Shown here: positions 1 through 64,000 of the stretch, piece by piece | How positions within the stretch are numbered: the first letter of the stretch is position 1 | Layout: the number at the start of each line of letters is the position of its first letter | From: Halalkalicoccus paucihalophilus | Lineage (GTDB): Archaea > Halobacteriota > Halobacteria > Halobacteriales > Halalkalicoccaceae | Length of the DNA stretch: 64,000 nt | Assembly: GCF_001593955.1 (NCBI RefSeq) | Contig: NZ_LTAZ01000013.1 | Coordinates: 1 to 64,000 of the forward strand | Direction: 5' to 3' | Made by a program: the position numbers and the translations under genes | Notes under the pieces: generated by a model | Database searches by the model: none | Told to the model about the DNA's origin: nothing | Seen by the model: only the letters and a program-made list of their open reading frames with translations

Positions 1-467
1 ACGCGGAGCTCGAAGAGCTTCGGACGCGCATCGAACGGATCGAGCGTGAAGCGATCGAGGCGTTCAATACGCATATGGAAACCGTCGTCGACCTGCTGGA
101 CTATGGAAATCTCGCGCGGATTTGGCTTGAGTACCGGAATCCGGACGGAAGAGGAGACGCGACCTTCGAGCTGCACGTAACGCGCCAAACGGATGATGGC
201 ACAACCTACGAGGATACGATCGATCACCTCAGCGAGAGCGAACGGGAGGTCACCGGCTTAGTATTAGCGTTGGCAGGCTATCTCGTCCACGACGTACACG
301 AGGAAATGCCGTTTATCCTGCTTGATTCGTTGGAAGCGATCGATTCCGAGCGTATCGCACAGTTAGTCGAGTATCTCGAGGAATATGCCTCTTATATCGT
401 CGTTGCACTATTGCCTGAAGACGCGAACGCTCTCGACGATGACTACCAACGAGTTGCAGAGATCTGA
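1..467 (+). CDS. C-terminal part of archaea-specific SMC-related protein (5' end outside window)
   Basis: The reading frame is open from base 3, so the gene enters from the left; only about 154 C-terminal residues are present. It starts in a charged heptad-like helix (AELEELRTRIERIERE), the end of a coiled coil. Later comes a Walker-B-like stretch, FILLDSLEAIDSERI, followed by a short ATPase tail. That arrangement matches the C-terminal lobe of the haloarchaeal SMC/Rad50-related ATPases often named archaea-specific SMC-related proteins, thought to act on DNA. The family call rests on the tail only. The N-terminal Walker A motif cannot be seen here. Confidence 0.75.
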   Translation, partial: AELEELRTRIERIEREAIEAFNTHMETVVDLLDYGNLARIWLEYRNPDGRGDATFELHVTRQTDDGTTYEDTIDHLSESEREVTGLVLALAGYLVHDVHEEMPFILLDSLEAIDSERIAQLVEYLEEYASYIVVALLPEDANALDDDYQRVAEI

Positions 468-895
468 CTTAGTTGCTACACAGATTTCACAATTATCGAA
501 AATAATTGATTTATCTCTATTATTTGACATTGTCTTTGATAGTATCACATCGCTGGTTCTTTGTGTTTGAATAGATCTAGGTCGCGAGTTGGAATAGAGA
601 GCGAAATAGAAGATCCAGCATATCTCCCAGTCTCCGTCTCGGGGTTCATATGGCCGTGTTCCGGACCACTAGTATAAGAAATTTATAGGTGAATAGCCGT
701 TCACTTAAATTCTTAGTAGAGGTTGATGGCAACGTATCCAGAGCAGAGGAGAGTCATCCGTTAGCTGCAGGCCAGCCAGCTCGGCCGTGATCTCGTTTGT
801 GAACGGCAAACCCGAGAGTTCGAATATGACGCTATCGACATCTACCTAGATAGCTCCGTCAACTCGAATATACCTTAATTCATTAATAATACCGC
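468..895. other. Gene-free AT-rich stretch
   Basis: This stretch is rich in A and T and full of stops in all frames. It lies between the SMC-related gene and two very small candidate genes on the minus strand. I see no convincing gene, repeat or RNA in it. Confidence 0.5.
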
Positions 896-1006
896 TTACG
901 CACTAGGCCCAATTATAATAAGCCCAATTACTCCTACAGAGACTAATATAAGAAAAAGCATGATGACTGCGATAATATCACTGATTAGTGATTTTAGCCA
1001 CATCAT
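896..1006 (-). CDS. Candidate 36-residue single-span membrane microprotein
   Basis: A 36-codon frame starts with two consecutive ATG codons and ends in TAA. The product has a short amphipathic start (MMWLKSLISD) followed by about 22 strongly hydrophobic residues (IIAVIMLFLILVSVGVIGL) and ends IIGPSA. It would be a single transmembrane segment with a tiny cytoplasmic head. The surrounding DNA has no other gene, which favours a real small gene. I recognise no family, and chance hydrophobic frames do occur in AT-rich DNA, so this is only a candidate. Confidence 0.35.
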   Translation of the reverse strand: MMWLKSLISDIIAVIMLFLILVSVGVIGLIIIGPSA

Positions 1007-1230
1007 CTTGCTTTGTCACTCAAAAATATATAAATATATCGAATTAGTTCTGTATATATACAATGAAAAGATCTGATAGAGAATCCCCTGAGTGAATCGA
1101 GAAGAGCGAGAGCAATGGTCGACCGCGTACGCTTCGCCGACATCCCCTAATCGACTGTCGGGCGGATCCTCAATCGAGCGGAACTGTCGGGACTATGATC
1201 CTGCTAACACGAGCGTGTCCCCCAAATTAG

Positions 1231-1404
1231 TCACTTAAGATTAATCTTCTCTTTTTCCGAACTACCACCATTGACGCGGGTCCCGAGTCCCGCTTCTCGG
1301 TAACTGAGTTCGTCCTCGACGTAGCGCTGTAGTTCGTGGTACTCTTCTCGCTGCTCGAGGATCAGACGCTTTATATCACTATATGAACCAGATATTCTAG
1401 GCAT
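1231..1404 (-). CDS. Small hypothetical protein, 57 residues, with strong Shine-Dalgarno site
   Basis: The frame encodes a 57-residue, highly charged protein. Its start ATG is preceded, seven bases upstream, by an AGGAGGG motif (read on the minus strand around 1412-1418). That is an unusually good Shine-Dalgarno site for a haloarchaeon and decides the start. The middle (IKRLILEQREEYHELQRYVE) should form one long helix or coiled coil; the C-terminus is polar and glycine/serine rich. There is no cysteine and no membrane segment. I do not recognise the family. The ribosome site and haloarchaeal-type codon use support a real gene. Confidence 0.6.
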   Translation of the reverse strand: MPRISGSYSDIKRLILEQREEYHELQRYVEDELSYREAGLGTRVNGGSSEKEKINLK

Positions 1405-1539
1405 GCCTTCGCCCTCCTAGCCAAGGACAGAGACGGATAATCAGATGGATGAAAATAGAGCGAACATGATCTGTTCAATGAGGACTGAAAGAAAGAAAGA
1501 ACGAACACTAAAGCCTGTTCCGCTCGTTCTTTACTACGA

Positions 1540-2229
1540 ATGAAAGTGTTTTCTTCAAAGAAGCATCGACTCCGGGGGATTCTGTTTTCGATTATAGCAA
1601 TAATTGTTCTCGGTATATTATATCTCTCTATTCAACGGTATTTGCCATTTATTTTCAATGCTGATGAACTTCGTATATGGATCTCCCAGTTCGGTCCCCT
1701 CGCCCCTCTCGTCTTCATTGTTATCCAAGCCACACAAGTCGTCGTGGCTCCTATACCCGGGCAGGCTCTTGCTCTCGTCTCAGGGTATCTCTTTGGAGCC
1801 GTTGCTGGGACTATCTATAGTCTTCTCGGTGTCCTTCTTGGTAGTGCGATTGCGTTCAGCCTTGCAAAGCGCTATGGGCGCTCGTTTGTTGAAGAGATTC
1901 TCCACGAAGACTTGATGACGCGCTTTGATGGATTCGTAGACCGAGTCGGTATCCCAGGCCTACTCGTGTTTGTCCTCATTCCCGGTCTTCCCGATGATGC
2001 GGTCTGTTTTCTTTGTGGGCTCACGACGATGTCGCTCCGAACGTTCCTTATACTGATTACTATCGGTCGTCTACCAGCGTATGTTCTCACTGTGTACGCC
2101 GGCGGTGAATTGGCCAGCGGTCAATTGAGTAGCGCACTACTACTTCTCGGGGTCGTGATTGTTCTTTCAGCAATCGGCTACTACAAACAGGACACGATTC
2201 GACAGTTTGTCCAGCGGCTAAACTTCTAG
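1540..2229 (+). CDS. TVP38/TMEM64 (VTT domain) family membrane protein
   Basis: A 229-residue protein of the DedA/VTT superfamily, relatives of which act as lipid scramblases or small-solute transporters in the cytoplasmic membrane. The first membrane span lies at about residues 11-33. The VTT core follows at about 60-185. It includes the re-entrant segment PLVFIVIQATQVVVAPIPGQ, a G-Y-L-F-G motif, the basic SLAKRYGR turn, and LIPGLPDDAVCFLCGLT, where the second proline/glycine-rich hairpin sits. A last span lies near the C-terminus. Length is normal for the family. It stands alone between divergent small genes and the AI-2E exporter. The substrate is unknown. Confidence 0.88.
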   Translation: MKVFSSKKHRLRGILFSIIAIIVLGILYLSIQRYLPFIFNADELRIWISQFGPLAPLVFIVIQATQVVVAPIPGQALALVSGYLFGAVAGTIYSLLGVLLGSAIAFSLAKRYGRSFVEEILHEDLMTRFDGFVDRVGIPGLLVFVLIPGLPDDAVCFLCGLTTMSLRTFLILITIGRLPAYVLTVYAGGELASGQLSSALLLLGVVIVLSAIGYYKQDTIRQFVQRLNF

Positions 2230-2417
2230 ACGTCTGTCTGACCCATCTGAGCAGACGTTGTCTCGCTTAGAACTCTCCCTGTGAAGAGTATAGTGTGGTC
2301 CATTAGGTGGACTCAAAGTCCAGATCAACAGCGTACCAGTCAAGAATAGTGAAGACAACGGAGACCGTACAGGAACCCTCGAAGTTGAGTGAGTACTTGT
2401 TTTATTCATGTGACTGA

Positions 2418-3545
2418 TCAGCTGTTGGGATGCAAGAGAAACGGTAAGCGATAGCGGAGGAACTGAACAACAACCACCATCACGAATGGCCCGAGAAAAA
2501 TGCCGTACCAGCCGAAGATAGGTGGGCCAAGGAGGTAGGCGAACATGACGAGCCCAATGGGGAATAGCCGTCCTGACAGAGAAGGACGAACGTAAATTCG
2601 GATGATGTTGTCGAAAGCGAGGTTCATAACGAGGAAGAACAGGCCGGGGAACCAGAGGAGCGTCGGATCAGAGCGAAAAGCGAGAGCGGAGAGGTATACG
2701 ATGACGGCTCCGTAGAGAAGGTTTCGCCCCACCAGTGGAATCACCGATGTCAGTCCCGTCGCAATCGCTAGCAACATTGGATGTGGGATCGCGAGCCCGG
2801 ATGGTGCGATGAGGTTGAGCGTGTGGTAGATTATCGCAGCGAATACCGTAATCGCCAGCAGGGTCAGTGTATAGCCGAAATAAATCGACTTCAACCCTTG
2901 ATCGACCGTCTGGATGTACTCGATCAGATTCGGGCGCCCCTCAAGGATATTTTCGTTAACCCAGTCCTTGATCGATTGCTCGTCGCGTAAGAGAAAGAAA
3001 ACGAACAGTATGGTGAGAAGTGCATTGTAGAGCTGGCTCACGAACGTGCCGATGAAGCCACTGAGCCAGAGCAGCGCTGATTCGACGGTTGGACCTGTGC
3101 GAAAACCGTCTGTGAGCGCGTAGATCGCGTCTGGAGAGGCCGGTAGTTCCTCGAGATCAATATCAGGAAAGAGGACCTCGAGAACGCTTTCGATGTCCGT
3201 TGGTTCCAATGTAGCGACTTGCCAGACCACGTACGCCGTGAGCGCCAGTAAGAGGGCGACGAGTGGAACAATGAATAGACCCACTGTGAGCGCCGCCGCA
3301 CTGGTCGACGACACACCCTGTTGACGTACCTGTCTAGTAATGGGACGGGCAACGTAATAGAGGAAAATCCCAAAGGTGGCCCATCCTAGGTACGGAGACA
3401 AGATAACGAGCAGAACAGCGGTCAGCAGCCCTGCGAACAGCCACCATCCGGCCCACGCTCGAATTGGCGGATCGAAAAACGACTTAGCCCATCCCATATG
3501 TCCCGAAACGACGGTTGCAGATAAGACGTTATTCGTGACATTCAT
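2418..3545 (-). CDS. AI-2E family (PerM-like) transporter
   Basis: A 375-residue polytopic membrane protein. It has an early pair of hydrophobic segments around residues 33-62, a central soluble or amphipathic region (about 100-160), and a C-terminal block of five or six spans containing FFLVMNLAFDNIIRIYVRP, all typical of the AI-2E/PerM family. Members export small molecules, and some archaeal ones act as sodium/proton antiporters; the substrate here is unknown. The first ATG gives an N-terminus about 17 residues longer than the alternative at MGWAKSFF, which may be the true start. A tnpB remnant begins just upstream of its 5' end and may have cut its native promoter region. Confidence 0.85.
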   Translation of the reverse strand: MNVTNNVLSATVVSGHMGWAKSFFDPPIRAWAGWWLFAGLLTAVLLVILSPYLGWATFGIFLYYVARPITRQVRQQGVSSTSAAALTVGLFIVPLVALLLALTAYVVWQVATLEPTDIESVLEVLFPDIDLEELPASPDAIYALTDGFRTGPTVESALLWLSGFIGTFVSQLYNALLTILFVFFLLRDEQSIKDWVNENILEGRPNLIEYIQTVDQGLKSIYFGYTLTLLAITVFAAIIYHTLNLIAPSGLAIPHPMLLAIATGLTSVIPLVGRNLLYGAVIVYLSALAFRSDPTLLWFPGLFFLVMNLAFDNIIRIYVRPSLSGRLFPIGLVMFAYLLGPPIFGWYGIFLGPFVMVVVVQFLRYRLPFLLHPNS

Positions 3546-3581
3546 CGAACTACACGACCGCTAGAGATTGCTTTAGGTGAC

Positions 3582-4734
3582 GTGCAACCCCTCGCCTACG
3601 ATTCTGTGCGCGAAGACACCGACCTCGGTAGTCAGCACGCGATTCTCGCCACCCACCAAGCCGCACAAGCCATCACCGGCTGTATCGAACGCCGGTCGAA
3701 GGGCAAGAAGGTCAGCAAGCCAACGTTCACCGCGCCGACCGTGAAGTACGATACGCGGACGATGACGGTGTTCGATGACGACACCGTGTCCCTCTCCACA
3801 ACAGAGAGCCGGGTCCGGTGTCCGCTCGACCTTCCCGACGCCGACGATGGCTATCAGCGACAGTACCTCGACTCGGACGAATGGAGCGTCACGGAAAGTA
3901 CGCTCACCGTCCGAGACGGCGAGTTCTTCTTGCATATCGGCTTCCGCCGGCACAAGAACGACACCGAACGGAACACCGCCGAGGACGGAACGGTCCTCGG
4001 GGTTGACCTCGGTATCGAAAACCTCGCCGTCACCAGTACCGCCTACTTCTTCAGCGGGCGGGAGCTAATCCACGACCTCCGCGAGTTCGAGAAGGTACGC
4101 GCCGGGTTGCAACAGACCGGAACACGAAGCGCTCACCGGACGCTCGAACAGTCGAGTGGTCGGGAACTTCGCTACGTCCGCGACGTGCTTCACCGAGCGT
4201 CGAACGCGCTGATAGACGAAGCACTCCGATACGACTGTGACGTAATCGCGTTCGAGAACCTAACCCACATCCGCGACCGAACCGGTGCGTCGTGGGGTCA
4301 CAAGTGGGTGTTCCGAACACTCTACGAATACGTCGAGTACAAAGCCGAATCGGTCGGTATCTCGGTGAAGCAAGTCGGGTCGGCGTATACGTCGAAGCGG
4401 TGTTCCGAGTGTGGATTCACGGCAGACGAGAATCGTCCGTCGCGCAACGACTTCCGGTGCGTGAAGTGCGGATCGGAAGCGAACGCGGACTACAACGCGG
4501 TCGTCGGATGATATCCGACGGGCAGCAACGTCGTATTGCGACGTTGCGACGGCGAAGAACATCGGTATGCGGTATGTCCGTTGAGGCCAACAGTCGTCTC
4601 GGCGGACGGGCGACAGTCAGCTCGCCCTCAAGTCTGGAACGCTGAAGCCGAAGGGCGGATTTACCGCCTACCCCAATGGATTCGAGGCCGAGTTCACGGA
4701 CAATCCCCACCCTCAACACGCCGAAGGCGTGTAG
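3582..4734 (+). pseudogene. tnpB: Degenerate IS200/IS605-type tnpB, copy 1
   Basis: This is an RNA-guided TnpB nuclease gene that has lost its 5' end. Homology starts abruptly at a residue equivalent to about 60-70, with a GTG as first usable codon. What remains shows RuvC-I (VLGVDLGIENLAVTS), RuvC-II (VIAFENLTHIRD), the zinc ribbon (CSECGF then CVKCGS) and RuvC-III (ANADYNA). Right after RuvC-III a 52-nt insertion (4500-4551) shifts the frame and brings a stop. Beyond it the original frame resumes (AKNIGMRYVR), then meets a TGA where the family normally has arginine, and runs into the right-end hairpin. So there are three lesions: 5' truncation, insertion and nonsense. Confidence 0.9.
4500..4551 (+). 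repeat. Two-hairpin insertion in tnpB copy 1 (type A, 52 nt)
   Basis: It interrupts tnpB between the two alanine codons of the Asn-Ala-Ala-Lys motif that follows the third RuvC aspartate. The element reads GT, then stem CGTCGGAT / ATCCGACG around a GAT loop, then GGCA, then stem GCAACGTCG / CGACGTTGC around a TATTG loop, then GACG. Both stems are perfect (8 and 9 bp). It is identical base for base to 6880-6931 on the other strand. The same design with different stem sequence occurs at 17001-17054. Confidence 0.95.
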
Positions 4735-4749
4735 GGTGGGGTAGTTGAC
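4705..4749 (+). repeat. Right-end hairpin of TnpB element copy 1
   Basis: A long imperfect inverted repeat (CCCCACCCT ... AGGGTGGGG) ends in GTAGTTGAC. It matches in position and layout the subterminal right-end structures of IS200/IS605 elements; the omega RNA of TnpB normally ends here. It overlaps the last codons of the tnpB frame. Confidence 0.75.
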
Positions 4750-5253
4750 GAACGGTATTCTTGAAATTTATCTGGAATCATCCGATTCCGAATCGGTCAC
4801 CGACTCACCGTCATAGAAGAGTGATTTGTTGTACTACCGCACTATTGAGACAGATAATATCCGATATATTACTGATCAATCTATTGATCATTTCTCTGTA
4901 TCTCTCGGTCCTCCAGGTACGATCAATGAGTGTGGACTAACCACTGGTACGTAGCTGACTACCGGAACCCTTGCTCGGGACACTGGTCATACCACACCTC
5001 ACGAGAGAACCGCCCGCCGGATAATGGAGGGCCGAGTAGCGGGAGAGTTACAACGAATCATAGCAGGACACCCCATGAGTCACCAACAACTCACTGGCGG
5101 ATGGAATATGCCGAGGGTGTCCCATCTCCTCTATACCGTCATATCAGTATTGTTAGAGGGGGCTTATGGAGACGGCTCCGGACGAGTGCTCGCTCGAGAT
5201 ACGTGTTACACCGCCGCGCTTGAGATGGCCGCCCCGTTAGAACGGTGGGTTCG
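4750..5253. other. Gene-free stretch after TnpB copy 1
   Basis: There is no convincing coding frame. The first 150 bases are AT-rich; the remainder is GC-richer and may be decayed coding DNA, but I could not match it to anything in the window. Confidence 0.4.
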
Positions 5254-5639
5254 TTAGTCGTTGGCTTCCGCGTTCGCGTACATCTCGGCCAGTGGCGAAG
5301 CGACGTTCTCGTCAATCCTATCCTCAATCTCGCTGGATTGGTCGTCGTCCCCATGGAACTGTTCCTCAACCGGCGCGAGCACGCTTCCGTGCAAGTAGCG
5401 ACTCATGTAGGCGTCAAAGTCGCCGTCCTCGTCGGGATCGTAGTTGAGAACGTAGTCCTCAAAGGACGAGGCTTCGACCTGTACGCGATGCCAGCCGGGT
5501 TTGTCGTTGTCCGTGACGTTGACCACACATTCGGTGAACCCAACCTCGTCGAGAGCGGGCGTGAGGTCCGTCTTGATCGTACGACGAGAGCATCGTTCAG
5601 AACGAACTCGCGGATCACCTCGCGTTTGATTCGTCCCAT
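5254..5639 (-). pseudogene. Frameshifted hypothetical gene
   Basis: Two overlapping minus-strand frames read as one protein if a single base is restored near 5578-5584. The N-terminal piece is MGRIKREVIREFVLNDALVV. The C-terminal piece continues DLTPALDEVGFTECVVNV and runs on to the acidic tail ending YANAEAND. The joined product would be about 128 residues, acidic and soluble. I do not recognise the family. An upstream in-frame extension to 5777 exists but looks unrelated. A sequencing error would give the same picture, so 'pseudogene' is an inference. Confidence 0.5.
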
Positions 5640-5814
5640 ATTGAAGATCTGCGTAAACGAGGTCTGATCGAGGAGTGCCTGCTTCTTATCTGAGTTCTTG
5701 TCCTCCGAATTGTCCGCGAGGAACTTGCTGGGATACTGGGAGTCCTTGCTACGTCTCCTCACAACATCCAAGTCCACTCACACCAACTTGGAGGAGTAAT
5801 TAGGCGCTTTCAGT

Positions 5815-6120
5815 TCATTCTCCGGCAATCTCACCGAGATACTGATCCATCCATTCACGGCGAGCTGTGAGTTCGCGCCGACCACGATCGGTCAGATTAT
5901 ACGCATTCGTTCGTCCATCAACCTCGTCTTTTTGCACTAATCGTTTATTAACGAGCGTATCAAGGCCTGGATATAGTCGTCCAGCATGGATCTGTTTGTC
6001 ATAATACGCTTCAAGTTCGTCTTTGACTGCAACCCCATACGGTTCGCTCAGGCCGGCGATTACATAGAGCAGGTCCCGCTGGAAACTCGTTAACTCAGGT
6101 ATACTATTTCGGTCTTCCAT
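5815..6120 (-). CDS. PadR family transcriptional regulator
   Basis: A 101-residue winged-helix protein. It begins with SFQRDLLYVIAGLSEPYGVAVKDELE, the PadR recognition domain start, continues through LYPGLDTLVNKRLVQKDEVDG, the wing with the conserved glycine turn, and ends with a short C-terminal helix. PadR proteins bind operators as dimers and often control neighbouring stress or transport genes; no obvious partner gene is intact next to it. Length is typical for the short, single-domain haloarchaeal PadR proteins. Confidence 0.88.
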   Translation of the reverse strand: MEDRNSIPELTSFQRDLLYVIAGLSEPYGVAVKDELEAYYDKQIHAGRLYPGLDTLVNKRLVQKDEVDGRTNAYNLTDRGRRELTARREWMDQYLGEIAGE

Positions 6121-6398
6121 CCTATCATCAATAGTATTATAGCCTAATAGTTACAGGTTCGATAATTGTAATGGCAGACATATTAGTCGATCCTCTTCTG
6201 CTTAGGGCTGCCGGTCGGGACACAATAAACAACGACCGCAAAACCGTCCAAACTCGCGATCTCCGAGGGGACGGGTATCCGAGGTGGATTGTCTCAGTAA
6301 TAGTAAATATAACTAATCATGTATACATTCGATTACCACAATATTATTATATAAATAAATTAAGCCGTGCACGTCATGGTGATCGACAGGAAGTGGGC

Positions 6399-6660
6399 TC
6401 AGGCCTGCGCTCGCTCGACAATCTGCTCAAGGTGCTGTTCGCAGACGTACTCCGAGAGCACAGCATCGATTAGGACGTAGTAGTCGGCATCGTTCTCACA
6501 GTCATCGGTCGCAAATGAGCGGGGTGTATTCCGCTCGCCGAATCCAAGGACGAGATCGACACTCTTGCGATCGAGACTGACCACCTCGAGAAATTCACCA
6601 AAGACGACGGCAACACATCCGCCCGCATTCCTGGCGGTGAGGATCCACTTAATCGAGGCG
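6399..6660 (-). pseudogene. C-terminal part of a gene split by the TnpB element
   Basis: The minus-strand frame starting at the right end of the TnpB element encodes ASIKWILTARNAGG, then about 70 more residues ending QHLEQIVERAQA. The matching N-terminal part lies beyond the element at 8163-8311. The two parts read in the same direction and become one frame of about 135 residues if the element is removed, apart from one or two bases at the junction whose assignment is uncertain. I do not recognise the protein; it is a small, soluble, acidic product. The insertion probably inactivated it. Confidence 0.6.
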
Positions 6661-6714
6661 TAAACTACCCTACCCTCAACGAGCGAGGTCGTCAGACCGA
6701 GCGAAGTAGGGTAG
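6661..6714 (-). repeat. Right-end hairpin of TnpB element copy 2
   Basis: The stem is CTACCCTACCCT paired with AGGGTAGGG; the inner segment between the arms reads AACGAGCGAGG ... CGAGCGAAG on the plus strand. The inner segment is inverted relative to the otherwise near-identical right end at 51041-51094. Confidence 0.85.
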
Positions 6715-6879
6715 GGCTTTCGCGTGGACTCCCGTTCTATGCCACCGTCCGTAGTAGCAGGGGGGGACGTACTCCCCACTCACGTTCAGCGTCCCGCGAT
6801 TCAAGCGCACGTCTACAGGTGCGCCTCCGTCGGCTGCATTTTGCCGCCGTCGGAGATACCGAAAGCCGATATTCTTCGC

Positions 6880-6931
6880 CGTCGCAACGTCGCAATACGA
6901 CGTTGCTGCCCGTCGGATATCATCCGACGAC
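6880..6931 (-). repeat. Two-hairpin insertion in tnpB copy 2 (type A, 52 nt)
   Basis: It is identical in all 52 bases to 4500-4551 when read on the minus strand, and sits at the identical codon junction of this tnpB. Copy 3 of the same element (51117-52215), which is otherwise very close to copy 2, lacks it, so it defines a clean empty site. It shifts the frame and causes the product to end Asn-Ala-Val-Val-Gly. Confidence 0.95.
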
Positions 6932-8005
6932 CGCGTTGTAATCCGCGTGGTTCTGATACCCGCACTTTAAGCACTCGAAGTGCTCGCCGTCGCGGTTATC
7001 CTCATGAGTACAGCCACACGTCGAACAGCGTTGGGACGTGTGGTTCGGCGGGACTTGTACGGCTTCGACGCCGTGTTCAGCCGCCTTGTACTCGACGTAG
7101 TGGAACAGCCGCCGGAACGCCCAGACATGTTGCCACGTCGCCTGTGGGATGTTCTCGCGGATGTGCGTTAGGTCCTCGAAGACGATATGCGAACACCCGT
7201 GCTCGACGGCTTCTTCGAGCAGTTCGTTCGCTGCGCCGTGCAAGTAGATTTCGAAGCGTCCGTACTCCTTGCGAGCGACGTCTTCGATGGATTCGTGTGC
7301 GGCTCGCGTTCCGTGCTGTTGGAGCGAACCACGGCGCTTCTCGTACTCCCGACGCCAGTGGTTGAACTCATCAGCGGACCAAAATGTGCCGGTTGACGTA
7401 ACAGCTATATTGTTCACTCCGAGGTCCACACCGAGGACTGTTCTGTGCTCAGTGTCGGGTTCGGGATCGTCGGCTTCGACCTTCCGCATTGAGGCATGAA
7501 GGAACCACTCACCGTCCCGACGCTGTAGGGTCGCCATGCGGAATTCGTAGTCCTCATCTTCGAGGTACGTCCGTGGATGGCGGTCGGGGTTGTCGGGAAG
7601 GATATAGTCACACTCGACCCGTCCGTTGACGGTCGAAAGCGAGACGTGGTCGCGGTGGAACGTCGCACTGCGTTTGTCGTAGACCGCGCTATCGGCAGAG
7701 AAGTAGGGTTGTGACGTACGTTCACCGCGCTTCAGTCGTGCCACACCGCTCTTGATAGCTTCGACCGCGCGGCGGACTCCTTTCTGAACGAGATTCGCGG
7801 TAAGGTCGGTTTCGTCCCGCAGTTGATCGTACAAGGCACGCTCGGCTTTGGCCTTCGAGGTAACGTGGTATCCGTCGTCACCATGCCAACACCATTCGCT
7901 CGTGGTGTTCGCACAGTGTTTGAATTGCTCGACAGTCTCGCGGAGGGACGCATCGGCGTCTTGAGGCACGTCGAGCTTGATGACGGCGGTACGACGGTAT
8001 TCCAC
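6920..8005 (-). CDS. tnpB: TnpB RNA-guided nuclease, C-terminally truncated by the 52-nt insertion
   Basis: A 361-residue TnpB with a complete N-terminus (MEYRRTAVIKLDV). RuvC-I is [15 protein letters not shown], RuvC-II is [12 protein letters not shown], the zinc ribbon is CSTCGC and CLKCG, and RuvC-III is NHADYNA. All three catalytic acids are present. The frame stops four codons later inside the two-hairpin insertion, about 45-50 residues short of the normal end. The original C-terminal frame continues beyond the insertion (AKNIGFRYLRRRQ) towards EYVPP, where a run of seven C shifts it again. TnpB cuts DNA under guidance of an RNA from the element's right end. Activity without the C-terminal tail is uncertain; if the insertion is removed from the RNA most of the tail would be restored. 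Confidence 0.9.
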   Translation of the reverse strand: MEYRRTAVIKLDVPQDADASLRETVEQFKHCANTTSEWCWHGDDGYHVTSKAKAERALYDQLRDETDLTANLVQKGVRRAVEAIKSGVARLKRGERTSQPYFSADSAVYDKRSATFHRDHVSLSTVNGRVECDYILPDNPDRHPRTYLEDEDYEFRMATLQRRDGEWFLHASMRKVEADDPEPDTEHRTVLGVDLGVNNIAVTSTGTFWSADEFNHWRREYEKRRGSLQQHGTRAAHESIEDVARKEYGRFEIYLHGAANELLEEAVEHGCSHIVFEDLTHIRENIPQATWQHVWAFRRLFHYVEYKAAEHGVEAVQVPPNHTSQRCSTCGCTHEDNRDGEHFECLKCGYQNHADYNAVVG

Positions 8006-8093
8006 GGCGTTTCACATAATATGGTAGTGTTACTTAAACATCCGGGAGTAGTCCTGCTTGAGAACGTGGTCCGTTGCGGTGTTGTCGGCTTCT

Positions 8094-8138
8094 CCCCTTC
8101 CTACTCCGTTCGCTCCACTCACTCCGTTGAGGAAGGGG
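8094..8138 (-). repeat. Left-end hairpin of TnpB element copy 2
   Basis: The inverted repeat CCCCTTCCT / AGGAAGGGG encloses a pyrimidine-rich loop with two ACTCCGTT-like units. It is nearly the same at 52304-52348, and a solo relic occurs at 59001-59047. Confidence 0.75.
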
Positions 8139-8162
8139 CCTCCGCCTCGCAATTTAGGTGAA

Positions 8163-8311
8163 TGCTGTTCATCATTGATCTTCGCAAAGTGAGCATCGAG
8201 CTCCATACCGTCGAACGTGGCCAGCGCGATTTCGATGACCCCTACTCCGTGGCGGTCGAAGAGATCCAAGCAGCGAGTGATGATGCGGCCAAACGCATCG
8301 AGATCGAGCAT
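8163..8311 (-). pseudogene. N-terminal part of the gene split by the TnpB element
   Basis: The minus-strand frame starts at MLDLDAFGRIITRCLDLF and runs to AKINDEQHS at the left boundary of the TnpB element. After that the frame reads element sequence. Its continuation is at 6399-6660. The start ATG is a guess: no clear Shine-Dalgarno site is seen, and the true start could lie upstream. The function is unknown. Confidence 0.5.
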
Positions 8312-8724
8312 GTGAAATGGGCCGATCGAACACCCCCTCGAAACTGTCTATGACTAGGTCGACCGCTGTTCGGGGTACTGCCTGACTACTCACATCGTGG
8401 TGTGAGATGTTTGCAAAGGCAACACCGACGAAATCACTTCTTGCTCGGAGCTGTAACTAGGAGGGAATTTCTGGACTGACGACTTCAAAAACGATCGGGC
8501 CGTGGTGATGACTTCAGTTACATATACGCTGTCCTGATGATATCCGTCCTACCTTGACGCAGGTGCTTCACTCATTCTGGCTGGGAACGGAAGTTGGTAC
8601 CAATCATCACACACAGAACGCATATTTAACACAGGTCATTGGACACAGAAGCGGTTTTGAGCGTTTGTAGAGGGTAGTCTATAGTGTCACGTAGATTTAT
8701 ACTACTCCGCGTTGGCACTGGTGT
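8312..8724. other. Gene-free stretch with a degenerate repeat
   Basis: There is no intact gene. It contains one copy of a 36-bp degenerate repeat (8397-8432), probably the relic of a mobile-gene start, and the promoter region of the downstream LysE-type gene. Confidence 0.5.
8397..8432 (+). repeat. Degenerate 36-bp repeat, copy A
   Basis: It starts GTGGTGTGA and ends ACCGACGAA. It matches 18713-18748 at 30 of 36 positions. Both copies contain an ATG followed by an open reading direction (MFAKATPTK here, MLPKAEPTN there), which suggests the relic of the 5' end of the same mobile gene. Confidence 0.65.
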
Positions 8725-9357
8725 ATGCTAGACGTTAGTGTACTCCTTGCGTTCGTTCCAATTGCAATTGCCCTTATTGTCTCACCTGGCCCAGACAGCA
8801 TCTACACGTTGACCCGAAGTGTCAGTGATGGTCAATCTGCTGGTGTGATGGCCGCACTGGGGTCATCAGCCGGGAGTATCGTTCACACAACGGGAGCTGT
8901 ACTCGGACTCTCAGCGATTCTGCGAACGTCGGCGTTGGCGTTCACTGTCGTCAAAGTCGTCGGTGCAGCATATCTCGTCTATCTTGGCATTCAGACGTTC
9001 AGAAAGTCGGACGAGTTTGAAATATCGACAGAGAGTACCAGCTATACGCCAACGGAGTCATTCCAAAGTGCGCTCCTCATTAACGTCTTAAACCCGAAAG
9101 TAGCAGTATTCTTCCTCGCATTCCTCCCACAATTCGTTCAGTCGGGGAGTAACGTTACCTTGCAGATATTCACTCTCGGCGTGTTATTTGCCAGTCTTGG
9201 GTTCGCCTATCAAGCGTTGCTTGCAGTCTTCTCAGCGCGAGCACGGCGAGTGATTTCCGAACGCGAGCTCGTCCAAACACTACTTCGTACCGCAAGTGGC
9301 AGTGTTCTCATTGGGTTTGGTGTAAACCTCGCGCTTGAGGAACGAACTACCCCATAG
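8725..9357 (+). CDS. LysE/RhtB family amino-acid exporter
   Basis: A 210-residue membrane protein with the LysE signature near the N-terminus, IALIVSPGPDSIYTLTRS. Six hydrophobic segments are in the usual places. A charged loop lies around residues 90-115, followed by LLINVLNPKVAVFFLAFLPQ, the second conserved block. Such exporters expel amino acids or related compounds with the proton or sodium gradient. No regulator is adjacent. The start is the first ATG, with a short AT-rich promoter region upstream. Confidence 0.92.
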   Translation: MLDVSVLLAFVPIAIALIVSPGPDSIYTLTRSVSDGQSAGVMAALGSSAGSIVHTTGAVLGLSAILRTSALAFTVVKVVGAAYLVYLGIQTFRKSDEFEISTESTSYTPTESFQSALLINVLNPKVAVFFLAFLPQFVQSGSNVTLQIFTLGVLFASLGFAYQALLAVFSARARRVISERELVQTLLRTASGSVLIGFGVNLALEERTTP

Positions 9358-9825
9358 AGTGGATACTACACAATTTGAATCTCTACGGAACAGCTATTTC
9401 CCATCAACCCATCCAATTATTGGGGTTTCTAAGAGAGTCAGACCCGTGACAGTGCTAAGTAGTCGTTAGTCGTCCATTCGGGCCGTTCTAAAGCCGGTAC
9501 CGGAACATCGGTACAGTTAGTCGGAGTGTATCCATGTGAAATGTGATTCTATCTAGGTTTAAAAACAATCGACTAATTGTAGCACTACGGTATACCACAC
9601 TTCGGTTGACTCGATACCAAAGGCAGATTCAGTTCGAGTATTACTGTGTCAACCAGAACTCTCTATACGCTGTTCTCCGTACCAAAAACTGTCGAGTATT
9701 CTTCAAATAAAAAGTGACACATGTAATATTTTGTTAATTCCGGTTGGTCCCTCAATTACGAATTCCTCACGACTCTCATTGACGATGGACCCGTTAAACG
9801 GCGATTAGGGTAGTGAGCAGATCCC
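9358..9825. other. Gene-free intergenic stretch
   Basis: This lies between two genes that converge here. It is AT-rich with stops in all frames. I see no gene, repeat or clear terminator. Confidence 0.5.
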
Positions 9826-10812
9826 TCATAACGTGCCAGCATAGTCCATCACTGTCTGCCGTTGAAACCCTCCAGTATCAAGAACGGTGACGTCATCAAA
9901 TGTGACGGTCGCATTCAAGAGAGTCATATCGAGATGGATATCACACGCAACCGATCCGCCGAGAGTTACATTATCCCCAATCGCAATATGCATCGTCCCC
10001 ATCTTTTTCTTATCAGTGGATTGGTTACCAGTCAGGCTAACATCCGGATTCGTTCCGATGGACGGTGCCTCCGCGATATTTCGCGCGCACTCGCCGTTGT
10101 GGACAATGAGTTCGCGGAGTTTCTCCGCTTGTGCCCCTCCTGAGATAGTTTTTACTTGTCCATCTGCAATCGTCAGTTTGACTGGATCAGTGAGACGGCC
10201 GATACTATCGATCGAGTAATCTACTACCACTGTTCCCTTAGCGCTCCCTTCGACGGGCGTAATTGCGGACTTACCGGCCGGCAAAACCACAAGCCCCTCA
10301 TCAAATCCATCATCGATTGGAAACCCATTTCGCCCAGTGAGATCGACAGTCAAATCTGTCCCAAGTTTACTTGTAATCCGCGCCGAATTGGCAGCCGTCT
10401 GGATCGCCGCTACCGATCGGGTCACCTTCTGAAGGTCCTCGTAATCAGTATCCATCTGATCAATTAGCACGTCTTCCGTAACTCCACGCATTAGGACAAA
10501 TCGGGTCCCAGCATCGGCTGCCGCTCGACGAGCCTTTGTGTGTGCAATATCGTGCGTCCCAACATCGAACACGATATCTGCGTTGTGCAAAGCACCAGCA
10601 ACAGCAGAAGGCGGTTCAACATTGTGTGCCTCGAGTCGTGGTTTGATAAGTATCGTTGTTGTTGCTCCGATACTTCGGGATGTGGCGGCGAGTGGACGAG
10701 CGATATCGACCATGAGGGGATCCGTGAGAATGACAACTTCTTCTTCAGCGGTCACATCGCCAACCTGTTCAATAATATCTCGGCAGACCCCACTGTATTC
10801 AAGTTCCTTCAT
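9826..10812 (-). CDS. M29-like aminopeptidase (aminopeptidase T / COG2309 type)
   Basis: A 328-residue cytoplasmic protein. The N-terminal half has a Rossmann-like look (EEVVILTDPLMVDIARPLA). The C-terminal half carries the conserved block of M29-like enzymes: GECARNIAEAPSIGTNPD, then KKMGTMHIAIGDNVTLGGS, then CDIHLDMTL. In M29 peptidases, Glu, His and Asp residues of these blocks bind two metal ions. Haloarchaea have several paralogues of this shape annotated as leucyl aminopeptidase; the real substrate is not established and some relatives are ring-cleaving oxygenases. It stands alone. Confidence 0.75.
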   Translation of the reverse strand: MKELEYSGVCRDIIEQVGDVTAEEEVVILTDPLMVDIARPLAATSRSIGATTTILIKPRLEAHNVEPPSAVAGALHNADIVFDVGTHDIAHTKARRAAADAGTRFVLMRGVTEDVLIDQMDTDYEDLQKVTRSVAAIQTAANSARITSKLGTDLTVDLTGRNGFPIDDGFDEGLVVLPAGKSAITPVEGSAKGTVVVDYSIDSIGRLTDPVKLTIADGQVKTISGGAQAEKLRELIVHNGECARNIAEAPSIGTNPDVSLTGNQSTDKKKMGTMHIAIGDNVTLGGSVACDIHLDMTLLNATVTFDDVTVLDTGGFQRQTVMDYAGTL

Positions 10813-11226
10813 TGAAGCAATCGATCTGATAGACTGCCTCTAGCAGGTTGTCTCTATCGATATTTTTTGATAGCGACATTTCGAGCCGAGAAATTAGCTC
10901 AGTCAGCCTGTGGGACCCCGCGTGACTGAGCGAGGCACGCGGTTGAAAGACGGTACTTGAATCGAAATCAGCGAGTAGCTATTCACGCTGTACACGGGCT
11001 GGCCAATCGTGACGCGCACTACTGAGCGCTTCGAGCGTTTTGATGACGTCTCTGCCCGCAAGTATTGACTCTCCTACTTGCGTGACAGGCACGATAAGGG
11101 CGAAGACTAGACAACTGTGATGATTAATTTTTTTGACATCATTCCGTCCTCAAAAGGCGAGATTCCAACTGAAAAACTCAACTGTGCATTGAAGGGTAGT
11201 CTCAGTGTGCCACGAGATTACTACTA
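10813..11226. other. Gene-free intergenic stretch
   Basis: This holds the promoter side of the M29-like gene and the 3' side of the next minus-strand gene. The middle part (about 10900-11110) has higher GC and may be a decayed gene, but I could not identify one. Confidence 0.4.
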
Positions 11227-12135
11227 TCAGAGCAGATCCACCGGCTCATCCAGTGGTTCCGAATCTGCTCTGATTGATGCGTAGACACGCTCAGCCCATT
11301 CATAGCCAATTGGTGCATCCGTGTCGACAAACACCTGCATGAAGCCAGTGGTCTCATCGTAGCCGCCGATGCCGACGCGGTCATCGAAGATAGCAAGACC
11401 GTACGGCAGTTCATCACGCGTTCGGAGGGCCAAGTCCCCGCGATCAATCGCTTCTCGCGCTCGTTCAGGATATGTCTCGAAGAGTTTCTCCATGATATGA
11501 GGGAGATAGATAATTTCGCTGTCGGTGTCGTCGAACACTCGCTGGTGAAACTCGCCGAGGACTAACGGAGCCATGTGTGTCGTATTAAATCCCCGGAACG
11601 TCTCCGACTTGTTGACAAGTTCGATGAACCGCTCGACGGGCCTGTAGGGATCATTGGATTCGGCGACGGTAATCGTCGCGTCCACAAACGGTTCAACAAC
11701 GAATTCCCGGTGGTCGTCACAGACCGCATTAAGAAGTGGGGTTAGTCTATGTGCGGTCCGCACGTTCGCCTCAAACCGGAGGACCTCTTCTGCAATGACC
11801 TCGCCACGCCAAGTCAACTCAAATCGGCCATCAGCTTTCTTAGCGAACTCCTGCTCGTTGAGCCACTGCGTATAGCGGTGACTTGTCGCCCGCGAGACAG
11901 CGAGTCGTTCTTCGATCTCCCGGCGATCGAGCGGTTCTTTCAAAAGCGCTTCGAGGACCGGACCGTGTCGGACAATGTCGCTGAGTAGGTCCGTGTCGAT
12001 GCGATCGTCTACGGCGTCTAGGCGCTCACCGAGATAACGGCGGTTCCGTTCGTTTTCCAAGATCGCCTCGAAGATCGGTGAGCCAGGCGATGGATGGCCA
12101 TCGTCCTCCGATCGGGCGTACTGGTCGGAATCCAT
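11227..12135 (-). CDS. Winged-helix transcriptional regulator, haloarchaeal two-domain type
   Basis: A 302-residue protein. An N-terminal helical section is followed by a winged helix at about residues 50-115 (PVLEALLKEPLDRREIEERL, then SRATSHRYTQWLNEQEF). A C-terminal alpha/beta domain at about 150-295 contains FIELVNKSETFRGFNTTHMA and AIFDDRVGIGGYDETTG. The same C-terminal domain is found in the regulator at 56610-57395, so the two are paralogues. It is transcribed divergently from the FAD oxidoreductase operon with a 150-bp spacer, which makes it a likely regulator of that operon. The ligand is unknown. Confidence 0.85.
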   Translation of the reverse strand: MDSDQYARSEDDGHPSPGSPIFEAILENERNRRYLGERLDAVDDRIDTDLLSDIVRHGPVLEALLKEPLDRREIEERLAVSRATSHRYTQWLNEQEFAKKADGRFELTWRGEVIAEEVLRFEANVRTAHRLTPLLNAVCDDHREFVVEPFVDATITVAESNDPYRPVERFIELVNKSETFRGFNTTHMAPLVLGEFHQRVFDDTDSEIIYLPHIMEKLFETYPERAREAIDRGDLALRTRDELPYGLAIFDDRVGIGGYDETTGFMQVFVDTDAPIGYEWAERVYASIRADSEPLDEPVDLL

Positions 12136-12284
12136 GGGACTTCCCCACTAGACAATAGTTGGCATACATAGTAACTCTATCTCGTACACTCTCTGAAATT
12201 CATCTCACAGTCTGAAACGGTACTCTTGACGTCAAGCTCTACTCGATGAATGAGGCCAACACCTGTGCTGTCCTCCACTAGTGT

Positions 12285-13715
12285 ATGGCACAATACGCTA
12301 TCCCCACCGACCAGATCGAACAGTTCGAAGCCGGATTCCATGGCGACTTGATTCGTCCCGACGACACTGACTACAACGACGCCCGCACCGTGTGGAATGG
12401 GATGATCGACAAGTATCCAGCCCTGATTGCCCGGTGCCGTGGCGTCGGTGACATCATTAGCGCGGTGAACTTCGCCCGTGAACACGACCTCCTATTAGCG
12501 GTACGTGGCGGTGGCCACAATGTCGCCGGGACTGCTGTCTGCAACGATGGGCTCGTGATTGATCTCTCCGAAATGAGGGGTGTGTGGGTTGATCCCGACG
12601 AACGGATAGCGTGGGTACAGGCCGGTGCCACATGGGCCGACGTCGATCACGAGACCCAGGTCTTCGGTCTTGCAACGCCGGGCGGGGCCGTCTCTAAGAC
12701 GGGCATCGCAGGCCTCACGCTCAGTGGTGGTATTGGTCATCTCCGCTGCAAGTATGGCTTGACCTGCGACAACCTCGCATCCGTCGATTTGGTCACAGCA
12801 GACGGCGACTATTTGACGGCCAGCACCGACGAGCACGAGGATCTCTTCTGGGGCCTTCGCGGTGGCGGCGGAAATTTCGGAGTGGTCACCGGTTTCGAGT
12901 TCGACCTATACCCGGTCGGACCCGAGGTAGCAACCTGTCTCGTGTTCTATCCGGGAGACCGAATGGATGAATTCTTAGAAGCCTATCAAGAGTACGTCGC
13001 GGATGCACCCCCGGAAGTCAGCCTGCTCACTTTATCAGGTGTGATTCCCGACGAGGACCTCTTCGGAGTAGACGTGGTGGATGAACTCAAGATCGCAATC
13101 GCGGGTTGTCACGCTGGGTCAGTCGAGGACGGTGAGCGTGCATTCGCACCCCTGCGGGAGATCAACGATCCGATCGCTGACTTTAGCAGCCCGATGCCGT
13201 ACGTAGAGTTTCAGCAGCTCTTCGACGGGGACTACCCCGACGGAATGCGCTACTACTGGAAGTCGCTGTATCTCGACGGGCTGTCGGAGTCCGCTATCGA
13301 TCGAATCATCTACTGGTCCGGTGTGGCGCCATCACCGCTTTCGACGGTCGATGTCTGGCAGTTGGGAGGCGCGATTGAACGTATGGGCGTTGAGGAGAGT
13401 GCGTTCGGGGGACGACACGCTCCGTTCCTGCTCGGTGTCGAAGCGAACTGGGAGCGCTCGGAGAACGACGATGCGAACATCGGGTGGGTGCGTGACTGTC
13501 TTGAGGACATGCGCCAGTTCTCGGACGGGTCGGTGTACCTGAACTTCCCGGGATTCCTTGAGGGGGGCGATGACATGATGCGGGTTACGTTCGGGCCGAC
13601 GTACGAGCGATTGGTCGCGCTAAAGGACGAGTACGACCCGACGAACCTGTTCAGCCTCAATCAGAACATTACACCGTCTGGAAACGCTCAGACTGACGGA
13701 GGGGGTATCTTATGA
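12285..13715 (+). CDS. FAD-binding oxidoreductase, berberine-bridge-enzyme type
   Basis: A 476-residue flavoprotein. The FAD-binding PCMH domain occupies about residues 40-215 with the covalent attachment motif VRGGGHNVAGTA, whose histidine carries FAD in this family, then LSGGIGHLRCKYGLTCDNL and the GGGGNFGVVT loop. The berberine-bridge C-terminal motif (YDPTNLFSLNQNI) closes the protein. Such enzymes oxidise sugars, alcohols or other small molecules. It overlaps the next small gene by four bases and so heads a three-gene operon with a TauE-type exporter. The divergent regulator at 11227-12135 probably controls it. Confidence 0.92.
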   Translation: MAQYAIPTDQIEQFEAGFHGDLIRPDDTDYNDARTVWNGMIDKYPALIARCRGVGDIISAVNFAREHDLLLAVRGGGHNVAGTAVCNDGLVIDLSEMRGVWVDPDERIAWVQAGATWADVDHETQVFGLATPGGAVSKTGIAGLTLSGGIGHLRCKYGLTCDNLASVDLVTADGDYLTASTDEHEDLFWGLRGGGGNFGVVTGFEFDLYPVGPEVATCLVFYPGDRMDEFLEAYQEYVADAPPEVSLLTLSGVIPDEDLFGVDVVDELKIAIAGCHAGSVEDGERAFAPLREINDPIADFSSPMPYVEFQQLFDGDYPDGMRYYWKSLYLDGLSESAIDRIIYWSGVAPSPLSTVDVWQLGGAIERMGVEESAFGGRHAPFLLGVEANWERSENDDANIGWVRDCLEDMRQFSDGSVYLNFPGFLEGGDDMMRVTFGPTYERLVALKDEYDPTNLFSLNQNITPSGNAQTDGGGIL

Positions 13716-13954
13716 GTAATCGAAACAACCAATCCGAGCCAGTTCGGTGGCGGTTATCGACGGCCCGAGACGTCCCGATAATACTGGTGGTCCCGCTGAG
13801 CGTCCTGCTGGTCGCTATAGTATTCGGTGCGTTCGGACTGGCTGCTACTACGGTCGGTTTCATCCTCGCGGAAGCGCTTGTACTGTATGCGGGATACGGA
13901 GCACTGACACGGCTTCTTAGCTCGACTGCCCGTGAACTACTCGTAGGTACCTGA
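13712..13954 (+). CDS. Small two-span membrane protein, TauE-associated
   Basis: An 80-residue protein with a short basic head (MSNRNNQSEPVRWRLSTARD) and two hydrophobic segments at about 23-45 and 48-66. Its start overlaps the stop of the FAD oxidoreductase, and it ends two bases before the GTG of the TauE gene, so translation is probably coupled. Haloarchaeal TauE genes often have a small membrane protein of this sort upstream; I think it belongs to one of the DUF75xx families but cannot confirm it. Its role may be as an exporter subunit or stability factor, which is inference. Confidence 0.75.
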   Translation: MSNRNNQSEPVRWRLSTARDVPIILVVPLSVLLVAIVFGAFGLAATTVGFILAEALVLYAGYGALTRLLSSTARELLVGT

Positions 13955-13956
13955 CC

Positions 13957-14961
13957 GTGGAGCTCTTCGGTCTTGGTATCGTAAGTATTGGCCTTTTCAT
14001 CGGGTTCGGCCTGCTCATCGGTATTCTCTTCGGGTTCTTCGGGATGGGCGGCTCGTTTCTCGTGACACCAGCACTGTTGGTGCTCGGGTATTCGGCGCCG
14101 GTAGCTGTTGGAAGCGGACTCGCGTTCGTCTTCGGTACCAGTGTCATCGGTGCACTCAGACACCGCGATCACGGGCAGATCAGCTATACACTGGCGGCGA
14201 TGATGATTCTCGGGATGACGTTCGGTATCGAGATCGGTACCCGGATCGTGTTTCTGCTTGCGGAGCTCGACAGCGCTGACTTCGTCATCAGCGTACTGTA
14301 TGTCGGCCTTCTTAGTGCGGTCGGGCTCTACGTCCTTCGAGATACGCGTACTGACGATACTGCTGTAAAAACGGACCGAGTCGCTACTGAGGTTCAGGCG
14401 ATCCAGCTTCCACCATTGGTGTCGCTACCTGGCGGCGGGACTGTTTCGATGTGGATTATCCTTGCTGTTGGGTTGGGTATCGGAATTCTGTCTGGCAGTC
14501 TCGGTGTCGGTGGAGGATTCCTTTTGCTCCCCGTCATGGTTTATGGGTTCGGCATGCCCGCTGCCATTGCTGCCGGGACCAGCATCCTCCAGATCTCGGT
14601 CTCAGGCGCTTTCGGGACGTTCGTCTACGCCCAGTCGAACGCCGTCAACATCCCTGTCGTCGCCGCGTTACTCGTCGGAAGCGCGCTCGGTGCTCGTATG
14701 GGCGCGAGTGCGACACTACTGGTAGACGAGGCCGACATGACGGGATACTTTGCAGTAATACTGCTCGCGGGGAGTATCGCTATCGCAAGCAAGGAGGTAA
14801 GTGTCGCATACAGTGTCGAGACGCTTGAGACTGCGAGTATAGTCCTCATCTTTGGAACTACAGTTCTAGTCGGTGGTTCGATCATCCGGGCCTCGATCGA
14901 TGCGCTTAGGAAGAATCGAGAGCGTGAATCTCAACCGCCATGCTGGCAAAACAGGCTATGA
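13957..14961 (+). CDS. Sulfite exporter TauE/SafE family protein
   Basis: A 334-residue membrane protein starting at GTG. It shows the two TauE repeats: GILFGFFGMGGSFLVTPALL with VAVGSGLAFVFGTSVIG in the first half, and GILSGSLGVGGGFLLLPVMV with AIAAGTSILQISVSGAFG in the second. About eight to nine membrane spans are expected. The family exports sulfite, sulfoacetate or similar organosulfur anions. The last residues (SQPPCWQNRL) coincide with a foreign fragment on the other strand (14931-15100), so the natural C-terminus was probably replaced by a few residues. Confidence 0.92.
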   Translation: MELFGLGIVSIGLFIGFGLLIGILFGFFGMGGSFLVTPALLVLGYSAPVAVGSGLAFVFGTSVIGALRHRDHGQISYTLAAMMILGMTFGIEIGTRIVFLLAELDSADFVISVLYVGLLSAVGLYVLRDTRTDDTAVKTDRVATEVQAIQLPPLVSLPGGGTVSMWIILAVGLGIGILSGSLGVGGGFLLLPVMVYGFGMPAAIAAGTSILQISVSGAFGTFVYAQSNAVNIPVVAALLVGSALGARMGASATLLVDEADMTGYFAVILLAGSIAIASKEVSVAYSVETLETASIVLIFGTTVLVGGSIIRASIDALRKNRERESQPPCWQNRL

Positions 14962-15100
14962 TCAGGGTCGGCCCCCTCCTCGTCAATGACCACGAGCTTC
15001 TTCCCACGGTGTTTCATCTGTTCGACGTTCTCTTTGCCGAGCTTGTTGAGCGAGCACAAGTCTGCATCTTTTTTGTTCAGTAACGGCAGTTCCGCAAAGG
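14931..15100 (-). pseudogene. C-terminal fragment of a plasmid-type protein family (copy 1 of 3)
   Basis: The minus-strand frame reads NVEQMKHRGKKLVVIDEE and ends HSLFCQHGG. Nearly the same peptide (DVEQMQRRGGKLVVIDEE) occurs in the better-preserved relic at 18812-19220. The upstream part of the gene is missing. The family is a coiled-coil, presumably DNA-associated protein often found on haloarchaeal mobile replicons; I do not know its function. Confidence 0.6.
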
Positions 15101-15150
15101 TATTTGGCAAATTCGCCGGCGTAGGCGTATTACGTGAAAACAGGCACAAA

Positions 15151-15180
15151 GTCTCGCCCTTCAGGGCGGGGAGGATGTCA
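15151..15180 (+). repeat. Solo right end of an IS1341-type element
   Basis: The hairpin CTCGCCCTTCAGGGCGGGG is followed by AGGATGTCA. The same terminal motif, GAGGATGTCA, ends the elements at 17236-17287, 28072-28111 and 37650-37985 (reverse strand). No tnpB is attached here. Confidence 0.65.
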
Positions 15181-15213
15181 AGCACGTCGGAATAATCCTG
15201 ACTACTGGAATCC

Positions 15214-16533
15214 TCACTTCGAGACGGGCTGTAGTTGCACAAGTACGTCGTCGTGCTTACGAGGGAACTGTCCGTCATCGGGCGCCAATCCATCTCGATT
15301 TGAAGAAGAGACTAAAAGCGTCCCGTCCGGGGCCTGAGCGACGTTCCGAATGCGGCCAAGTACCCCACTCAGTGTCTGATGCGCTGTTGCCGTGTAGCGT
15401 TTGTCAAACCACTCTGCGTCATACCGGGTTGCATCTCCTTCTACCGGTGGTTGCTCAGTATCGGGCGGGCGTAACGTAATGATCGACAGTCCCATCCCTT
15501 GAAGTGTTGCAACGAGCAGACGATTGTGCCATGCTGAAATCGCATCGCCAGTATACCGAACACAATTTGCGGGTGCCCACGTCTCGTCCGGACCAGTGTT
15601 AACAAGCGGGCGATCGTAGTCGGGATGAGCCTCATATTCGGGTTCGGTCCGAACAGTTGGCCATCCGTAGTTCCCGCCGTCGGAGTGCCGGTTGATCTCG
15701 TCGTGGCCAGTGGGTCCGTGGTCAGTAAGAACCGGGACACCAGTTGGGAGCCAGTCGATGCCTTGTGGGTTTCGATGGCCATAACTCGCTACCCGTGGAT
15801 CGGCATCGACATCCAGTGATGGGTTCGATGGTGCCGGATCGCCGTCAGGCGTGCATCGGAGGACGCTCCCACCGAGAACGGTGGGATCCTGCGCTCGCTG
15901 TTCGTCTTTCGTTCCGATCGGCACCCACAGATCGTCCTCCGGACCGAACGCGACTCGACCGCCAATTGTGTGATCGCCCTCAATGCGGTCGATGATAATT
16001 TCGAGTGACGCTTCGGGATCGTCTGCTTGCGGGTCATAGCGGAGTACCTGATTGTACTGCTCCGATCCCTCCTCGATCGACACGTAGACATACAGGAACG
16101 ATGGGTCTGGAAACTCCGGATGCGTGGTAAGCCCAAGGAGATGATCGCCAAGGAAGCTGTGTTGATCTGATGTAGGGACAGCAGTGGCATCGAGCGGGGC
16201 CGCCTCGTTCTCGGCGATAGCCAGTACCTCGTCGGCCTCGAACCGGAGCAGCGTTCCTGTCCGTTCAGTCACGAACAGGTCATTCGTCGGTGTGAACGCG
16301 AGATCCCACGGTACATCGAGATTGATGATGAGTTTGGTTGGTTCCACGGTCGCTTCGAGAGGTGAGGCGGCCGTAGGAACCCAACTGTCAGTTTGCTCCG
16401 TTTCGGGGGCGTCCTGGTCGGGTGAAGTCGTTCTGTCTCCAGTATCCGGTTGTGTCGTACAGCCACCGGCGACGACACAGCCCAATGTAGCAAGTGTCCC
16501 TCGTCGCGTCACTAGTCGTCGATCCCAAGACAT
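15214..16533 (-). CDS. PQQ-dependent-type sugar dehydrogenase (Gdh/sorbosone family), exported lipoprotein
   Basis: Starting at the ATG at 16533 the product has 439 residues and a clear Tat lipoprotein signal: VTRRGTLATLGCVVAGGC, with the lipobox cysteine at its end and a Thr/Ser/Asp-rich linker after it. The mature part is a six-bladed beta-propeller of the glucose/sorbosone dehydrogenase family: PWDLAFTPTNDLFVTERTG at the first blade, GDHLLGLTTHPEF, GGRVAFGPEDDLWVPIG, and ASYGHRNPQGIDWLPTG, the most conserved block. It would oxidise aldose sugars outside the cell with PQQ as cofactor. A longer upstream in-frame start exists but would bury the signal peptide. It is monocistronic. Confidence 0.9.
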   Translation of the reverse strand: MSWDRRLVTRRGTLATLGCVVAGGCTTQPDTGDRTTSPDQDAPETEQTDSWVPTAASPLEATVEPTKLIINLDVPWDLAFTPTNDLFVTERTGTLLRFEADEVLAIAENEAAPLDATAVPTSDQHSFLGDHLLGLTTHPEFPDPSFLYVYVSIEEGSEQYNQVLRYDPQADDPEASLEIIIDRIEGDHTIGGRVAFGPEDDLWVPIGTKDEQRAQDPTVLGGSVLRCTPDGDPAPSNPSLDVDADPRVASYGHRNPQGIDWLPTGVPVLTDHGPTGHDEINRHSDGGNYGWPTVRTEPEYEAHPDYDRPLVNTGPDETWAPANCVRYTGDAISAWHNRLLVATLQGMGLSIITLRPPDTEQPPVEGDATRYDAEWFDKRYTATAHQTLSGVLGRIRNVAQAPDGTLLVSSSNRDGLAPDDGQFPRKHDDVLVQLQPVSK

Positions 16534-16671
16534 AACTCCCTGAAACAGTCTCGTCGTAAAAAAGGCACCAATCGCTAGATCACGTCTACGGTGTTCAGGA
16601 CAGTCAACAGGATTCCACCGAAGATGTCTCACAATATCTGTGGAGGAGTTTCACCGTCGGTGCACTCATTT

Positions 16672-17216
16672 GAGAAGAAACACGCGGATAACTCGCGGGC
16701 GAGAGGCCGGCAGTTCGACTTGCCGGTTATCGCCCTCAAAGACTTGTCGCACATCGTGAACATCGCGACTACGGAAAGTGGATGAACCGACGCCTTCACG
16801 AATGGGCTTTTGCGCGCCTCACGAGCCGGACCGAGGACAAGACGCTTGATGCCGGTATCCCGGTTCGGTTCGCCAACCTGACATATACGTCCCAGACGTG
16901 CCACGAGTGCGGACACATCGGACGGCGTGGGTCGCAGGCGGCGTTCCGATGCACGAACCCAGAGTGTTGGGTTACGGAGTACCAAGCGGACATCAACGCA
17001 GTCGCCGGAACCCCGTTCCGGCGGGCAGCCAGAAGCCGTCGGCTTCTGGCAACGGCGGCGAACATCGCTGGCCGCATAGACTCGTGGGGGAAGAGCGTTC
17101 CTTGGAAACCGGAACGCGATGACTCGCCTCAGGATGGGAGCACCTTTGGCAGTGCCACAGCCCGCCCCGAGCTGAGTGCGAAACCCGCACAGACGACGCT
17201 CGGGGAATGGGGCTGA
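16672..17216 (+). pseudogene. tnpB: Degenerate IS1341-type tnpB, copy 4 (C-terminal third)
   Basis: Only the C-terminal part survives. RuvC-II (PVIALKDLSHI) lies in one frame, then a one-base shift near 16765 moves to the frame MNRRLHEWAFARLTSRTEDK. The zinc ribbon CHECGH and RuvC-III (YQADINA) follow. A 54-nt two-hairpin insertion (17001-17054) keeps the frame, adding 18 residues before the motif AANIAGRIDSWG resumes. The gene runs to a normal-looking C-terminus and on into the right end. It belongs to a different tnpB subfamily from copies 1-3. It cannot be active because the N-terminal two thirds, including RuvC-I, are missing. Confidence 0.88.
17001..17054 (+). repeat. Two-hairpin insertion in tnpB copy 4 (type B, 54 nt)
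   Basis: It has the same place in the gene and the same plan as the 52-nt elements. It begins GT, then stem CGCCGGAAC / GTTCCGGCG around a CCC loop, then GGCA, then stem GCCAGAAGCC / GGCTTCTGGC around a GTC loop, then AACG. The stem sequences differ at many positions from type A, yet every base pair is kept (9 and 10 bp). At 54 nt it adds 18 sense codons and does not break the frame. Confidence 0.92.
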
Positions 17217-17235
17217 AACCTCTCCGGTAGCAGGC

Positions 17236-17287
17236 TGGATTCCCCATGCTGGGGATTCCACGCCCTTTAGGGCGTGTGAGGATGTCA
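17236..17287 (+). repeat. Right end of the IS1341-type element with tnpB copy 4
   Basis: There are two consecutive hairpins: TCCCCATGCTGGGGA, and CGCCCTTTAGGGCG followed by TGTGAGGATGTCA. The terminal GAGGATGTCA is shared with several other solo ends in the window. Confidence 0.8.
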
Positions 17288-17549
17288 AACTATGAATAGA
17301 ATTAGAAAATAAAAACGGATCCATTCTCTGTGGATAGCCGTTATCAGGAGTGGGCTCTCTCAGGAGGTTCCTGACTAGTGCCGCCACTAGGGTACGTGGA
17401 ACGTGCCCGTAAGCAATATGCGACTGTGGAGACAGTTCCCGGACTAACTAGCGTCCAAATAACAAGCGCGTCGAAGGAAAGTCTCGAGCGGGTCCGCCTT
17501 GGAGGTGTGAATCCTCGATGCGTAAACCGGTGGCCGCCTCCAACTCGAC

Positions 17550-18050
17550 TTACTCGGCCGGAACGGTCACTTGCTCACGCTGCTCGTCTCCCGACTGTTT
17601 AGTGTCGCCTGCCATCGATTCAAGCATTTCGACCCCGTCGTGGATCGTCCGAACATCCTCACCGTCTACGTGCGGATACACTGCCTGCAGATCATCCTCG
17701 CCTTCCGTGTAGACGGCGAGGGTGATCAGCGGCGTGACGATCTCTCGTCTCTGACTCTTCCCATCACCTGCTGAGTCAGTAGAGCGCCAGTCGAAGGCCG
17801 GCCGAAGCGTATATCCCTGTTGAGTTGCCCACTGTTCGAATTCGGCCACTCGTTCACGTGTGCCTGCTGGATCTCGGTTATCCTGAGTAGTTCCCATCGA
17901 TGGTCCCCACACATCAATATCGAGCTCATCAATTGGGCCCCTGTCAGCTAGCGTCTGGAGGCGATCAATGACCTTAATCTGGGGTGGATTGAGCCCACTG
18001 GGGCCCAACGTTCGCACTCGAACGACCGCTCGGACTGGGTCTCTGCTCAT
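17550..18050 (-). CDS. Conserved haloarchaeal protein paired with an HTH gene
   Basis: A 166-residue soluble acidic protein. It begins RDPVRAVVRVRTLGPSG, which looks like a beta-strand rich start, and has a central IDELDIDVWG strand and a segment IVTPLITLAVYTEGEDD. The C-terminus is disordered and Gln/Glu-rich. Its ATG overlaps the stop of the upstream HTH gene (18047-18307), so the two are coupled. Haloarchaeal genomes carry many such two-gene pairs with a small winged helix followed by this protein; the function is not known to me. Confidence 0.75.
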   Translation of the reverse strand: MSRDPVRAVVRVRTLGPSGLNPPQIKVIDRLQTLADRGPIDELDIDVWGPSMGTTQDNRDPAGTRERVAEFEQWATQQGYTLRPAFDWRSTDSAGDGKSQRREIVTPLITLAVYTEGEDDLQAVYPHVDGEDVRTIHDGVEMLESMAGDTKQSGDEQREQVTVPAE

Positions 18051-18307
18051 AGATTTCCTCCAGTTGTTGTCTGCGGTTGGCAGACATACTGAGTCCCTGT
18101 CCGATCAACGTGGTCCGTTGCGGTGAGTATCTGGAGTAACGAGTAGAGGGTGATCTTCTTCATCCCGAGTGCAGTGTGCAGCTCATCGATTGTTGCTTCA
18201 TTCTCGATCCGCAAATAGAGGTAAACGAGTTTGGCGTCGGCTGTATCGAGCGTTTCTGGCAGGTCGAGGTCTGCGTGTCGCTGGTGCTGTGGTTGGGTCT
18301 TGTTCAC
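18047..18307 (-). CDS. Small winged-helix protein (TrmB-like HTH)
   Basis: An 86-residue protein. After a histidine/glutamine-rich head comes DTADAKLVYLYLRIENEATI, then DELHTALGMKKITLYSLLQI and a short wing VDRTGTQYVC. This is the size and shape of a TrmB/MarR-like winged helix. It overlaps the downstream gene by four bases (ATGA) and is the first gene of a two-gene operon. It may bind DNA as a dimer; no target is evident. Confidence 0.75.
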   Translation of the reverse strand: MNKTQPQHQRHADLDLPETLDTADAKLVYLYLRIENEATIDELHTALGMKKITLYSLLQILTATDHVDRTGTQYVCQPQTTTGGNL

Positions 18308-18415
18308 AGCGATGGATCGCTCGCCAGTTCAGTAAACAGCCCACCTGTCACACCACCGTCTTCATGTCCCGGGTGATGTAAGCACCAAATCTCCTCGTGT
18401 GCCGCACGGTTGAAC

Positions 18416-18690
18416 TGCTACGGGGAGGCCTTCGCGGAGATGCACGAACGGTTAGGTGGGATCAACTCTGTCACTGATCCCGAGGAACGGAAATGACTAC
18501 AGGCGGAGATCGACGCCGCCGCATTCCATGCCTATGGATTGGATCGGGAGGAGACTCAGTTCGTCTGTGACGATTTCCACCGAGTGTAGAACCCGCGGTT
18601 AATGACGACGACTTCGATCTGGTATTGAAGAAATACGACGAGTTAGCAGACACCGAATCGGTGAAGAACAAGAAGGAAAGCACTAGACGA
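18416..18690 (+). pseudogene. Relic of a PglX/BREX-type or Eco57I-like DNA methylase C-terminus
   Basis: The plus strand reads YGEAFAEMHERLGGINS, a stop, then LQAEIDAAAFHAYGLDREET and QFVCDDFHRV, another stop, NPRLM, a frameshift, then DFDLVLKKYDELADTES. This order (Ala/Tyr-Gly-Leu, acidic FHRV block, NPRLM, KYDELA) is what I know from the C-terminal part of haloarchaeal PglX-like and Eco57I-type adenine methylases of BREX and related restriction systems. At least two stops and a frameshift show it is dead. No other BREX gene is seen nearby. Confidence 0.6.
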
Positions 18691-18712
18691 CCTCTCTGTA
18701 TTTCATCATACC

Positions 18713-18748
18713 GTGGTGTGATATGCTTCCGAAGGCAGAACCGACGAA
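18713..18748 (+). repeat. Degenerate 36-bp repeat, copy B
   Basis: It matches 8397-8432 at 30 of 36 positions and sits immediately after the methylase relic. It carries ATG followed by MLPKAEPTN-like codons, cut short by stops. Confidence 0.65.
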
Positions 18749-18811
18749 CTGTTTCTGCTTCCAATAATTCATGAGCTATGCTCTTTTGTATTGCCCGTTG
18801 TTAGGATATCA

Positions 18812-19220
18812 CGCTCTCTGCAGGAGGTTGCTCACTTGCCCGATCGCAACGACTGTGATATCGGTCAGCTGTCTCTTCATCGATGACCACGAGCTTCCCG
18901 CCACGACGCTGCATTTGCTCGACGTCGTATTTCTCGAATTTTGTGAGGAAGTCCATAACGCGGGCCATAGTTTGGGTATGGGGCTTATTCCCTCAACGAC
19001 GGTGGATAATCGCGATCGTCTGGCTATCGAGTACGGGGCCAACAGGCGCTTTCTCGGCCCAATCCTTCACGCTCCGAGCGATGAAGTGAGCGCGTTTCTG
19101 GTTGGTCGTGAGCTCGCGATTGACAACGTGTTCGAGGAGCGTACAGATCCGATCTAATAACGCTGCTGGAGTTTGGGCTAATACCGGATATCCCTTCTGA
19201 CCCAGCATCTGCGGATCCAC
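18812..19220 (-). pseudogene. Degenerate plasmid-type coiled-coil protein (copy 2 of 3)
   Basis: The frame starts at 19220 and reads LLDRICTLLEHVVNRELTTN, then QKRAHFIARSVKDWAEKAP and VLDSQTIAIIHRR, meets a stop, and continues NKPHTQTMARVMDFLTKFEK and DVEQMQRRGGKLVVIDEE. The N-terminal coiled coil is missing here. Relatives are the N-terminal fragment at 56176-56553 (PLERICTLPEHVV) and the C-terminal fragment at 14931-15100. Together the three relics outline one protein: coiled coil, a conserved RICTLPEHV helix, a winged-helix-like middle (HTQTMARVMDFL) and a basic C-terminal strand. The function is unknown. Confidence 0.65.
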
Positions 19221-19263
19221 TTTGACTCATTGGGCCGGGATTTACGATCCCAGCAATCTCAGA

Positions 19264-21102
19264 TCAATGGTCGACGGCACCCGATTGTCTCGCTTCGTCG
19301 GGGGTGGTGTTACCGACTTCGTACAGAGCGTTCGTGATCGTCCCATGCTCAGAAGCGTGTGGGCGACCGGGTGCGTCATCGTAGCCATACTCGAAGATCC
19401 GATTGCGGTTGAGAGTGAGCTTCGTGAACTCTGGCTGAAGCAGGTCGAACAGCTCGAAGCGCTCCTCAAGCTCGGGGAACTGGGATTGATAGTCGAGGAT
19501 CGCCCCCCGGGTGTGGGACCAGAACCGCTCCTCGGGATACTCCTCATGGTCCTCGAGAACATCCACGACGTAGCGTAGTACACAGACAAATAGCCCAGAA
19601 AAGATAAATTGGCAGAGACCCTCCGGTGGCTCCTTTCGGAGCACGGCGTGCATCTCGTCAGGCAATGCCTCCAGCTCTGGGAGGGGTTGGTCGCTCACGT
19701 TCACGTCGTCGACGAAATCCTTGATTGCCAACCGAGTGGGAACTCCGTCCTCGACAATCAGGATCGTATTCTGGCCGTGCGGGGAAAACACCGTTCCATA
19801 GCGGTACAGGAAGTGAAGCAGTGGCGGGAGCACGGTATCGAAGAACTCTTCGAGCCATTCGTCCGTAGTGAGGCCGGAGCGCTCGATAAGCCGGGAGACG
19901 TACGGTTCACTGTCACCGTCGACGTGCATGAGTGCAGAGAGTGTGACCGCGCGCTCGTTCTCATCGAGGAATGTGTAGATCGACTCCCGCCAGACGGCCC
20001 CGAGCAACTCGTGATATTGGTACGGTGAGCCTTCGATATCGGTGAACGTCGAGTGATCGTAGTTGATCCCGGCGATTTCGCCCGGTAGAACAAGCCCTTG
20101 TTCTTGGAGGAACTCGTCGTCCTCGTAGATCCCGTGGATGTACTTGGTAACAGTGGGCGCAAGTTCTGTCCGCTCTCCTGGCAGTCCGCGCCAGACGAGC
20201 GTGTTGAGAATCCGCATCGGAACCTTCACGTGATGTTTTGACTCGTCATCGAGATTGACAAACGTGCGGACCGACTGCTGAGGAAGGTACTCGTCCGGTC
20301 CCTCACCCAGCGGTACAATATCGTCGGCAGCAATATCGTCGGGAAACAGCGGTACGACGCTGTTGTCCCACTGCCAGTCGTGAACCGGCAGGAAGTAGTA
20401 GGCATCCGGATCGAGGCCTCGGTCGGTGAGGCGGTCCCGAAACGTACCATAGGTATCGCCGAGTTCATTCCGGACAAGCGAGTCGTGGTCGACATCCTCA
20501 GTGCCGACAAATGTCGCCTTCTCCCTACTAACGGCGGCCCATGAGAGAGTCACCGGCTCCTTTCGCTCGGGGGCGTAGCGCCTGTAGTCCTCATATCCCC
20601 AGCCGAGCCGGCCCTTGTTGTAGGTGATCCACGGGTGGCCGTCCATCTCGCCCTCGAGATGGGCGTAATCAAGATCAAGCGGGTCGAACCCCTCTTGGTT
20701 TCGTCGGCGAGCCTCGACGTGGGCGTCGGCCAGCAGCGTGCGCTTGTACTCGCGGACGAGGTTGCCCTCAATAAGCCCCTCAAGATCGGTCGCTTCACCG
20801 AGGTCCCGTAGTAAGCGAAGCGGATCATCGAGGGACTTCCATGTGTCGTCGGAACGTCGTTCGACGGTTCCCTCGTGGACATGAATGCTGTCCATCAGCC
20901 GTTCGGTCGCTTCGAAGCGATACGCTGTGTCGCCGAGGTCAAAGCGGTAGGTAGCGTGCTCCTCACCGGCTTCGACCTGTCCGGGCGTGAGAATCTCCTC
21001 GTACGTGAACTCCTCTAACATCTTCGTTAGAAGGCGGCGTTCGACCGTCTCCCAGATTTCCGTGCTCAGCGCATCCCGTCGGGTGGTATCGTTTGGATTC
21101 AT
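19264..21102 (-). CDS. iucC: NIS siderophore synthetase, IucC-like (final condensation)
   Basis: A 612-residue IucA/IucC family enzyme. The ATG at 21102 (MNPNDTTRRDALSTEIWETV) lies just past the stop of the preceding gene; a longer upstream frame is only read-through. Visible family blocks are LVREYKRTLLADAHVEARRR, GHPWITYNKGRLGWG, FLPVHDWQWDNSVVPLF, SVRTFVNLDDESKHHVKVPM, and HGQNTILIVEDGVPTRLAIK. NIS synthetases adenylate a carboxylate (citrate) and couple it to a hydroxamate amine. As the last gene of the operon it corresponds to rhbF/iucC, which adds the second arm. It is cytoplasmic. The iron boxes ahead of the operon should control it. Confidence 0.93.
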   Translation of the reverse strand: MNPNDTTRRDALSTEIWETVERRLLTKMLEEFTYEEILTPGQVEAGEEHATYRFDLGDTAYRFEATERLMDSIHVHEGTVERRSDDTWKSLDDPLRLLRDLGEATDLEGLIEGNLVREYKRTLLADAHVEARRRNQEGFDPLDLDYAHLEGEMDGHPWITYNKGRLGWGYEDYRRYAPERKEPVTLSWAAVSREKATFVGTEDVDHDSLVRNELGDTYGTFRDRLTDRGLDPDAYYFLPVHDWQWDNSVVPLFPDDIAADDIVPLGEGPDEYLPQQSVRTFVNLDDESKHHVKVPMRILNTLVWRGLPGERTELAPTVTKYIHGIYEDDEFLQEQGLVLPGEIAGINYDHSTFTDIEGSPYQYHELLGAVWRESIYTFLDENERAVTLSALMHVDGDSEPYVSRLIERSGLTTDEWLEEFFDTVLPPLLHFLYRYGTVFSPHGQNTILIVEDGVPTRLAIKDFVDDVNVSDQPLPELEALPDEMHAVLRKEPPEGLCQFIFSGLFVCVLRYVVDVLEDHEEYPEERFWSHTRGAILDYQSQFPELEERFELFDLLQPEFTKLTLNRNRIFEYGYDDAPGRPHASEHGTITNALYEVGNTTPDEARQSGAVDH

Positions 21103-21106
21103 CGTA

Positions 21107-22492
21107 TCAATCGTTTTGTAGTGGCGTCGTATTCGCGGTCGGTTCGCTCCCGGACTGGGAGGCGCCTGGCGTGCGGTCGACGAACTGGTCGACCGAGAAG
21201 TCCTGATAGACGGTGTCGCTGTCCTCGTGATAGACTTCGCAGCCGACCAGCCGATTGACAAACTTCGTGTTGCGATAACAGCCTAGTCCGAGATCGGGAA
21301 CGCCGACGCCATGGGTGTGGAGTTCGGCGTTCTGAAGGAAGATGTCGCCCGGCAAGTCGATCTCGAGGCGGTGGTCCTCGGTCACGTGGAATCGCCCGTG
21401 GTCGTCCCACACAATTCGGTTTTCCAGCGGCGCAAGGAACGACGGAACGACCCGCTCGTAACCGGTGCCGAGAATCGTGACCTCACTCTCGTGAACGAAC
21501 GACTCCTCGGCCTGCCATTGGTGACAGTCGAGTGCGTACGCATTGCCGACCGATTTGATATCTCGGACTTCAGTCATCGCGAAGAGCCCGACATCGGGCT
21601 CTCGGTCGCCGATCGAGCGCCGGTAGAGCAGGTCGTAGATCTCGGCGCTCGTGCCTGGGTCGATCCCCTTGTAAAGCAGATCCTGATTCGACACGAGGTC
21701 GTCTCTGACGTCTTGGGGAAGGTCATAGACGTACTGTGTGTACTCGGGCGTGAAATGCTGGAGGCCGAGTTTCGAATACTCCATTGGGAAAAAGCCATCC
21801 GAACGGGTCAGCCAATCGAGACGGTAGCCGCTTTCGGGCTGGCGTTCCAGCAGGTCCTGGAACACCTCGGCGGCGCTCTGGCCTGAGCCGACGACGGTGA
21901 TCGAGTCCGCTTCGAGCGCGTGATCGCGGTTGTGGCGGTATCGTGCGGTGTGAAAGACGTCCTCCTTGGAGTGTCCCTGCAGCTGTCCGGGAACCTGCGG
22001 TCGAGATCCAATCCCGAGTGCGAGGTGCTTTCCGCGGTACTCGAAGCGTTCGCCGGTCTCGGGCTGCTCAGCGACGACGACATAGTGCTCACCATCGCCA
22101 TCCCAGCGAACCGCGGTGACCTCCCGCTCGAACCGACAGCTCTCGAGACGCTCGGCGACCCAGCGGAGGTAATCGTCGTACTCCCGGCGGGGGATCTGGA
22201 ATCGCTCGTAGAAGTAAAACTCGTAGATCCGTCCTCGCTCTCGCAGGTAGTTGAGATAGCTGTGGGGGTTCGTCGGATCTGCCAGCGTTACGAGGTCCGC
22301 GAGGAACGGCACCTCAAGCGTCGCTCCCTCGAGCAGCATTCCCTCGTGCCAGTGGAACTCGGCATCACGCTCGAGGAAGGCGGCGTCGACGTCCTCCTCA
22401 AGGCCATCGAGCAGGGCTCCGAGACCGAGATTGAACGGACCGAGACCGACGCCAATGACATCGTAGACAGATCCGTTGGCGATCTCGGTCAT
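21107..22492 (-). CDS. iucD: Diamine/lysine N-monooxygenase of siderophore synthesis
   Basis: A 461-residue flavin monooxygenase of the IucD/SidA/PvdA family. Motifs in order: FAD-binding VYDVIGVGLGPFNLGLG at the N-terminus, the active-site block FLADLVTLADPTNPHSYLNY, NADPH-binding VVGSGQSAAEVFQDLL in the middle, and the ATGY-like LGTGYERVVPSFL near residue 360. It hydroxylates the primary amine of the siderophore precursor. In this cluster the likely substrate is 1,3-diaminopropane, because the decarboxylase and aminotransferase genes precede it; that is inference from rhbABCDEF. It starts with the ATGA overlap to the acetyltransferase gene. Confidence 0.94.
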   Translation of the reverse strand: MTEIANGSVYDVIGVGLGPFNLGLGALLDGLEEDVDAAFLERDAEFHWHEGMLLEGATLEVPFLADLVTLADPTNPHSYLNYLRERGRIYEFYFYERFQIPRREYDDYLRWVAERLESCRFEREVTAVRWDGDGEHYVVVAEQPETGERFEYRGKHLALGIGSRPQVPGQLQGHSKEDVFHTARYRHNRDHALEADSITVVGSGQSAAEVFQDLLERQPESGYRLDWLTRSDGFFPMEYSKLGLQHFTPEYTQYVYDLPQDVRDDLVSNQDLLYKGIDPGTSAEIYDLLYRRSIGDREPDVGLFAMTEVRDIKSVGNAYALDCHQWQAEESFVHESEVTILGTGYERVVPSFLAPLENRIVWDDHGRFHVTEDHRLEIDLPGDIFLQNAELHTHGVGVPDLGLGCYRNTKFVNRLVGCEVYHEDSDTVYQDFSVDQFVDRTPGASQSGSEPTANTTPLQND

Positions 22493-23145
22493 TGATGCTC
22501 ACCTCCGGTGTCGGCTCGAGCGGTCGCTCCGTCGGCACTACTACCGGCGTCGACGGACGCCGCGGACTCGAACCGTTCGCGCTCACAGACCACCAGAACA
22601 GCATCCTTCTCGGCCTCCTCGAAGTAGAACTCTCCGCGGCGTTCGAACCCGCAGTCCTCGAAAACGGCGATTGCGCGATCATTGCGGGCGTCAGGTTCTG
22701 CGATTACCCGATCGGTCTCAGAGTGGCGAAACTGCATGGCGATAACGGCTCGTAACAGCGGTCGGGCGTAGCCCCGGGCGAGGTACTCCTCGGGACCAAT
22801 CAACAGATGGACGCCCTGGTCTGTCGACACCGCGTCGTAGTGGTTCGCAACGTCGTCTTCGGCGGTCCAGTAACACTCCCAGTAGCTCATTGGGACGTGG
22901 TCGAGACAGCCGACGTAGGGCGTAAGGTGGTCGTCCGAGAGCTTCGAGACAAGTCGGTCGCTAAACGCCGACACGGGAAGATCGAGCTGCCAGTACGGCT
23001 TCACATGATCGGTGCCGAGCCACGAATGGAGACGACCGAGATCGCGCTCGAGGGTCGCCTGTCGGAGCGAAATTGTTCGATCAATGCGGTGGTCGTAGGT
23101 CTGGTAGTCGTAGTCGGCCGTGATGATTGCGTCTGATTCTGTCAT
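22489..23145 (-). CDS. iucB: GNAT N-acetyltransferase of siderophore synthesis (IucB-like)
   Basis: A 218-residue acyltransferase. The GNAT core has KPYWQLDLPVSAFSDRLVSK, then PMSYWECYWTAEDDVANHYD, typical of the IucB/RhbD/MbtK group, then LIGPEEYLARGYARPLLRAV, where the acyl-CoA pyrophosphate loop lies, and NDRAIAVFEDCGFERRGEFY. A disordered tail of about 25 residues follows. It would acetylate the N-hydroxydiamine to give the hydroxamate arm. It overlaps both neighbours by four bases and belongs to the six-gene operon. Confidence 0.92.
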   Translation of the reverse strand: MTESDAIITADYDYQTYDHRIDRTISLRQATLERDLGRLHSWLGTDHVKPYWQLDLPVSAFSDRLVSKLSDDHLTPYVGCLDHVPMSYWECYWTAEDDVANHYDAVSTDQGVHLLIGPEEYLARGYARPLLRAVIAMQFRHSETDRVIAEPDARNDRAIAVFEDCGFERRGEFYFEEAEKDAVLVVCERERFESAASVDAGSSADGATARADTGGEHQ

Positions 23146-24971
23146 TGTCCTATATCGAATTCGGTAACGAGCGGATTGGTCACGTTCGCATAGACGGACT
23201 GATTTTCGAGGTCGTTTTCCAGTTCGTCGAGTCCCCGGAAACGGGTGAGCAGGTTCGCCTTACAGGGAATTGTCGGTGACTCGAACAGAGGGTCGAGAAA
23301 GTCCGACGAGGGTCGGTCGTACCGGTCACAAGCGCGTTCGAGTTCCTCGCGGAGCAACCTCAGCAGCCGCCGCTCCGAGACGAGTCCGGCACAGCCAAAC
23401 GCGTTGATCAGGTCGAAAGCGTTGTTCAGAATCACGTAGTACCGGAGCCGTTCGTCTGCGACGGCGTCCGCACAGACAGTGTCCGCGCGCTCGCCGACCC
23501 CGGGCAGGTACGCATCGACATCCGAGTAGACCGATTCGGGGAAATAGAATCCTTGGTTGTCTCGGTAGCGGAAGGCGTCGGGATAGCCTGCCTCATCGAG
23601 AGTGAGGATAGAATTCTGCTGGTGGGCCTCGAGGCCCACTCCTTGGACGAGGTAAAGCCAGAGCACCGGTCGGATCCCGATTTCGAGATACCGGCGGAAC
23701 CACTCCGCGCTAACTGCCTCTGTGGATCGGCTCTCCCGCCCGGCGATTCCCGCGACGATCCGGCCAAGCCGCGAGGAGCCGGCGATGGCGTCCTGACATA
23801 GCGATGCTAGGGGGGTCGCGTTTTCGGCAGCCCCATCCTGAAACGGATTGACTCGCAGTATCGTCTCCAGTCCCGACTCGCGGTCGTCGCCGACATCGAG
23901 CGCGAGGTATGCAGGATCGCAAACGACATCGAAGGCGGGAAACGCCGCCTCCAACTCGTCCCCGAAGTCGGTTGAGAGGAGTTCGGCGACGGCGACGCCG
24001 CGTTCGAGTTCGGGGCGCTTGTTCGTCCGGACAGAGTTGGTAATCTGCACGTGCAGCGACGACTTCACCATGAACGGCGCGGCTGGACTATACAGCGTTC
24101 GGACCGAGGTCGTCGGGTAGAACTTCCGTCCGACTGCGCCAAGGTGTTCAAGGCCATCACCGAGGTGACGGCGAACGTGGGGCTGATCGAGGAGGTACTC
24201 GGCCTGCCACGGGTGGACCGGTAGGAGGATAGCATCGCTCTCGACGTTCTCAGCGACGAACGACGCCGAAACCGCCGGATCGTCTCGGAGAGTGTCGTTC
24301 ACCCAGGTTGCAGCGCTTCGCTCAAGCGCTGAGTCTGTCGTCACGAGATCCGACTCGGCTCGGAAGTAGTGAAGCGGGAACGAGCCCCGCAGTTCGGGCG
24401 CGTAGGTCATCCGATTCCGTTTCGCGATCCCCTGTCGGCTCTTTGGGGTAGGATGGCGATGATGACCGAAGACGAGCGCCTGCTCGGCGTCCCGGAAGGA
24501 CAGCTCTTCGGCGTAGAGCCGACTGTCGTCGTCGTCTCGCGCCGCAACAAACGATTCGACGTTTCGCTTGCTCCGGAGGACCCGTTCGAGCAGTTCGTCC
24601 GGAACGGCGTCACCATCGCTCGCAATGGTGAGATCCTTCACGACGAATGCAGCGAGGGTCGCCGTGTCGACTGGCTGGACCGTTCCGTTCGGAAGCCGGT
24701 AGCGAACCGGCGTCTCAAACAGATGTCGCTCCGTCGGCGAGCGGTATGCGAGCGGCGCCAATAGTTCGATCTCCTGTTCGGGGAGCGTCGCCTGGAGGAG
24801 GCCGTCGGATCCGGACTCAACGCCGATGGCACCTCCATCAAGAACGTCGTATTCGCCGGTCTCGCGGAGATAGCAGTTGAGAAGGGCGTGGACAGTCGCG
24901 TCGTCGGCCCGCTCGGCGGGATCAATGTCGGTTACCGCATCTGCTACACGAGGATCAACGCCAGAACTCAT
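23142..24971 (-). CDS. iucA: NIS siderophore synthetase, IucA-like (first condensation)
   Basis: A 609-residue IucA/IucC family enzyme. Family blocks: LVFGHHRHPTPKSRQGIAKR, ILLPVHPWQAEYLLDQPHV, FYPTTSVRTLYSPAAPFMVK, VKSSLHVQITNSVRTNKR, and GLEAHQQNSILTLDEAGYP. It would couple citrate to the first hydroxamate arm, as RhbC and IucA do. It ends in ATGA overlaps on both sides. It is distinct in sequence from the IucC-like paralogue at the end of the operon, as expected for the two successive condensation steps. Confidence 0.93.
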   Translation of the reverse strand: MSSGVDPRVADAVTDIDPAERADDATVHALLNCYLRETGEYDVLDGGAIGVESGSDGLLQATLPEQEIELLAPLAYRSPTERHLFETPVRYRLPNGTVQPVDTATLAAFVVKDLTIASDGDAVPDELLERVLRSKRNVESFVAARDDDDSRLYAEELSFRDAEQALVFGHHRHPTPKSRQGIAKRNRMTYAPELRGSFPLHYFRAESDLVTTDSALERSAATWVNDTLRDDPAVSASFVAENVESDAILLPVHPWQAEYLLDQPHVRRHLGDGLEHLGAVGRKFYPTTSVRTLYSPAAPFMVKSSLHVQITNSVRTNKRPELERGVAVAELLSTDFGDELEAAFPAFDVVCDPAYLALDVGDDRESGLETILRVNPFQDGAAENATPLASLCQDAIAGSSRLGRIVAGIAGRESRSTEAVSAEWFRRYLEIGIRPVLWLYLVQGVGLEAHQQNSILTLDEAGYPDAFRYRDNQGFYFPESVYSDVDAYLPGVGERADTVCADAVADERLRYYVILNNAFDLINAFGCAGLVSERRLLRLLREELERACDRYDRPSSDFLDPLFESPTIPCKANLLTRFRGLDELENDLENQSVYANVTNPLVTEFDIGQ

Positions 24972-26455
24972 GCAACCACCTCCTGGGCCCCGCCGATCGC
25001 TGTCCCGCAGTCCCGCACGATTTCAAGGATCGCTCCGACGTCTTCGAGAGTTGTGGTCGGGTTCAGCAGGGTGAGTTTTAGGCTGGTTGCGCCGTCGACC
25101 TCAGTGCGGGCCACGATCGCCCGCCCATCCTCGAGGAGCTCTCGCCGAACGGCGGCGTTCAGCCGGCTCGCCTCTTCGTCGGTTATCCCCTCGCAGGGTC
25201 GGTAGCGGAAGACAATGGCGTTCAACGTTGGATCGCCGAGCAATTCGAAGTCATCAGCCGATTCGAGTAGTTTGGCGGTCTTGTCGGCCAGACGGAGGGT
25301 CCGTTCGACGAGGGTAGCCATCCCTGACTGTCCGAGTGTACGGAACGCGATGTAGGGCTTCAGCGCGTCGAAGCGGCGAGTCGTCTGGACAGACTTCGAG
25401 ACGAGGTTGGGAACCCCGCGGTCGTCGTGGTCCTCAGGGTTGAGGTAGGCGGCGTTGCGGGCCATCCACTGGAACGCCGCGCCGTCCCGAAGCAGGAGTG
25501 CCCCACAGCTGATCGGCTGGTAGAACAGTTTATGGAAATCAACGGCGACAGAGTCGGCCCGTTCAAGTCCCTTGAGGAGGTCCCCGTACTTATCGCTCAC
25601 AGCGAGTGCCCCGCCGTAGGCCGCATCCACGTGGAACCAGAGTCCATGTTCGGCGGCCGAGTCGGCGAGAGCGTCGAGCGGGTCAATACTGCCGAAGTCG
25701 GTAGTGCCCGCGGTGCCGACAAGGGCGAACGGAGCGGCTCCTCGCTCCCGGAGGGCGGCGAGCGTCGCTTCCAATGCCTCGGGATCCATCCGGCGGTCGC
25801 CGTTCGTCGGAACGGTAACGACGGCGTCCTCCCCAAGACCAAGATGGTGGGCGGCCTGTTTTGCGGTGAAGTGAGCTTCGGCCGAGCAGAGGATTCGCAG
25901 CGAGTCGGCTTCGGGGGGGAGGCCCTCGTTCTGGACATCTCGGTCGAACTGGTGGGCGCAGTACCGGTCGCGGGCGAGCAACAGCGCCTGGAAGTTCGAC
26001 TGAGTACCACCACTCGTGAAGACACCGTCTGCCTCCCTTGGAAGATCGAACAGGCTACAGAGTGCGTCGACGACCCGCTCTTCGAGCACCGTGGCGGCGG
26101 GCGCCTGATCAAACGAATCGAGCGACTGATTCGTCGCCGATAGCAGCGCCTCGGCGGCCAGTCCCGGAACCATTGGCGGACACTGGAGGTGGGCCCCACA
26201 CCGCGGGTTCGAAGGGTCCACCGAGTGTGCCAGTACTCGCTCGGTGACCTCGTCGAGCGTCGTCTCGAGCCCGCAGCCCTCCTCAGGGATGACGGAGTCG
26301 TCGAAAGACTCGACAAGCGCGTCGGGAGCGGCGCCCGAGTACGGTTCCTCGCGATCCGCGACCGCGTCGAGCACAGCGTCGATTGCCCGCTCCATTGCCG
26401 CTCTGTACTTGGCGTCGCCGCGGTCGGTCCCTAGAAACAATCCGTCCACGCTCAT
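24968..26455 (-). CDS. PLP-dependent L-2,4-diaminobutyrate decarboxylase
   Basis: A 495-residue group II PLP decarboxylase. It shows GVFTSGGTQSNFQALLLARD, LCSAEAHFTAKQAAHHLGLG, HVDAAYGGALAVSDKYGDLL and the PLP lysine in SVAVDFHKLFYQPISCGALL. Similar enzymes (RhbB, Ddc) decarboxylate 2,4-diaminobutyrate to 1,3-diaminopropane, the backbone of schizokinen and rhizobactin 1021. The assignment to diaminobutyrate rather than glutamate or tyrosine rests on its place between the aminotransferase and the siderophore synthetase. It overlaps both neighbours by four bases. Confidence 0.92.
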   Translation of the reverse strand: MSVDGLFLGTDRGDAKYRAAMERAIDAVLDAVADREEPYSGAAPDALVESFDDSVIPEEGCGLETTLDEVTERVLAHSVDPSNPRCGAHLQCPPMVPGLAAEALLSATNQSLDSFDQAPAATVLEERVVDALCSLFDLPREADGVFTSGGTQSNFQALLLARDRYCAHQFDRDVQNEGLPPEADSLRILCSAEAHFTAKQAAHHLGLGEDAVVTVPTNGDRRMDPEALEATLAALRERGAAPFALVGTAGTTDFGSIDPLDALADSAAEHGLWFHVDAAYGGALAVSDKYGDLLKGLERADSVAVDFHKLFYQPISCGALLLRDGAAFQWMARNAAYLNPEDHDDRGVPNLVSKSVQTTRRFDALKPYIAFRTLGQSGMATLVERTLRLADKTAKLLESADDFELLGDPTLNAIVFRYRPCEGITDEEASRLNAAVRRELLEDGRAIVARTEVDGATSLKLTLLNPTTTLEDVGAILEIVRDCGTAIGGAQEVVA

Positions 26456-27825
26456 GCGCTTACCCCCTGGGTTTGCTTCCGCCCCTCGAAGATGGACGCG
26501 ACGGCTTCGTCGAAGATCGTTGCGATCTCATCGACCTCACTAGCGGAGACGATCAGCGGCGGGAGGAACCGCGCGGTGGCGCTTTCCCGGCCGCCGAGTT
26601 CGATGATGAGGCCACGATCGAAACACTCGGCCTGTACGGACTCAGCGAGGTCACCATTTGGAGCGTGGGGACCCGACCCCTGCCAGTCGGCATCTTGGTC
26701 GACGAACTCGACACCGAGCATCAGGCCCCGACCGCGCACGTCGCCGATAGCATCGAACTGCTCGGCGGTCGATTCAAGTCGGTCGCGCAGGCGTACGCCA
26801 ACGGCGGCGGCGTGGTCTGCGAGGTCGTGTTCGAGGATGTACTCAATCGTTGCTTCGCCAGCAGCCATTGCGAGCTGGTTGCCGCGGAACGTCCCGGCGT
26901 GGGCGCCTGGCTCCCAGACGTCGAGCGATTCATCGTAGATGACGACTGCAAGCGGCAGGCCGCCGCCGATCGCCTTCGAGAGCGTGAGGACATCTGGTGT
27001 AATACCGGCGCGTTCGAACGCGTACAGCTCGCCCGTGCGACCGAGGCCTGTCTGGATTTCATCGAGGATCAGCGGGATATCTCGCTCGCGCGTGATACGC
27101 CGAATTTCCCGGAGCCACTCGTCAGGTGCGGGAATGGCGCCGGCCTCACCCTGAATCGGCTCAAGGATCATTCCGGCGGGATTCGGAACGCCACTCTCGG
27201 GATCCGAGAGGAGCCCCTCGACGTATTGGCTGGCCGTTTGGTAGCCCTTTTCGCCACCGATACCGAAGGGACAGCGGTAGTCGTACGGATACGGGAGGTG
27301 ATGAACGTCGTTCATCAGCCCCGGGATCGGTTCCTTGGCGTCGGTGTCGCCCATCAGGCTGAGTGCGCCGTTCGTCATTCCATGGTAAGCACCCTGAAAG
27401 CCCAGGACGCTTCGGTTTCCCGTTGCGGTCTTGATAAGCTTCAACGCCGCCTCAACGGCGTCCGTACCGGCAGGGCTACAGAATTGAATTTTTGCTTGTT
27501 CACTGAACCTATCGGGGAGACTCTTGAAGAGCGAGTCAACGAATCGCTCTTTCGCAGGTGTGGATATATCGAGAGTATGAATCGGTTGGTTAGTATCTAG
27601 AGTCCGTTCCATTGCCTCAATTACCCGTGGATGGTTATGCCCGAGCGCGAGTGTGCCTGCTCCTGCGAGACAGTCGTAGTATGCGTTCCCGTCCATATCT
27701 GTCACGCGTATCCCTTCTGCCTCGCGGATGGCAAAGGGAAGATGACGTGGGTATGTTCGCGCATTCGATTCTCGGTTGGCCTGTTGAGAGAGTATAGTGG
27801 CGTTGTCCGTATTCTGGTAGCTCAT
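26452..27825 (-). CDS. dat: Diaminobutyrate-2-oxoglutarate aminotransferase
   Basis: A 457-residue class III aminotransferase. Markers are YYDCLAGAGTLALGHNHPRV near the start, FCSPAGTDAVEAALKLIKTA, LGFQGAYHGMTNGALSLMG, the PLP aspartate in LILDEIQTGLGRTGELYAF and the PLP lysine in DVLTLSKAIGGGLPLAVVI. Enzymes of this type make L-2,4-diaminobutyrate from aspartate semialdehyde. It is the promoter-proximal gene of the operon; the start lies about 75-80 nt downstream of the promoter region with the two iron boxes. Together with the decarboxylase it supplies 1,3-diaminopropane. Confidence 0.93.
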   Translation of the reverse strand: MSYQNTDNATILSQQANRESNARTYPRHLPFAIREAEGIRVTDMDGNAYYDCLAGAGTLALGHNHPRVIEAMERTLDTNQPIHTLDISTPAKERFVDSLFKSLPDRFSEQAKIQFCSPAGTDAVEAALKLIKTATGNRSVLGFQGAYHGMTNGALSLMGDTDAKEPIPGLMNDVHHLPYPYDYRCPFGIGGEKGYQTASQYVEGLLSDPESGVPNPAGMILEPIQGEAGAIPAPDEWLREIRRITRERDIPLILDEIQTGLGRTGELYAFERAGITPDVLTLSKAIGGGLPLAVVIYDESLDVWEPGAHAGTFRGNQLAMAAGEATIEYILEHDLADHAAAVGVRLRDRLESTAEQFDAIGDVRGRGLMLGVEFVDQDADWQGSGPHAPNGDLAESVQAECFDRGLIIELGGRESATARFLPPLIVSASEVDEIATIFDEAVASIFEGRKQTQGVSA

Positions 27826-27902
27826 AGTTCGATACCTTCGTAGTAGGCTGGAACTGCTGTGCGGGCGGTCATTGCTTGTATACTTAATTGTCGCATCCGA
27901 TT

Positions 27903-27918
27903 TTTAGGCTCGCCTAAA
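27903..27918 (-). promoter_or_regulatory. DtxR/IdeR-type iron box 1 of the siderophore operon
   Basis: A perfect palindrome: TTTAGGC, a 2-base spacer, GCCTAAA. It resembles the TTAGG...CCTAA operators of DtxR-family iron repressors, which haloarchaea use. It lies between the presumed TATA box and the transcription start of the minus-strand operon, where bound repressor would block initiation. Confidence 0.8.
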
Positions 27919-27919
27919 G

Positions 27920-27929
27920 ATAAATAAAA
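27920..27929 (-). promoter_or_regulatory. Probable TATA box of the siderophore operon
   Basis: Read on the minus strand this is CTTTTATTTAT, an archaeal TATA-like element placed between the two iron boxes and about 95 bases upstream of the first start codon. Confidence 0.5.
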
Positions 27930-27938
27930 GTTCTGGAT

Positions 27939-27954
27939 TTTAGGCCAACCTAAA
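27939..27954 (-). promoter_or_regulatory. DtxR/IdeR-type iron box 2 of the siderophore operon
   Basis: This is TTTAGGC, two bases, ACCTAAA: the same 16-bp layout as box 1 with one mismatch between the arms. Its centre is 36 bp from that of box 1, on the other side of the TATA box, over the likely BRE region. Confidence 0.78.
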
Positions 27955-28071
27955 GATGAAGTGCCTTACATTTGGAGAGGCGGTTCATAGAAATACTGTA
28001 GAATGATTTGATATATACCTCAATCTCAAGTGAATCAATCAGCTCAAAAAGGGAAATCAGTCAGTCATTCC

Positions 28072-28445
28072 CTCTGGGGAAGCCCCGGCATTCACGTCGG
28101 GGAGGATGTCACTTGTACAAGGCTACATGGCAGAACCGTCCGTCTAGCCAGCACGCAAAGAGTCGGGAGCGGTTCTGGTCACAACCGCGGTTGGGCTGAC
28201 GTTGCTCGCACGCCCTGTCGCAGAGGGATGGACCGGTAGTCCGTCCCATTGGTGTGCCGACTAAATATCTGTGGGATGTCCGTTTTGACACATCTATACG
28301 CACTGCAAACGACGTCCTTGGTATTAATCGAATGTGGACCATTGAGGGGGACGCGAAAGCGTTTGCCCCCGAGGAAAGGGGTAACCGTAATACCCTCTTC
28401 GAGAAATCCTCGCCCGTTAGAGCGGGGAAAATGGCAACGATATAG
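28072..28445 (+). mobile_element. Fused remnants of IS1341-type elements
   Basis: It starts with a complete right end: a hairpin of GCCCCGGCATTCACGTCGGGG type followed by AGGATGTCA, ending near 28111. The part at 28254-28445 reads as a TnpB C-terminal tail on the plus strand (IEGDAKAFAPEERGNRNTL, then EKSSPVRAGKM), again followed by hairpin sequence. No catalytic part of a transposase remains. It lies between the iron boxes and the secreted-protein gene. Confidence 0.6.
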
Positions 28446-28454
28446 AGCGAGAGG

Positions 28455-30581
28455 TTAGAGAGCGATCCAATTATTGAGCATATGTAGATAGGGTGTGTTC
28501 GTGCTCGTATCCAAAACCATGAGCCCATCAAATCCATTCCCTTCCCAGTCACCGGTTAGAGCTGGATTTCCATCGTTGAGCCCCCATCCATTTTGCACTA
28601 AGCGAGGGATCTCCGTATCCCATAGCGTATAGTCTCCCTCAAGAACTACATCTGGTTGCTCAAGACGCATATCCCGTGTACTAACATCGAATTCACCATG
28701 CCGAACTTCGAGCCCCGAGCCACCAGCCGTGCGAATTCCGAACCGTGCATTCGGAGCAGTAATGTGCGGATACTCGATAATACAATTATCATTCCGTACA
28801 TGGATCACTGTATTTGTTGACCCAATTGATCCCGAGAGATTTCGGTATATAAACCGTCGAAGAAACGTATCCTCCCGATCAACATTGATTCGATAATCAG
28901 GCCGATCGCCCTGCTCAAAAACATACACGCCATCGAAGGAGACTTGATAATCACGTTCAGGTGTTCCATCGCGACGATCGATCTCAAAGACGCGCTCATC
29001 GGCTTCGTGGTCGAAATAGCATTCGTTGACATGCATTTGTCCGCCTGTCGTAGTGCGGATTCCATGACCGGCCTCAGGGATACGCCCAATCGTAAATTGA
29101 CAATTTCGAATAACAAACGATCCTGGACCAGTATGCCAAACACCACGGAGATTAGTGAAATTTGAGCGGTGATCATCAACGGTGAGATGAGCATTACGAA
29201 GGAGTACTTGCCCGTCAGAACTGTGGCGAATCGCACACCGGTCTGAGTTCCCGTACTGACCCCCATCAATTATTACACTACTTGTCTCGGCACCTGAAAT
29301 GCGGACCCCGTTATTCGGTCCATAGAAACTCAGACAGTCAGTCAGACGTAGAAGTCCCTTATGAGCGGCCCCAATATAGATATTCGTTGATTCATTCGAC
29401 GTATTCGCGAGGGTACTGGTTGAACCATCTGGAATACGAACCTGGTACAGCTCAAGTATTGCATCTGGTGCGCTAGCTTCAGGCGAAATCAGCTTTTGTC
29501 CATTGTCAGTATCGGCTACGCCATCGATTATTACGCTTTCAATACGCCCACCCCCGGCGACACGAGCACGAATGGCTCTGGTCCCAATATTCGAGCCAGT
29601 AAAATCGAAATTGAGATTCTTGATTAAGAGATCGTCACCCCCATCTGTTCCCCCAAAACCAATCATTCGCTCAGTCAGACGATTTGCTGTATTCGCAGGA
29701 AACTTCGACGATGGAACAAGCCACACGTCACCGAGTCCGATAAGAACGAGCTGATCGGCTTCGAAATTAACTTCATTGTCCCATCTGTACCGCCCCGGCG
29801 GAAACAGAATCATTACACGATTGGCATCAAGACTCTTAACGATGGTAGAAACATCTTCTTCACCAGTTGGGTCGCCACCTTCGGCTACGATATCATACTG
29901 CTCCCAGTGGTCCTGAAACGTGTCCACATATTCCTTTGTAGCAGCATGATTATTAGCGTCCGGAGAGGGGATGTGAACGGGATCATTGAATTTCGATGTT
30001 CCTGAGACCGTGATTCCGTCCTCGAACGTCGCCTCGTTATGTGCGTATAGGTCATTGATAATATCATAACGACCAGTAGCACCGAGTTCCTCAACTCTAC
30101 TCACAGCCGAACCGGAGACGATTTGAAGAGCTGCTTGGTGCGTTGTACCACTAAAGTGCATCCCGGAATCATAATTAAAATTATCAGTCACAGCGAGCTT
30201 AACTGCGAAGTACTCTGTGCCAGAATACTCAACCCGTTCGAATCCAATGACCGGCTGCTTTTCAGAGGCAGCGTCTGTGTGTGTTGCACTGGCACGCCAG
30301 CAGGCATCCTCATTGGAGGAAGCAACGATACTAATTGCTCCGGCTGAGCCTGTTGATCCACATGTTCTCCAACCATGGAAGGTTCCAATAACGGTTGCCA
30401 GCGACTGATCCCATTCGCCGAGGAGAATCCATGCAGACTGGTTCGACGGAATATTACCGTCAAGAACAGTGGTGTCTCTGTGCTGACTACTAGTTGCCTG
30501 TCCAACAATGCCTGTTGCCGCTGCTATGCCACTGATTCCTTGTAGAATGTGACGTCGTGACAATTCGTGATTTAATGCCAT
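28455..30581 (-). CDS. Large secreted right-handed beta-helix protein with Tat signal
   Basis: A 708-residue protein with a Tat signal at the N-terminus (SRRHILQGISGIAAATGIVG, twin arginine, no lipobox). Residues about 40-190 form a region rich in Gly, Ser and Thr resembling the N-terminal part of surface or tail-fibre proteins. From about 215 (PTGEEDVSTIVKSLDANRVM, then LFPPGRYRWDNEV) to about 690 it has the short repeated beta-strand pattern of a pectate-lyase-like beta-helix, with many Asn and Gly turns (IIDGGQYGNSDRCAIRH). It may be a polysaccharide-binding or -cleaving extracellular protein, or a viral tail-spike relative. It is AT-richer than its neighbours, which hints at transfer. Confidence 0.8.
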   Translation of the reverse strand: MALNHELSRRHILQGISGIAAATGIVGQATSSQHRDTTVLDGNIPSNQSAWILLGEWDQSLATVIGTFHGWRTCGSTGSAGAISIVASSNEDACWRASATHTDAASEKQPVIGFERVEYSGTEYFAVKLAVTDNFNYDSGMHFSGTTHQAALQIVSGSAVSRVEELGATGRYDIINDLYAHNEATFEDGITVSGTSKFNDPVHIPSPDANNHAATKEYVDTFQDHWEQYDIVAEGGDPTGEEDVSTIVKSLDANRVMILFPPGRYRWDNEVNFEADQLVLIGLGDVWLVPSSKFPANTANRLTERMIGFGGTDGGDDLLIKNLNFDFTGSNIGTRAIRARVAGGGRIESVIIDGVADTDNGQKLISPEASAPDAILELYQVRIPDGSTSTLANTSNESTNIYIGAAHKGLLRLTDCLSFYGPNNGVRISGAETSSVIIDGGQYGNSDRCAIRHSSDGQVLLRNAHLTVDDHRSNFTNLRGVWHTGPGSFVIRNCQFTIGRIPEAGHGIRTTTGGQMHVNECYFDHEADERVFEIDRRDGTPERDYQVSFDGVYVFEQGDRPDYRINVDREDTFLRRFIYRNLSGSIGSTNTVIHVRNDNCIIEYPHITAPNARFGIRTAGGSGLEVRHGEFDVSTRDMRLEQPDVVLEGDYTLWDTEIPRLVQNGWGLNDGNPALTGDWEGNGFDGLMVLDTSTNTPYLHMLNNWIAL

Positions 30582-30925
30582 CTATTGCAGTACTATGCTA
30601 TATTAATTTAAATCTTGTCCACAACACTATTATCTATAAAAATGCCATGTACGCAGAGTCATCGATTTGCACTGACGAAAGTAGTATTATTATCAAATGT
30701 TTTATGTAGGTTTCTATGCTGCTAAGACAATTTCCGACAATCAAGCTCAACGAGTACGTCTTGAATTTGCTAACCGGCTTGAACAAGACGTATCGTTCCG
30801 TTCTATTTGGGATTGAAATCAGTAGATAGTGACTGTCATACTAGAAAGATAGTTGTATCATTTTATGAGATTTCTGGATGTTGGTTGAGGATACATTGAT
30901 AATAGTAGACGAACATATAGTACGT
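30582..30925. other. AT-rich gene-free stretch
   Basis: The first half is the promoter side of the secreted protein. A 37-codon open frame (30717-30830, MLLRQFPTIKLNEYVLNLL) reads like the N-terminus of a longer protein but stops early, so it may be a fragment. There is nothing else I can support. Confidence 0.4.
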
Positions 30926-31072
30926 ATGGGAAAGAGTCGACTGTCTAAAGAATTGCCTCTAAGTACATTCGAGTGTATGGACTGTGGGCACAGACTGGAG
31001 GCAGACCATCATCCAATGGAATGTCCAGACTGTGACGGTGAGATGCTAAATATCAGCAACCCTCGCGAGTAA
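30926..31072 (+). CDS. Small rubrerythrin-like zinc-ribbon protein
   Basis: A 48-residue protein starting at MGKSRLSKELPLSTFE; an upstream in-frame ATG at 30878 is less likely because its extra residues are not typical. It holds two metal-binding knuckles, CMDCGH and CPDCDG, a rubredoxin/zinc-ribbon fold similar to the C-terminal part of rubrerythrin. Haloarchaea carry many such microproteins (the DUF7129 type), commonly next to Bat-type regulator genes, as here (next gene 60 bp downstream). It may sense redox state or bind nucleic acid. The function is not known. Confidence 0.8.
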   Translation: MGKSRLSKELPLSTFECMDCGHRLEADHHPMECPDCDGEMLNISNPRE

Positions 31073-31131
31073 AAACACGGTCAGCAAATTGTTTCTGTCG
31101 ACGGAATCTTTTTACGAGACGTTAGCCGACA

Positions 31132-34100
31132 ATGGTCATGAGCTCGTCTACGCCATCTCCAACAAGAGTCCTAGCGGTATTTTCTATGCTCGCTCCACCG
31201 GGGACACCGTTGACAACACCTGAGGTTGCCAACGAATTCAATTGCACAAGTCGTACCATCTACAATAAGTTGGACACGCTCGTCGATGACAATGAGCTTG
31301 AGACGAAGAAAGTCAGCGCTCGCGGACGGGTGTGGTGGCGTCCTCTTCGTAAGTGTACACACGACGAACTCTCCGAACACATTTCTACGTTTGACGGTGC
31401 CATGGAGCCCAAACGGACTGAAGGCGTCCTTCATAAGTACGAAAATCGATATCGAGAACTATTCGAATCAATCGATGAAGGGGTTCTTTTCGCCGATGTA
31501 GTCTTCGACAGAGACGGACAGCCGCTCGATATACTCTGCCGTGAGGCCAATCCCGCGGTGATGGAGATATACGACGAAGATTTCGAAGGCCGATGGTTGA
31601 CTGAGATTAAGCCGTCATACGGATCCGATCTATACGAGATCTTCGATCGTGTAGCCAGTACGGGTGAAAGTGAGCGCCATCAAGAATATGCCACGGTAGA
31701 TGAGACATGGTACGATTTCTACGTTTTCAAACCGGGGCGTGCAGGCAGCCGACGAGTCGCAGTTGTCTTCCAAGACATCACCGAACGAAAACGGTTAGAG
31801 GAGGAGCTCCAGATAGAAAAAGAGCAACTTAACGTCGCAGTCGAGAACTCTCAGCTCACCCTCTTCCGAGTAGATGCCGATCTGCGATACACATGGTGCA
31901 AAAACCTCCGCGGGGATCTTGAGAAGAAGGAAGTACTCGGAAAGCGCGATGACGAACTCTTACCGCCTGCTGCCGCAGATGCAGTTATAGCACCAAAGCA
32001 GACTGCCTTGAATACCGGCGAGAGGGTTCGTCAGGAGGTGACCTACGAATCTCCGAGCGGCGAGGTGACGTACGATCTCATGGTCGCGCCACTCCGCAAT
32101 GAATCTGGGGCGATCGCCGGTCTGACCGGTGCAGCCTTCGAACTCACCGAGCACAAACGGACCCAACGGCAACTAGCCGATGAGCGTGATATGTTCACCG
32201 AGGGGCCAGCAGTCGTTTTCAGATGGGATCCCAACGCCGGAGAAGGTTGGCCAGTCGAATACGTCTCCGAGAACGTCGAACGGCTGCTTGGCTATACAGC
32301 CGAGGAACTCACAGCGGGCGAAATCACATACACGGACCTGTTGATTGACGAAGAAGTCGAGCGAATCGCCCAAGAGGTTGAAGAGAACAGCGACGGAACG
32401 ACCAAACGATTCAGCCATGCTCCATACCGCATCAAAACCAAAGACGGTGACATTCGCTGGGTGAAAGATACTACGAAGATCGTCTACGACGACTCCGGCA
32501 GTATCACACACTATTTGGGGTATTTAATCGATATCACCGATCGCAAAGAAACACATGATGCTCTCGAGCAACTCAATACCGCGAGCCGGGAGCTAATGGA
32601 GAGTGACACGCAAGAAATCAAGAACCGGATTACGGACTTCACAGAGAGTGTGCTCGGCGTTGAATATACTGCACTGTGGCACTACGACAGGACAACCGGT
32701 GACTTTCGCCAATATACTCGATCTACCACTCAAGAGGTGGATTCCTATGCGATTGACCTCTCAGATGAGATTTCCGAGCAAATCTGGCAGACATTCATCA
32801 GTAATGACATTGACTTGGCCAACGACCTCTCATCCTCTCCTATGAGTCCTCGGTCGAAATCAGCACTGAACCATCTACTCCTAATCCCACTCGGTAGGCA
32901 TGGGGTTCTCTGTGCCGGCTCTACTCGAGAAGCGACTCTCGATGAAACCACAGTGGACCTTGCCAAAACGCTCGGAGCAACCATTGAAGCGGCATGGGAT
33001 CGTGCCGATGGCGAACAACAGTTAGCCAAGCAAAACGAAGAATTAGCCCGTCTCGACCGCCTCAATAGCCTTATCCGAACAATCGATGATGCATTGGTAG
33101 AGGCCGACAGTCTCGAGGAGATTGACCGAGCGGTTTGCGAGCAACTCGCCGAATCCAACCACTACGAATTTGCGTGGATCGGCGAACGCGATCCGACCAC
33201 AGAAACGGTTACGCCGAGAGAGTGGGCTGGCATCGATAGTAACTACGTCGACAACCTTGAGATCCCGATCGACGAGTCATCGTCTGAGTGCAATCCCATC
33301 GGTACCGCCATACGCACCCAAGAGACACAGATCGTCTCAGATCTCACCACCGAGACGCGATTTATCCCGCTACGAGAGGGGACTCTTAAACGGGGTGCAC
33401 GGTCGTGTATCAGCGTTCCATTGGTCTACGAAGAATCGCTGTACGGTGTCCTGACAGCCTATGCTGATCAGCCCTCGTCCGACGAGCGAAACCACGCTGT
33501 CTTAGCAGAACTCGGTCGAACGATTGCGCACACGATCAATGCTGTCGAGACGCGAGAAACACTCCCCACCGACCGTGTCGTCGAACTCACGCTCCAGTGC
33601 CGAGAGCCGAACACCCCCTTGTGTCAACTTGCCAGTCAGACAGAGTGTACGATAGAATTCGAAGGCCTTGTTTCTCAGTCGACGGGTGAAGCGGATGTCT
33701 TATTCACTGCGAAGGATATCTCATCGGAAGAACTCCAAATTGCCGGCGAGCAGTCCGTCGCTATTGAGGAATTGATCTGTCTCAATGAACGTAACGACGA
33801 GACTCTCTTTAGAGCCCGCGTGACCGATTCGACGCTTGCGGCACGATTTGTCGAGCAAGGTGCGGCTGTCCGGTCGCTCATCATTGAGAAAGGGATGGCG
33901 ACAGCTGTCGTTAATCTATCCCATACGGCTGACGCCCGCGAGTTCGTTGAACGGTTACAGCAGACCGTTCCCAAGATCGATCTAATTGGACGCCACACTC
34001 GTAACCGAGCGCTCAAAACGCGACAGACATTCCGGATGGTCTGTGAGGACCGCTTGACTGAGAAACAACTAGCAGCCCTCCAAACAGCATACTTGAGTGG

Positions 34101-34248
34101 GTTTTTCGAGTCGCCGCGGGTTCGAACGGGGAAAGAGGTTGCTGCCTCGATGGACATCTCTCAGCCAACGTTTTCGAATCACCTTCGAGCGGCACAACGA
34201 GGCGTCTACGAGGTGTTATTTGATGAGCGTAAGAATCGTTCTGGATAG
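31132..34248 (+). CDS. Multidomain PAS/GAF sensor-regulator with HTH_10 (Bat-like)
   Basis: A 1038-residue cytoplasmic regulator. An N-terminal winged helix (about 10-65, TPEVANEFNCTSRTIYNKLD) is followed by at least three PAS domains (about 95-230, 235-350, 355-475; each ends in a DITERK- or DITDRK-like motif), then a GAF domain (about 480-630), a second GAF (about 640-800), the bacterio-opsin-activator sensor domain and the C-terminal HTH_10 (LTEKQLAALQTAYLSGFFES, then GKEVAASMDISQPTFSNHLR). It belongs to the Bat family that senses light, oxygen or redox state and binds promoters directly. It has DNA-binding domains at both ends, which is the less usual design. The first ATG fits the promoter spacing. 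Confidence 0.92.
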   Translation: MVMSSSTPSPTRVLAVFSMLAPPGTPLTTPEVANEFNCTSRTIYNKLDTLVDDNELETKKVSARGRVWWRPLRKCTHDELSEHISTFDGAMEPKRTEGVLHKYENRYRELFESIDEGVLFADVVFDRDGQPLDILCREANPAVMEIYDEDFEGRWLTEIKPSYGSDLYEIFDRVASTGESERHQEYATVDETWYDFYVFKPGRAGSRRVAVVFQDITERKRLEEELQIEKEQLNVAVENSQLTLFRVDADLRYTWCKNLRGDLEKKEVLGKRDDELLPPAAADAVIAPKQTALNTGERVRQEVTYESPSGEVTYDLMVAPLRNESGAIAGLTGAAFELTEHKRTQRQLADERDMFTEGPAVVFRWDPNAGEGWPVEYVSENVERLLGYTAEELTAGEITYTDLLIDEEVERIAQEVEENSDGTTKRFSHAPYRIKTKDGDIRWVKDTTKIVYDDSGSITHYLGYLIDITDRKETHDALEQLNTASRELMESDTQEIKNRITDFTESVLGVEYTALWHYDRTTGDFRQYTRSTTQEVDSYAIDLSDEISEQIWQTFISNDIDLANDLSSSPMSPRSKSALNHLLLIPLGRHGVLCAGSTREATLDETTVDLAKTLGATIEAAWDRADGEQQLAKQNEELARLDRLNSLIRTIDDALVEADSLEEIDRAVCEQLAESNHYEFAWIGERDPTTETVTPREWAGIDSNYVDNLEIPIDESSSECNPIGTAIRTQETQIVSDLTTETRFIPLREGTLKRGARSCISVPLVYEESLYGVLTAYADQPSSDERNHAVLAELGRTIAHTINAVETRETLPTDRVVELTLQCREPNTPLCQLASQTECTIEFEGLVSQSTGEADVLFTAKDISSEELQIAGEQSVAIEELICLNERNDETLFRARVTDSTLAARFVEQGAAVRSLIIEKGMATAVVNLSHTADAREFVERLQQTVPKIDLIGRHTRNRALKTRQTFRMVCEDRLTEKQLAALQTAYLSGFFESPRVRTGKEVAASMDISQPTFSNHLRAAQRGVYEVLFDERKNRSG

Positions 34249-34777
34249 GAGTCTTCCAAAGAATACGGGATCTGTTGGGCTAGGTAATGAGCCGGGCTGT
34301 TAATAGTGATTTGTTCATACTAGCATTAACTGCTTTCCCGTCTTGACCTCATGGTACAGGTGCGGACGATATGCCCCCTCTCCGCTCATGGTCATGAGCA
34401 AGTGGATGAGGACGGGTGGGGAGTCACAGGTGCCTCTGACAACCTTTGACGACTCCCTCCACCGATAGAGGGCTCCTTTCCCTCTATTGGGATCGTGTTC
34501 ACGATCCAGACTCGTCTTTGGGAGCAGGGTATAAAGAGATAATTATCAAAATACAAACCAGTAGAGTTTGAAGCGAGTGGCTAAGCCGAATTTCTGTCTC
34601 ATCAAAGCCGTTCTAAAGTGGGCATCTTCCCAAAACATACAGCGCTAACTACTGGATAGATCCATGGAATCGAACTATTGGTTACTTAACAGTCTTGGGC
34701 AACAATATGCCTTTCAACGAGAGAGTTTCGTCGTTCACGGTGGGATTCTCTCACTGAAGTAGGTTAGATGGGGGATG
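34249..34777. other. Intergenic stretch with hairpins, possible mobile-element relic
   Basis: There is no gene. The central part (about 34340-34510) contains several short perfect hairpins (GCTCATG / CATGAGC, GATCGTG / CACGATC, ATAGAGGG / CCCTCTAT). It looks like the end of a decayed element or a structured RNA. The flanks are AT-rich promoter-like DNA. Confidence 0.4.
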
Positions 34778-35191
34778 TCAATTCTCAGTCAAACTGTCGT
34801 ACATCACTTCGAACTTTTGTTCACCGCGGATAAGTTCGTCAACGCCTTCAGTGAGCGTTACGTTCCCGAACACCGTTGCCCGATAATACGTATACAACCC
34901 TTCCTGCCCTCGCTCGGTCCGCTGGCGCTTCTCAACGAGGCCGACATCAACGAGTTTGTTAAGATGATAGTGGAGAGTGCTGTCGTCGATATCAATTGCT
35001 TCTTCCAACTCTTTGGGACTCATCGCTCTACCATGGACGAGTCGATAGAGGATTTCATAGCGGGTTCGATGCCCGACTGCGGCATGCATCGCAAGGTACT
35101 CATCAAGGCTGAGAATGCTATCGTCGGGCAACAGATCCCCCGGGTCTTCTGGGGGGTCACCACTGAACGTTCGTGTGTGATTCGTCGCCAT
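34778..35191 (-). CDS. ArsR-like winged-helix transcriptional regulator
   Basis: A 137-residue protein when started at MATNHTRTFSGDPPED; an upstream ATG would add 14 unusual residues. The winged helix runs from about residue 35 to 115: YLAMHAAVGHRTRYEILYRL, then MSPKELEEAIDIDDSTLHYH, LNKLVDVGLVEKRQRTE. The STLHYHLNKL recognition helix is the standard ArsR pattern in haloarchaea. No metal-binding cysteines are seen, so the signal is not a heavy metal bound in the classical site. It is divergent from the gene at 35290 with a spacer of about 100 bp, which makes self- and partner-regulation likely. Confidence 0.85.
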   Translation of the reverse strand: MATNHTRTFSGDPPEDPGDLLPDDSILSLDEYLAMHAAVGHRTRYEILYRLVHGRAMSPKELEEAIDIDDSTLHYHLNKLVDVGLVEKRQRTERGQEGLYTYYRATVFGNVTLTEGVDELIRGEQKFEVMYDSLTEN

Positions 35192-35289
35192 CTTGTTGTA
35201 CAATACGGACGGGAAACTCTTAGGTATTCTCAAGCCGAGAAAGTTCGAAAATAGCCGATTTCAAATAGCCCTCATGAGTGTGGTAGCCT

Positions 35290-35910
35290 ATGACTGTAGA
35301 GATTACACGTGACCTGATCGCTGAACGGGTCAGGAAGGTGAAATACGATCGATTTATCTTCTATTTGATAGGTTCATATAAGTCGTTTAATCTCAACTAC
35401 GTCCTTAGTGACGAGCAGCGCCGCGAAATCGATATCGAAGACCTTCCAGGACCGTTACGTCGTCTCTTTCGGAGTAAGGACGATATCGACGAGGCACAAG
35501 CGCTCTTACGACGGGTCCAGGGTGAACTTCGCGTTGATCCCGGCATAAATGCGTTTCTAGCGCTCGATGTCGATGTGGATATTAACGAGGTAGATGCGGC
35601 AACCCAGAGCATTGCGTACACCCAATGCAGCAATGCAACCGCGTTCATACTGCCGTTTCTTGGACACAACTTCGGTATTGGTGAAGAGGCCAGCAGTATT
35701 CTCGAGGCACTCTTGGAAACCCACGGTGATCGATTACTCTTCGTTCACGAGGCCACTGTTACAAGTGCGATGATTCGGTCGGCAGCGAAGCGGTGGGATC
35801 TGAGTGTCGAAACGTACGAAACAGAGGCCGAGCTCGTCGATACACTTCGACTGTTCGCTGGCAGTATTATGCACCAAGAACGACGGGGGGAGCTTGATCG
35901 TCTCGATTGA
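35290..35910 (+). CDS. Conserved haloarchaeal protein of unknown function
   Basis: A 206-residue soluble protein. It starts with a basic segment (LIAERVRKVKYDRFIFYLIG), has an alpha/beta middle with AFLALDVDVDINEVDAATQS and FILPFLGHNFGIGEEASSIL, and ends in charged helices. The GEEASSILEALLETHGDRL block suggests a toxin-immunity, nucleoside-2-deoxyribosyltransferase-like or TIR-like Rossmann fold, but I could not settle which; I think this is the DUF7509 type of haloarchaeal protein. It is transcribed divergently from an ArsR-like regulator. Confidence 0.7.
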   Translation: MTVEITRDLIAERVRKVKYDRFIFYLIGSYKSFNLNYVLSDEQRREIDIEDLPGPLRRLFRSKDDIDEAQALLRRVQGELRVDPGINAFLALDVDVDINEVDAATQSIAYTQCSNATAFILPFLGHNFGIGEEASSILEALLETHGDRLLFVHEATVTSAMIRSAAKRWDLSVETYETEAELVDTLRLFAGSIMHQERRGELDRLD

Positions 35911-36110
35911 TTGGTACGGATTTGGTGTATAGCAATTCGACAGTATCCTCCCGGTACCCGTTCGGATCGCCGTTACGGTCTATGAAGATTAGATCGTCTG
36001 GATCGCCAACAATTAGTCCGTCAAACGTCGTTTCGTCGGTTTCAGTGGGATATAACGTGCCTGCAGATGCTCGCGAGACTGTTTCGGAGGAGACGAACCT
36101 CCCTTTGCTT

Positions 36111-36350
36111 ATGGTTCGAGAATTTCGGGAAGAAAACGTCGGCAAGTCCGTTATTGGCCGAAACGATGGCCGAATTGGCGAAATAGCCGCGATCGGTGAG
36201 GGGGTCGCGCAAGTCGAACTCGACGAAGGTCTCGATGGGGAAGTGCAGGCGACCTATGAGACTGACGACCCAGAACAGCGCTCGTTTGAGGTCGGTCCTG
36301 ATCTCGTAGACGAAATCGATGATGAGGCGGTCTATCTTGTCGAGGTCTGA
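36111..36350 (+). CDS. Small PRC-barrel-like protein
   Basis: A 79-residue acidic protein starting at MVREFREENVGKSV. The pattern GKSVIGRNDGRIGEIAAIGE, followed by strands VAQVELDEGL and a final EAVYLVEV, is that of a PRC-barrel or similar small beta-barrel domain. Upstream in-frame codons to 35907 have atypical composition, so the start is set here. Such proteins bind RNA or membranes, or are photosystem-assembly relatives; the role in haloarchaea is unknown. Confidence 0.65.
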   Translation: MVREFREENVGKSVIGRNDGRIGEIAAIGEGVAQVELDEGLDGEVQATYETDDPEQRSFEVGPDLVDEIDDEAVYLVEV

Positions 36351-36495
36351 ATCAGATAAACGGATACCACGAGACAACCTAGTTTACTAGTAGTCGGACA
36401 GGTCACCTATTTATTAAATTAATACTATATATTAGAATTATCCAATATGGTGAACAATGAAATTTTACGGTAGGGGGAAATAGTGACCTCTGTTA

Positions 36496-37512
36496 TTGCT
36501 TATCATGATATATGAACCAATACCGTCACCAGATGGAACCACGATATTTTCGTATCACGACTTGATGCCCCCAACACTTGGTGATATCTACGAAGCGCGC
36601 TCAACAGTTCATCAGTATCTACCTGCAACACCTCTGGTTCGAAGTGAGTACCTCTCTGCAAAATTAAAAGCCGATGTCTATCTAAAGCGTGAAGACACTC
36701 TCCCAACAGGCGCATTCAAAGTTCGAGGAGGAATAAATCTTTGTTCACAGTTAGACGAAGAATTTCGGAAGAGAGGTCTTATCGCCGCAAGTACCGGAAA
36801 TCATGGACAATCTGTCGCATATGCCGGTCGTGTCTTCGATATCCCGGTTACTGTCGCAGTACCGGATGATCCGAATCCGAGTAAGGTCGCTGCAATAGAA
36901 CGATTTGGCGCAACTGTTCACGAAATCGGTCAAGACTATGACGCTGCACGCGAGTGGGCCGAGGAACAGGCACAAGAACAGGGCTACCGGTACATACATT
37001 CTGCTAACGAACCTCTCCTTATTGCAGGTGTTGGGACTGCAGGGTTAGAAGTATTAGAAGAAAAACCGAATATTGACACTCTTATTTGTCCAGTGGGGGG
37101 TGGGAGTAGTGCTGCTGGTTACTGTCTGACGGTTGGAGAGGCAACGGACTGTGAGATAATTAGTGTTCAGTCAGAGAACGCAGATGCAATGTATCAAGCG
37201 TGGCAAACCGGAGATCTACAGCAACAGAAAACGGCGGATACATACGCGGAGGGATTGCAGTCCCGAGTGCCATTCGCACTGACAACAGAGATCCTTCGTG
37301 AAAACTTGGCAAATATGATAACGGTATCTGATGATGCAATTCGCAACGCACTCCAGGTTATGATACAAGAAGAGAACTTACTATTGGAAGGAGCAGCTGC
37401 AGCTGGAGTCGCAGCAGCGCTTGCAATGACTGAGGATCTTTCGAGTCAGACTGTAGTCATTCAACTTTCTGGACGGAATATATCAATGAACAAACTGAGT
37501 GCATTATTATAA
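36496..37512 (+). CDS. ilvA: Threonine ammonia-lyase (threonine dehydratase, short form)
   Basis: A 338-residue fold-type II PLP enzyme. It has the PLP lysine in LPTGAFKVRGG, the substrate loop IAASTGNHGQSVAYAG, the phosphate-binding glycines in LICPVGGGSSAAGYC and the C-terminal GAAAAGVAAAL. There is no regulatory ACT domain at the C-terminus, so this is the catabolic (TdcB-like) form that makes 2-oxobutyrate from threonine, possibly acting on serine too. The first ATG gives a 23-residue leader with poor similarity; the ATG at 36565 (MPPTLGDIYEARS) is a good alternative start. Codon use is AT-richer than that of the neighbours. Confidence 0.88.
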   Translation: MLIMIYEPIPSPDGTTIFSYHDLMPPTLGDIYEARSTVHQYLPATPLVRSEYLSAKLKADVYLKREDTLPTGAFKVRGGINLCSQLDEEFRKRGLIAASTGNHGQSVAYAGRVFDIPVTVAVPDDPNPSKVAAIERFGATVHEIGQDYDAAREWAEEQAQEQGYRYIHSANEPLLIAGVGTAGLEVLEEKPNIDTLICPVGGGSSAAGYCLTVGEATDCEIISVQSENADAMYQAWQTGDLQQQKTADTYAEGLQSRVPFALTTEILRENLANMITVSDDAIRNALQVMIQEENLLLEGAAAAGVAAALAMTEDLSSQTVVIQLSGRNISMNKLSALL

Positions 37513-37649
37513 ATTTGACGTCAAATTATCTGAAGAATATCAATACAGTAGACTACTTATCAAAGTACATACGAACTAATCATAACAGTGGCCGAAATAT
37601 TTCAGGGGATACAAGCATAGAGTCGTAACGAATAGTGAGGGCACCTATG

Positions 37650-37985
37650 TGACATCCTCCCCGCCGTGAACGGCGAGGCTTCCCACAGGACCAGTCCTGC
37701 TGAGTTGGGAGATTTACGGTTTGCATCCCGTCGTGATACGGGCCGTGCCACGCGGCCGTTACCCCTATCCGGAGAGGACTCGGGGTTACTTGATTGTTTT
37801 CTGACGGTATCCCACTGCGGTCGCCGAAGGGGATACCTACGACCAACCGAGGGGAACCCCGATACTGTCTCATTAGGTTGGGCGGCACGGCCGCCTCGGT
37901 TGGTATCACAGACGGACTGTATCCTCGTGAATCTACCGATGCGGCGATTCATCCCCGCCCTAAAGGACGGGGTTTTCTCGCCTAA
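37650..37985 (-). mobile_element. Palindrome-rich MITE-like element derived from IS1341
   Basis: Read on the minus strand it begins at 37985 with a left-end hairpin (CCCCGTCCTTTAGGGCGGGG) and ends at 37650 with the right end GGGGAGGATGTCA. The last part still spells a TnpB tail (LVLWEASPFTAGRMS). Inside are several strong palindromes: GGTATCCC / GGGGATACC and CCAACCGAGG / CCTCGGTTGG. There is no transposase. It resembles the palindrome-associated non-autonomous elements described in haloarchaea and would be mobilised in trans. Confidence 0.7.
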
Positions 37986-38053
37986 TCAGATAAAATGATC
38001 TTCGGCATCCAACCCCCCGAACGTTCATACAGGTGCTCCTGGTACGGATACAC

Positions 38054-38296
38054 ATGCCGAGCTCCCGAGTACGACGGAACGGATGGGCAAAGGTCGGTTG
38101 CGGATTCTCTGTAGTGTTCGCCGTCGGCGCATTCGTTTACTTTGTACTCGTGGGAACACCGTTACGCGGTGCAGTATTGGGACTTCTTGTTCTAGTAGCT
38201 GGTATATGGGAGTACCGACGAAAACTACAGGACAACGTTGTTGCCCAGTCGTATGAGGCGGAAGCAGAAACACAGCGACGCAAGAATCGTCGATAG
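38054..38296 (+). CDS. Small membrane protein, 80 residues
   Basis: It starts at MPSSRVRRNGWAKVGCGF. Two hydrophobic segments (about 14-34 and 38-54) are separated by a short loop. The C-terminus is a highly charged helix ending QRRKNRR that should stay in the cytoplasm. An upstream start at 38033 would add seven residues. I recognise no family. It precedes the TldD-like gene by about 95 bp in the same direction, but a link is unproven. Confidence 0.6.
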   Translation: MPSSRVRRNGWAKVGCGFSVVFAVGAFVYFVLVGTPLRGAVLGLLVLVAGIWEYRRKLQDNVVAQSYEAEAETQRRKNRR

Positions 38297-38390
38297 CTAA
38301 GTCGAACTCTTATACATTTGAGCGTTGTACATGGCAGTTCTGGGGTCCCTGTTCGGAGGTTTCATACCCCATGGTTAGAAACAATTCCGC

Positions 38391-39848
38391 ATGAGCGAGA
38401 GCGACGAGCCAGTAGCAGCGATGGAGTGGTTGCTCAACCGCTTTGAGGATGACGACGATGTCGCGTACGCTGAGGTGGGAGCCGTCTCGCAAACAAAAAC
38501 AGACCTCGTCGTAACTGAGAATGGACCCCGAAGCGAGCTTACATTCGATGAGGCTGGCGTCTGGTGTCGCGTGTTTAGCGATGGAGCTGCCGACTACCGA
38601 TACACGACGAGTTTAGAAGAGGCAGTGTTAGCGGATGTGGCGGAGAGAGCAATTCGCGGCGGCAAGTTCCTCGCGCAAGTCGATCCTGCTCGATTCGATC
38701 AGTTCACTACCCACAGAGCTGTTCACAGTGGGTGGGCGGCCAACCGAATCGACGATGTACCGTTAGAACGGAAGCGTTCAACTGTCAAAACGGGTCTCGA
38801 GGCAGCAGAGGATGTCAACCTCAAACGGCGGCGAGTCAACTACGCCGACGCGCACATCGAGCAGACAGCGGCGACAACCACCGGAAGCACCGTTCGCACG
38901 ACGTTGGACCGTGCGAGCATAACATGTATCCTTGCGATCCGAGACGGACCCACGGTTCGACGCCACGCCGGATCCACGCGTGGAGCGGCGTTTCTCGACG
39001 AACTCCCAGATGTATTCGCGGCCGCGGCCGCCGACGCGCAGATATTGGCGCAGGCGGCTGTAGCCGACGCACCGACCGGTGAGACGACGGTCGTTCTGAG
39101 TCCACGGGCAGCGGGGCAGCTGTTCGCGTTCGTCTCGCACTACCTCGAAGCCGACATGGCAGAGATGGGTCTGAGTCCGTACGACATCGGTGACGAGCTC
39201 GGTCCCGAGTCGCTGACGATAGTGGATAGCGTTCGCGCCGGGTCGTGGGCCGCCCAGGGCTATGATGCCGAACTCCGACCACCGACACCGGTGCACCTAG
39301 TCGAGAACGGAACCGTAACGCATCGCCTTCACAACACCGCCACTGGGGCCGAAGCCGATATCCTCCCTGCCGGAAACGCGGTCCATAGTCTCGGCTTTGA
39401 GCAAGCGCCACGGATTCACGCCCGCCATCTGGAGGTCGAACCTGGCGACGCCACCCGCACAGCCCTCCGTAACGGGGCTGACGTTCTCGTTGAACGGTTC
39501 GACGAACCGTGGCTTCGCGACGAGTTTGAACGCGTCCAGCGATCAGGCGCCATGCCCGCCAGTGCTCTCTATGCAAGGGATATCGATCGGAAGACCAATG
39601 ACCGAACCGACCGAGGCTGCGCCGAGTTCCCCATCGCGGAGGGGTACCGACTCCGAGACGGCAAACGTGCCGGTCGTGTTGAGGGCGTGTCGCTGACGTA
39701 CAACCCCTTGACGCTCCACAAGGTGACCGCTATCGGGGACGTTCACGGTACCGTCACAGGCGTCGATGAAAAACACAAGTCACACGTCCCGTACGCGGTG
39801 ACCGCGCCTGGCGTTCGCCTTACGGCGACACTGCGAATCGATGGGTAA
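38391..39848 (+). CDS. TldD/PmbA family protein without the HExxxH motif
   Basis: A 485-residue member of the TldD/PmbA (TldE) family, which forms heterodimeric proteases that process modified peptides. The N-terminal domain covers about 1-200. The C-terminal domain shows TTVVLSPRAAGQLFAFVSHY, GDELGPESLTIVDSVRAG, DAELRPPTPVHLVENG and LHNTATGAEADILPAGNAVH. Where TldD has the zinc site HExxxH, this protein reads SHYLEADMAEMG, so the metal site is not conserved and it is PmbA/TldE-like. No TldD partner lies next to it. It sits in a run of peptide-related genes (deacylase, Dpp importer, M28 peptidase). Confidence 0.85.
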   Translation: MSESDEPVAAMEWLLNRFEDDDDVAYAEVGAVSQTKTDLVVTENGPRSELTFDEAGVWCRVFSDGAADYRYTTSLEEAVLADVAERAIRGGKFLAQVDPARFDQFTTHRAVHSGWAANRIDDVPLERKRSTVKTGLEAAEDVNLKRRRVNYADAHIEQTAATTTGSTVRTTLDRASITCILAIRDGPTVRRHAGSTRGAAFLDELPDVFAAAAADAQILAQAAVADAPTGETTVVLSPRAAGQLFAFVSHYLEADMAEMGLSPYDIGDELGPESLTIVDSVRAGSWAAQGYDAELRPPTPVHLVENGTVTHRLHNTATGAEADILPAGNAVHSLGFEQAPRIHARHLEVEPGDATRTALRNGADVLVERFDEPWLRDEFERVQRSGAMPASALYARDIDRKTNDRTDRGCAEFPIAEGYRLRDGKRAGRVEGVSLTYNPLTLHKVTAIGDVHGTVTGVDEKHKSHVPYAVTAPGVRLTATLRIDG

Positions 39849-40183
39849 GTGGAAGGAAGTTAGAACGTGGCCGCAAAGCTATTGCCATCAATAGCGACAA
39901 TAAGAAAACTGTTTCTTGGAAGTAGTTCCAACAGACAAGTGTGTCGTCGACGACACAGTTGCCGGTGGATTTACGATACTTTCCTGCGGTACCTTCGATT
40001 AACTATGCTTCACAGAGATTCTATAGCATGGTGGAGACGCTCCCCTGTTACAAAACAAAGAACCCGACACAACCGACGGTCCGTCTCCCTCGCACTGAAC
40101 CGGTCGCCTGACTCAGTGATCGGATCACGGTGCGATTCGAAGACAACGACGCATAACAGCGTGGCTATCTACCCAAGATACCC
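39849..40183. other. Intergenic stretch
   Basis: There is no supported gene. A plus-strand open frame spans most of it, but its composition (many Arg and Ser, few acidic residues) is that of a chance frame in a haloarchaeal genome. It probably holds the promoter of the deacylase gene. Confidence 0.45.
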
Positions 40184-41239
40184 ATGAAACTTGGGACCGC
40201 AGAGTCGGAACCGGGTGAGATCTCCACTGGTTACTTCTCCGTCACTGAGTTGCCGACGGGTCAGCCAGAACAGGTTCCGGTTATCCTCGCTGACGGGGAA
40301 GAGCCAGGACCGACGGTCTGGGTGACCGGAACGATTCACGGCGACGAGCCGACTGGGATGGCAGCAGTACACGAGTTCGTTACTCTCATTCGGGACGAAC
40401 CACTCCGGGGAACCGTCGTTTGTGTCCCAGTAATGAACCCGTCAGGGCTCCGAACGAACACCCGAACCTCGTACTATCACGGTGATGACCCGAACAGGCA
40501 CTTCGGCGTCGAGAGCGAAAGCGGCGAGACGCCACCGAGCGTCCAGCAGTTGATTTGTGAGCGAGTCTACGAGGAGATCAAGACGAGCGCGGACGCGGTC
40601 ATTTCGCTTCATACGTCCTGGGTTGCGACGTACCCGTACACGATTCGACCGCGGGTGAGCTACGGGGAACATCGAGAAGAAACGGTTGCAGTCGAATTAC
40701 GTAATCGTCTCGTCGAACTCACGGAGGCGTTTGGCCTCCCCATCGTCAACCAGTTCGGTCACGACGAGACCACGCAGCGGTCGCTGGAACACACGTTGAC
40801 CGGCGCAGCCATCGCCGATGGGATTCCGGCGTTCACTCCGGAGCTCGGTGGTCGGTTCGTCGTAGAGCGGGACGTTTGCGAGGCGGCCGTTGACGGACTG
40901 TACAACGTACTCTACGCGTCCGGGATGGTCGACGAACCGGCAACATCCTCGCCGGAGTTCGGGTTGCCCGCTGACGACGACCTCAAACGGCTTGTTCACC
41001 CACATACGGACACTGCCGGACTTGTTCGGTACCGGGTACGAGAGGGGGACTGGGTTGAATCCGGAGAAGCAATTGCGGATATTGTCACCCCCTGCGGGGA
41101 GCTGAAGGCGGAAGTGAACGCCGAGCACTCGGGGTACGTCCTCAGTCGCTACGAGCGCGTCGCAGTGTACGAAAATGATCCCCTTCTCGACATGGCCGTT
41201 CTGGACGACGAACCGCTGCTACGGAACTGCTCGGAGTGA
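40184..41239 (+). CDS. Succinylglutamate desuccinylase/aspartoacylase family deacylase
   Basis: A 351-residue M14-like zinc hydrolase. The zinc motif is in VTGTIHGDEPTGMAAVHEF, where H and E ligate. CVPVMNPSGLRTNTR gives the substrate-binding arginines, DPNRHFG follows, and the third ligand is in VISLHTSW. A catalytic glutamate is in AFTPELGG. A C-terminal beta-rich biotinyl-like domain (DTAGLVRYRVREGDWVESGE) is usual for the family. Members remove acyl groups from acylated amino acids or citrulline. With the Dpp importer and peptidases around it, a role in using N-acyl amino acids or peptides is plausible but is inference. Confidence 0.9.
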   Translation: MKLGTAESEPGEISTGYFSVTELPTGQPEQVPVILADGEEPGPTVWVTGTIHGDEPTGMAAVHEFVTLIRDEPLRGTVVCVPVMNPSGLRTNTRTSYYHGDDPNRHFGVESESGETPPSVQQLICERVYEEIKTSADAVISLHTSWVATYPYTIRPRVSYGEHREETVAVELRNRLVELTEAFGLPIVNQFGHDETTQRSLEHTLTGAAIADGIPAFTPELGGRFVVERDVCEAAVDGLYNVLYASGMVDEPATSSPEFGLPADDDLKRLVHPHTDTAGLVRYRVREGDWVESGEAIADIVTPCGELKAEVNAEHSGYVLSRYERVAVYENDPLLDMAVLDDEPLLRNCSE

Positions 41240-41304
41240 TCGCTGTCGAGGAGACGATCGATGGATCCGGGAACCCATCTACGAGCGATGTGAGAAGAGA
41301 GGCG

Positions 41305-42411
41305 TTAGTCGTCCGCCGAAACTGATTCGGTATCGTCGCTCGTATCGCTCGCGTCGACGTTTCTTTCCTGGCGTTCGTCCGCCAACTGCTCGTAAGGGTC
41401 ATACCCCTCGGCGCTCTCGTAGATGTGGCAGGCGATGTCCTGCTCTGCGTTCACCTTCTGTTCCAGCGGCGGGACGACCTTATCGCAGACATCCCCGATG
41501 TACTCCGGACAGCGTGCTTTGAATCGACAGCCAGTCGGGATGTCGATAACATCGCCTACTTCGCCCTGAAGTTCGACACGCTCGCGTCCCACGTCCGGGT
41601 CGGGGACAGGGACCGCATTGATGAGCGCTTGCGTATAGGGATGTTGTGGGTTCTCGATTATCTGGTCCGTCGGCCCTTTCTCGACGATTTTTCCCATGTA
41701 CATGATGGCGAGGCGGTCGCACATATGCCGGAGCAGCGAGAGATCGTGGCTGATATAAACGACCGAGAGTCCGAACTCGTCAGTCATCCGGTCAAGCAGC
41801 GATAGAACTCCGGCTCGGAGGCTTACGTCAAGCATCGACACCGGTTCGTCCGCGACGATGAAATCGGGATCAAGTACTAGCGCACGTGCGATGGCGATCC
41901 GCTGGCGCTGACCGCCTGACAGTTCGTGGGGGTACTGGTCGAAGTACTGTTCAGCCGGGAGAAGTTCCGCGAACTCCAGCGCGCGTTGGACCCGTGCGGT
42001 CTCATTCCGGATATCGTGGATACGCAGCGGCTCAGCCACGATGTCGTACACTGTCATTCGAGGGTTTAGACTCTCGAATGGGTCCTGAAATATCATCTGT
42101 GCGTTCTGCCGGAACTCCTTGAGTTCGGCGTCGGTGGCCTTCGAGAGCTCTTTATCGTTATAAACGATGTCGCCGGCAGTCGGCTCGTGGAGCTTCACCA
42201 GCGACATCCCGGTGGTGGTTTTGCCACAGCCTGACTCGCCCGCCAGCCCAAGGGTTTCGCCCGCGTGGAGATTGAAGCTGACGCCGTCGACCGCGTGGAC
42301 GTACTCGGGTTCCCCGCCGGAGACTGATTGCATCAGGCTCGCTATCCAGCCCTGGTTGACCTTGAAATGCTTCTTGAGGTCGTCGACTTCGAGTAGCACG
42401 TCGTTTTTCAT
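41305..42411 (-). CDS. dppF: Di/oligopeptide ABC transporter ATP-binding protein (DppF-like)
   Basis: A 368-residue ATPase. Walker [22 protein letters not shown]-loop [15 protein letters not shown], signature [17 protein letters not shown], Walker [17 protein letters not shown]-loop [13 protein letters not shown]-terminal oligopeptide domain has [15 protein letters not shown], a four-cysteine cluster typical of Opp/Dpp ATPases. The acidic tail ([16 protein letters not shown]) is a halophile feature. Its start lies two bases after the upstream gene's stop, so it is the last gene of the dpp operon. It works with 42414-43451 at the inner face of the membrane. Confidence 0.94.
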
Positions 42412-42413
42412 CT

Positions 42414-43451
42414 TCAGTCACCTCCCATATTCTGAGCCGCGGCAGTCTGGTTCCACGTCCTCGCGTCGTCCGCATACGGCCGTAGTTCTGTGTCGATATC
42501 GTCGGTATAGTGGCAGTACGACCGGAGACCGTTGACGTAGTGTGCTTCGGGCTCCTCCTCACGACACCGCTCGGTCGCCATCGGACACCGTTCGGCGAAT
42601 CGACAACCCTGTGGTGGGTCCACTAGTTCGGGCGGATAACCTGAGATGGACAGCAGGTCCTGATCCGTCATTCGGATGTTGGGAAACGCTCGTTTCAGAC
42701 CAATGGTGTAGGGGTGATATGGTTGGTTGAATATCTCCTCGACTGGCCCTTCCTCGGCCACCTTTCCAGCGTACATCACGAGGACGCGGTCGCACGTCTC
42801 GGCGACGACGCTTACGTCGTGGGTGATAACCAGCATCGAGGAATTAATCTCCTCTTGGATCGAGTTGATACGTTTGAGGATCTGGTCCTGCATAATGACG
42901 TCGAGCGCCGTCGTCGGCTCGTCGGCCAACATCAGAGACGGTTCGAGCACAAGCGCCATCGCAATCATGGCACGCTGGCGCATGCCCCCCGAAAACTGGT
43001 GAGGGTAGTCATCGGCACGATCGGGGTCCAGTCCGACGAGTTCAAACATCTCGGTCACCATCTGATCGGATTCGATGCGGCCCGTACCTGGTCGGTGGGT
43101 CTCAACAGCTTCGACGATCTGCTCGCGAATGGTGTACACGGGGTCCAACGAGTTCATCGCGGACTGGGCGATCATCGAAATCTCCTCCCACTTGAGGCGG
43201 CGGCGTTCGGGGCCGGACAGTTCGGTGAGATCGTCGCCCTTGAAACCGATGCTACCGTCGTTGATGTATCCGGCATCGGGAAGAATTCCAATTATCGCTT
43301 TGGCGAGCGTGGTCTTACCGCAGCCAGACTCGCCGACAATACCGAGGTTCTCACCTTCTTCGAGTTCGAATGACACGCCGTCGACCGCCTGTGCTGGACC
43401 GTCTTCGGTCTCGTAGTAGACTTCGAGGTCGTTGACTTCAAGTAGACTCAT
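42414..43451 (-). CDS. dppD: Di/oligopeptide ABC transporter ATP-binding protein (DppD-like)
   Basis: A 345-residue ATPase with Walker [22 protein letters not shown]-loop [17 protein letters not shown], signature [17 protein letters not shown], Walker [14 protein letters not shown], and H-loop [15 protein letters not shown]. The C-terminal domain holds the [15 protein letters not shown] cysteine cluster. It is paired with the DppF-like protein to energise the importer. It overlaps the preceding permease gene by four bases. Confidence 0.94.
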
Positions 43452-44428
43452 TGTAATTTGGGGTTGGTGATCTCTTCGTAGCCGCGGCCGATGAGGAAGC
43501 CGCTAATCACGAGCAGTCCGATACAGATGCCCGGCGGAACGAACCACCACCACGCACCGAACTCGAGCGCCGAGTACGCCCGGGATGCCTGGAGCATTGT
43601 GCCCCATGAGACGGTGTTCGGGTCACCGAGACCGATGAACGAAACGCCTGCCTCGGCTAGGATAGCCCATGCAATTCCGAACGAACCGTACAGGAACGTC
43701 ATCGGGAGAACGTTGGGCGCGAGATGCCTGCTGATGATATGCCAGTCGCCCGCGCCGGCGACCTCCGCGGCCTTCACAAAGGGTCGCTCGCGGAGTGACA
43801 GCGCCTGTGACCGGATAACGCGAGCGGTCGAGCGCCACTGGAGAACGATCAGTGCGAAAATGATGTTCCAGAGGTTCGGCCCTAGTACCGCGACGAGGAC
43901 GATAACGGTTGGCAACAACGGCATTCCGTACAGGAAGTCGACCAGCCGCATCAGCGCATCGTCAACTTTCCCACCGTAGTAGCCCGCGATGAGTCCGACG
44001 AGCGTTCCGATACCAGCAGTAAACACTGCTGCGATGAGCCCAACCATCAGCGCCGCCCGCGTGCCGTACACGAGTTGGCTGAAAATGTCGAACCCTTCTG
44101 CGGTCGTCCCGAGAATGTAGCCGGTATCTGCTCCGAGTATCGCCGGTTCGGCCCACTTGTCCATGATTATCCCGGCGTCGCTCTGATACTGGCGCTGAAG
44201 TGGCGGATGGGTTGCAATGAACGGCGCGAAGATGGCGATGAGTACGAACGCAGCAACGGTTATGAGCGAGAGCTTAACCGAGAGTTCATCAGTCAGTTTC
44301 CCCCAGTGGTCACGAAGCGTCTCTCGCCAGAGACGAGCCGTCCGTTGCCACTTGCTTATCTCCTTGCTGGACGAGCTGTCGTCAAGGTCGGTAAATATCG
44401 ACCGACCGGTTTGTTCTTCTTGTGCCAT
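43448..44428 (-). CDS. dppC: Di/oligopeptide ABC transporter permease (DppC-like)
   Basis: A 326-residue permease. After a soluble N-terminus of about 50 residues come a first span (LSLITVAAFVLIAIFAPFIA), an extracellular loop with AEPAILGADTGYILG, and five further spans. The coupling EAA motif is in VKAAEVAGAGDWHIISRHLA. The domain layout is that of DppC/OppC. The DppB gene lies four bases upstream. The loop and EAA residues look intact. Confidence 0.93.
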   Translation of the reverse strand: MAQEEQTGRSIFTDLDDSSSSKEISKWQRTARLWRETLRDHWGKLTDELSVKLSLITVAAFVLIAIFAPFIATHPPLQRQYQSDAGIIMDKWAEPAILGADTGYILGTTAEGFDIFSQLVYGTRAALMVGLIAAVFTAGIGTLVGLIAGYYGGKVDDALMRLVDFLYGMPLLPTVIVLVAVLGPNLWNIIFALIVLQWRSTARVIRSQALSLRERPFVKAAEVAGAGDWHIISRHLAPNVLPMTFLYGSFGIAWAILAEAGVSFIGLGDPNTVSWGTMLQASRAYSALEFGAWWWFVPPGICIGLLVISGFLIGRGYEEITNPKLQ

Positions 44429-44432
44429 TGTT

Positions 44433-45410
44433 CTAGTCGTAGGTCACCCGGGGGTCTAGATAGCCGTACGCCAGGTCGGCGACGAAGTTCAGGAAGATAA
44501 TGGTCGTAGCGAGGACCATGAACGTACCCTGTGCAACGGGGAAGTCCCGCCGAAGCACCGCTCGAACCATCTCTCGACCGATACCGGGCCATGCGAAGAC
44601 CGTCTCGATGAGGACGCTCCCGCCGACAGCGTAGCCAAGAGCGATCGCCGCCGCCGTGACGATGGGTAGGAGAGCGTTGCGAGCGGCGTGTTTGAACATT
44701 ATGGTGCGTTCTTTCAATCCCTTTGCCCGACAGACGTCGATGAAGTCTTCGGAGAGGACTTCAAGCATGCTCGAACGCATGATGAGTAACGGATACCCCA
44801 TAAAGTAGAACCCCAGCACCAACGCTGGCGCGAGGAGGTGATGCAGAAAGTCCAATGAGAACATCATCTCGAGAAAGGACCCGCCACCAGTACCCAGATC
44901 ACTCATCCCACTCATCGGAATGACTCCGAGTCCGGCACCGAATATCCACAATACGATCAGCCCGACATAGAACGTCGGGACGCTCCGGGCTACCAGTGCG
45001 GTGATGACCGTACTTCGCTCGAATCGGGATCCACGGTACCAGCCCGACAACACGCCGAGCGTAATACCGATGAGGTAGGCCGCGATAAACGCCGTCAGCA
45101 TGAGCACAAGCGTGTTCGGCAGATAGGTTACGATGATATCCGTAACCGGTTCATTCGAGTGGAAGGACTGACCGAACTCTAACACTATCAGATTCTCAAG
45201 AAACTTAATGTACTGAATGTGCAACGGTTGGTCAAGCCCGTAGCTCGCGATGAGCTGTTGGCGCGCCTCTTGGGTCATCTGTGAGGAAACCACGTATGAC
45301 GTCGGGTCGCCGGGCATGAGCCGAAATAGACCGAACAGTACCGTTCCAACCGCCCAGAGCGTAACGACGAGTTGGATCGTCCGTCTGATGATGAAATTCG
45401 CTTTTCCCAT
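44433..45410 (-). CDS. dppB: Di/oligopeptide ABC transporter permease (DppB-like)
   Basis: A 325-residue permease. The first span is IIRRTIQLVVTLWAVGTVLF and is followed by the large extracellular loop typical of DppB (MPGDPTSYVVSSQMTQEARQ), then five spans. The EAA-type coupling motif is in FIDVCRAKGLKERTIMFKHA. The protein ends LAYGYLDPRVTYD, the usual DppB ending. It lies 70 bp after the binding-protein gene and four bases before dppC. Confidence 0.94.
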   Translation of the reverse strand: MGKANFIIRRTIQLVVTLWAVGTVLFGLFRLMPGDPTSYVVSSQMTQEARQQLIASYGLDQPLHIQYIKFLENLIVLEFGQSFHSNEPVTDIIVTYLPNTLVLMLTAFIAAYLIGITLGVLSGWYRGSRFERSTVITALVARSVPTFYVGLIVLWIFGAGLGVIPMSGMSDLGTGGGSFLEMMFSLDFLHHLLAPALVLGFYFMGYPLLIMRSSMLEVLSEDFIDVCRAKGLKERTIMFKHAARNALLPIVTAAAIALGYAVGGSVLIETVFAWPGIGREMVRAVLRRDFPVAQGTFMVLATTIIFLNFVADLAYGYLDPRVTYD

Positions 45411-45480
45411 GATGTTGTATTGAATTCGTGTTTATCGGTGAGGTGGGTGAGATCCCGTACCGGAGTCGGTTTGCCTCCGT

Positions 45481-47136
45481 TCAGTCGTCGCTCGGCGCTT
45501 GAAGCGTATCGTTGTCATCCCACGTGTAGCCAGCCTCTTCGAGTCGGCTTCGAGCAGCTTCCTGGCTTTCCTCGTATTCCGTTACGTCCTCCGTGTGGAG
45601 ATCACCGAACGCCGAGGAGACGATATTGGATCCGGTCTCCGGGAAGCCGAACAGGATCTGATCGACGATGGGAGTCCGCGGAATCGCCTCGACCAGCGCC
45701 TTGCGCAACTGTTTGTCACCGAGGGGCTCTTGGCGCTCATTGGGCGTGAACATCCAGAACGTCGGGGCGGTCTGGAACGTCGTGCCAATGTTCTCGTTGT
45801 CCTGGTTCTGATCGAGACTGCGGTCGATACGGCCGAATGGCTCATAATTGAGGTCCCCGTTGATGAGGTTTTCCCACACCGTCGACGCCTCGGGAATGAC
45901 GCGCCAGAACCGTCTCTCAAAGGAGACGGGAGCGAAGTGCTCGTCGAACCGTGTCATAGCGAATTCGCTGCCCTGCTCCCAGTACTCGAACATCATCGGA
46001 CCGCTACCGACTGGCTCTTGTATATTCTGTTGGCTGGGGTTCTCCCGATCTGCCCACATGTGTTCGGGAATAATGGGAATAAGGTTCGCGACCCCGAGGT
46101 TGAACGGACCGAGTGGCTCGGCCATGTTGATGCGAACCGTCTCCTGGTCGACGACTTCGGCGGTGTCAATGTACTCCGACTGCGTAGAGTACAGCGGGAC
46201 TTCGTTCTCGCTGATGTAGTTGTAGCTGAACGCGACGTCCTCGGCGGTGAGATCCTCGCCATCGTGCCACGAGTGGTCGGTTCGAATAGTGTACTCCATC
46301 GTCGTCTCATCGACACGCTCCCAGTCTGTAGCGAGACTAACCTCGGGATCCGGTCCGGCCTCATTGTTGAGCTGAACCAGGAAATCGTACAACATATTGA
46401 ACTGGTAGACGTGCTTGCTCTCGTCGTTGTGGCCAAGCACGTTCATCGTTGAGAGTGTCTCGGGCCAGTAGCCCTTCAGGGTATTTTCGCCGCCTTTCAT
46501 CTCGAGGTTTATCATCGTCCAGTAGGAGTTGAACCCGTTCGCGAGGTCCGCCTGCCAGTTGCCGACCTGATTACTGTTATAAATGGCCGCCTGTGGCATC
46601 TGCGTGATGGGCATCATCGGCACTTCATCCATCAGCAGCCGCTGGATCTCATGACACTGTTCGATCCGGGTGTTTTCGTCCGGTTCGGCCAAGTAATTCG
46701 CCATCATCTCGTCGAGGTCAGGGTTCTCGTAGCCGGAGTAGTTACCCTGTCCCGGGTCGGTGTTTGCGGAGTTAAACAGGTTGTTCAGCTCCGTTACCGG
46801 CTCCGAGACGAAAAAGGTGTGCCACGTCGCGAAGCTGTAATCGTACTCCTCGGATACGCGACTAAACAGGGTCCCCCATTCGAGTACGTCGACCCCGACG
46901 TCCAGTCCGAGTTCACTGAATTGATCCGCAATAACGTTTATCGCGTCGTGTCTTGGCGGATTATAGCTCTGGGCGTTGTTGACGTAGGTATAGGCACCCT
47001 CGCTGCCGGCACCATCGGACGTGTCCCCGCCGCCTCCACCAGCACAACCAGCTAAGGCCGTCATCCCTACAGCACTGCCCGCCGTCGTTGCTTTAAGGAA
47101 GCTCCGACGGCTTATGCGGTTGGTATTTTCAACCAT
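45481..47136 (-). CDS. dppA: Di/oligopeptide ABC transporter substrate-binding lipoprotein (DppA-like)
   Basis: A 551-residue solute-binding protein of family 5, started at MVENTNRISRRSFLKATTAG; a longer upstream frame is not plausible. The Tat lipoprotein signal ends in GMTALAGCAGGGGGD, with the lipobox cysteine. The mature protein has the family blocks TIRTDHSWHDGEDLTAEDVA and IPIIPEHMW. The order is unusual: a block with peptide-binding C-terminal features (FGTLFSRV-like region) precedes the ligand-binding block, as if the two lobes were permuted relative to classical DppA. The first gene of the dpp operon, it probably captures peptides outside the membrane. It is divergent from the M28 peptidase. 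Confidence 0.88.
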   Translation of the reverse strand: MVENTNRISRRSFLKATTAGSAVGMTALAGCAGGGGGDTSDGAGSEGAYTYVNNAQSYNPPRHDAINVIADQFSELGLDVGVDVLEWGTLFSRVSEEYDYSFATWHTFFVSEPVTELNNLFNSANTDPGQGNYSGYENPDLDEMMANYLAEPDENTRIEQCHEIQRLLMDEVPMMPITQMPQAAIYNSNQVGNWQADLANGFNSYWTMINLEMKGGENTLKGYWPETLSTMNVLGHNDESKHVYQFNMLYDFLVQLNNEAGPDPEVSLATDWERVDETTMEYTIRTDHSWHDGEDLTAEDVAFSYNYISENEVPLYSTQSEYIDTAEVVDQETVRINMAEPLGPFNLGVANLIPIIPEHMWADRENPSQQNIQEPVGSGPMMFEYWEQGSEFAMTRFDEHFAPVSFERRFWRVIPEASTVWENLINGDLNYEPFGRIDRSLDQNQDNENIGTTFQTAPTFWMFTPNERQEPLGDKQLRKALVEAIPRTPIVDQILFGFPETGSNIVSSAFGDLHTEDVTEYEESQEAARSRLEEAGYTWDDNDTLQAPSDD

Positions 47137-47331
47137 GACAATGTCTATCGTTAACCCCCACATAAAAACCTTTCTATATGAATGACGTATGGGCAATTTA
47201 ATTGGAAAATTTCTGGATGAATAGGTAGTGATTGCACATGATACATTATACTATCAATCCACAATCTATCAACCATATCTATTGGGCATAAATCGGAAGT
47301 CTATTGGTGAACGATATCACACAGCACGTTA

Positions 47332-48711
47332 ATGACCAAATTACCAGACAACGTCGTGGGTCGGGCCTACCGGAGTACGATCGGGTGGGATCTCATTGCT
47401 GAATTGGAGGATCTCAACGACAGGATGCCGGGACACGAAGGTGAACGGGTCGGCGCAGAGCGCGTGGCCGAGACCTTTGAGGCGGTTGGGCTCGATGCCG
47501 TCTCGTTAGAGCCGTTCCCGATCCCCGCGTGGTGGCGCGGTGACGCGAGCCTCACCGTGGCCCATGGCGACAGAGACACAACGTTCGGTCTGTCGCACGA
47601 ACTCGTCGAGTTACCGGGGACACCGTCGGGTGATGTGACGGGCGAACTCGTGGATATGGGATATGGTCTTCCCGAGGACTTCGAGGCGGTGGACCTCTCG
47701 GGCGACATTGTGATGGCGTCCAGTCTTACCCCCGATAACTACGGACGGTGGGTTCACCGTTCGGAGAAATATCACTACGCCGCCGAATCCGGTGCCGCAG
47801 CGTTCGTCTTTTATAATCACCTTGAGGGTGCGCTTCCGCCGACCGGAAACATCGGAAGTGTGAACGGGCCGGGACCTATTCCGGCTCTCGGCGTGAGCAA
47901 AGAAACCGGCGCACGACTCCAACGCTACTGTGATGACGATACTACCGAGGTTGAGTTATCTGTCGAGTCGGAGGTCGGTCGTGGCACCTCGCATAATATC
48001 GAAGGGAGCGTCGGCCCCGATACGGACGAGGAAGTACTGTTCACGGCACATGTGGACGGACACGACGTGGGAACAGCTGCGAACGACAACGGATTCGGAA
48101 CCGCCATGGTCGTCGAAGTCGGGAAAATGTTGGCGCTGATTGCAGATGAGTTGGAGACGAAAGTCCGCCTCGTTGTCTTCGGGGCTGAGGAAACTGGCCT
48201 GTACGGGTCGTACTACTGGAGCCATACCCACGACTTAAACAACGTGAAATGCATCGTCAACGTCGACGGTGCAGGCTACTCGAGAAATCTCGAGATTCAT
48301 AGCCACGGCTTTGAAACGGTGGCTAACGTGTTCGAGACTGTCAGCGAAGAGTACGAAATCCCCCTCCATACCGAAGACGGAATCCGACCGAATAGCGACC
48401 ACTGGCCGTTCGTCCAACGGGGCGTCGCAGGCGTTCAAGGTCGGTCTTCCTCGGAAGAAAGCGGACGCGGATGGGGTCACACCCACGGAGATACCTTTGA
48501 CAAACTCGACGTACGCGACCTTCGGGATATGTCGATTCTCTGTGCCGCGGGCATCGCTCGACTCGCCCGTCGCGACGTCGAAGTTGAGCATGTAGATGAT
48601 GAGATGATACGACAGACGTGTGTAGACGAAGGCTTCGACGTGGGGATGAAAGCGACTGATACATGGCCATGGGGCAAACCGAAAGACTGGCCGTGGGCGG
48701 ACAAACTTTGA
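47332..48711 (+). CDS. M28 family zinc aminopeptidase with PA domain
   Basis: A 459-residue peptidase. A protease-associated insert lies around residues 105-200. The catalytic domain has the first zinc ligands in TAHVDGHDVGTAANDNGFGT (His and Asp), the catalytic glutamate pair in LVVFGAEETGLYGSYYW, an Asp ligand in CIVNVDGAGYS, and the last His in GRGWGHTHGDTFDKLD. It has no signal peptide, so it is probably cytoplasmic and acts on imported peptides. It is divergent from the dpp operon by about 195 bp. Confidence 0.92.
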   Translation: MTKLPDNVVGRAYRSTIGWDLIAELEDLNDRMPGHEGERVGAERVAETFEAVGLDAVSLEPFPIPAWWRGDASLTVAHGDRDTTFGLSHELVELPGTPSGDVTGELVDMGYGLPEDFEAVDLSGDIVMASSLTPDNYGRWVHRSEKYHYAAESGAAAFVFYNHLEGALPPTGNIGSVNGPGPIPALGVSKETGARLQRYCDDDTTEVELSVESEVGRGTSHNIEGSVGPDTDEEVLFTAHVDGHDVGTAANDNGFGTAMVVEVGKMLALIADELETKVRLVVFGAEETGLYGSYYWSHTHDLNNVKCIVNVDGAGYSRNLEIHSHGFETVANVFETVSEEYEIPLHTEDGIRPNSDHWPFVQRGVAGVQGRSSSEESGRGWGHTHGDTFDKLDVRDLRDMSILCAAGIARLARRDVEVEHVDDEMIRQTCVDEGFDVGMKATDTWPWGKPKDWPWADKL

Positions 48712-48723
48712 ACCGTCTGCTCT

Positions 48724-48870
48724 TCAGTGAGTTAGTATCTCCGAGACTGGTACGATTTGCTTGCTAGCACACTCATAACACAGCGTCGGTTCTGATTTGA
48801 ATGGGGTTCCGCAGTTCTGGCAGGCATATTTCCATGAATATTTGTCGACATTTTGTCCATTGTATACCAT
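48724..48870 (-). CDS. Zinc-ribbon microprotein, 48 residues
   Basis: Starting at MVYNGQNVDKYSWKYA it contains two zinc knuckles, CQNCG and CYEC, 14 residues apart, as in the haloarchaeal zinc-finger microproteins. The ATG has no Shine-Dalgarno site, so translation is probably leaderless. It converges on the M28 gene, whose stop is 13 bases away. The cysteine spacing and conserved aromatic residues are strong evidence for a real gene. The function is unknown; several proteins of this size affect swarming or biofilm in Haloferax. Confidence 0.75.
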   Translation of the reverse strand: MVYNGQNVDKYSWKYACQNCGTPFKSEPTLCYECASKQIVPVSEILTH

Positions 48871-49319
48871 TTTGATTCATAGATAATCATACTTGATACT
48901 ATATTATCTTTACTCACATAATGCAGGAGATCATAGATATTGATATCTTATTGATATTAGTGTAATATGAAAACAACAGACTAGTGGAGCAGGTGATAGT
49001 AACGCTGCAAAAATCACAACGAACATGCTAGATTCCTGGTAACTAATAGGTAGGTACTACTATTATTTCACGGGAGGAGTACCCTCCCACTCCCGACCGT
49101 GGCCTCAGGGCCGGGAGTCTGCGTCATCTTCAGACCCACATAGTATGTATAAGATAGTAGTACTATCGTTGATACAGAGTACGACATACATGCTTCACTA
49201 GAGATTCAATATTCGAAATATATACATAGAAAATATTAAATGTATTAACAGAGTAGTAATCGATGGCGGCTGGATCCCTGTACGCCGCCACCGAGGGTAC
49301 CTACCCCTTCGATCATTGT
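48871..49319. other. AT-rich stretch with a solo IS-end hairpin
   Basis: There is no gene. At about 49069-49115 lies GGGAGGAGTACCCTCCC followed by CTCCCGACC ... GGCCGGGAG, a hairpin pair like IS200/IS605 ends. The rest is AT-rich. Confidence 0.45.
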
Positions 49320-49740
49320 TTGACCTCCCACGCCGGGAGGTTTTTGATAGCACGTCACAGCTTACCTCAGTTGCGCCATCAGGAGTGCCTTCATTCCCAG
49401 TACGGGCGACTGCTGGAGTTTTCTCAGGGTTCTCACTCCCGTAGTACGAGCGCGTCCATTTGATGCGGTCGTCGTATCGCTGATTGTAGTACCGCGCGGA
49501 GATACCCTTCAGCCAATTAACGAGCAACGAGGATTCGTTGCGCGGCGGGCTTCCCACGAACAGGTGTACGTGGTCGGTCATGATTTCGACCTCGACGAGT
49601 TCGAGGTCTTGTCGTCGCATATCTCCGCGAAGATGGTTTTGAGACGTTCTTTGGTTGCGCCCGTCAGATGCGGCTCCCGATACTCCGGAATGAACACTAT
49701 ATGATAGTGAACGTACCCCGCGGTCAAGCCGCGGGGCTTC
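49320..49740 (-). pseudogene. tnpA: Internal-deletion relic of an IS200/IS605 element (tnpA-tnpB fusion)
   Basis: Read leftwards it starts after a hairpin (CCCCGCGGTCAAGCCGCGGGG at 49716-49737). A Y1 transposase without its first residues follows: [16 protein letters not shown], a frameshift near 49625, then [17 protein letters not shown], whose HVH is the HUH metal site, and [17 protein letters not shown]. At the SYY the tnpA sequence jumps into the C-terminal tail of a tnpB ([16 protein letters not shown]). The right end then follows, with a hairpin CCTCCCACGCCGGGAGG. So most of tnpA's end, and nearly all of tnpB, were deleted. It cannot encode an active transposase. Confidence 0.75.
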
Positions 49741-50314
49741 CTGCTTCGATGATTGTCAGTTCGGGGGAGATTGAGAGACTGTGAGCTACTCCTACCGATT
49801 CGACTCGCCGGCCACAACCGACGATGCACGCTTGTTATCGCGTTTGAACAACGGCGGAATCGTGGGTAGCGTCTTACTACCTCATTCTATGCCGACCTCG
49901 AATAGCAACCCTTTCATTGACTATCGACTACACTGTTACCAATCAGAAAACCCCTCCAAATCGGAGAGGCTCGACATGATCAGCTGAAGGGTGGCATCCT
50001 TCACCGGCGGCTTAGCGGAAGCCTGCCGCCAACAACTGCTATACTAGCAACTATATTAATTATTAGGTGGCTATCCTGGCAGGGAGTCGTGCTCGAACAC
50101 CTCTATGGGCACGAAAGGTTGGTGAAAGAGGGTCGGCAGTCAGCGGCCGATAACCCATGAGTTGGTGTGAAACGCATTAACTCCTAATCTATAAACTATT
50201 TTAATTATATTAGTGTATAGATAGCAAATCATACAGTCCTAAGCGGAGTGTGCCCACTCTTCAACTGAGTGCTCGACTTCCGAAAAAAGCGAATTCGGGT
50301 GGTACAGCGTACGA
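49741..50314. other. Gene-free intergenic stretch
   Basis: It lies between the IS relic and the secreted-protein gene. The middle has the short hairpin-bearing GGCGGCTTAGCGGAAGCCTG region near 50004-50030, possibly another element end. No gene is supported. Confidence 0.4.
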
Positions 50315-50881
50315 TTATGAATTAGGATTTCCTGGTCCGTCGTCTCCGACAGCTCCGAGGATCATGAGAATCCGGTTCACGAACTCCTCGGTCGTGAGAT
50401 CGCCGAACAGGCACTCACGCAGCCACTGGATATCTAGGTAGAGTGCCGCTCGGAGGACGTCGCACTCATCATAGAGGGCGAATTTGAACTCTTCGACCGC
50501 TTCGAAGAACTCCTCAGCATCCGCCTCACGAATCGCTTGGTTGAATGCAGGGATGAGCGCTTGCAATTCCTCAGCGAGAACGTCTCCGTCAGTCGTCTCA
50601 ACGATCACACTGAGTTCGAGCGTTCCCTTGTGGAATCCGAGGTCCTTCACATGGAGGACATCGCTGTCGAGCTCAAACTCCTCGCGATCGAATCCGGGGA
50701 TGCTGTCGTAGTCTTCTTCCTCTTCGTCTTTATGTTTCTTCGAACCTCGTTTCTTGTGCCCGTTCGTTTCTGATTTCGTGTGGTCATCCTCGCTCTCGTG
50801 TGCTAAGGAAGCGCTGGAGTAGCCAACGAGGCCAGTTGCGAGCATGGTGCCAGTTCCGATGAGCATCTGTCGACGCTTCAT
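50315..50881 (-). CDS. Exported hypothetical protein with N-terminal signal
   Basis: A 188-residue protein. The signal-like start MKRRQMLIGTGTMLATGLVG has basic residues, a hydrophobic core and an Ala-rich end (SSASLAHES). A low-complexity, Lys/Asp/Glu-rich linker follows (about 30-60). The globular part includes LHVKDLGFHKGTLELSVIVE, then helices with EEFKFALYDECDVLRAALYL and LRECLFGDLTTEEFVNRILM. Two cysteines may pair. Exported proteins of this composition are common in haloarchaea. The function is unknown. Confidence 0.7.
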   Translation of the reverse strand: MKRRQMLIGTGTMLATGLVGYSSASLAHESEDDHTKSETNGHKKRGSKKHKDEEEEDYDSIPGFDREEFELDSDVLHVKDLGFHKGTLELSVIVETTDGDVLAEELQALIPAFNQAIREADAEEFFEAVEEFKFALYDECDVLRAALYLDIQWLRECLFGDLTTEEFVNRILMILGAVGDDGPGNPNS

Positions 50882-51040
50882 ACATCACTCATCGACGCGC
50901 GTATATATAATTTTTGTGGTAATAAAAAATTTTAATTTAGCATCTAAGAAGAACGGTGGATTCATATCGAAAAAGTCGGCGAACACTCCCGCGTCTACTG
51001 GGTCCGAGCCGCCGGAGCAGGGTGGCGGTACGTAGAGGTG

Positions 51041-51094
51041 TAAACTACCCTATCCTACTTCGCTTGGTCTGACGACCTCGCTCGTTGAGGGTAG
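51041..51094 (-). repeat. Right-end hairpin of TnpB element copy 3, inner segment flipped
   Basis: The stem is CTATCCTA ... GGGTAGGG. Between the arms the sequence reads CTTCGCTTGG ... CTCGTTGAG, which is the reverse complement of the inner segment of copy 2 with two substitutions. The bases outside the stem (TAAACTACCC and CTTTCGCGTGG) are in the same orientation in both copies. Confidence 0.85.
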
Positions 51095-51116
51095 GGCTTT
51101 CGCGTGGACTCCCGTT

Positions 51117-52215
51117 CTATGCCGTAGAGGCAGGGGGAACGTACTCCCCACTCACGTTCAGCGTCCCGTGATTTAGCGCAACGTCTACGGGTGCGCCTCC
51201 GGCGGCTGCGTTTTGCCTCCGACGGAGATACCGATAACCGATGTTCTTCGCCGCGTTGTAGTCCGCGTGGTTCTGATACCCGCACTTTAAGCACTCGAAG
51301 TGCTCGCCGTCGCGGTTATCCTCATGAGTACAGCCACACGTCGAACAGCGTTGGGACGTGTGGTTCGGCGGGACTTGTACGGCTTCGACGCTGTGCTCTG
51401 CCGCCTTGTACTCGGCATATTGGAACAACCGGCGGAATGCCCACACGTGTTGCCATGTCACCTGCGGGATGTTATTGCGGATGTGCGTTAGGTCCTCGAA
51501 GACGATGTAGGAACAACCGTACTCTACGGCTTCCTCGATGAGTTCGTTCGCTACGCCATGCAAGTAGATTTCGAAGCGTCCGTACTCCTTGCATCCGACG
51601 CCTTCGATGGCTTCGTGTGCGGCTCGCGTTCCGGTTTGTTGAAGCGAGCCACGGAGCTTCTCGTACTCTCGACGCCAGTGGTTGAACTCATCGGCGGACC
51701 AAAACGTGCCGGTTGACGAAACGACGATATTGTTCACTCCGAGATCCACACCGAGGACTGTTCTGTGCTCGGTGTCGGGTTCGGGGGTAGCGCCCAGAGT
51801 CGTCGGGAAGGATGTAGTTGCACTCGACGCGCCCGTTGACAGTCGAAAGGGAGACGTGGTCGCGGTGGAACGTCGCGCTTCGTTTGTCGTAGACCGCGCT
51901 ATCGGCGGAGAAGTAGGGTTACGACGTTCGTTCGCCACGCTTCAGCCGGGCTACACCGCTCTTGACGGCTTCGACCGCCCGACGAACACCTTTCTGAACG
52001 AGGTTCGCGGTGAGGTCGGTTTCGTCTCGTAGTTGGTCGTACAAGGCGCGTTCAGCTTTGGCCTTCGAGGTAACGTGGTATCCGTCGTCGCCGTGCCAAC
52101 ACCATTTGCTCGCGGTGTTCGCGCAATATTTGAATTGCTCGACAGTCTCTCGGAGGGATGCATCGGCGTCCTGAGACACGTCGAGCTTGATTACGGCGGT
52201 TCGACGGTATTCCAC
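51117..52215 (-). pseudogene. tnpB: Degenerate tnpB, copy 3 (empty site of the two-hairpin insertion)
   Basis: It is close to copy 2 over most of its length, but dead. After the intact N-terminus (MEYRRTAVIKLDVSQDADAS) a TAA replaces a glutamine codon after ERTS, and about 110 bp are deleted between the TTLGATPE and DTEHRT parts, which shifts the frame. The RuvC motifs, the zinc ribbon and the full C-terminus ([18 protein letters not shown] to EYVPPASTA) are otherwise present. At the position where copies 1, 2 and 4 have an insertion, the two alanine codons are adjacent (junction 51251/51252), so this is the uninterrupted reference. Confidence 0.92.
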
Positions 52216-52303
52216 GATGTTTCACATAACTCGGTGGTGTTACTTAAACATCCGGGAGTAGGACTGCCGGGGAACGTTGTTCGTTGCGGAATTGTCGGCT
52301 CCT

Positions 52304-52348
52304 CCCCTCCCTACTCCGTCCACTTCGCTCACTCCGTTGAGGAAGGGA
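52304..52348 (-). repeat. Left-end hairpin of TnpB element copy 3
   Basis: CCCCTCCCT pairs imperfectly with AGGAAGGGA; it corresponds to 8094-8138. Confidence 0.65.
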
Positions 52349-52372
52349 CCTCCGCCTCGCAATTTAGGTGAA

Positions 52373-52704
52373 CACTGCGGCCGAGAGTCGCTCTGACGCG
52401 GGGACAGAGTGCTCCGATAAGCTGGGCCGCAACCGGCGAGTTCGGCGGCGTTCGCTCGCCCATGCCCAATGGGGTCGTGGGTTTTGATGCCCGACGCGCG
52501 GTGAGGATAGGAAGCTCGTAGCGATGAACCAACCGTTGATGATGGCAGGCGTGGTTGACGTATGTGCCCAGTTCATTGAGGTGAATCTAGTGCACAGAAT
52601 TTGAAAAGGAAACAGTATGTAGGTTGTAATTAGTTTAGAGATACTGTAATAACAACATCATTAATTTCGGAATATTATAATAGTAGAGATGATAATATAG
52701 AGTA
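52373..52704. other. Gene-free stretch beside the TnpB element
   Basis: The first 200 bases are GC-rich and may be part of a gene cut by the element; no family is recognisable. The remainder is AT-rich and holds the promoter of the zinc-finger microprotein. Confidence 0.4.
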
Positions 52705-52866
52705 ATGACCGAGTGTCCTCGGTGTGGGAAACGGTTTCTGACCTCAGAAGCGGCTAATGGGCATCAATCAATGTGCCCAGAGAATCCCGATCGCGTCGTT
52801 CCTAACGAGTGGCACCCCTCATCACATGGCCGCTGGAGTGATGAAACAGCCTCCTCAGAGGACTAA
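52705..52866 (+). CDS. C2H2-like zinc-finger microprotein, 53 residues
   Basis: The frame starts ATG and gives MTECPRCGKRF, then a helix TSEAANGHQSMCPEN. The spacing CxxC ... HxxxxC is that of a short classical zinc finger with a Cys-Cys-His-Cys set. A polar Trp/His-rich tail follows. It is too short for most gene callers, but the finger pattern is clear. The AT-rich DNA just upstream suggests a leaderless transcript. It probably binds nucleic acid; no partner is visible. Confidence 0.75.
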   Translation: MTECPRCGKRFLTSEAANGHQSMCPENPDRVVPNEWHPSSHGRWSDETASSED

Positions 52867-53477
52867 TTAGCCTCTTACTGCTAGTAACGACATATGTAAC
52901 TGCTTCGGAGTGTCTCGCCTGCGCTGGCTCCGATAGTGGCCGAGGGTGGCTGTGAGCGGGGCTGTCAGCGTCGCTCGCTTCCATTTGATACTAGACCGGG
53001 CCAACTCTCCATCGGCATCGAGTTCACTGCTTGTGAGCACGAGCCCGTCTACGAGGGCAGAGCACATACTCGCGATGCGAAGAGGCGAATATGTGTGATT
53101 CATGCGACGGTCAGTATTACCATCAGCAGAGGATTTTCCCCCTCTTCGCTTGGACTCTCTTGTCTCCCACTGGTGTGTCATAAGTGACAGAGGCACATAC
53201 AAACTGTTCCTATATATTAGTACCGATTCTGATATGAGTGTTTTATGACTGCTTTGCCACTCCACCTGTGCTATAACAACACCTATGATTTATGAGCAAG
53301 CGGATACGGGCGCCGGGGTTGTCGGCGAGGAAATTGGCCACCCTATTGCACCCGCGCTTATATTCAAGAACAAAGGTTAGTTCACGCATATGACTAGCGT
53401 AGAGGTCGTGGATGTAGAACTTCGGACGTGGCTCGCCTGCGGGCAGCTCAAATTGGGTCGTTCGGCAGAGGTAACAA
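52867..53477. other. Gene-free stretch before the PEP synthase-like gene
   Basis: There is a minus-strand open frame of about 130 codons, but its composition is not haloarchaeal, so I do not call it. Two short plus-strand frames (53288-53383 and 53390-53483) precede the next gene; the second overlaps its ATG and could be a leader frame, unproven. Confidence 0.4.
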
Positions 53478-56186
53478 ATGGTTGATCGTAGCGATTTCGA
53501 ATCCTACAGTCAGCACGTCATCTCTCTGAGTGACATTAGGGCAACCGATCGACTGCTCGCCGGTGGGAAGGGTGCCAACTTAGCGACACTCATTGAGGCC
53601 GGGCTCCCAGTTCCCGACGGGTTCTGTGTAACAACTGTTGCGTTCAGGCAACTGGTTGATACCGGCTCGATCGACGGCCTTCTCGACGAACTTTCGGAAC
53701 TCGATCCGGCGGATACCGCAGCGATCGCTACCGTTGGCGAGCGTCTTCGTAATCGTATCGAAGCCCTCGAGATGCCGACGACGATTCGAGAAGCAATCGA
53801 GAATGAGATCAATGCAACTGACAGCGGGCCTACCAAGGCGTATGCCGTTCGTTCCTCAGCCACAGCAGAGGATCTCCCCGAAGCGTCGTTTGCCGGCCAG
53901 CAGGAGACCATCCTCAATGTCCAAGGCAGCGAGGCGATCATTACTGCGAGCAGGGCATGTATGGCGAGCCTGTTTACGGACCGTGCCATTGCCTATCGAG
54001 CGAAAAACGATATTCCACACACAGACGTTGCTCTCGCGGTTGTCGTACAACGAATGATTACGCCGGACGTCTCCGGTGTTCTCTTCACTGCCGATCCAAT
54101 GACTGGGAATCGGCACCGTACTGCGATTGAGGCAGGACTCGGCCTTGGAGAGGCGTTCGTATCGGGTGCAGCGGCTGCCGACTCTATACGAGTCAATACA
54201 CAAACGGGGGAGATTCTCGAGTACGAGCGGGCTGACCAACAGATAGTAGTCCAGGCCCGGTCAGAAGGTGGGATTGAGACAGTTGAGTTAGAGGCGGCTG
54301 AACGACCGGATCGCGTCCTCACGGACGAGCAGATTCGGACGCTGGTTGACCTAGGAACCACGATTGAAGCCCTCTTTGAGCAGCCCCAAGACATCGAATG
54401 GTGCATCGAAGACGGATCGATCTACATCCTGCAATCCCGTCCGATCACCTCGCTGTTTCCCGTCCCCGCACCGAAACCGACAGACGACCAGCTTCACGTC
54501 TACTGCAGTCTGGGACATGCACAGGCGTTTGCCGAAGCGATGCCACCGCTTGTCCGGGATATCTGGATGGCATACACAGAGGAGACGTTCGAAGCGTTCG
54601 GGTTCAGCGCCCATGAGACATGGGCAGTTGAGGCCGGCGGTCGGGTCTACATGGATATGACAAGTCTTCTGCAAGTGTCTGTTGTTCGGGACCTCCTCCC
54701 GCATCAGCTCAGAGCGACGAGTGAACCGATGGGGGCTGCAGTCGAGAATATTCTCGAGCGGCGCAGCGAGGAGTTCCGTATTGAGCGGTCACTCCCTGAG
54801 ATCGTGGCAGGGACGCCTGCAGTTACTCGGTCAGTATGGCAGGGAGCGAAGATGAGTCGGCCAGTTCTCTCAGCAATGGCTGATGGATTTGTCGGCGCGT
54901 TCATTGGGGAACCAACCGACCCACAAGACGAGGAAGCCAAATGGATCACCTGGGGGCAATGGATCGCTTCGCGGGTTCATGCTCCGGATACCCTCAGTGA
55001 GCGCGTTCGCGCAATTCGTACGAACTTGAATGTGGCTATCAATTACCCACCCGTTGGGCCGTTGCTTGCGGCACTCGTGGCGGGCAGATTGCTTGAACAG
55101 CTGTTTCCGGATGCTCCTGAAGACGTCAACGCAGTCGGGCGGGGCTTTCCGGACGAACTCGTAACACGCATTAATCTCGGACTCGGCGATCTTGCTGACG
55201 TGGCTCGCGCCAACCCTGCGGTTGCGGATGCGCTCCGTGAGGGTGCGTCACTTGAGACGATCGAATCGCTTGCGGGAGGGGCAGAGTTCATCGATGCTCT
55301 CGAAGCGTATCTCGAGGAGTTCGGCCATCGGGCGACCGGTGAAATCGATATTAGTCGACCACGGTGGCAGGAAAATCCCTCTGGCTTGCTTGCAACGGTT
55401 CGTGCAAATCTCGAACATGAACAGCAGGGTGCACATCGCAGTCACATTCGACAAATGGAACGCGAGGCACGTGGGGCAGCCGTTGCACTTGAACAACGGG
55501 CCGATCATGGGCTACTTGGGCCGGTGCGGAGACGACTGGTTCGGCAATTGATTCGGACGTACCGTGGCTATATTCAGACGCGTGAGTATCCAAAACAGGG
55601 AGCAGCGCATATGTTCGCGACGTGGCGCGACGTGCTTTGTGAAGCCGGCGAGGTGCTCGTTGACGACGGACTGCTTTCGGATTCGACAGATGTCTGGTTC
55701 CTTCGACTCGAGGAGCTGCTCGACGCGCTTGACGGAGAGTCGATTGCCGTCGATATCGATACTCGACGCGCCGAGTTCGAACGGTACAAATCACTGACTG
55801 CACCGCCGGTACTGACTAGCGAGGGTGAAGCACCAAGCGGGCGGATAGAGCGCGAGGACGTCCCCGAGGGTGCACTCACCGGAACGGGTGTCTCGGGTGG
55901 TGTCGTTGAAGGTATCGCTCGGGTCGTTCGTGATCCCACGACGGAGACGATCGAGAACGGCGAAATTCTCGTTGCGCCGTCGTCCGATCCTGGATGGACC
56001 CCACTGTTTTTGAATGCAGCAGGGATGGTTGTGGAAGTTGGTGGTCGGATGAGCCATGGTGCACTCGTTGCCCGTGAGTATGGGATTCCAGCCGTGGTGT
56101 CGGTCTCTGAGGCAACCGAGCGCATCGAGACCGGGCAGCGAATTCGCATTGACGGAACCCAGGGTATTGTTGAAATCATCGGTTGA
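53478..56186 (+). CDS. PEP synthase/rifampicin phosphotransferase-like enzyme
   Basis: A 902-residue three-domain enzyme. The ATP-grasp domain fills about 20-330: LLAGGKGANLATLIEAGLPV with the glycine loop, AYAVRSSATAEDLPEASFAG with the catalytic arginine, and IEWCIEDGSIYILQSRPITS at its end. A long helical middle (about 340-800) resembles that of rifampicin phosphotransferases rather than the short linker of true PEP synthase. The swivelling His domain at about 815-900 holds the phosphohistidine in VVEVGGRMSHGALVAREYGI. True PpsA is about 750-800 residues and has a C-terminal PEP barrel, which is absent. So an antibiotic- or metabolite-phosphorylating role is more likely than gluconeogenesis. 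It is cytoplasmic. Confidence 0.85.
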   Translation: MVDRSDFESYSQHVISLSDIRATDRLLAGGKGANLATLIEAGLPVPDGFCVTTVAFRQLVDTGSIDGLLDELSELDPADTAAIATVGERLRNRIEALEMPTTIREAIENEINATDSGPTKAYAVRSSATAEDLPEASFAGQQETILNVQGSEAIITASRACMASLFTDRAIAYRAKNDIPHTDVALAVVVQRMITPDVSGVLFTADPMTGNRHRTAIEAGLGLGEAFVSGAAAADSIRVNTQTGEILEYERADQQIVVQARSEGGIETVELEAAERPDRVLTDEQIRTLVDLGTTIEALFEQPQDIEWCIEDGSIYILQSRPITSLFPVPAPKPTDDQLHVYCSLGHAQAFAEAMPPLVRDIWMAYTEETFEAFGFSAHETWAVEAGGRVYMDMTSLLQVSVVRDLLPHQLRATSEPMGAAVENILERRSEEFRIERSLPEIVAGTPAVTRSVWQGAKMSRPVLSAMADGFVGAFIGEPTDPQDEEAKWITWGQWIASRVHAPDTLSERVRAIRTNLNVAINYPPVGPLLAALVAGRLLEQLFPDAPEDVNAVGRGFPDELVTRINLGLGDLADVARANPAVADALREGASLETIESLAGGAEFIDALEAYLEEFGHRATGEIDISRPRWQENPSGLLATVRANLEHEQQGAHRSHIRQMEREARGAAVALEQRADHGLLGPVRRRLVRQLIRTYRGYIQTREYPKQGAAHMFATWRDVLCEAGEVLVDDGLLSDSTDVWFLRLEELLDALDGESIAVDIDTRRAEFERYKSLTAPPVLTSEGEAPSGRIEREDVPEGALTGTGVSGGVVEGIARVVRDPTTETIENGEILVAPSSDPGWTPLFLNAAGMVVEVGGRMSHGALVAREYGIPAVVSVSEATERIETGQRIRIDGTQGIVEIIG

Positions 56187-56553
56187 TAAGAGGGAAACCG
56201 TCTTCATGATCATCGTTTCGAGAGCGGTCGACGACATGCTCGGGCAGCGTGCAGATCCGTTCAAGCGGTGTCTCGGTGGGCTGGGTTGCCGTGGACTCAT
56301 TCTCGGTGAGTTCTGTCGCGTTGGCTTGCGTCTCAATGTCGTCGAGCCGGCGGCGCACGTCGGCAAACTTCGAGCCCGCAAAGCGCTTGTACTCCTGGAG
56401 TTCTTCCGCAAGATCCTCAATGCGGTTGCCCTTCTGTTCGACTTCGGTTTCGAACTTGTTGACGCGATCGGTGGTCGCGTGGTCGCCGTTAGGATCGGTC
56501 TGCTTGGCGATATCGGCCGGATTACCCGAATCGACTCGGCGTGCCGGGACCAC
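56176..56553 (-). pseudogene. N-terminal fragment of the plasmid-type coiled-coil protein (copy 3 of 3)
   Basis: A 125-codon frame with a coiled coil (VNKFETEVEQKGNRIEDLAE, then ADVRRRLDDIE) followed by a Thr/Glu-rich linker and TPLERICTLPEHVVDRS. There the similarity to 18812-19220 (LLDRICTLLEHVVNRE) stops: the rest of the gene is missing, and the frame runs 11 bases into the end of the neighbouring PEP synthase-like gene. Confidence 0.6.
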
Positions 56554-56609
56554 CTGTTCACTATATTAAGTGTGTTAACAGTTATCGTTCGGGGGTGTGT
56601 ACGAGGAGT

Positions 56610-57395
56610 ATGGATGCAGCGGTCAGAGAAATCGAGTTCCTCGCGCGCTCAGCTCATCGTGTCGAGATACTCTATGCAGTGGCCGAGCATCCTCATCGTC
56701 GTGACGAACTCCGAGAACTGACGGGTGCCTCACCAGCCAACCTCGGCCGAGTACTTCGTAGCTTCGAGGAGCGAAATTGGATCGTCAGAGACGGGCATTA
56801 TTATGAGGTGACGCCGCTGGGCGAATTCGTTGTAAACGAGTTCAGAGACCTACACGAGGCGATGAACATCGAACAGAAGTTACGGGATGTTTTGCAGTGG
56901 CTCCCGGCTGAGGTGATCGGGTTTGATATCCAATTGTTTACCGATGCGGTTGTCACGGTTCCAGAGTTCGACTCGCCTCACCAGACGGTTAGTCGGTTCG
57001 TTGAGTTAGTTAACGAGACCGAGACCCTGTTTGGATTCGCCCCAACAACCGCTAGGTCGGATATGGAGGCACTGTTTCGGAGCGCTATCGACGGGATGAA
57101 GATCGAGGTGATATTTCCCTCCATTCTCATTGAAACGGTCCTGGCGTTCCACCCTGAACAGGCCCCGAAAGCTATTGAGAGTGGCAATATGGACATTCTG
57201 ACACACGACGATCTCCCGTGCGCCTGCGCTATTTTTGATGACCGCATTGGGCTTGCTGGCTACGACCACGAAACCGGAATGATGCGGGTTGCGATCGATA
57301 CTGACGCACCCGAAGCAAGACAGTGGGCCAAAGAACTCTACAGGTCCTACAGACGTGACGCTCGACCGCTCAATCCGGAAACTCTCGTAGCGTAA
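56610..57395 (+). CDS. Winged-helix transcriptional regulator, haloarchaeal two-domain type
   Basis: A 261-residue protein. The ATG at 56610 has a GAGGAG site just upstream and opens MDAAVREIEFLARSAHRVEI. The winged helix is at about 1-75 (LYAVAEHPHRRDELRELTGA, then SPANLGRVLRSFEERNWIVR). The C-terminal sensor domain (FVELVNETETLFGFAPTTAR, then CAIFDDRIGLAGYDHETGMM) is a paralogue of that at 11227-12135. The stop TAA overlaps the first bases of an IS right end (TAAACTACCCC), so the element may have provided the stop. The target is unknown; the neighbouring enzyme or exchanger are candidates. Confidence 0.85.
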   Translation: MDAAVREIEFLARSAHRVEILYAVAEHPHRRDELRELTGASPANLGRVLRSFEERNWIVRDGHYYEVTPLGEFVVNEFRDLHEAMNIEQKLRDVLQWLPAEVIGFDIQLFTDAVVTVPEFDSPHQTVSRFVELVNETETLFGFAPTTARSDMEALFRSAIDGMKIEVIFPSILIETVLAFHPEQAPKAIESGNMDILTHDDLPCACAIFDDRIGLAGYDHETGMMRVAIDTDAPEARQWAKELYRSYRRDARPLNPETLVA

Positions 57396-57690
57396 ACTAC
57401 CCCGCCCTACTCGCTCGCCGTTCGGCTCGCTTCTTGAGGACGGGGCTTTTCGTGAATTTCCGCACTTTCTGCCCCTTCTTCGTGCATGGACGTGGCGCGG
57501 TTCACGTCGGCAAGACGGGCACACGGAGGGGGATTCCTGCGTGGTTTTCCATCCGTGGTCAACGTCCGAAGCCGATTCACCTGACTTTAATTCCCGGTGT
57601 TCTCAGCCACGTTGCGTGTGGCGTCACCGTCCCCGGATTACGGATCGGTGTCTTGTTGAAAGCCTTAGGCGGTGATAGGTTTCAAAAGTC
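57393..57690 (-). mobile_element. Deletion relic of an IS200/IS605 element, right end
   Basis: It starts TAAACTACCCCGCCC, as the right ends of the TnpB elements do, with a stem closed by GACGGGGC, then a decayed tail with a strong hairpin (GCCACGTTGCGTGTGGC near 57609). No tnpB catalytic region is left. It is not part of the copies 2/3 subfamily, because the internal DNA differs. Confidence 0.55.
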
Positions 57691-57774
57691 ATGCTGAATA
57701 GAGAGGCTGTGTTCAGTACTGGGGGTCGACTTGGTAGAGAGACATTCATGAGGCTTGTAAATCAGCTGTCTGCT

Positions 57775-58749
57775 CTACCCAAGGATACCCAGAACCCACC
57801 GAACAACTTCAGAGGTGGTGAACAAAGCGCCTTCCAGACGAGAGAGTACTCTCCCGGTCCAGAGGGCAGCAACCATCAATAGCGTAATGCCAGCCAGCCA
57901 CGCCAGCGTCTCTAGTGCCGTGCCACTCACGACAAGGGGTCGAACGACTGCTGCGACGCCCATAATTCCCGTGATATTATAAATACTGCTGCCAACAGCG
58001 TTGCCGACCGAGACACCGAGACTTCCCCGCTGGATCGCCACTAGCGAGACGGCGAATTCCGGCGTCGATGTACCTGCTGCAACGATCGTTCCGCCGATAA
58101 CCCACTCGGAGATGCCGACACCACGGGCCAACTCCGAGGCAGCCACTACCATATAGTCGCCACTCACTATCACTAACGCTAATCCACCCACGAGAAACAC
58201 GATGTCTCGCCCACGGAACGTTACTTGCTCGGTCACTGGACGAGTCACCCCTCCTTTAAGTGGGTGATCGGTGGTTCCTTCTGATTCTGACTGGCTAGCA
58301 CGGAGTAGATAGGCCGTGTAAGCGGCAAATGACCCCACCAAGAATACCCCTTCGAGCCTCGTAATCTGGAGGTCGAAAAGTACGAGTCCGCCGATGAGGG
58401 TGCTTGCCAGCAGAGCAACGCCATCACGATGAACGAGTGATTCCGCGATTGGGATCACTTTCAACAGAGAGATTACACCCAAAATGAACGCTAGGTTGTA
58501 GATGTTCGATCCAAGGACGTTCGCAACCGCGAGATCACCCAACCCTTTGAGCGCGGCATCGACCGAAACCGCGAGTTCCGGTGTCGATGTACCTGCTGCA
58601 ACGATCGTCAGTCCGATCGTGAGATCCGAGAGGCCAAACCGCTGAGCTAACCGAACGACAGCATCGACTAAGAGCCGTGCACCAATCCAGAGGCCCAGTA
58701 TCGAGAGGAGGATCACAGCGATCTGAATGATTGGGGCGCCCTGAACCAT
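57775..58749 (-). CDS. Calcium/sodium (cation) antiporter, CaCA family (YrbG-like)
   Basis: A 324-residue membrane protein started at MVQGAPIIQIAVILLSILGL; nine further upstream codons are possible. It contains two inverted alpha-repeats, GLTIVAAGTSTPELAVSVDA with GDLAVANVLGSNIYNLAFIL, and GGTIVAAGTSTPEFAVSLVA with LGVSVGNAVGSSIYNITGIM. The glutamates of the two TSTPE motifs form the ion site. Ten spans are expected. It would exchange cations across the membrane, useful for a halophile. It is monocistronic. Confidence 0.93.
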   Translation of the reverse strand: MVQGAPIIQIAVILLSILGLWIGARLLVDAVVRLAQRFGLSDLTIGLTIVAAGTSTPELAVSVDAALKGLGDLAVANVLGSNIYNLAFILGVISLLKVIPIAESLVHRDGVALLASTLIGGLVLFDLQITRLEGVFLVGSFAAYTAYLLRASQSESEGTTDHPLKGGVTRPVTEQVTFRGRDIVFLVGGLALVIVSGDYMVVAASELARGVGISEWVIGGTIVAAGTSTPEFAVSLVAIQRGSLGVSVGNAVGSSIYNITGIMGVAAVVRPLVVSGTALETLAWLAGITLLMVAALWTGRVLSRLEGALFTTSEVVRWVLGILG

Positions 58750-59188
58750 CGTACGGGAGTATCGCGGACGAGTCAATTAATGTTGGGCTCTCGGTTTTAC
58801 CCTCCACTCGGTCTTCTGGAATAACGATGGAAGAAAGCTACTTCATATACGCTCTGTATTCAGCACGCCATTCTTGTCACGCTCTGCGGGTTTCAATATA
58901 GCCCGACCGGTCTACGGTGGCTCCTACCAAGCATCCGTTTTGGCCGCTCGGCAGTAGTATGGCTTACGTTACCATGGACGAAAGCCTACCGAGCGCGCTT
59001 CCTCCCCTCCCTACTCCGTCCGCTCCGCTCACTCTGTTGAGGAAAGGATATCCGCGCTGTACCGCCGGTAGACGCGTTAATCGTTACCTCTGGATACACG
59101 TCGAATAGTTCGTAGCTGCAGTAATACCACCCGGCGCGCTCTGCGAACGAATAGGTTGGTTTGCTCGGCTTCTAGAGTCCGGTTCAGC
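58750..59188. other. Intergenic stretch with a solo IS left end
   Basis: There is no gene. At 59001-59047 is a solo relic of the TnpB-element left end (CCCCTCCCTACTCCGTCCG ... GTTGAGGAAAGG), matching 8094-8138 and 52304-52348. The remainder shows nothing I can name. Confidence 0.6.
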
Positions 59189-59228
59189 CTGCTTGCAGAG
59201 GGTGAGTTCTTTCGCTCTCTGCAAGCAG
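59189..59228. promoter_or_regulatory. 12-bp perfect inverted repeat ahead of the OsmC operon
   Basis: CTGCTTGCAGAG and CTCTGCAAGCAG are separated by 16 bases and lie 80-120 bases upstream of the OsmC start codon. It could be a dimer operator or an RNA hairpin in the leader. No similar sequence is seen elsewhere in the window. Confidence 0.6.
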
Positions 59229-59309
59229 ATACGCTGCTGCAAAATTCCACTAGAGAGCTACATCATCTTCCTCGCTGTATCAGTTCTTGCGAGAGGAGGA
59301 CAGCAAACC

Positions 59310-59918
59310 ATGACCAACGAACAGCGAATCACCCATGGTGTAGACATCGACAAATTCGGCGCGTTTGCCGACTACGCAGCCGCAAACCCCAACGAGGTGC
59401 AGCTCGGGCTTGGGGCTCGATCAACCTATGAGGGGACGTGTGCGCATAGCCTCGCGACGATGGACGCGTACACCCTTGAAACCGAGACAATCGAGCGCGA
59501 GACCCGCGAGTACACCATCCCGTATGGCGGATGGAAGGAGGTCTTGGACGCCGGGGGTTGGGTTGGTGCGACTGACCGAATGGAGCCGATCGAGGTCGCA
59601 CTCTCCGCGCTTGCGTCCTGTATCAATGTCGGCATTACGATCAACGCGCTCGCAAACGGCGTCGATATCGAGGAGCTTCAAACACACGTACAAACTGACT
59701 TCGACCCCGCGGTGCTGTTCGGCCTCGCAGACCTCGATGAATCAGCATCGGTCTTCGAGAATACGACAGCCGAGGTCGAGATCACAGGCAAGAATCTCGA
59801 TGCCGAACAAATCGATGCGTGGGCACAGCGTGCTCCCGTCTACGCCCTCGTCTCGCTCGCACAGGAAATCGATCTTACCGTCAACGCCACCACCACGGAG
59901 GTTGCGGCCGACGACTGA
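59310..59918 (+). CDS. OsmC family protein
   Basis: A 202-residue protein; the start is the ATG in MTNEQRITHGVDIDK, with upstream codons being non-conserved. OsmC blocks are GGWVGATDRMEPIEVALSAL, then ASCINVGITINALANGVDIE, where the reactive cysteine of peroxidase-type members sits, and the second strand-helix unit PVYALVSLAQEIDLTVNATT. The second cysteine of the classical OsmC/Ohr peroxidases is replaced (YALVSLA), so a hydroperoxidase role is doubtful; thiol or persulfide handling is possible. It is the first gene of a three-gene operon. Confidence 0.88.
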   Translation: MTNEQRITHGVDIDKFGAFADYAAANPNEVQLGLGARSTYEGTCAHSLATMDAYTLETETIERETREYTIPYGGWKEVLDAGGWVGATDRMEPIEVALSALASCINVGITINALANGVDIEELQTHVQTDFDPAVLFGLADLDESASVFENTTAEVEITGKNLDAEQIDAWAQRAPVYALVSLAQEIDLTVNATTTEVAADD

Positions 59919-59931
59919 GAGGTGACTACAC

Positions 59932-60105
59932 ATGAGCAAAGCACACAAACTCGATTGTGAAGCGGCAGAAGCCGATTGCCGATTCATCATTCAATCAGAA
60001 AACGAAAGCGAAGCACTCGAACTGGCCAAGACCCACATGAAGGACGTTCACGGCAAGGAGTTCTCAGACGATGAACTCCGAGCGGAACACCTGCAAGTCG
60101 TCTAA
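59932..60105 (+). CDS. DUF1059 family small protein
   Basis: A 57-residue protein, too short for most gene callers. The sequence MSKAHKLDCEAAEADCRFII with two cysteines, and SEALELAKTHMKDVHG, match the DUF1059 pattern. The start has GAGGTG seven bases upstream. It lies 13 bases after OsmC and 12 before the methyltransferase, so it is in the same operon. The function is unknown; the cysteines may bind metal or a thiol. Confidence 0.8.
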   Translation: MSKAHKLDCEAAEADCRFIIQSENESEALELAKTHMKDVHGKEFSDDELRAEHLQVV

Positions 60106-60117
60106 AGAGGTGAGTAA

Positions 60118-60900
60118 ATGGCCGAATTACTCGACGTTGAAAAGCTCGAACGCGAAGTCAAAGCGGTTTACCGAGATGTTGCCCAGACCCCTGATGGAGA
60201 GTTCCACTTCGAAATGGGACGCCCGCTGGCCGAACGGCTCGGCTACCCGCCGGAGGACCTCGACCAGGTCCCGCCGGAAGCGATCGCCTCGTTTGCGGGG
60301 GTAGGATATCATTTCGATTTTGCCGACCTTCAGGAAGGCGATGACGTCCTTGACTTGGGTAGTGGCTCAGGCATGGATGCATTCGTTGCGGCACTCTACG
60401 TCGGCGAGAGTGGGAGCGTCACGGGGTTAGACATGACCGACGAGCAGCTGGAAAACGCGCGGCAACTCCGTGATACGGCGGGGATGAACAACGTGCGCTT
60501 TGAGAAGGGCTATATCGAGGAGCTACCGTTCGAAGACGAGATGTTCGACGTCGTGATCTCGAACGGCGTCATCAACCTTTCCGCAGAGAAGGAACGGGTG
60601 TTCGAGGAAGCGAGACGTGTCCTCACTCCCGAGGGTCGGCTTGCGATCTCGGACATCATCAGCGAAACCCAGATGCCCGAGAGTATCAAGACTGACGCGG
60701 ACCTTTGGGCAGCCTGTATCGGCGGGGCCGATCAGATCGACGACTACACGTCGACGATTGAGACGTCTGGCTTTGAAGTCACGGATGTTCGAGAGAACGA
60801 CCGATATGAGTTCATCTCGGAGCAAGCCCACGGAGCATGCCAGAAGTACGGCGTAAAGAGCGTCTCGCTTGTAGCAATCAACATCAACGACAAATACTAA
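60118..60900 (+). CDS. SAM-dependent methyltransferase (ArsM-like fold)
   Basis: A 260-residue class I methyltransferase. Motif I is DDVLDLGSGSGMDAFVAALY, motif II GSVTGLDMTDEQLENARQ, then FEKGYIEELPFEDEMFDVVI and SNGVINLSAEKERVFEEARR, closely like arsenite methyltransferases. The arsenic-binding cysteines of ArsM are only partly present (CIGG and a C-terminal AHGACQKYG), so arsenite is not certain as substrate. It has a GAGGTG site and is the last gene of the OsmC-DUF1059-methyltransferase operon. Confidence 0.85.
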   Translation: MAELLDVEKLEREVKAVYRDVAQTPDGEFHFEMGRPLAERLGYPPEDLDQVPPEAIASFAGVGYHFDFADLQEGDDVLDLGSGSGMDAFVAALYVGESGSVTGLDMTDEQLENARQLRDTAGMNNVRFEKGYIEELPFEDEMFDVVISNGVINLSAEKERVFEEARRVLTPEGRLAISDIISETQMPESIKTDADLWAACIGGADQIDDYTSTIETSGFEVTDVRENDRYEFISEQAHGACQKYGVKSVSLVAININDKY

Positions 60901-60976
60901 CAACCGAATAGTTCAGGAAAGAGTATTTCGAGCGGATCTGGAACCGATCCATTTTTTTACCGTAACCGAGGCGCTA

Positions 60977-61025
60977 AGCCCCATCTTCAACGAGCGCCGA
61001 AGGCGCAAGTAGGGAGAGGATGGGA
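60977..61025. repeat. IS right-end relic, possible terminator
   Basis: An imperfect inverted repeat of the type CCCCATCTTCAACG ... GCGCCGAAGGCGC ... GGATGGG, comparable to the right end at 4705-4749. It follows the methyltransferase gene and could end its transcript. Confidence 0.55.
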
Positions 61026-61059
61026 TACAGCGGCGTTGAACGGACGAAGGGTTGATAGC

Positions 61060-61794
61060 CTAGTCGGCAGCCTGTTCGGCCTGCCGCATCTTTTTTACTT
61101 GTAATGGGTCCGCCGTCGAAGTCGCGGTGACCAGCCGCAAGAACTGTCCCGCATTCGTGAGGAGTTTGTTCTCCGCCTTCCGGAGGTGTTCTTCGTACGT
61201 TGAGCGAGCGACAGCCGTCTGATCGGCGAGGTCCCGCAGCGAGGTCTTCCGGGGTTGTTCGTAGTAGCCGCTTTCCAGCGCCAGTTGAAGTGCTGCTAAC
61301 TGCCGGTCTGTAATGTTCTCAAACAGTTGATTCGCCGGAGCCAACATACTATGGGGAATCTGTTTCTCTGAAATCGAGGTTTTCGAGAGCAGCTCGATTT
61401 CCCTGTCGGATCGCAGATCACTGAGCAGACCCCGAATGTCATCACCATCGAACGCGACAACTGTGTAGTGCTCCCAGCCCTGGTGGTAGATCGTCGGCGG
61501 CTGGTATAGACAATTGTGTTTCTCGAAGCGGTCAATGATGGACTCCTCGAGTGAACAGAGACAGGACTGCGTGACGACGTGATACCCGTCATCGTCCTCC
61601 GACTCGTGCAGAACGGTTCCAATCTGACCGATCTCCTCAAGCAACTCGTCAGTCGGCGTCGTCTCTGCGGTAATTTCAAGCACTTGGCAGTCGCTCAGCG
61701 GCCACTCACGGATAGTCAGGTCCGGGTACCGTTCCGATATCTCCCGGTACGGACACTCGTGTTTGACCCGAATCGAGGTCTCGTATAGACTCAT
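61060..61794 (-). CDS. Bat-type HTH_10 transcriptional regulator
   Basis: A 244-residue regulator started at MSLYETSIRVKHECPYREIS. The N-terminal sensor half is the bacterio-opsin-activator type (VKHECPYREISERYPDLTIR, then DDDGYHVVTQSCLCSLEESI), with Cys residues that could sense thiols or metals. The C-terminal HTH_10 spans about 160-215: LFENITDRQLAALQLALESG, YYEQPRKTSLRDLADQTAVA, RSTYEEHLRKAENKLL. It is divergent from the rhodanese-metallo-beta-lactamase gene with a spacer of 90 bp, and probably controls it and the downstream transporter. Confidence 0.9.
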   Translation of the reverse strand: MSLYETSIRVKHECPYREISERYPDLTIREWPLSDCQVLEITAETTPTDELLEEIGQIGTVLHESEDDDGYHVVTQSCLCSLEESIIDRFEKHNCLYQPPTIYHQGWEHYTVVAFDGDDIRGLLSDLRSDREIELLSKTSISEKQIPHSMLAPANQLFENITDRQLAALQLALESGYYEQPRKTSLRDLADQTAVARSTYEEHLRKAENKLLTNAGQFLRLVTATSTADPLQVKKMRQAEQAAD

Positions 61795-61884
61795 ACGAAC
61801 GATTATGAACTGGTCAGAAGTAACAGTACCGGTCATGTCCGGCAGCGCTTATATGCAAATATACCCCCTTATTCAAGAATACTG

Positions 61885-62997
61885 ATGCAAGAACTACCGC
61901 CAGAAGAACTCAGCGAACAGATACAGAATAGCGATGATACGCCGCTTGTCCTCGATATTCGCCACCAAGAAGACTTCAAGGAGTGGCATATACCCGGGAG
62001 CCTCAATATCGATGTCTACGATGAATTAATTGAAGATCCCGAACAGACCAAGCAGACTCTCTCGGATCTCTCGCGTGAAAAGCAGATTGTTACTGTCTGT
62101 GCTGCGGGTATTGTCTCACAGACTGCGACGGACACCCTCCGAGAGTTGGGTTACGACGCTGTGACGCTTGCAGATGGAATGAATGGCTGGAGTCGCGTCC
62201 ACCGGCACGCAGAAGTGCCAGCCGACCTCGATGGCACGCTCGTTCAGGTCGCACGGCCGGGGAAGGGCTGCCTTTCGCATATTCTTATTTCGGACGGTGA
62301 AGCCGCCGTGTTCGACCCGTCACAGTATCTCGATGAGTACGAGGCGATTCTCGATACATACGACGCTGAACTCATCGGCGTTTTCGATACGCACGCCCAC
62401 GCCGACCATGTCTCGGGTGGGGTGGAACTCGCTGACCGACACGGCACCCCCTATTATCTCCACTCGAAGGATGCACTCGCAATCGACGCGACGCCGCTTG
62501 AAGATGGGCAGATCGTGACAGTCGGCCAGGTCGCTCTTGAGGTCATCCATACGCCGGGGCACAGCGAGGGGAGTGTCTCGTTCGACATCGCCGGTGGGGC
62601 GGTGATTACGGGGGACACGCTCTTTCACGAGAGCGTTGGCCGCGTCGAACTCGGCGTCGAAGCCGGCATCGAGGAGTCCGATATCGAGCAAAACGCCGCG
62701 ACGCTCTACGAGAGCCTCCAGCGACTGCTGGATCGGCCGAACGATGCGGTTGTGCTACCAGCACATGACCCCGGCTCGCCTGAACCGCCGGTGACCGCGA
62801 CCCTTGAGGAAGTCAAAGAACGGAACGGCGATCTCGGTCGTGACCGCCAAGAGTTTGTAACGGAGCTCGCTTCGGACATCCCGAATCATCCCCCGAATTT
62901 CGAGCGGGTCAAGCGAACGAACGTTGGTCAAGAGTCGGTCCCTGCTGACGAGTTGGCCGAACTGGAACTGGGTCCCAACAATTGCGCTGCCGAATGA
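61885..62997 (+). CDS. Rhodanese-metallo-beta-lactamase fusion (persulfide dioxygenase-like)
   Basis: A 370-residue fusion protein. The rhodanese domain occupies about 1-110 with the persulfide cysteine in QIVTVCAAGIVSQTATDTLR. The metallo-beta-lactamase domain (about 120-330) has the metal motif in VFDTHAHADHVSGGVELADR, then VIHTPGHSEGSVSFDIAGG, TGDTLFHESVGR and VVLPAHDPGSPE. The metal set (HxHxDH, H, D, H) fits ETHE1-like persulfide dioxygenases. The order is reversed relative to bacterial fusions, where the rhodanese is C-terminal. It would oxidise persulfide sulfur. The MFS gene starts four bases downstream, so the two are coupled. Confidence 0.9.
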   Translation: MQELPPEELSEQIQNSDDTPLVLDIRHQEDFKEWHIPGSLNIDVYDELIEDPEQTKQTLSDLSREKQIVTVCAAGIVSQTATDTLRELGYDAVTLADGMNGWSRVHRHAEVPADLDGTLVQVARPGKGCLSHILISDGEAAVFDPSQYLDEYEAILDTYDAELIGVFDTHAHADHVSGGVELADRHGTPYYLHSKDALAIDATPLEDGQIVTVGQVALEVIHTPGHSEGSVSFDIAGGAVITGDTLFHESVGRVELGVEAGIEESDIEQNAATLYESLQRLLDRPNDAVVLPAHDPGSPEPPVTATLEEVKERNGDLGRDRQEFVTELASDIPNHPPNFERVKRTNVGQESVPADELAELELGPNNCAAE

Positions 62998-63001
62998 ATC
63001 T

Positions 63002-64000
63002 ATGAGTACGGGAACTGAGGTCAACCAAGGAATTCGCGAACACCTCGGGCAGTTCTCACTACACGTCCTACTGGTGTTCGCCACCGGATTGACCATTGGC
63101 TCCGAACGGACTGTCGTCCCCGTTCTAGGAGAAGATATTCTCGGAGTCGAGTCGTTCCTTGTCATCGGCTCGTTCGTCGTTTCTTTTGGCTTCGTGAAAG
63201 CGCTGCTCAACCTCTATGCTGGAAAATGGGGCGAGGAGTACGGCCGGAAACCGGTGCTTGTCCTCGGATGGGCAACGGCGCTTCCCCTCCCGATCATCCT
63301 CATTTTCGCACCCAACTGGGGCTGGATCACTGTCGGAAACATCCTGCTGGGGATCAACCAAGCGTTGACGTGGAGTATGGCGATCAATGCCAAGATCGAC
63401 CTCGCAGGCCCCGATCAACGCGGGCTCGCAGTCGGTATCGATGAAGCATTTGGCTACACTGGTGTCGCTGTCGGGGCCTGGATCACTGGTGTTATCGCTG
63501 GGCAGTGGAACCTCCGGCCCGAACCGTTCTACTTCCTCGCTGTCGTCGTCGTACTAGCGTTCCTCATTTCGATCTTCCTGATCAAGGAAACCGTCCAGTA
63601 CGCGCAGGCCGAAGGTGAGGACGATCACCACGATGCGAATCTCCCGTTCAACGAGGTGCTGAAACGTGCAACCTACGGCGATAAGACGCTGTTCGCCGCT
63701 GCGCAGGCTGGCCATATCGAGAACTTCGTCGACACACTGTTTTGGATCGCCGTTCCGCTCTATCTGGTAAACCAAGGTCTTGGCATTGCGGCAGTCGGGG
63801 TTGTGGTCGGCGTCCACAGTGCGATGTACTTCCTTCAGATTGCAACCGGTGGACTTGCTGACCGTATTGGTCGCCGCCCGCCGGTCATCTGGGGGATGTT
63901 CATCGCAGGTGCGGGTGTCCTCGGAATGATATTTGTCGAGGGATACCTCCCGTGGGCTGTGCTGGCTGCCATTTCCGGATTGGGGATGGCGTTACTGTAT
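63002..64000 (+). CDS. MFS transporter (3' end outside window)
   Basis: The frame starts ATG and stays open to the window edge: 333 residues are visible. It contains about nine spans, motif A between spans 2 and 3 (GKWGEEYGRKPVLVLGWAT) and its copy in the second half (TGGLADRIGRRPPVIWGMFI), and AINAKIDLAGPDQRGLAVGI in the loop before span 5. It belongs to the drug/organic-anion type of MFS. It is coupled to the rhodanese-metallo-beta-lactamase gene, which suggests export of sulfur species or another substrate tied to sulfur stress; that is inference. Confidence 0.88.
   Translation, partial: MSTGTEVNQGIREHLGQFSLHVLLVFATGLTIGSERTVVPVLGEDILGVESFLVIGSFVVSFGFVKALLNLYAGKWGEEYGRKPVLVLGWATALPLPIILIFAPNWGWITVGNILLGINQALTWSMAINAKIDLAGPDQRGLAVGIDEAFGYTGVAVGAWITGVIAGQWNLRPEPFYFLAVVVVLAFLISIFLIKETVQYAQAEGEDDHHDANLPFNEVLKRATYGDKTLFAAAQAGHIENFVDTLFWIAVPLYLVNQGLGIAAVGVVVGVHSAMYFLQIATGGLADRIGRRPPVIWGMFIAGAGVLGMIFVEGYLPWAVLAAISGLGMALLY

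What the first reader, a model, noticed from the sequence alone, without database searches (positions are those of the whole stretch)
4500..4551. A tiny two-hairpin element inserted at the same tnpB codon junction in three different TnpB genes
Elements of 52, 52 and 54 nt (4500-4551, 6880-6931, 17001-17054) interrupt three tnpB genes at the identical place, between codons of the Asn-Ala-Ala block that follows the third RuvC aspartate. All have the plan GT, perfect stem 1 (8-9 bp, 3-nt loop), GGCA, perfect stem 2 (9-10 bp), RACG. In the third copy both stems have different sequence but remain fully paired, so structure rather than sequence is kept. This is seen directly. It is what one expects for a site-specific structured element: a self-removing or endonuclease-spliced mini-intron, a translational bypass element (the phage T4 gene 60 gap is about this long), or a selfish palindrome like the Rickettsia in-gene palindromes. 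Which of these it is, is inference. I know of no description of it.
Basis: partly seen in the sequence, partly recalled or inferred. Interest (0 to 1): 0.92.

Follow-up and report, generated by a model that had tools for sequence, protein, structure and literature searches.

The report
Haloarchaeal mobile two-hairpin DNA repeat
The tiny inserts in three tnpB genes are copies of a mobile two-hairpin DNA repeat that is widespread in salt-loving archaea and also sits in frame inside ordinary enzyme genes, so it looks like an archaeal counterpart of the Rickettsia in-gene palindromes and not like a hidden intron or a sequence that ribosomes skip.

Summary
Two identical 52-nt inserts and one 54-nt insert sit between the two Ala codons of tnpB N-A-A (AACGCG^GCG), with strongly covarying stems. 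An empty paralogue lies in the same window (51124-52372). The inserts belong to a family spread across haloarchaea: 338 of 394 genomes have a covariance-model match. The tnpB junction is a hot spot, not the only site: other copies lie in IS605 end palindromes, other tnpB sites, a ychF-like gene with the same target, tandem arrays, and cell genes. In verified cell genes, including sole copies of purC and purH, the insert is in frame, stop-free and encodes 15-17 residues; where it carries a stop it sits in redundant or decaying genes. Occupied tnpBs keep an intact upstream frame in 25 of 73 cases, empty ones in 28 of 32; the insert's frame makes no difference. No bulge-helix-bulge forms. Only about 1% of pairs are G-U, which points to a DNA palindrome. 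Best reading: a selfish, REP-doublet/RPE-like element copied as DNA and not removed from RNA or protein. Its mobilising enzyme is unknown; Y1 transposase presence does not track its abundance. Intron and bypass readings are not supported.

The parts
4500..4551 (+). element copy 1 (52 nt: GTC, stem 1, GGGCA, stem 2, GACG)
   Evidence: model score 74.9 bits
6880..6931 (-). element copy 2 (52 nt, identical to copy 1, inside a tnpB on the - strand)
17001..17054 (+). element copy 3 (54 nt, both stems different in sequence, in frame and open)
   Evidence: 60.1 bits
3582..4499 (+). host tnpB 1, part before the insert (N-terminus missing)
   Evidence: PF07282, PF01385
4552..4581 (+). host tnpB 1, tail after the insert: AKNIGMRYVR, then an in-frame TGA (pseudogene)
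6932..8005 (-). host tnpB 2, part before the insert (361-aa open frame up to the TGA inside the insert)
6679..6879 (-). host tnpB 2, tail after the insert ([14 protein letters not shown]..., about 67 codons open, in a shifted frame)
16782..17000 (+). host tnpB 3, 3' fragment before the insert (TNB zinc ribbon and DINA)
51124..52372 (-). empty-site tnpB paralogue, 87-91% identical to host 2 in the long aligned blocks, without the 52-nt insert (ACAACGCG^GCGAAGAAC)

Best explanation
The insert is a non-autonomous mobile DNA repeat of haloarchaea. It is two perfect hairpins in tandem, (C)GTC-hairpin 1-GGGCA-hairpin 2-GACG, with a canonical unit of 51 nt (range about 45 to 57). It inserts without target duplication next to a CG in GC-rich, often palindromic targets. 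The best hot spot is AACGCG^GCG, which is how tnpB (and a ychF-like gene) spell Asn-Ala-Ala. It spreads and is maintained as DNA: perfect Watson-Crick palindromes, both orientations, tandem arrays, identical copies in diverged hosts. It is not removed from RNA or skipped by ribosomes. When its length and frame allow, it is translated as a hydrophilic 15-17 residue insert, as with Rickettsia RPEs. When it shifts frame or brings a stop, the host gene dies, which is tolerated in selfish tnpB genes and redundant paralogues. Shown: anatomy, covariation, distribution, target sites, empty sites, in-frame residence in cell genes, decay of occupied tnpBs. Inferred: translation of the in-frame copies, and movement as single-stranded hairpin DNA cut next to CG by an HUH-type or other enzyme acting in trans. 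The enzyme is not identified (I give about 0.4 that it is a Y1/RAYT-like HUH enzyme).
For: Family and covariation. Window occupied/empty pair and six identical elements (0 differences in 52 nt) in one genome, in hosts with 49-94% identity over the 150 nt before the insert. Further empty sites. Other sites, inverted copies, tandem arrays. In-frame, stop-free residence in cell genes: with Pfam hosts. Exact 17-residue inserts against solved homologues in MetX and a zinc alcohol dehydrogenase. Sole-copy purC in two genera and sole-copy purH. Stop-bearing inserts in redundant or decaying copies. Occupied tnpB upstream frames intact in 25/73 against 28/32 empty. G-U pairs are 14 of about 1,540 paired cells.
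Against: No enzyme is tied to the element: Y1_Tnp is present in 11/20 genomes without model hits and in 21/31 rich ones, and one rich genome has neither Y1 nor TnpB. About a third of frameshifted tnpB hosts are still open up to the insert. An intact ychF-like gene (L207) carries an in-frame TGA. Transposition was never observed, and gene conversion into the hot spot could explain some copies. The through-frame search that found most in-gene cases favours in-frame ones. The empty-tnpB control was partly picked by a profile that favours intact genes.
Confidence: 0.82

Rival explanations
1. The insert is a mini-intron removed from tnpB mRNA, for example by the archaeal tRNA splicing endonuclease or by self-removal.
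For: Precise empty site, conserved structure, and a downstream tnpB frame usually still readable.
Against: No canonical bulge-helix-bulge above shuffled level. No Rfam match. Occupied genes decay. In-gene copies in sole-copy enzymes are in frame and free of stops. G-U pairs nearly absent. Copies occur inverted and in non-coding DNA.
Confidence: 0.03
2. The insert is a programmed translational bypass element like the T4 gene 60 gap or the byps of Magnusiomyces mitochondria.
For: About 50 nt long, hairpins, often not a multiple of three, GCG codons on both sides of most site-1 copies (70 of 87).
Against: The GCG/GCG match is already present in the empty gene. Occupied tnpBs decay whether or not the frame is shifted. 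Cell genes hold in-frame, open copies in varied reading frames. Non-coding, inverted and tandem copies exist.
Confidence: 0.03
3. It is a terminal-only PATE: the fused ends of an IS605-type transposon, still moved by TnpA.
For: Haloquadratum has 52-bp terminal-only PATEs that look mobile (PMC3119063). Hairpins near both ends, no target duplication, insertion next to a short CG target. The present element occurs in Haloquadratum genomes.
Against: Two different hairpins where the described 52-bp forms keep one copy of the direct repeat; no Y1 association; abundant in a genome with no TnpB or Y1 match. The PATE sequences are in supplements I could not read.
Confidence: 0.2
4. It is not mobile itself; it is a structural part of the tnpB guide RNA region, spread by recombination among tnpB copies.
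For: Strong bias to the 3' part of tnpB, where the guide RNA begins in other TnpBs (own knowledge); several sites in that stretch.
Against: Many copies lie in unrelated cell genes and intergenic arrays. Identical elements sit in diverged tnpBs with mismatches a few bases away. Many tnpBs lack it.
Confidence: 0.05

Closest known systems
CGTC-tagged REP repeats of bacteria (Di Nocera 2013, PMC3733652)
   Same: Short perfect hairpins, unpaired CGTC tag, mostly doublets, both intergenic and intragenic, no dedicated transposase.
   Different: Known only from bacteria there. 8-9 bp stems begin with A-T pairs, loops 4-5 nt, CCA tails. Ours has GC-rich stem feet, mostly 3-nt loops, a GGGCA spacer and tags at both outer ends.
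Rickettsia palindromic elements (RPE)
   Same: Mobile palindromes sitting in frame inside ordinary protein genes; the paper counts RPE-4 and RPE-6 among CGTC repeats.
   Different: Different domain of life; two hairpins of 45-57 nt; a strong target hot spot in tnpB where half of the copies shift the frame.
SMR-A small mobile repeats of Haloquadratum (PMC3119063)
   Same: Transposase-free haloarchaeal repeats that target IS605-type elements and their end palindromes without target duplication.
   Different: About 110 bp with inverted terminal repeats; ours is 45-57 nt of two hairpins and also enters cell genes. Sequences could not be compared.
PATEs and IS605 terminal-only elements (PMC3119063)
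   Same: Hairpins near both ends, no target duplication, 52-bp forms reported as possibly mobile.
   Different: Related to IS605 ends; ours shows no demonstrated relation and no Y1 association.
REPINs moved by RAYT transposases (PMC3116915, PMC8266576)
   Same: Doublet of palindromes, non-autonomous, copied within genomes.
   Different: GTAG tags and an associated RAYT gene; neither seen here.

Membership tests
CGTC-tagged REP | Unpaired CGTC (or TGTC/CCTC) tag at one end | tested here: met
   157 of 188 units end in GACG, which is CGTC on the other strand
CGTC-tagged REP | 8-9 bp stem with A-T pairs at positions 1 and 2, loop of 4-5, CCA tail | tested here: not met
   Stem feet are G-C/C-G in most copies, loops mostly 3 nt, spacer GGGCA
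CGTC-tagged REP | No dedicated transposase | tested here: inconclusive
   No Y1_Tnp association by genome; other enzyme families not tested
Rickettsia palindromic element | In frame, open and translated inside otherwise normal genes | tested here: inconclusive
   In frame and open in MetX, ADH, PurC, PurH, BirA, FtsY and others; translation itself not testable here
Rickettsia palindromic element | Sequence relation to RPE families | not tested
   No RPE sequences compared
SMR-A | About 110 bp with inverted terminal repeats | tested here: not met
   Units 45-57 nt
SMR-A | Insertion into IS605/PATE near-terminal palindromes | tested here: met
   27 loci in IS605 end palindromes
PATE / IS605 terminal-only element | Ends related to IS605-type near-terminal palindromes | not testable with these tools
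   Tables S8/S9 of PMC3119063 not available
IS200/IS605-mobilised element | Abundance goes with a Y1 transposase | tested here: not met
   Y1 in 11/20 genomes without model hits, 21/31 rich ones
REPIN | GTAG tags and a RAYT gene | tested here: not met
   CGTC-type ends; no Y1 association
Archaeal BHB intron | Bulge-helix-bulge at the junctions | tested here: not met
   No clear excess over shuffled; 4-bp central helix in the best placement of 3 of 87
Translational bypass element | Host protein made by skipping the insert | not testable with these tools
   No proteome or RNA data; host decay argues against it

The most novel reading that the evidence does not exclude
Archaea have their own protein-coding palindromic elements: a widespread family of two-hairpin DNA repeats that move by an unidentified, non-Y1 machinery to CG-centred targets and keep donating 15-17 residue segments to essential enzymes.
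Probability: 0.5. Interest if true: 0.78.

Novelty: new variant of a known kind. Interest (0 to 1): 0.66.

Why it matters
Palindromic repeats inside protein genes were known mainly from Rickettsia and some other bacteria. A family in most sampled haloarchaeal genomes, with precise empty sites, a sharp target hot spot, and in-frame copies in single-copy enzymes such as PurC and PurH, gives a well-populated natural experiment on how selfish DNA adds new segments to proteins. It also warns annotators: many haloarchaeal tnpB frameshifts and short disordered inserts in enzymes are copies of one repeat. The missing mobilising enzyme is a concrete open question that can be attacked in culturable archaea.

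Tried and rejected
Search of viral contigs with the stem 1 pattern: no match; a second pattern was malformed. Rfam: nothing relevant. Bulge-helix-bulge at the junction: no clear excess. Literature for a mini-intron, bypass element or coding palindrome in haloarchaea: none found in the held library. Codon-position test of selection on the tail after insertion: one pair (L147/L148) shows 4,4,30 differences upstream and 4,5,4 downstream, but insertion age is unknown, so I do not lean on it. Automatic choice of coding frame by GC3 was too noisy in GC-rich DNA and was dropped. The first, strict regular expression for copies missed most of them and was replaced by the model. One pattern hit in Streptomyces (L103, 33 bits) looks like chance.

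Full report
Check of the observation. Copies 1 and 2 are identical 52-nt sequences; copy 3 is 54 nt with different stems that remain paired. All three split Asn-Ala-Ala after the RuvC-III aspartate of TnpB (Pfam PF07282). Empty tnpB copies in related genomes define a clean 52-nt insertion. The window holds its own control: the tnpB at 51124-52372 is 87-91% identical to host 2 in long blocks on both sides of the insert and lacks it. Pairing is far above chance: on 104 distinct aligned copies 98.5% of cells pair, 15 of 17 pairs change on both sides, and no shuffle reached the observed values (the 14-sequence seed gave the same picture).

State of the three hosts. Copy 1 lies in a tnpB without its N-terminus and with a TGA ten codons after the insert. 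Copy 3 lies in a 3' fragment. Only copy 2 is open up to the insert, where it meets the TGA of the element itself.

Distribution. A covariance model built without flanks matches 338 of 394 sampled haloarchaeal genomes at E of 0.001 or better. Some of these are weaker, more distant members of the same plan. The window's own genome has nine strong copies, all of which lie at the N-A^A junction of a tnpB; six of the nine are identical. Those six identical elements sit in hosts with 49-94% identity over the 150 nt before the insert, with mismatches within a few bases of the insert, which speaks for recent spread of the element and not of the gene.

Not one site but a hot spot. Of 163 distinct fetched loci, 87 are at the N-A^A junction, four of them in a ychF-like GTPase gene that spells the same amino acids with the same DNA, AACGC.GCG. 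The other 76 lie in IS605-type end palindromes, at other tnpB sites, inverted at the N-A-A site, in tandem arrays, near tRNA genes, and in cell genes. The shared ychF/tnpB target suggests that DNA sequence, not TnpB function, defines the hot spot. Across sites the unit, read as TC...ACG, follows a CG in most cases and itself ends in ACG.

What happens in genes. In verified cell genes the element is in frame and without stops: a MetX homoserine acetyltransferase with exactly 17 extra residues against solved homologues, a zinc alcohol dehydrogenase likewise, PurH, a haloalkane dehalogenase homologue, PurC in two genera at the same place, a NUDIX protein, biotin ligase, a rhodanese-lactamase protein, a pyridine nucleotide-disulphide oxidoreductase, an aminotransferase, an NAD-binding oxidoreductase, FtsY and an intein-bearing gene. 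PurC is the only copy in both genomes and PurH the only copy in its genome. Peptides such as VVERSSTGSQNSSSSGD and VDESRRDSSASQTQSDD are hydrophilic and look like linkers. My through-frame search favours such cases, so I also searched for genes open only when the element is taken out. The clear cell-gene cases are redundant or decaying: a second trpB (each genome has another trpB copy with a long open frame; one interrupted copy also has a frameshifted start), an aldo/keto reductase (other copies not checked), and the ychF-like paralogue (one intact but for a TGA, one frameshifted, two truncated). The remaining clear cases are tnpB genes at further sites.

Fate of tnpB hosts. Among occupied tnpBs with enough upstream sequence, 25 of 73 keep at least 300 open codons before the insert; among empty ones 28 of 32 do. 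In-frame inserts (12 of 31) and frameshifting ones (13 of 41) do not differ. If the insert were spliced out or bypassed, occupied genes should be as healthy as empty ones. Part of the empty control was picked by a profile that favours intact genes, but the part picked by DNA similarity alone also gives 9 of 11.

DNA, not RNA. Only 14 of about 1,540 paired cells are G-U (summed), while 283 cells carry changes on both sides of a pair. A helix maintained as RNA would normally show many more G-U pairs (own knowledge). Together with inverted copies and copies outside genes this points to selection or copying at the DNA level. No bulge-helix-bulge can be placed at the junction clearly above shuffled expectation, and Rfam has no relevant match.

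Mobilisation. The anatomy (hairpins at both ends, no target duplication, a short CG at the flank and at the unit's end) resembles single-strand transposition by HUH enzymes. But Y1 transposase genes are found in 11 of 20 genomes without model hits and in 21 of 31 rich ones, and one rich genome has no Y1 and no TnpB match at all. I therefore keep the enzyme open.

Comparison. Haloquadratum SMR-A repeats and PATEs (PMC3119063) are the nearest haloarchaeal relatives in behaviour; the bacterial CGTC-tagged REPs, which include Rickettsia RPE-4 and RPE-6 and lack a dedicated transposase (PMC3733652), are nearest in plan. The present family meets the tag, doublet and intragenic features but not the stem, loop and tail consensus of those REPs, and its length and ends differ from SMR-A. 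I file it as a new variant that works like these, not as a member. The held library gave no description of it or of coding palindromes in haloarchaea; subscription papers are not covered.

Noticed in passing
L052:1384-1441(-), L052:1289-1334(-), L125:6207-6264(-): Further two-hairpin elements at two other fixed tnpB sites (ST^P, CAACG^CCTGTGG; and AKR^VVE, AAGCGCG^TCGTGG); one tnpB tail (L052) carries three within about 260 nt.
   Followed up: partly
L054, L058, L096 (for example L096:1130 and L096:2466, + strand): A second family with the same plan but other sequence (GTTCGAGA..TCTCG-TGATGA-CGAGA..TCTCGAAC) near tnpB tails.
   Followed up: no
L207, L231, L262, L270: A ychF-like GTPase paralogue repeatedly hit at its N-A^A codons and found intact, frameshifted or as 5' fragments; in L262 a fragment with two elements lies just before an intact copy.
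   Followed up: partly
L250, L314: A redundant trpB interrupted at the same place in two families of haloarchaea, both elements of in-frame length but with a TGA; L250 carries a second, open element upstream in the same gene.
   Followed up: partly
L117:3935-3986(+): An element whose two flanks are both tnpB N-A-A sites in opposite orientation, as if two tnpBs had recombined at the element.
   Followed up: no
G000:C5:376875-376922 (L156), L199, L216, L239, L273: Tandem arrays of two-hairpin units joined end to end (..GACG/TCRCC..), suggesting that units insert next to each other.
   Followed up: no
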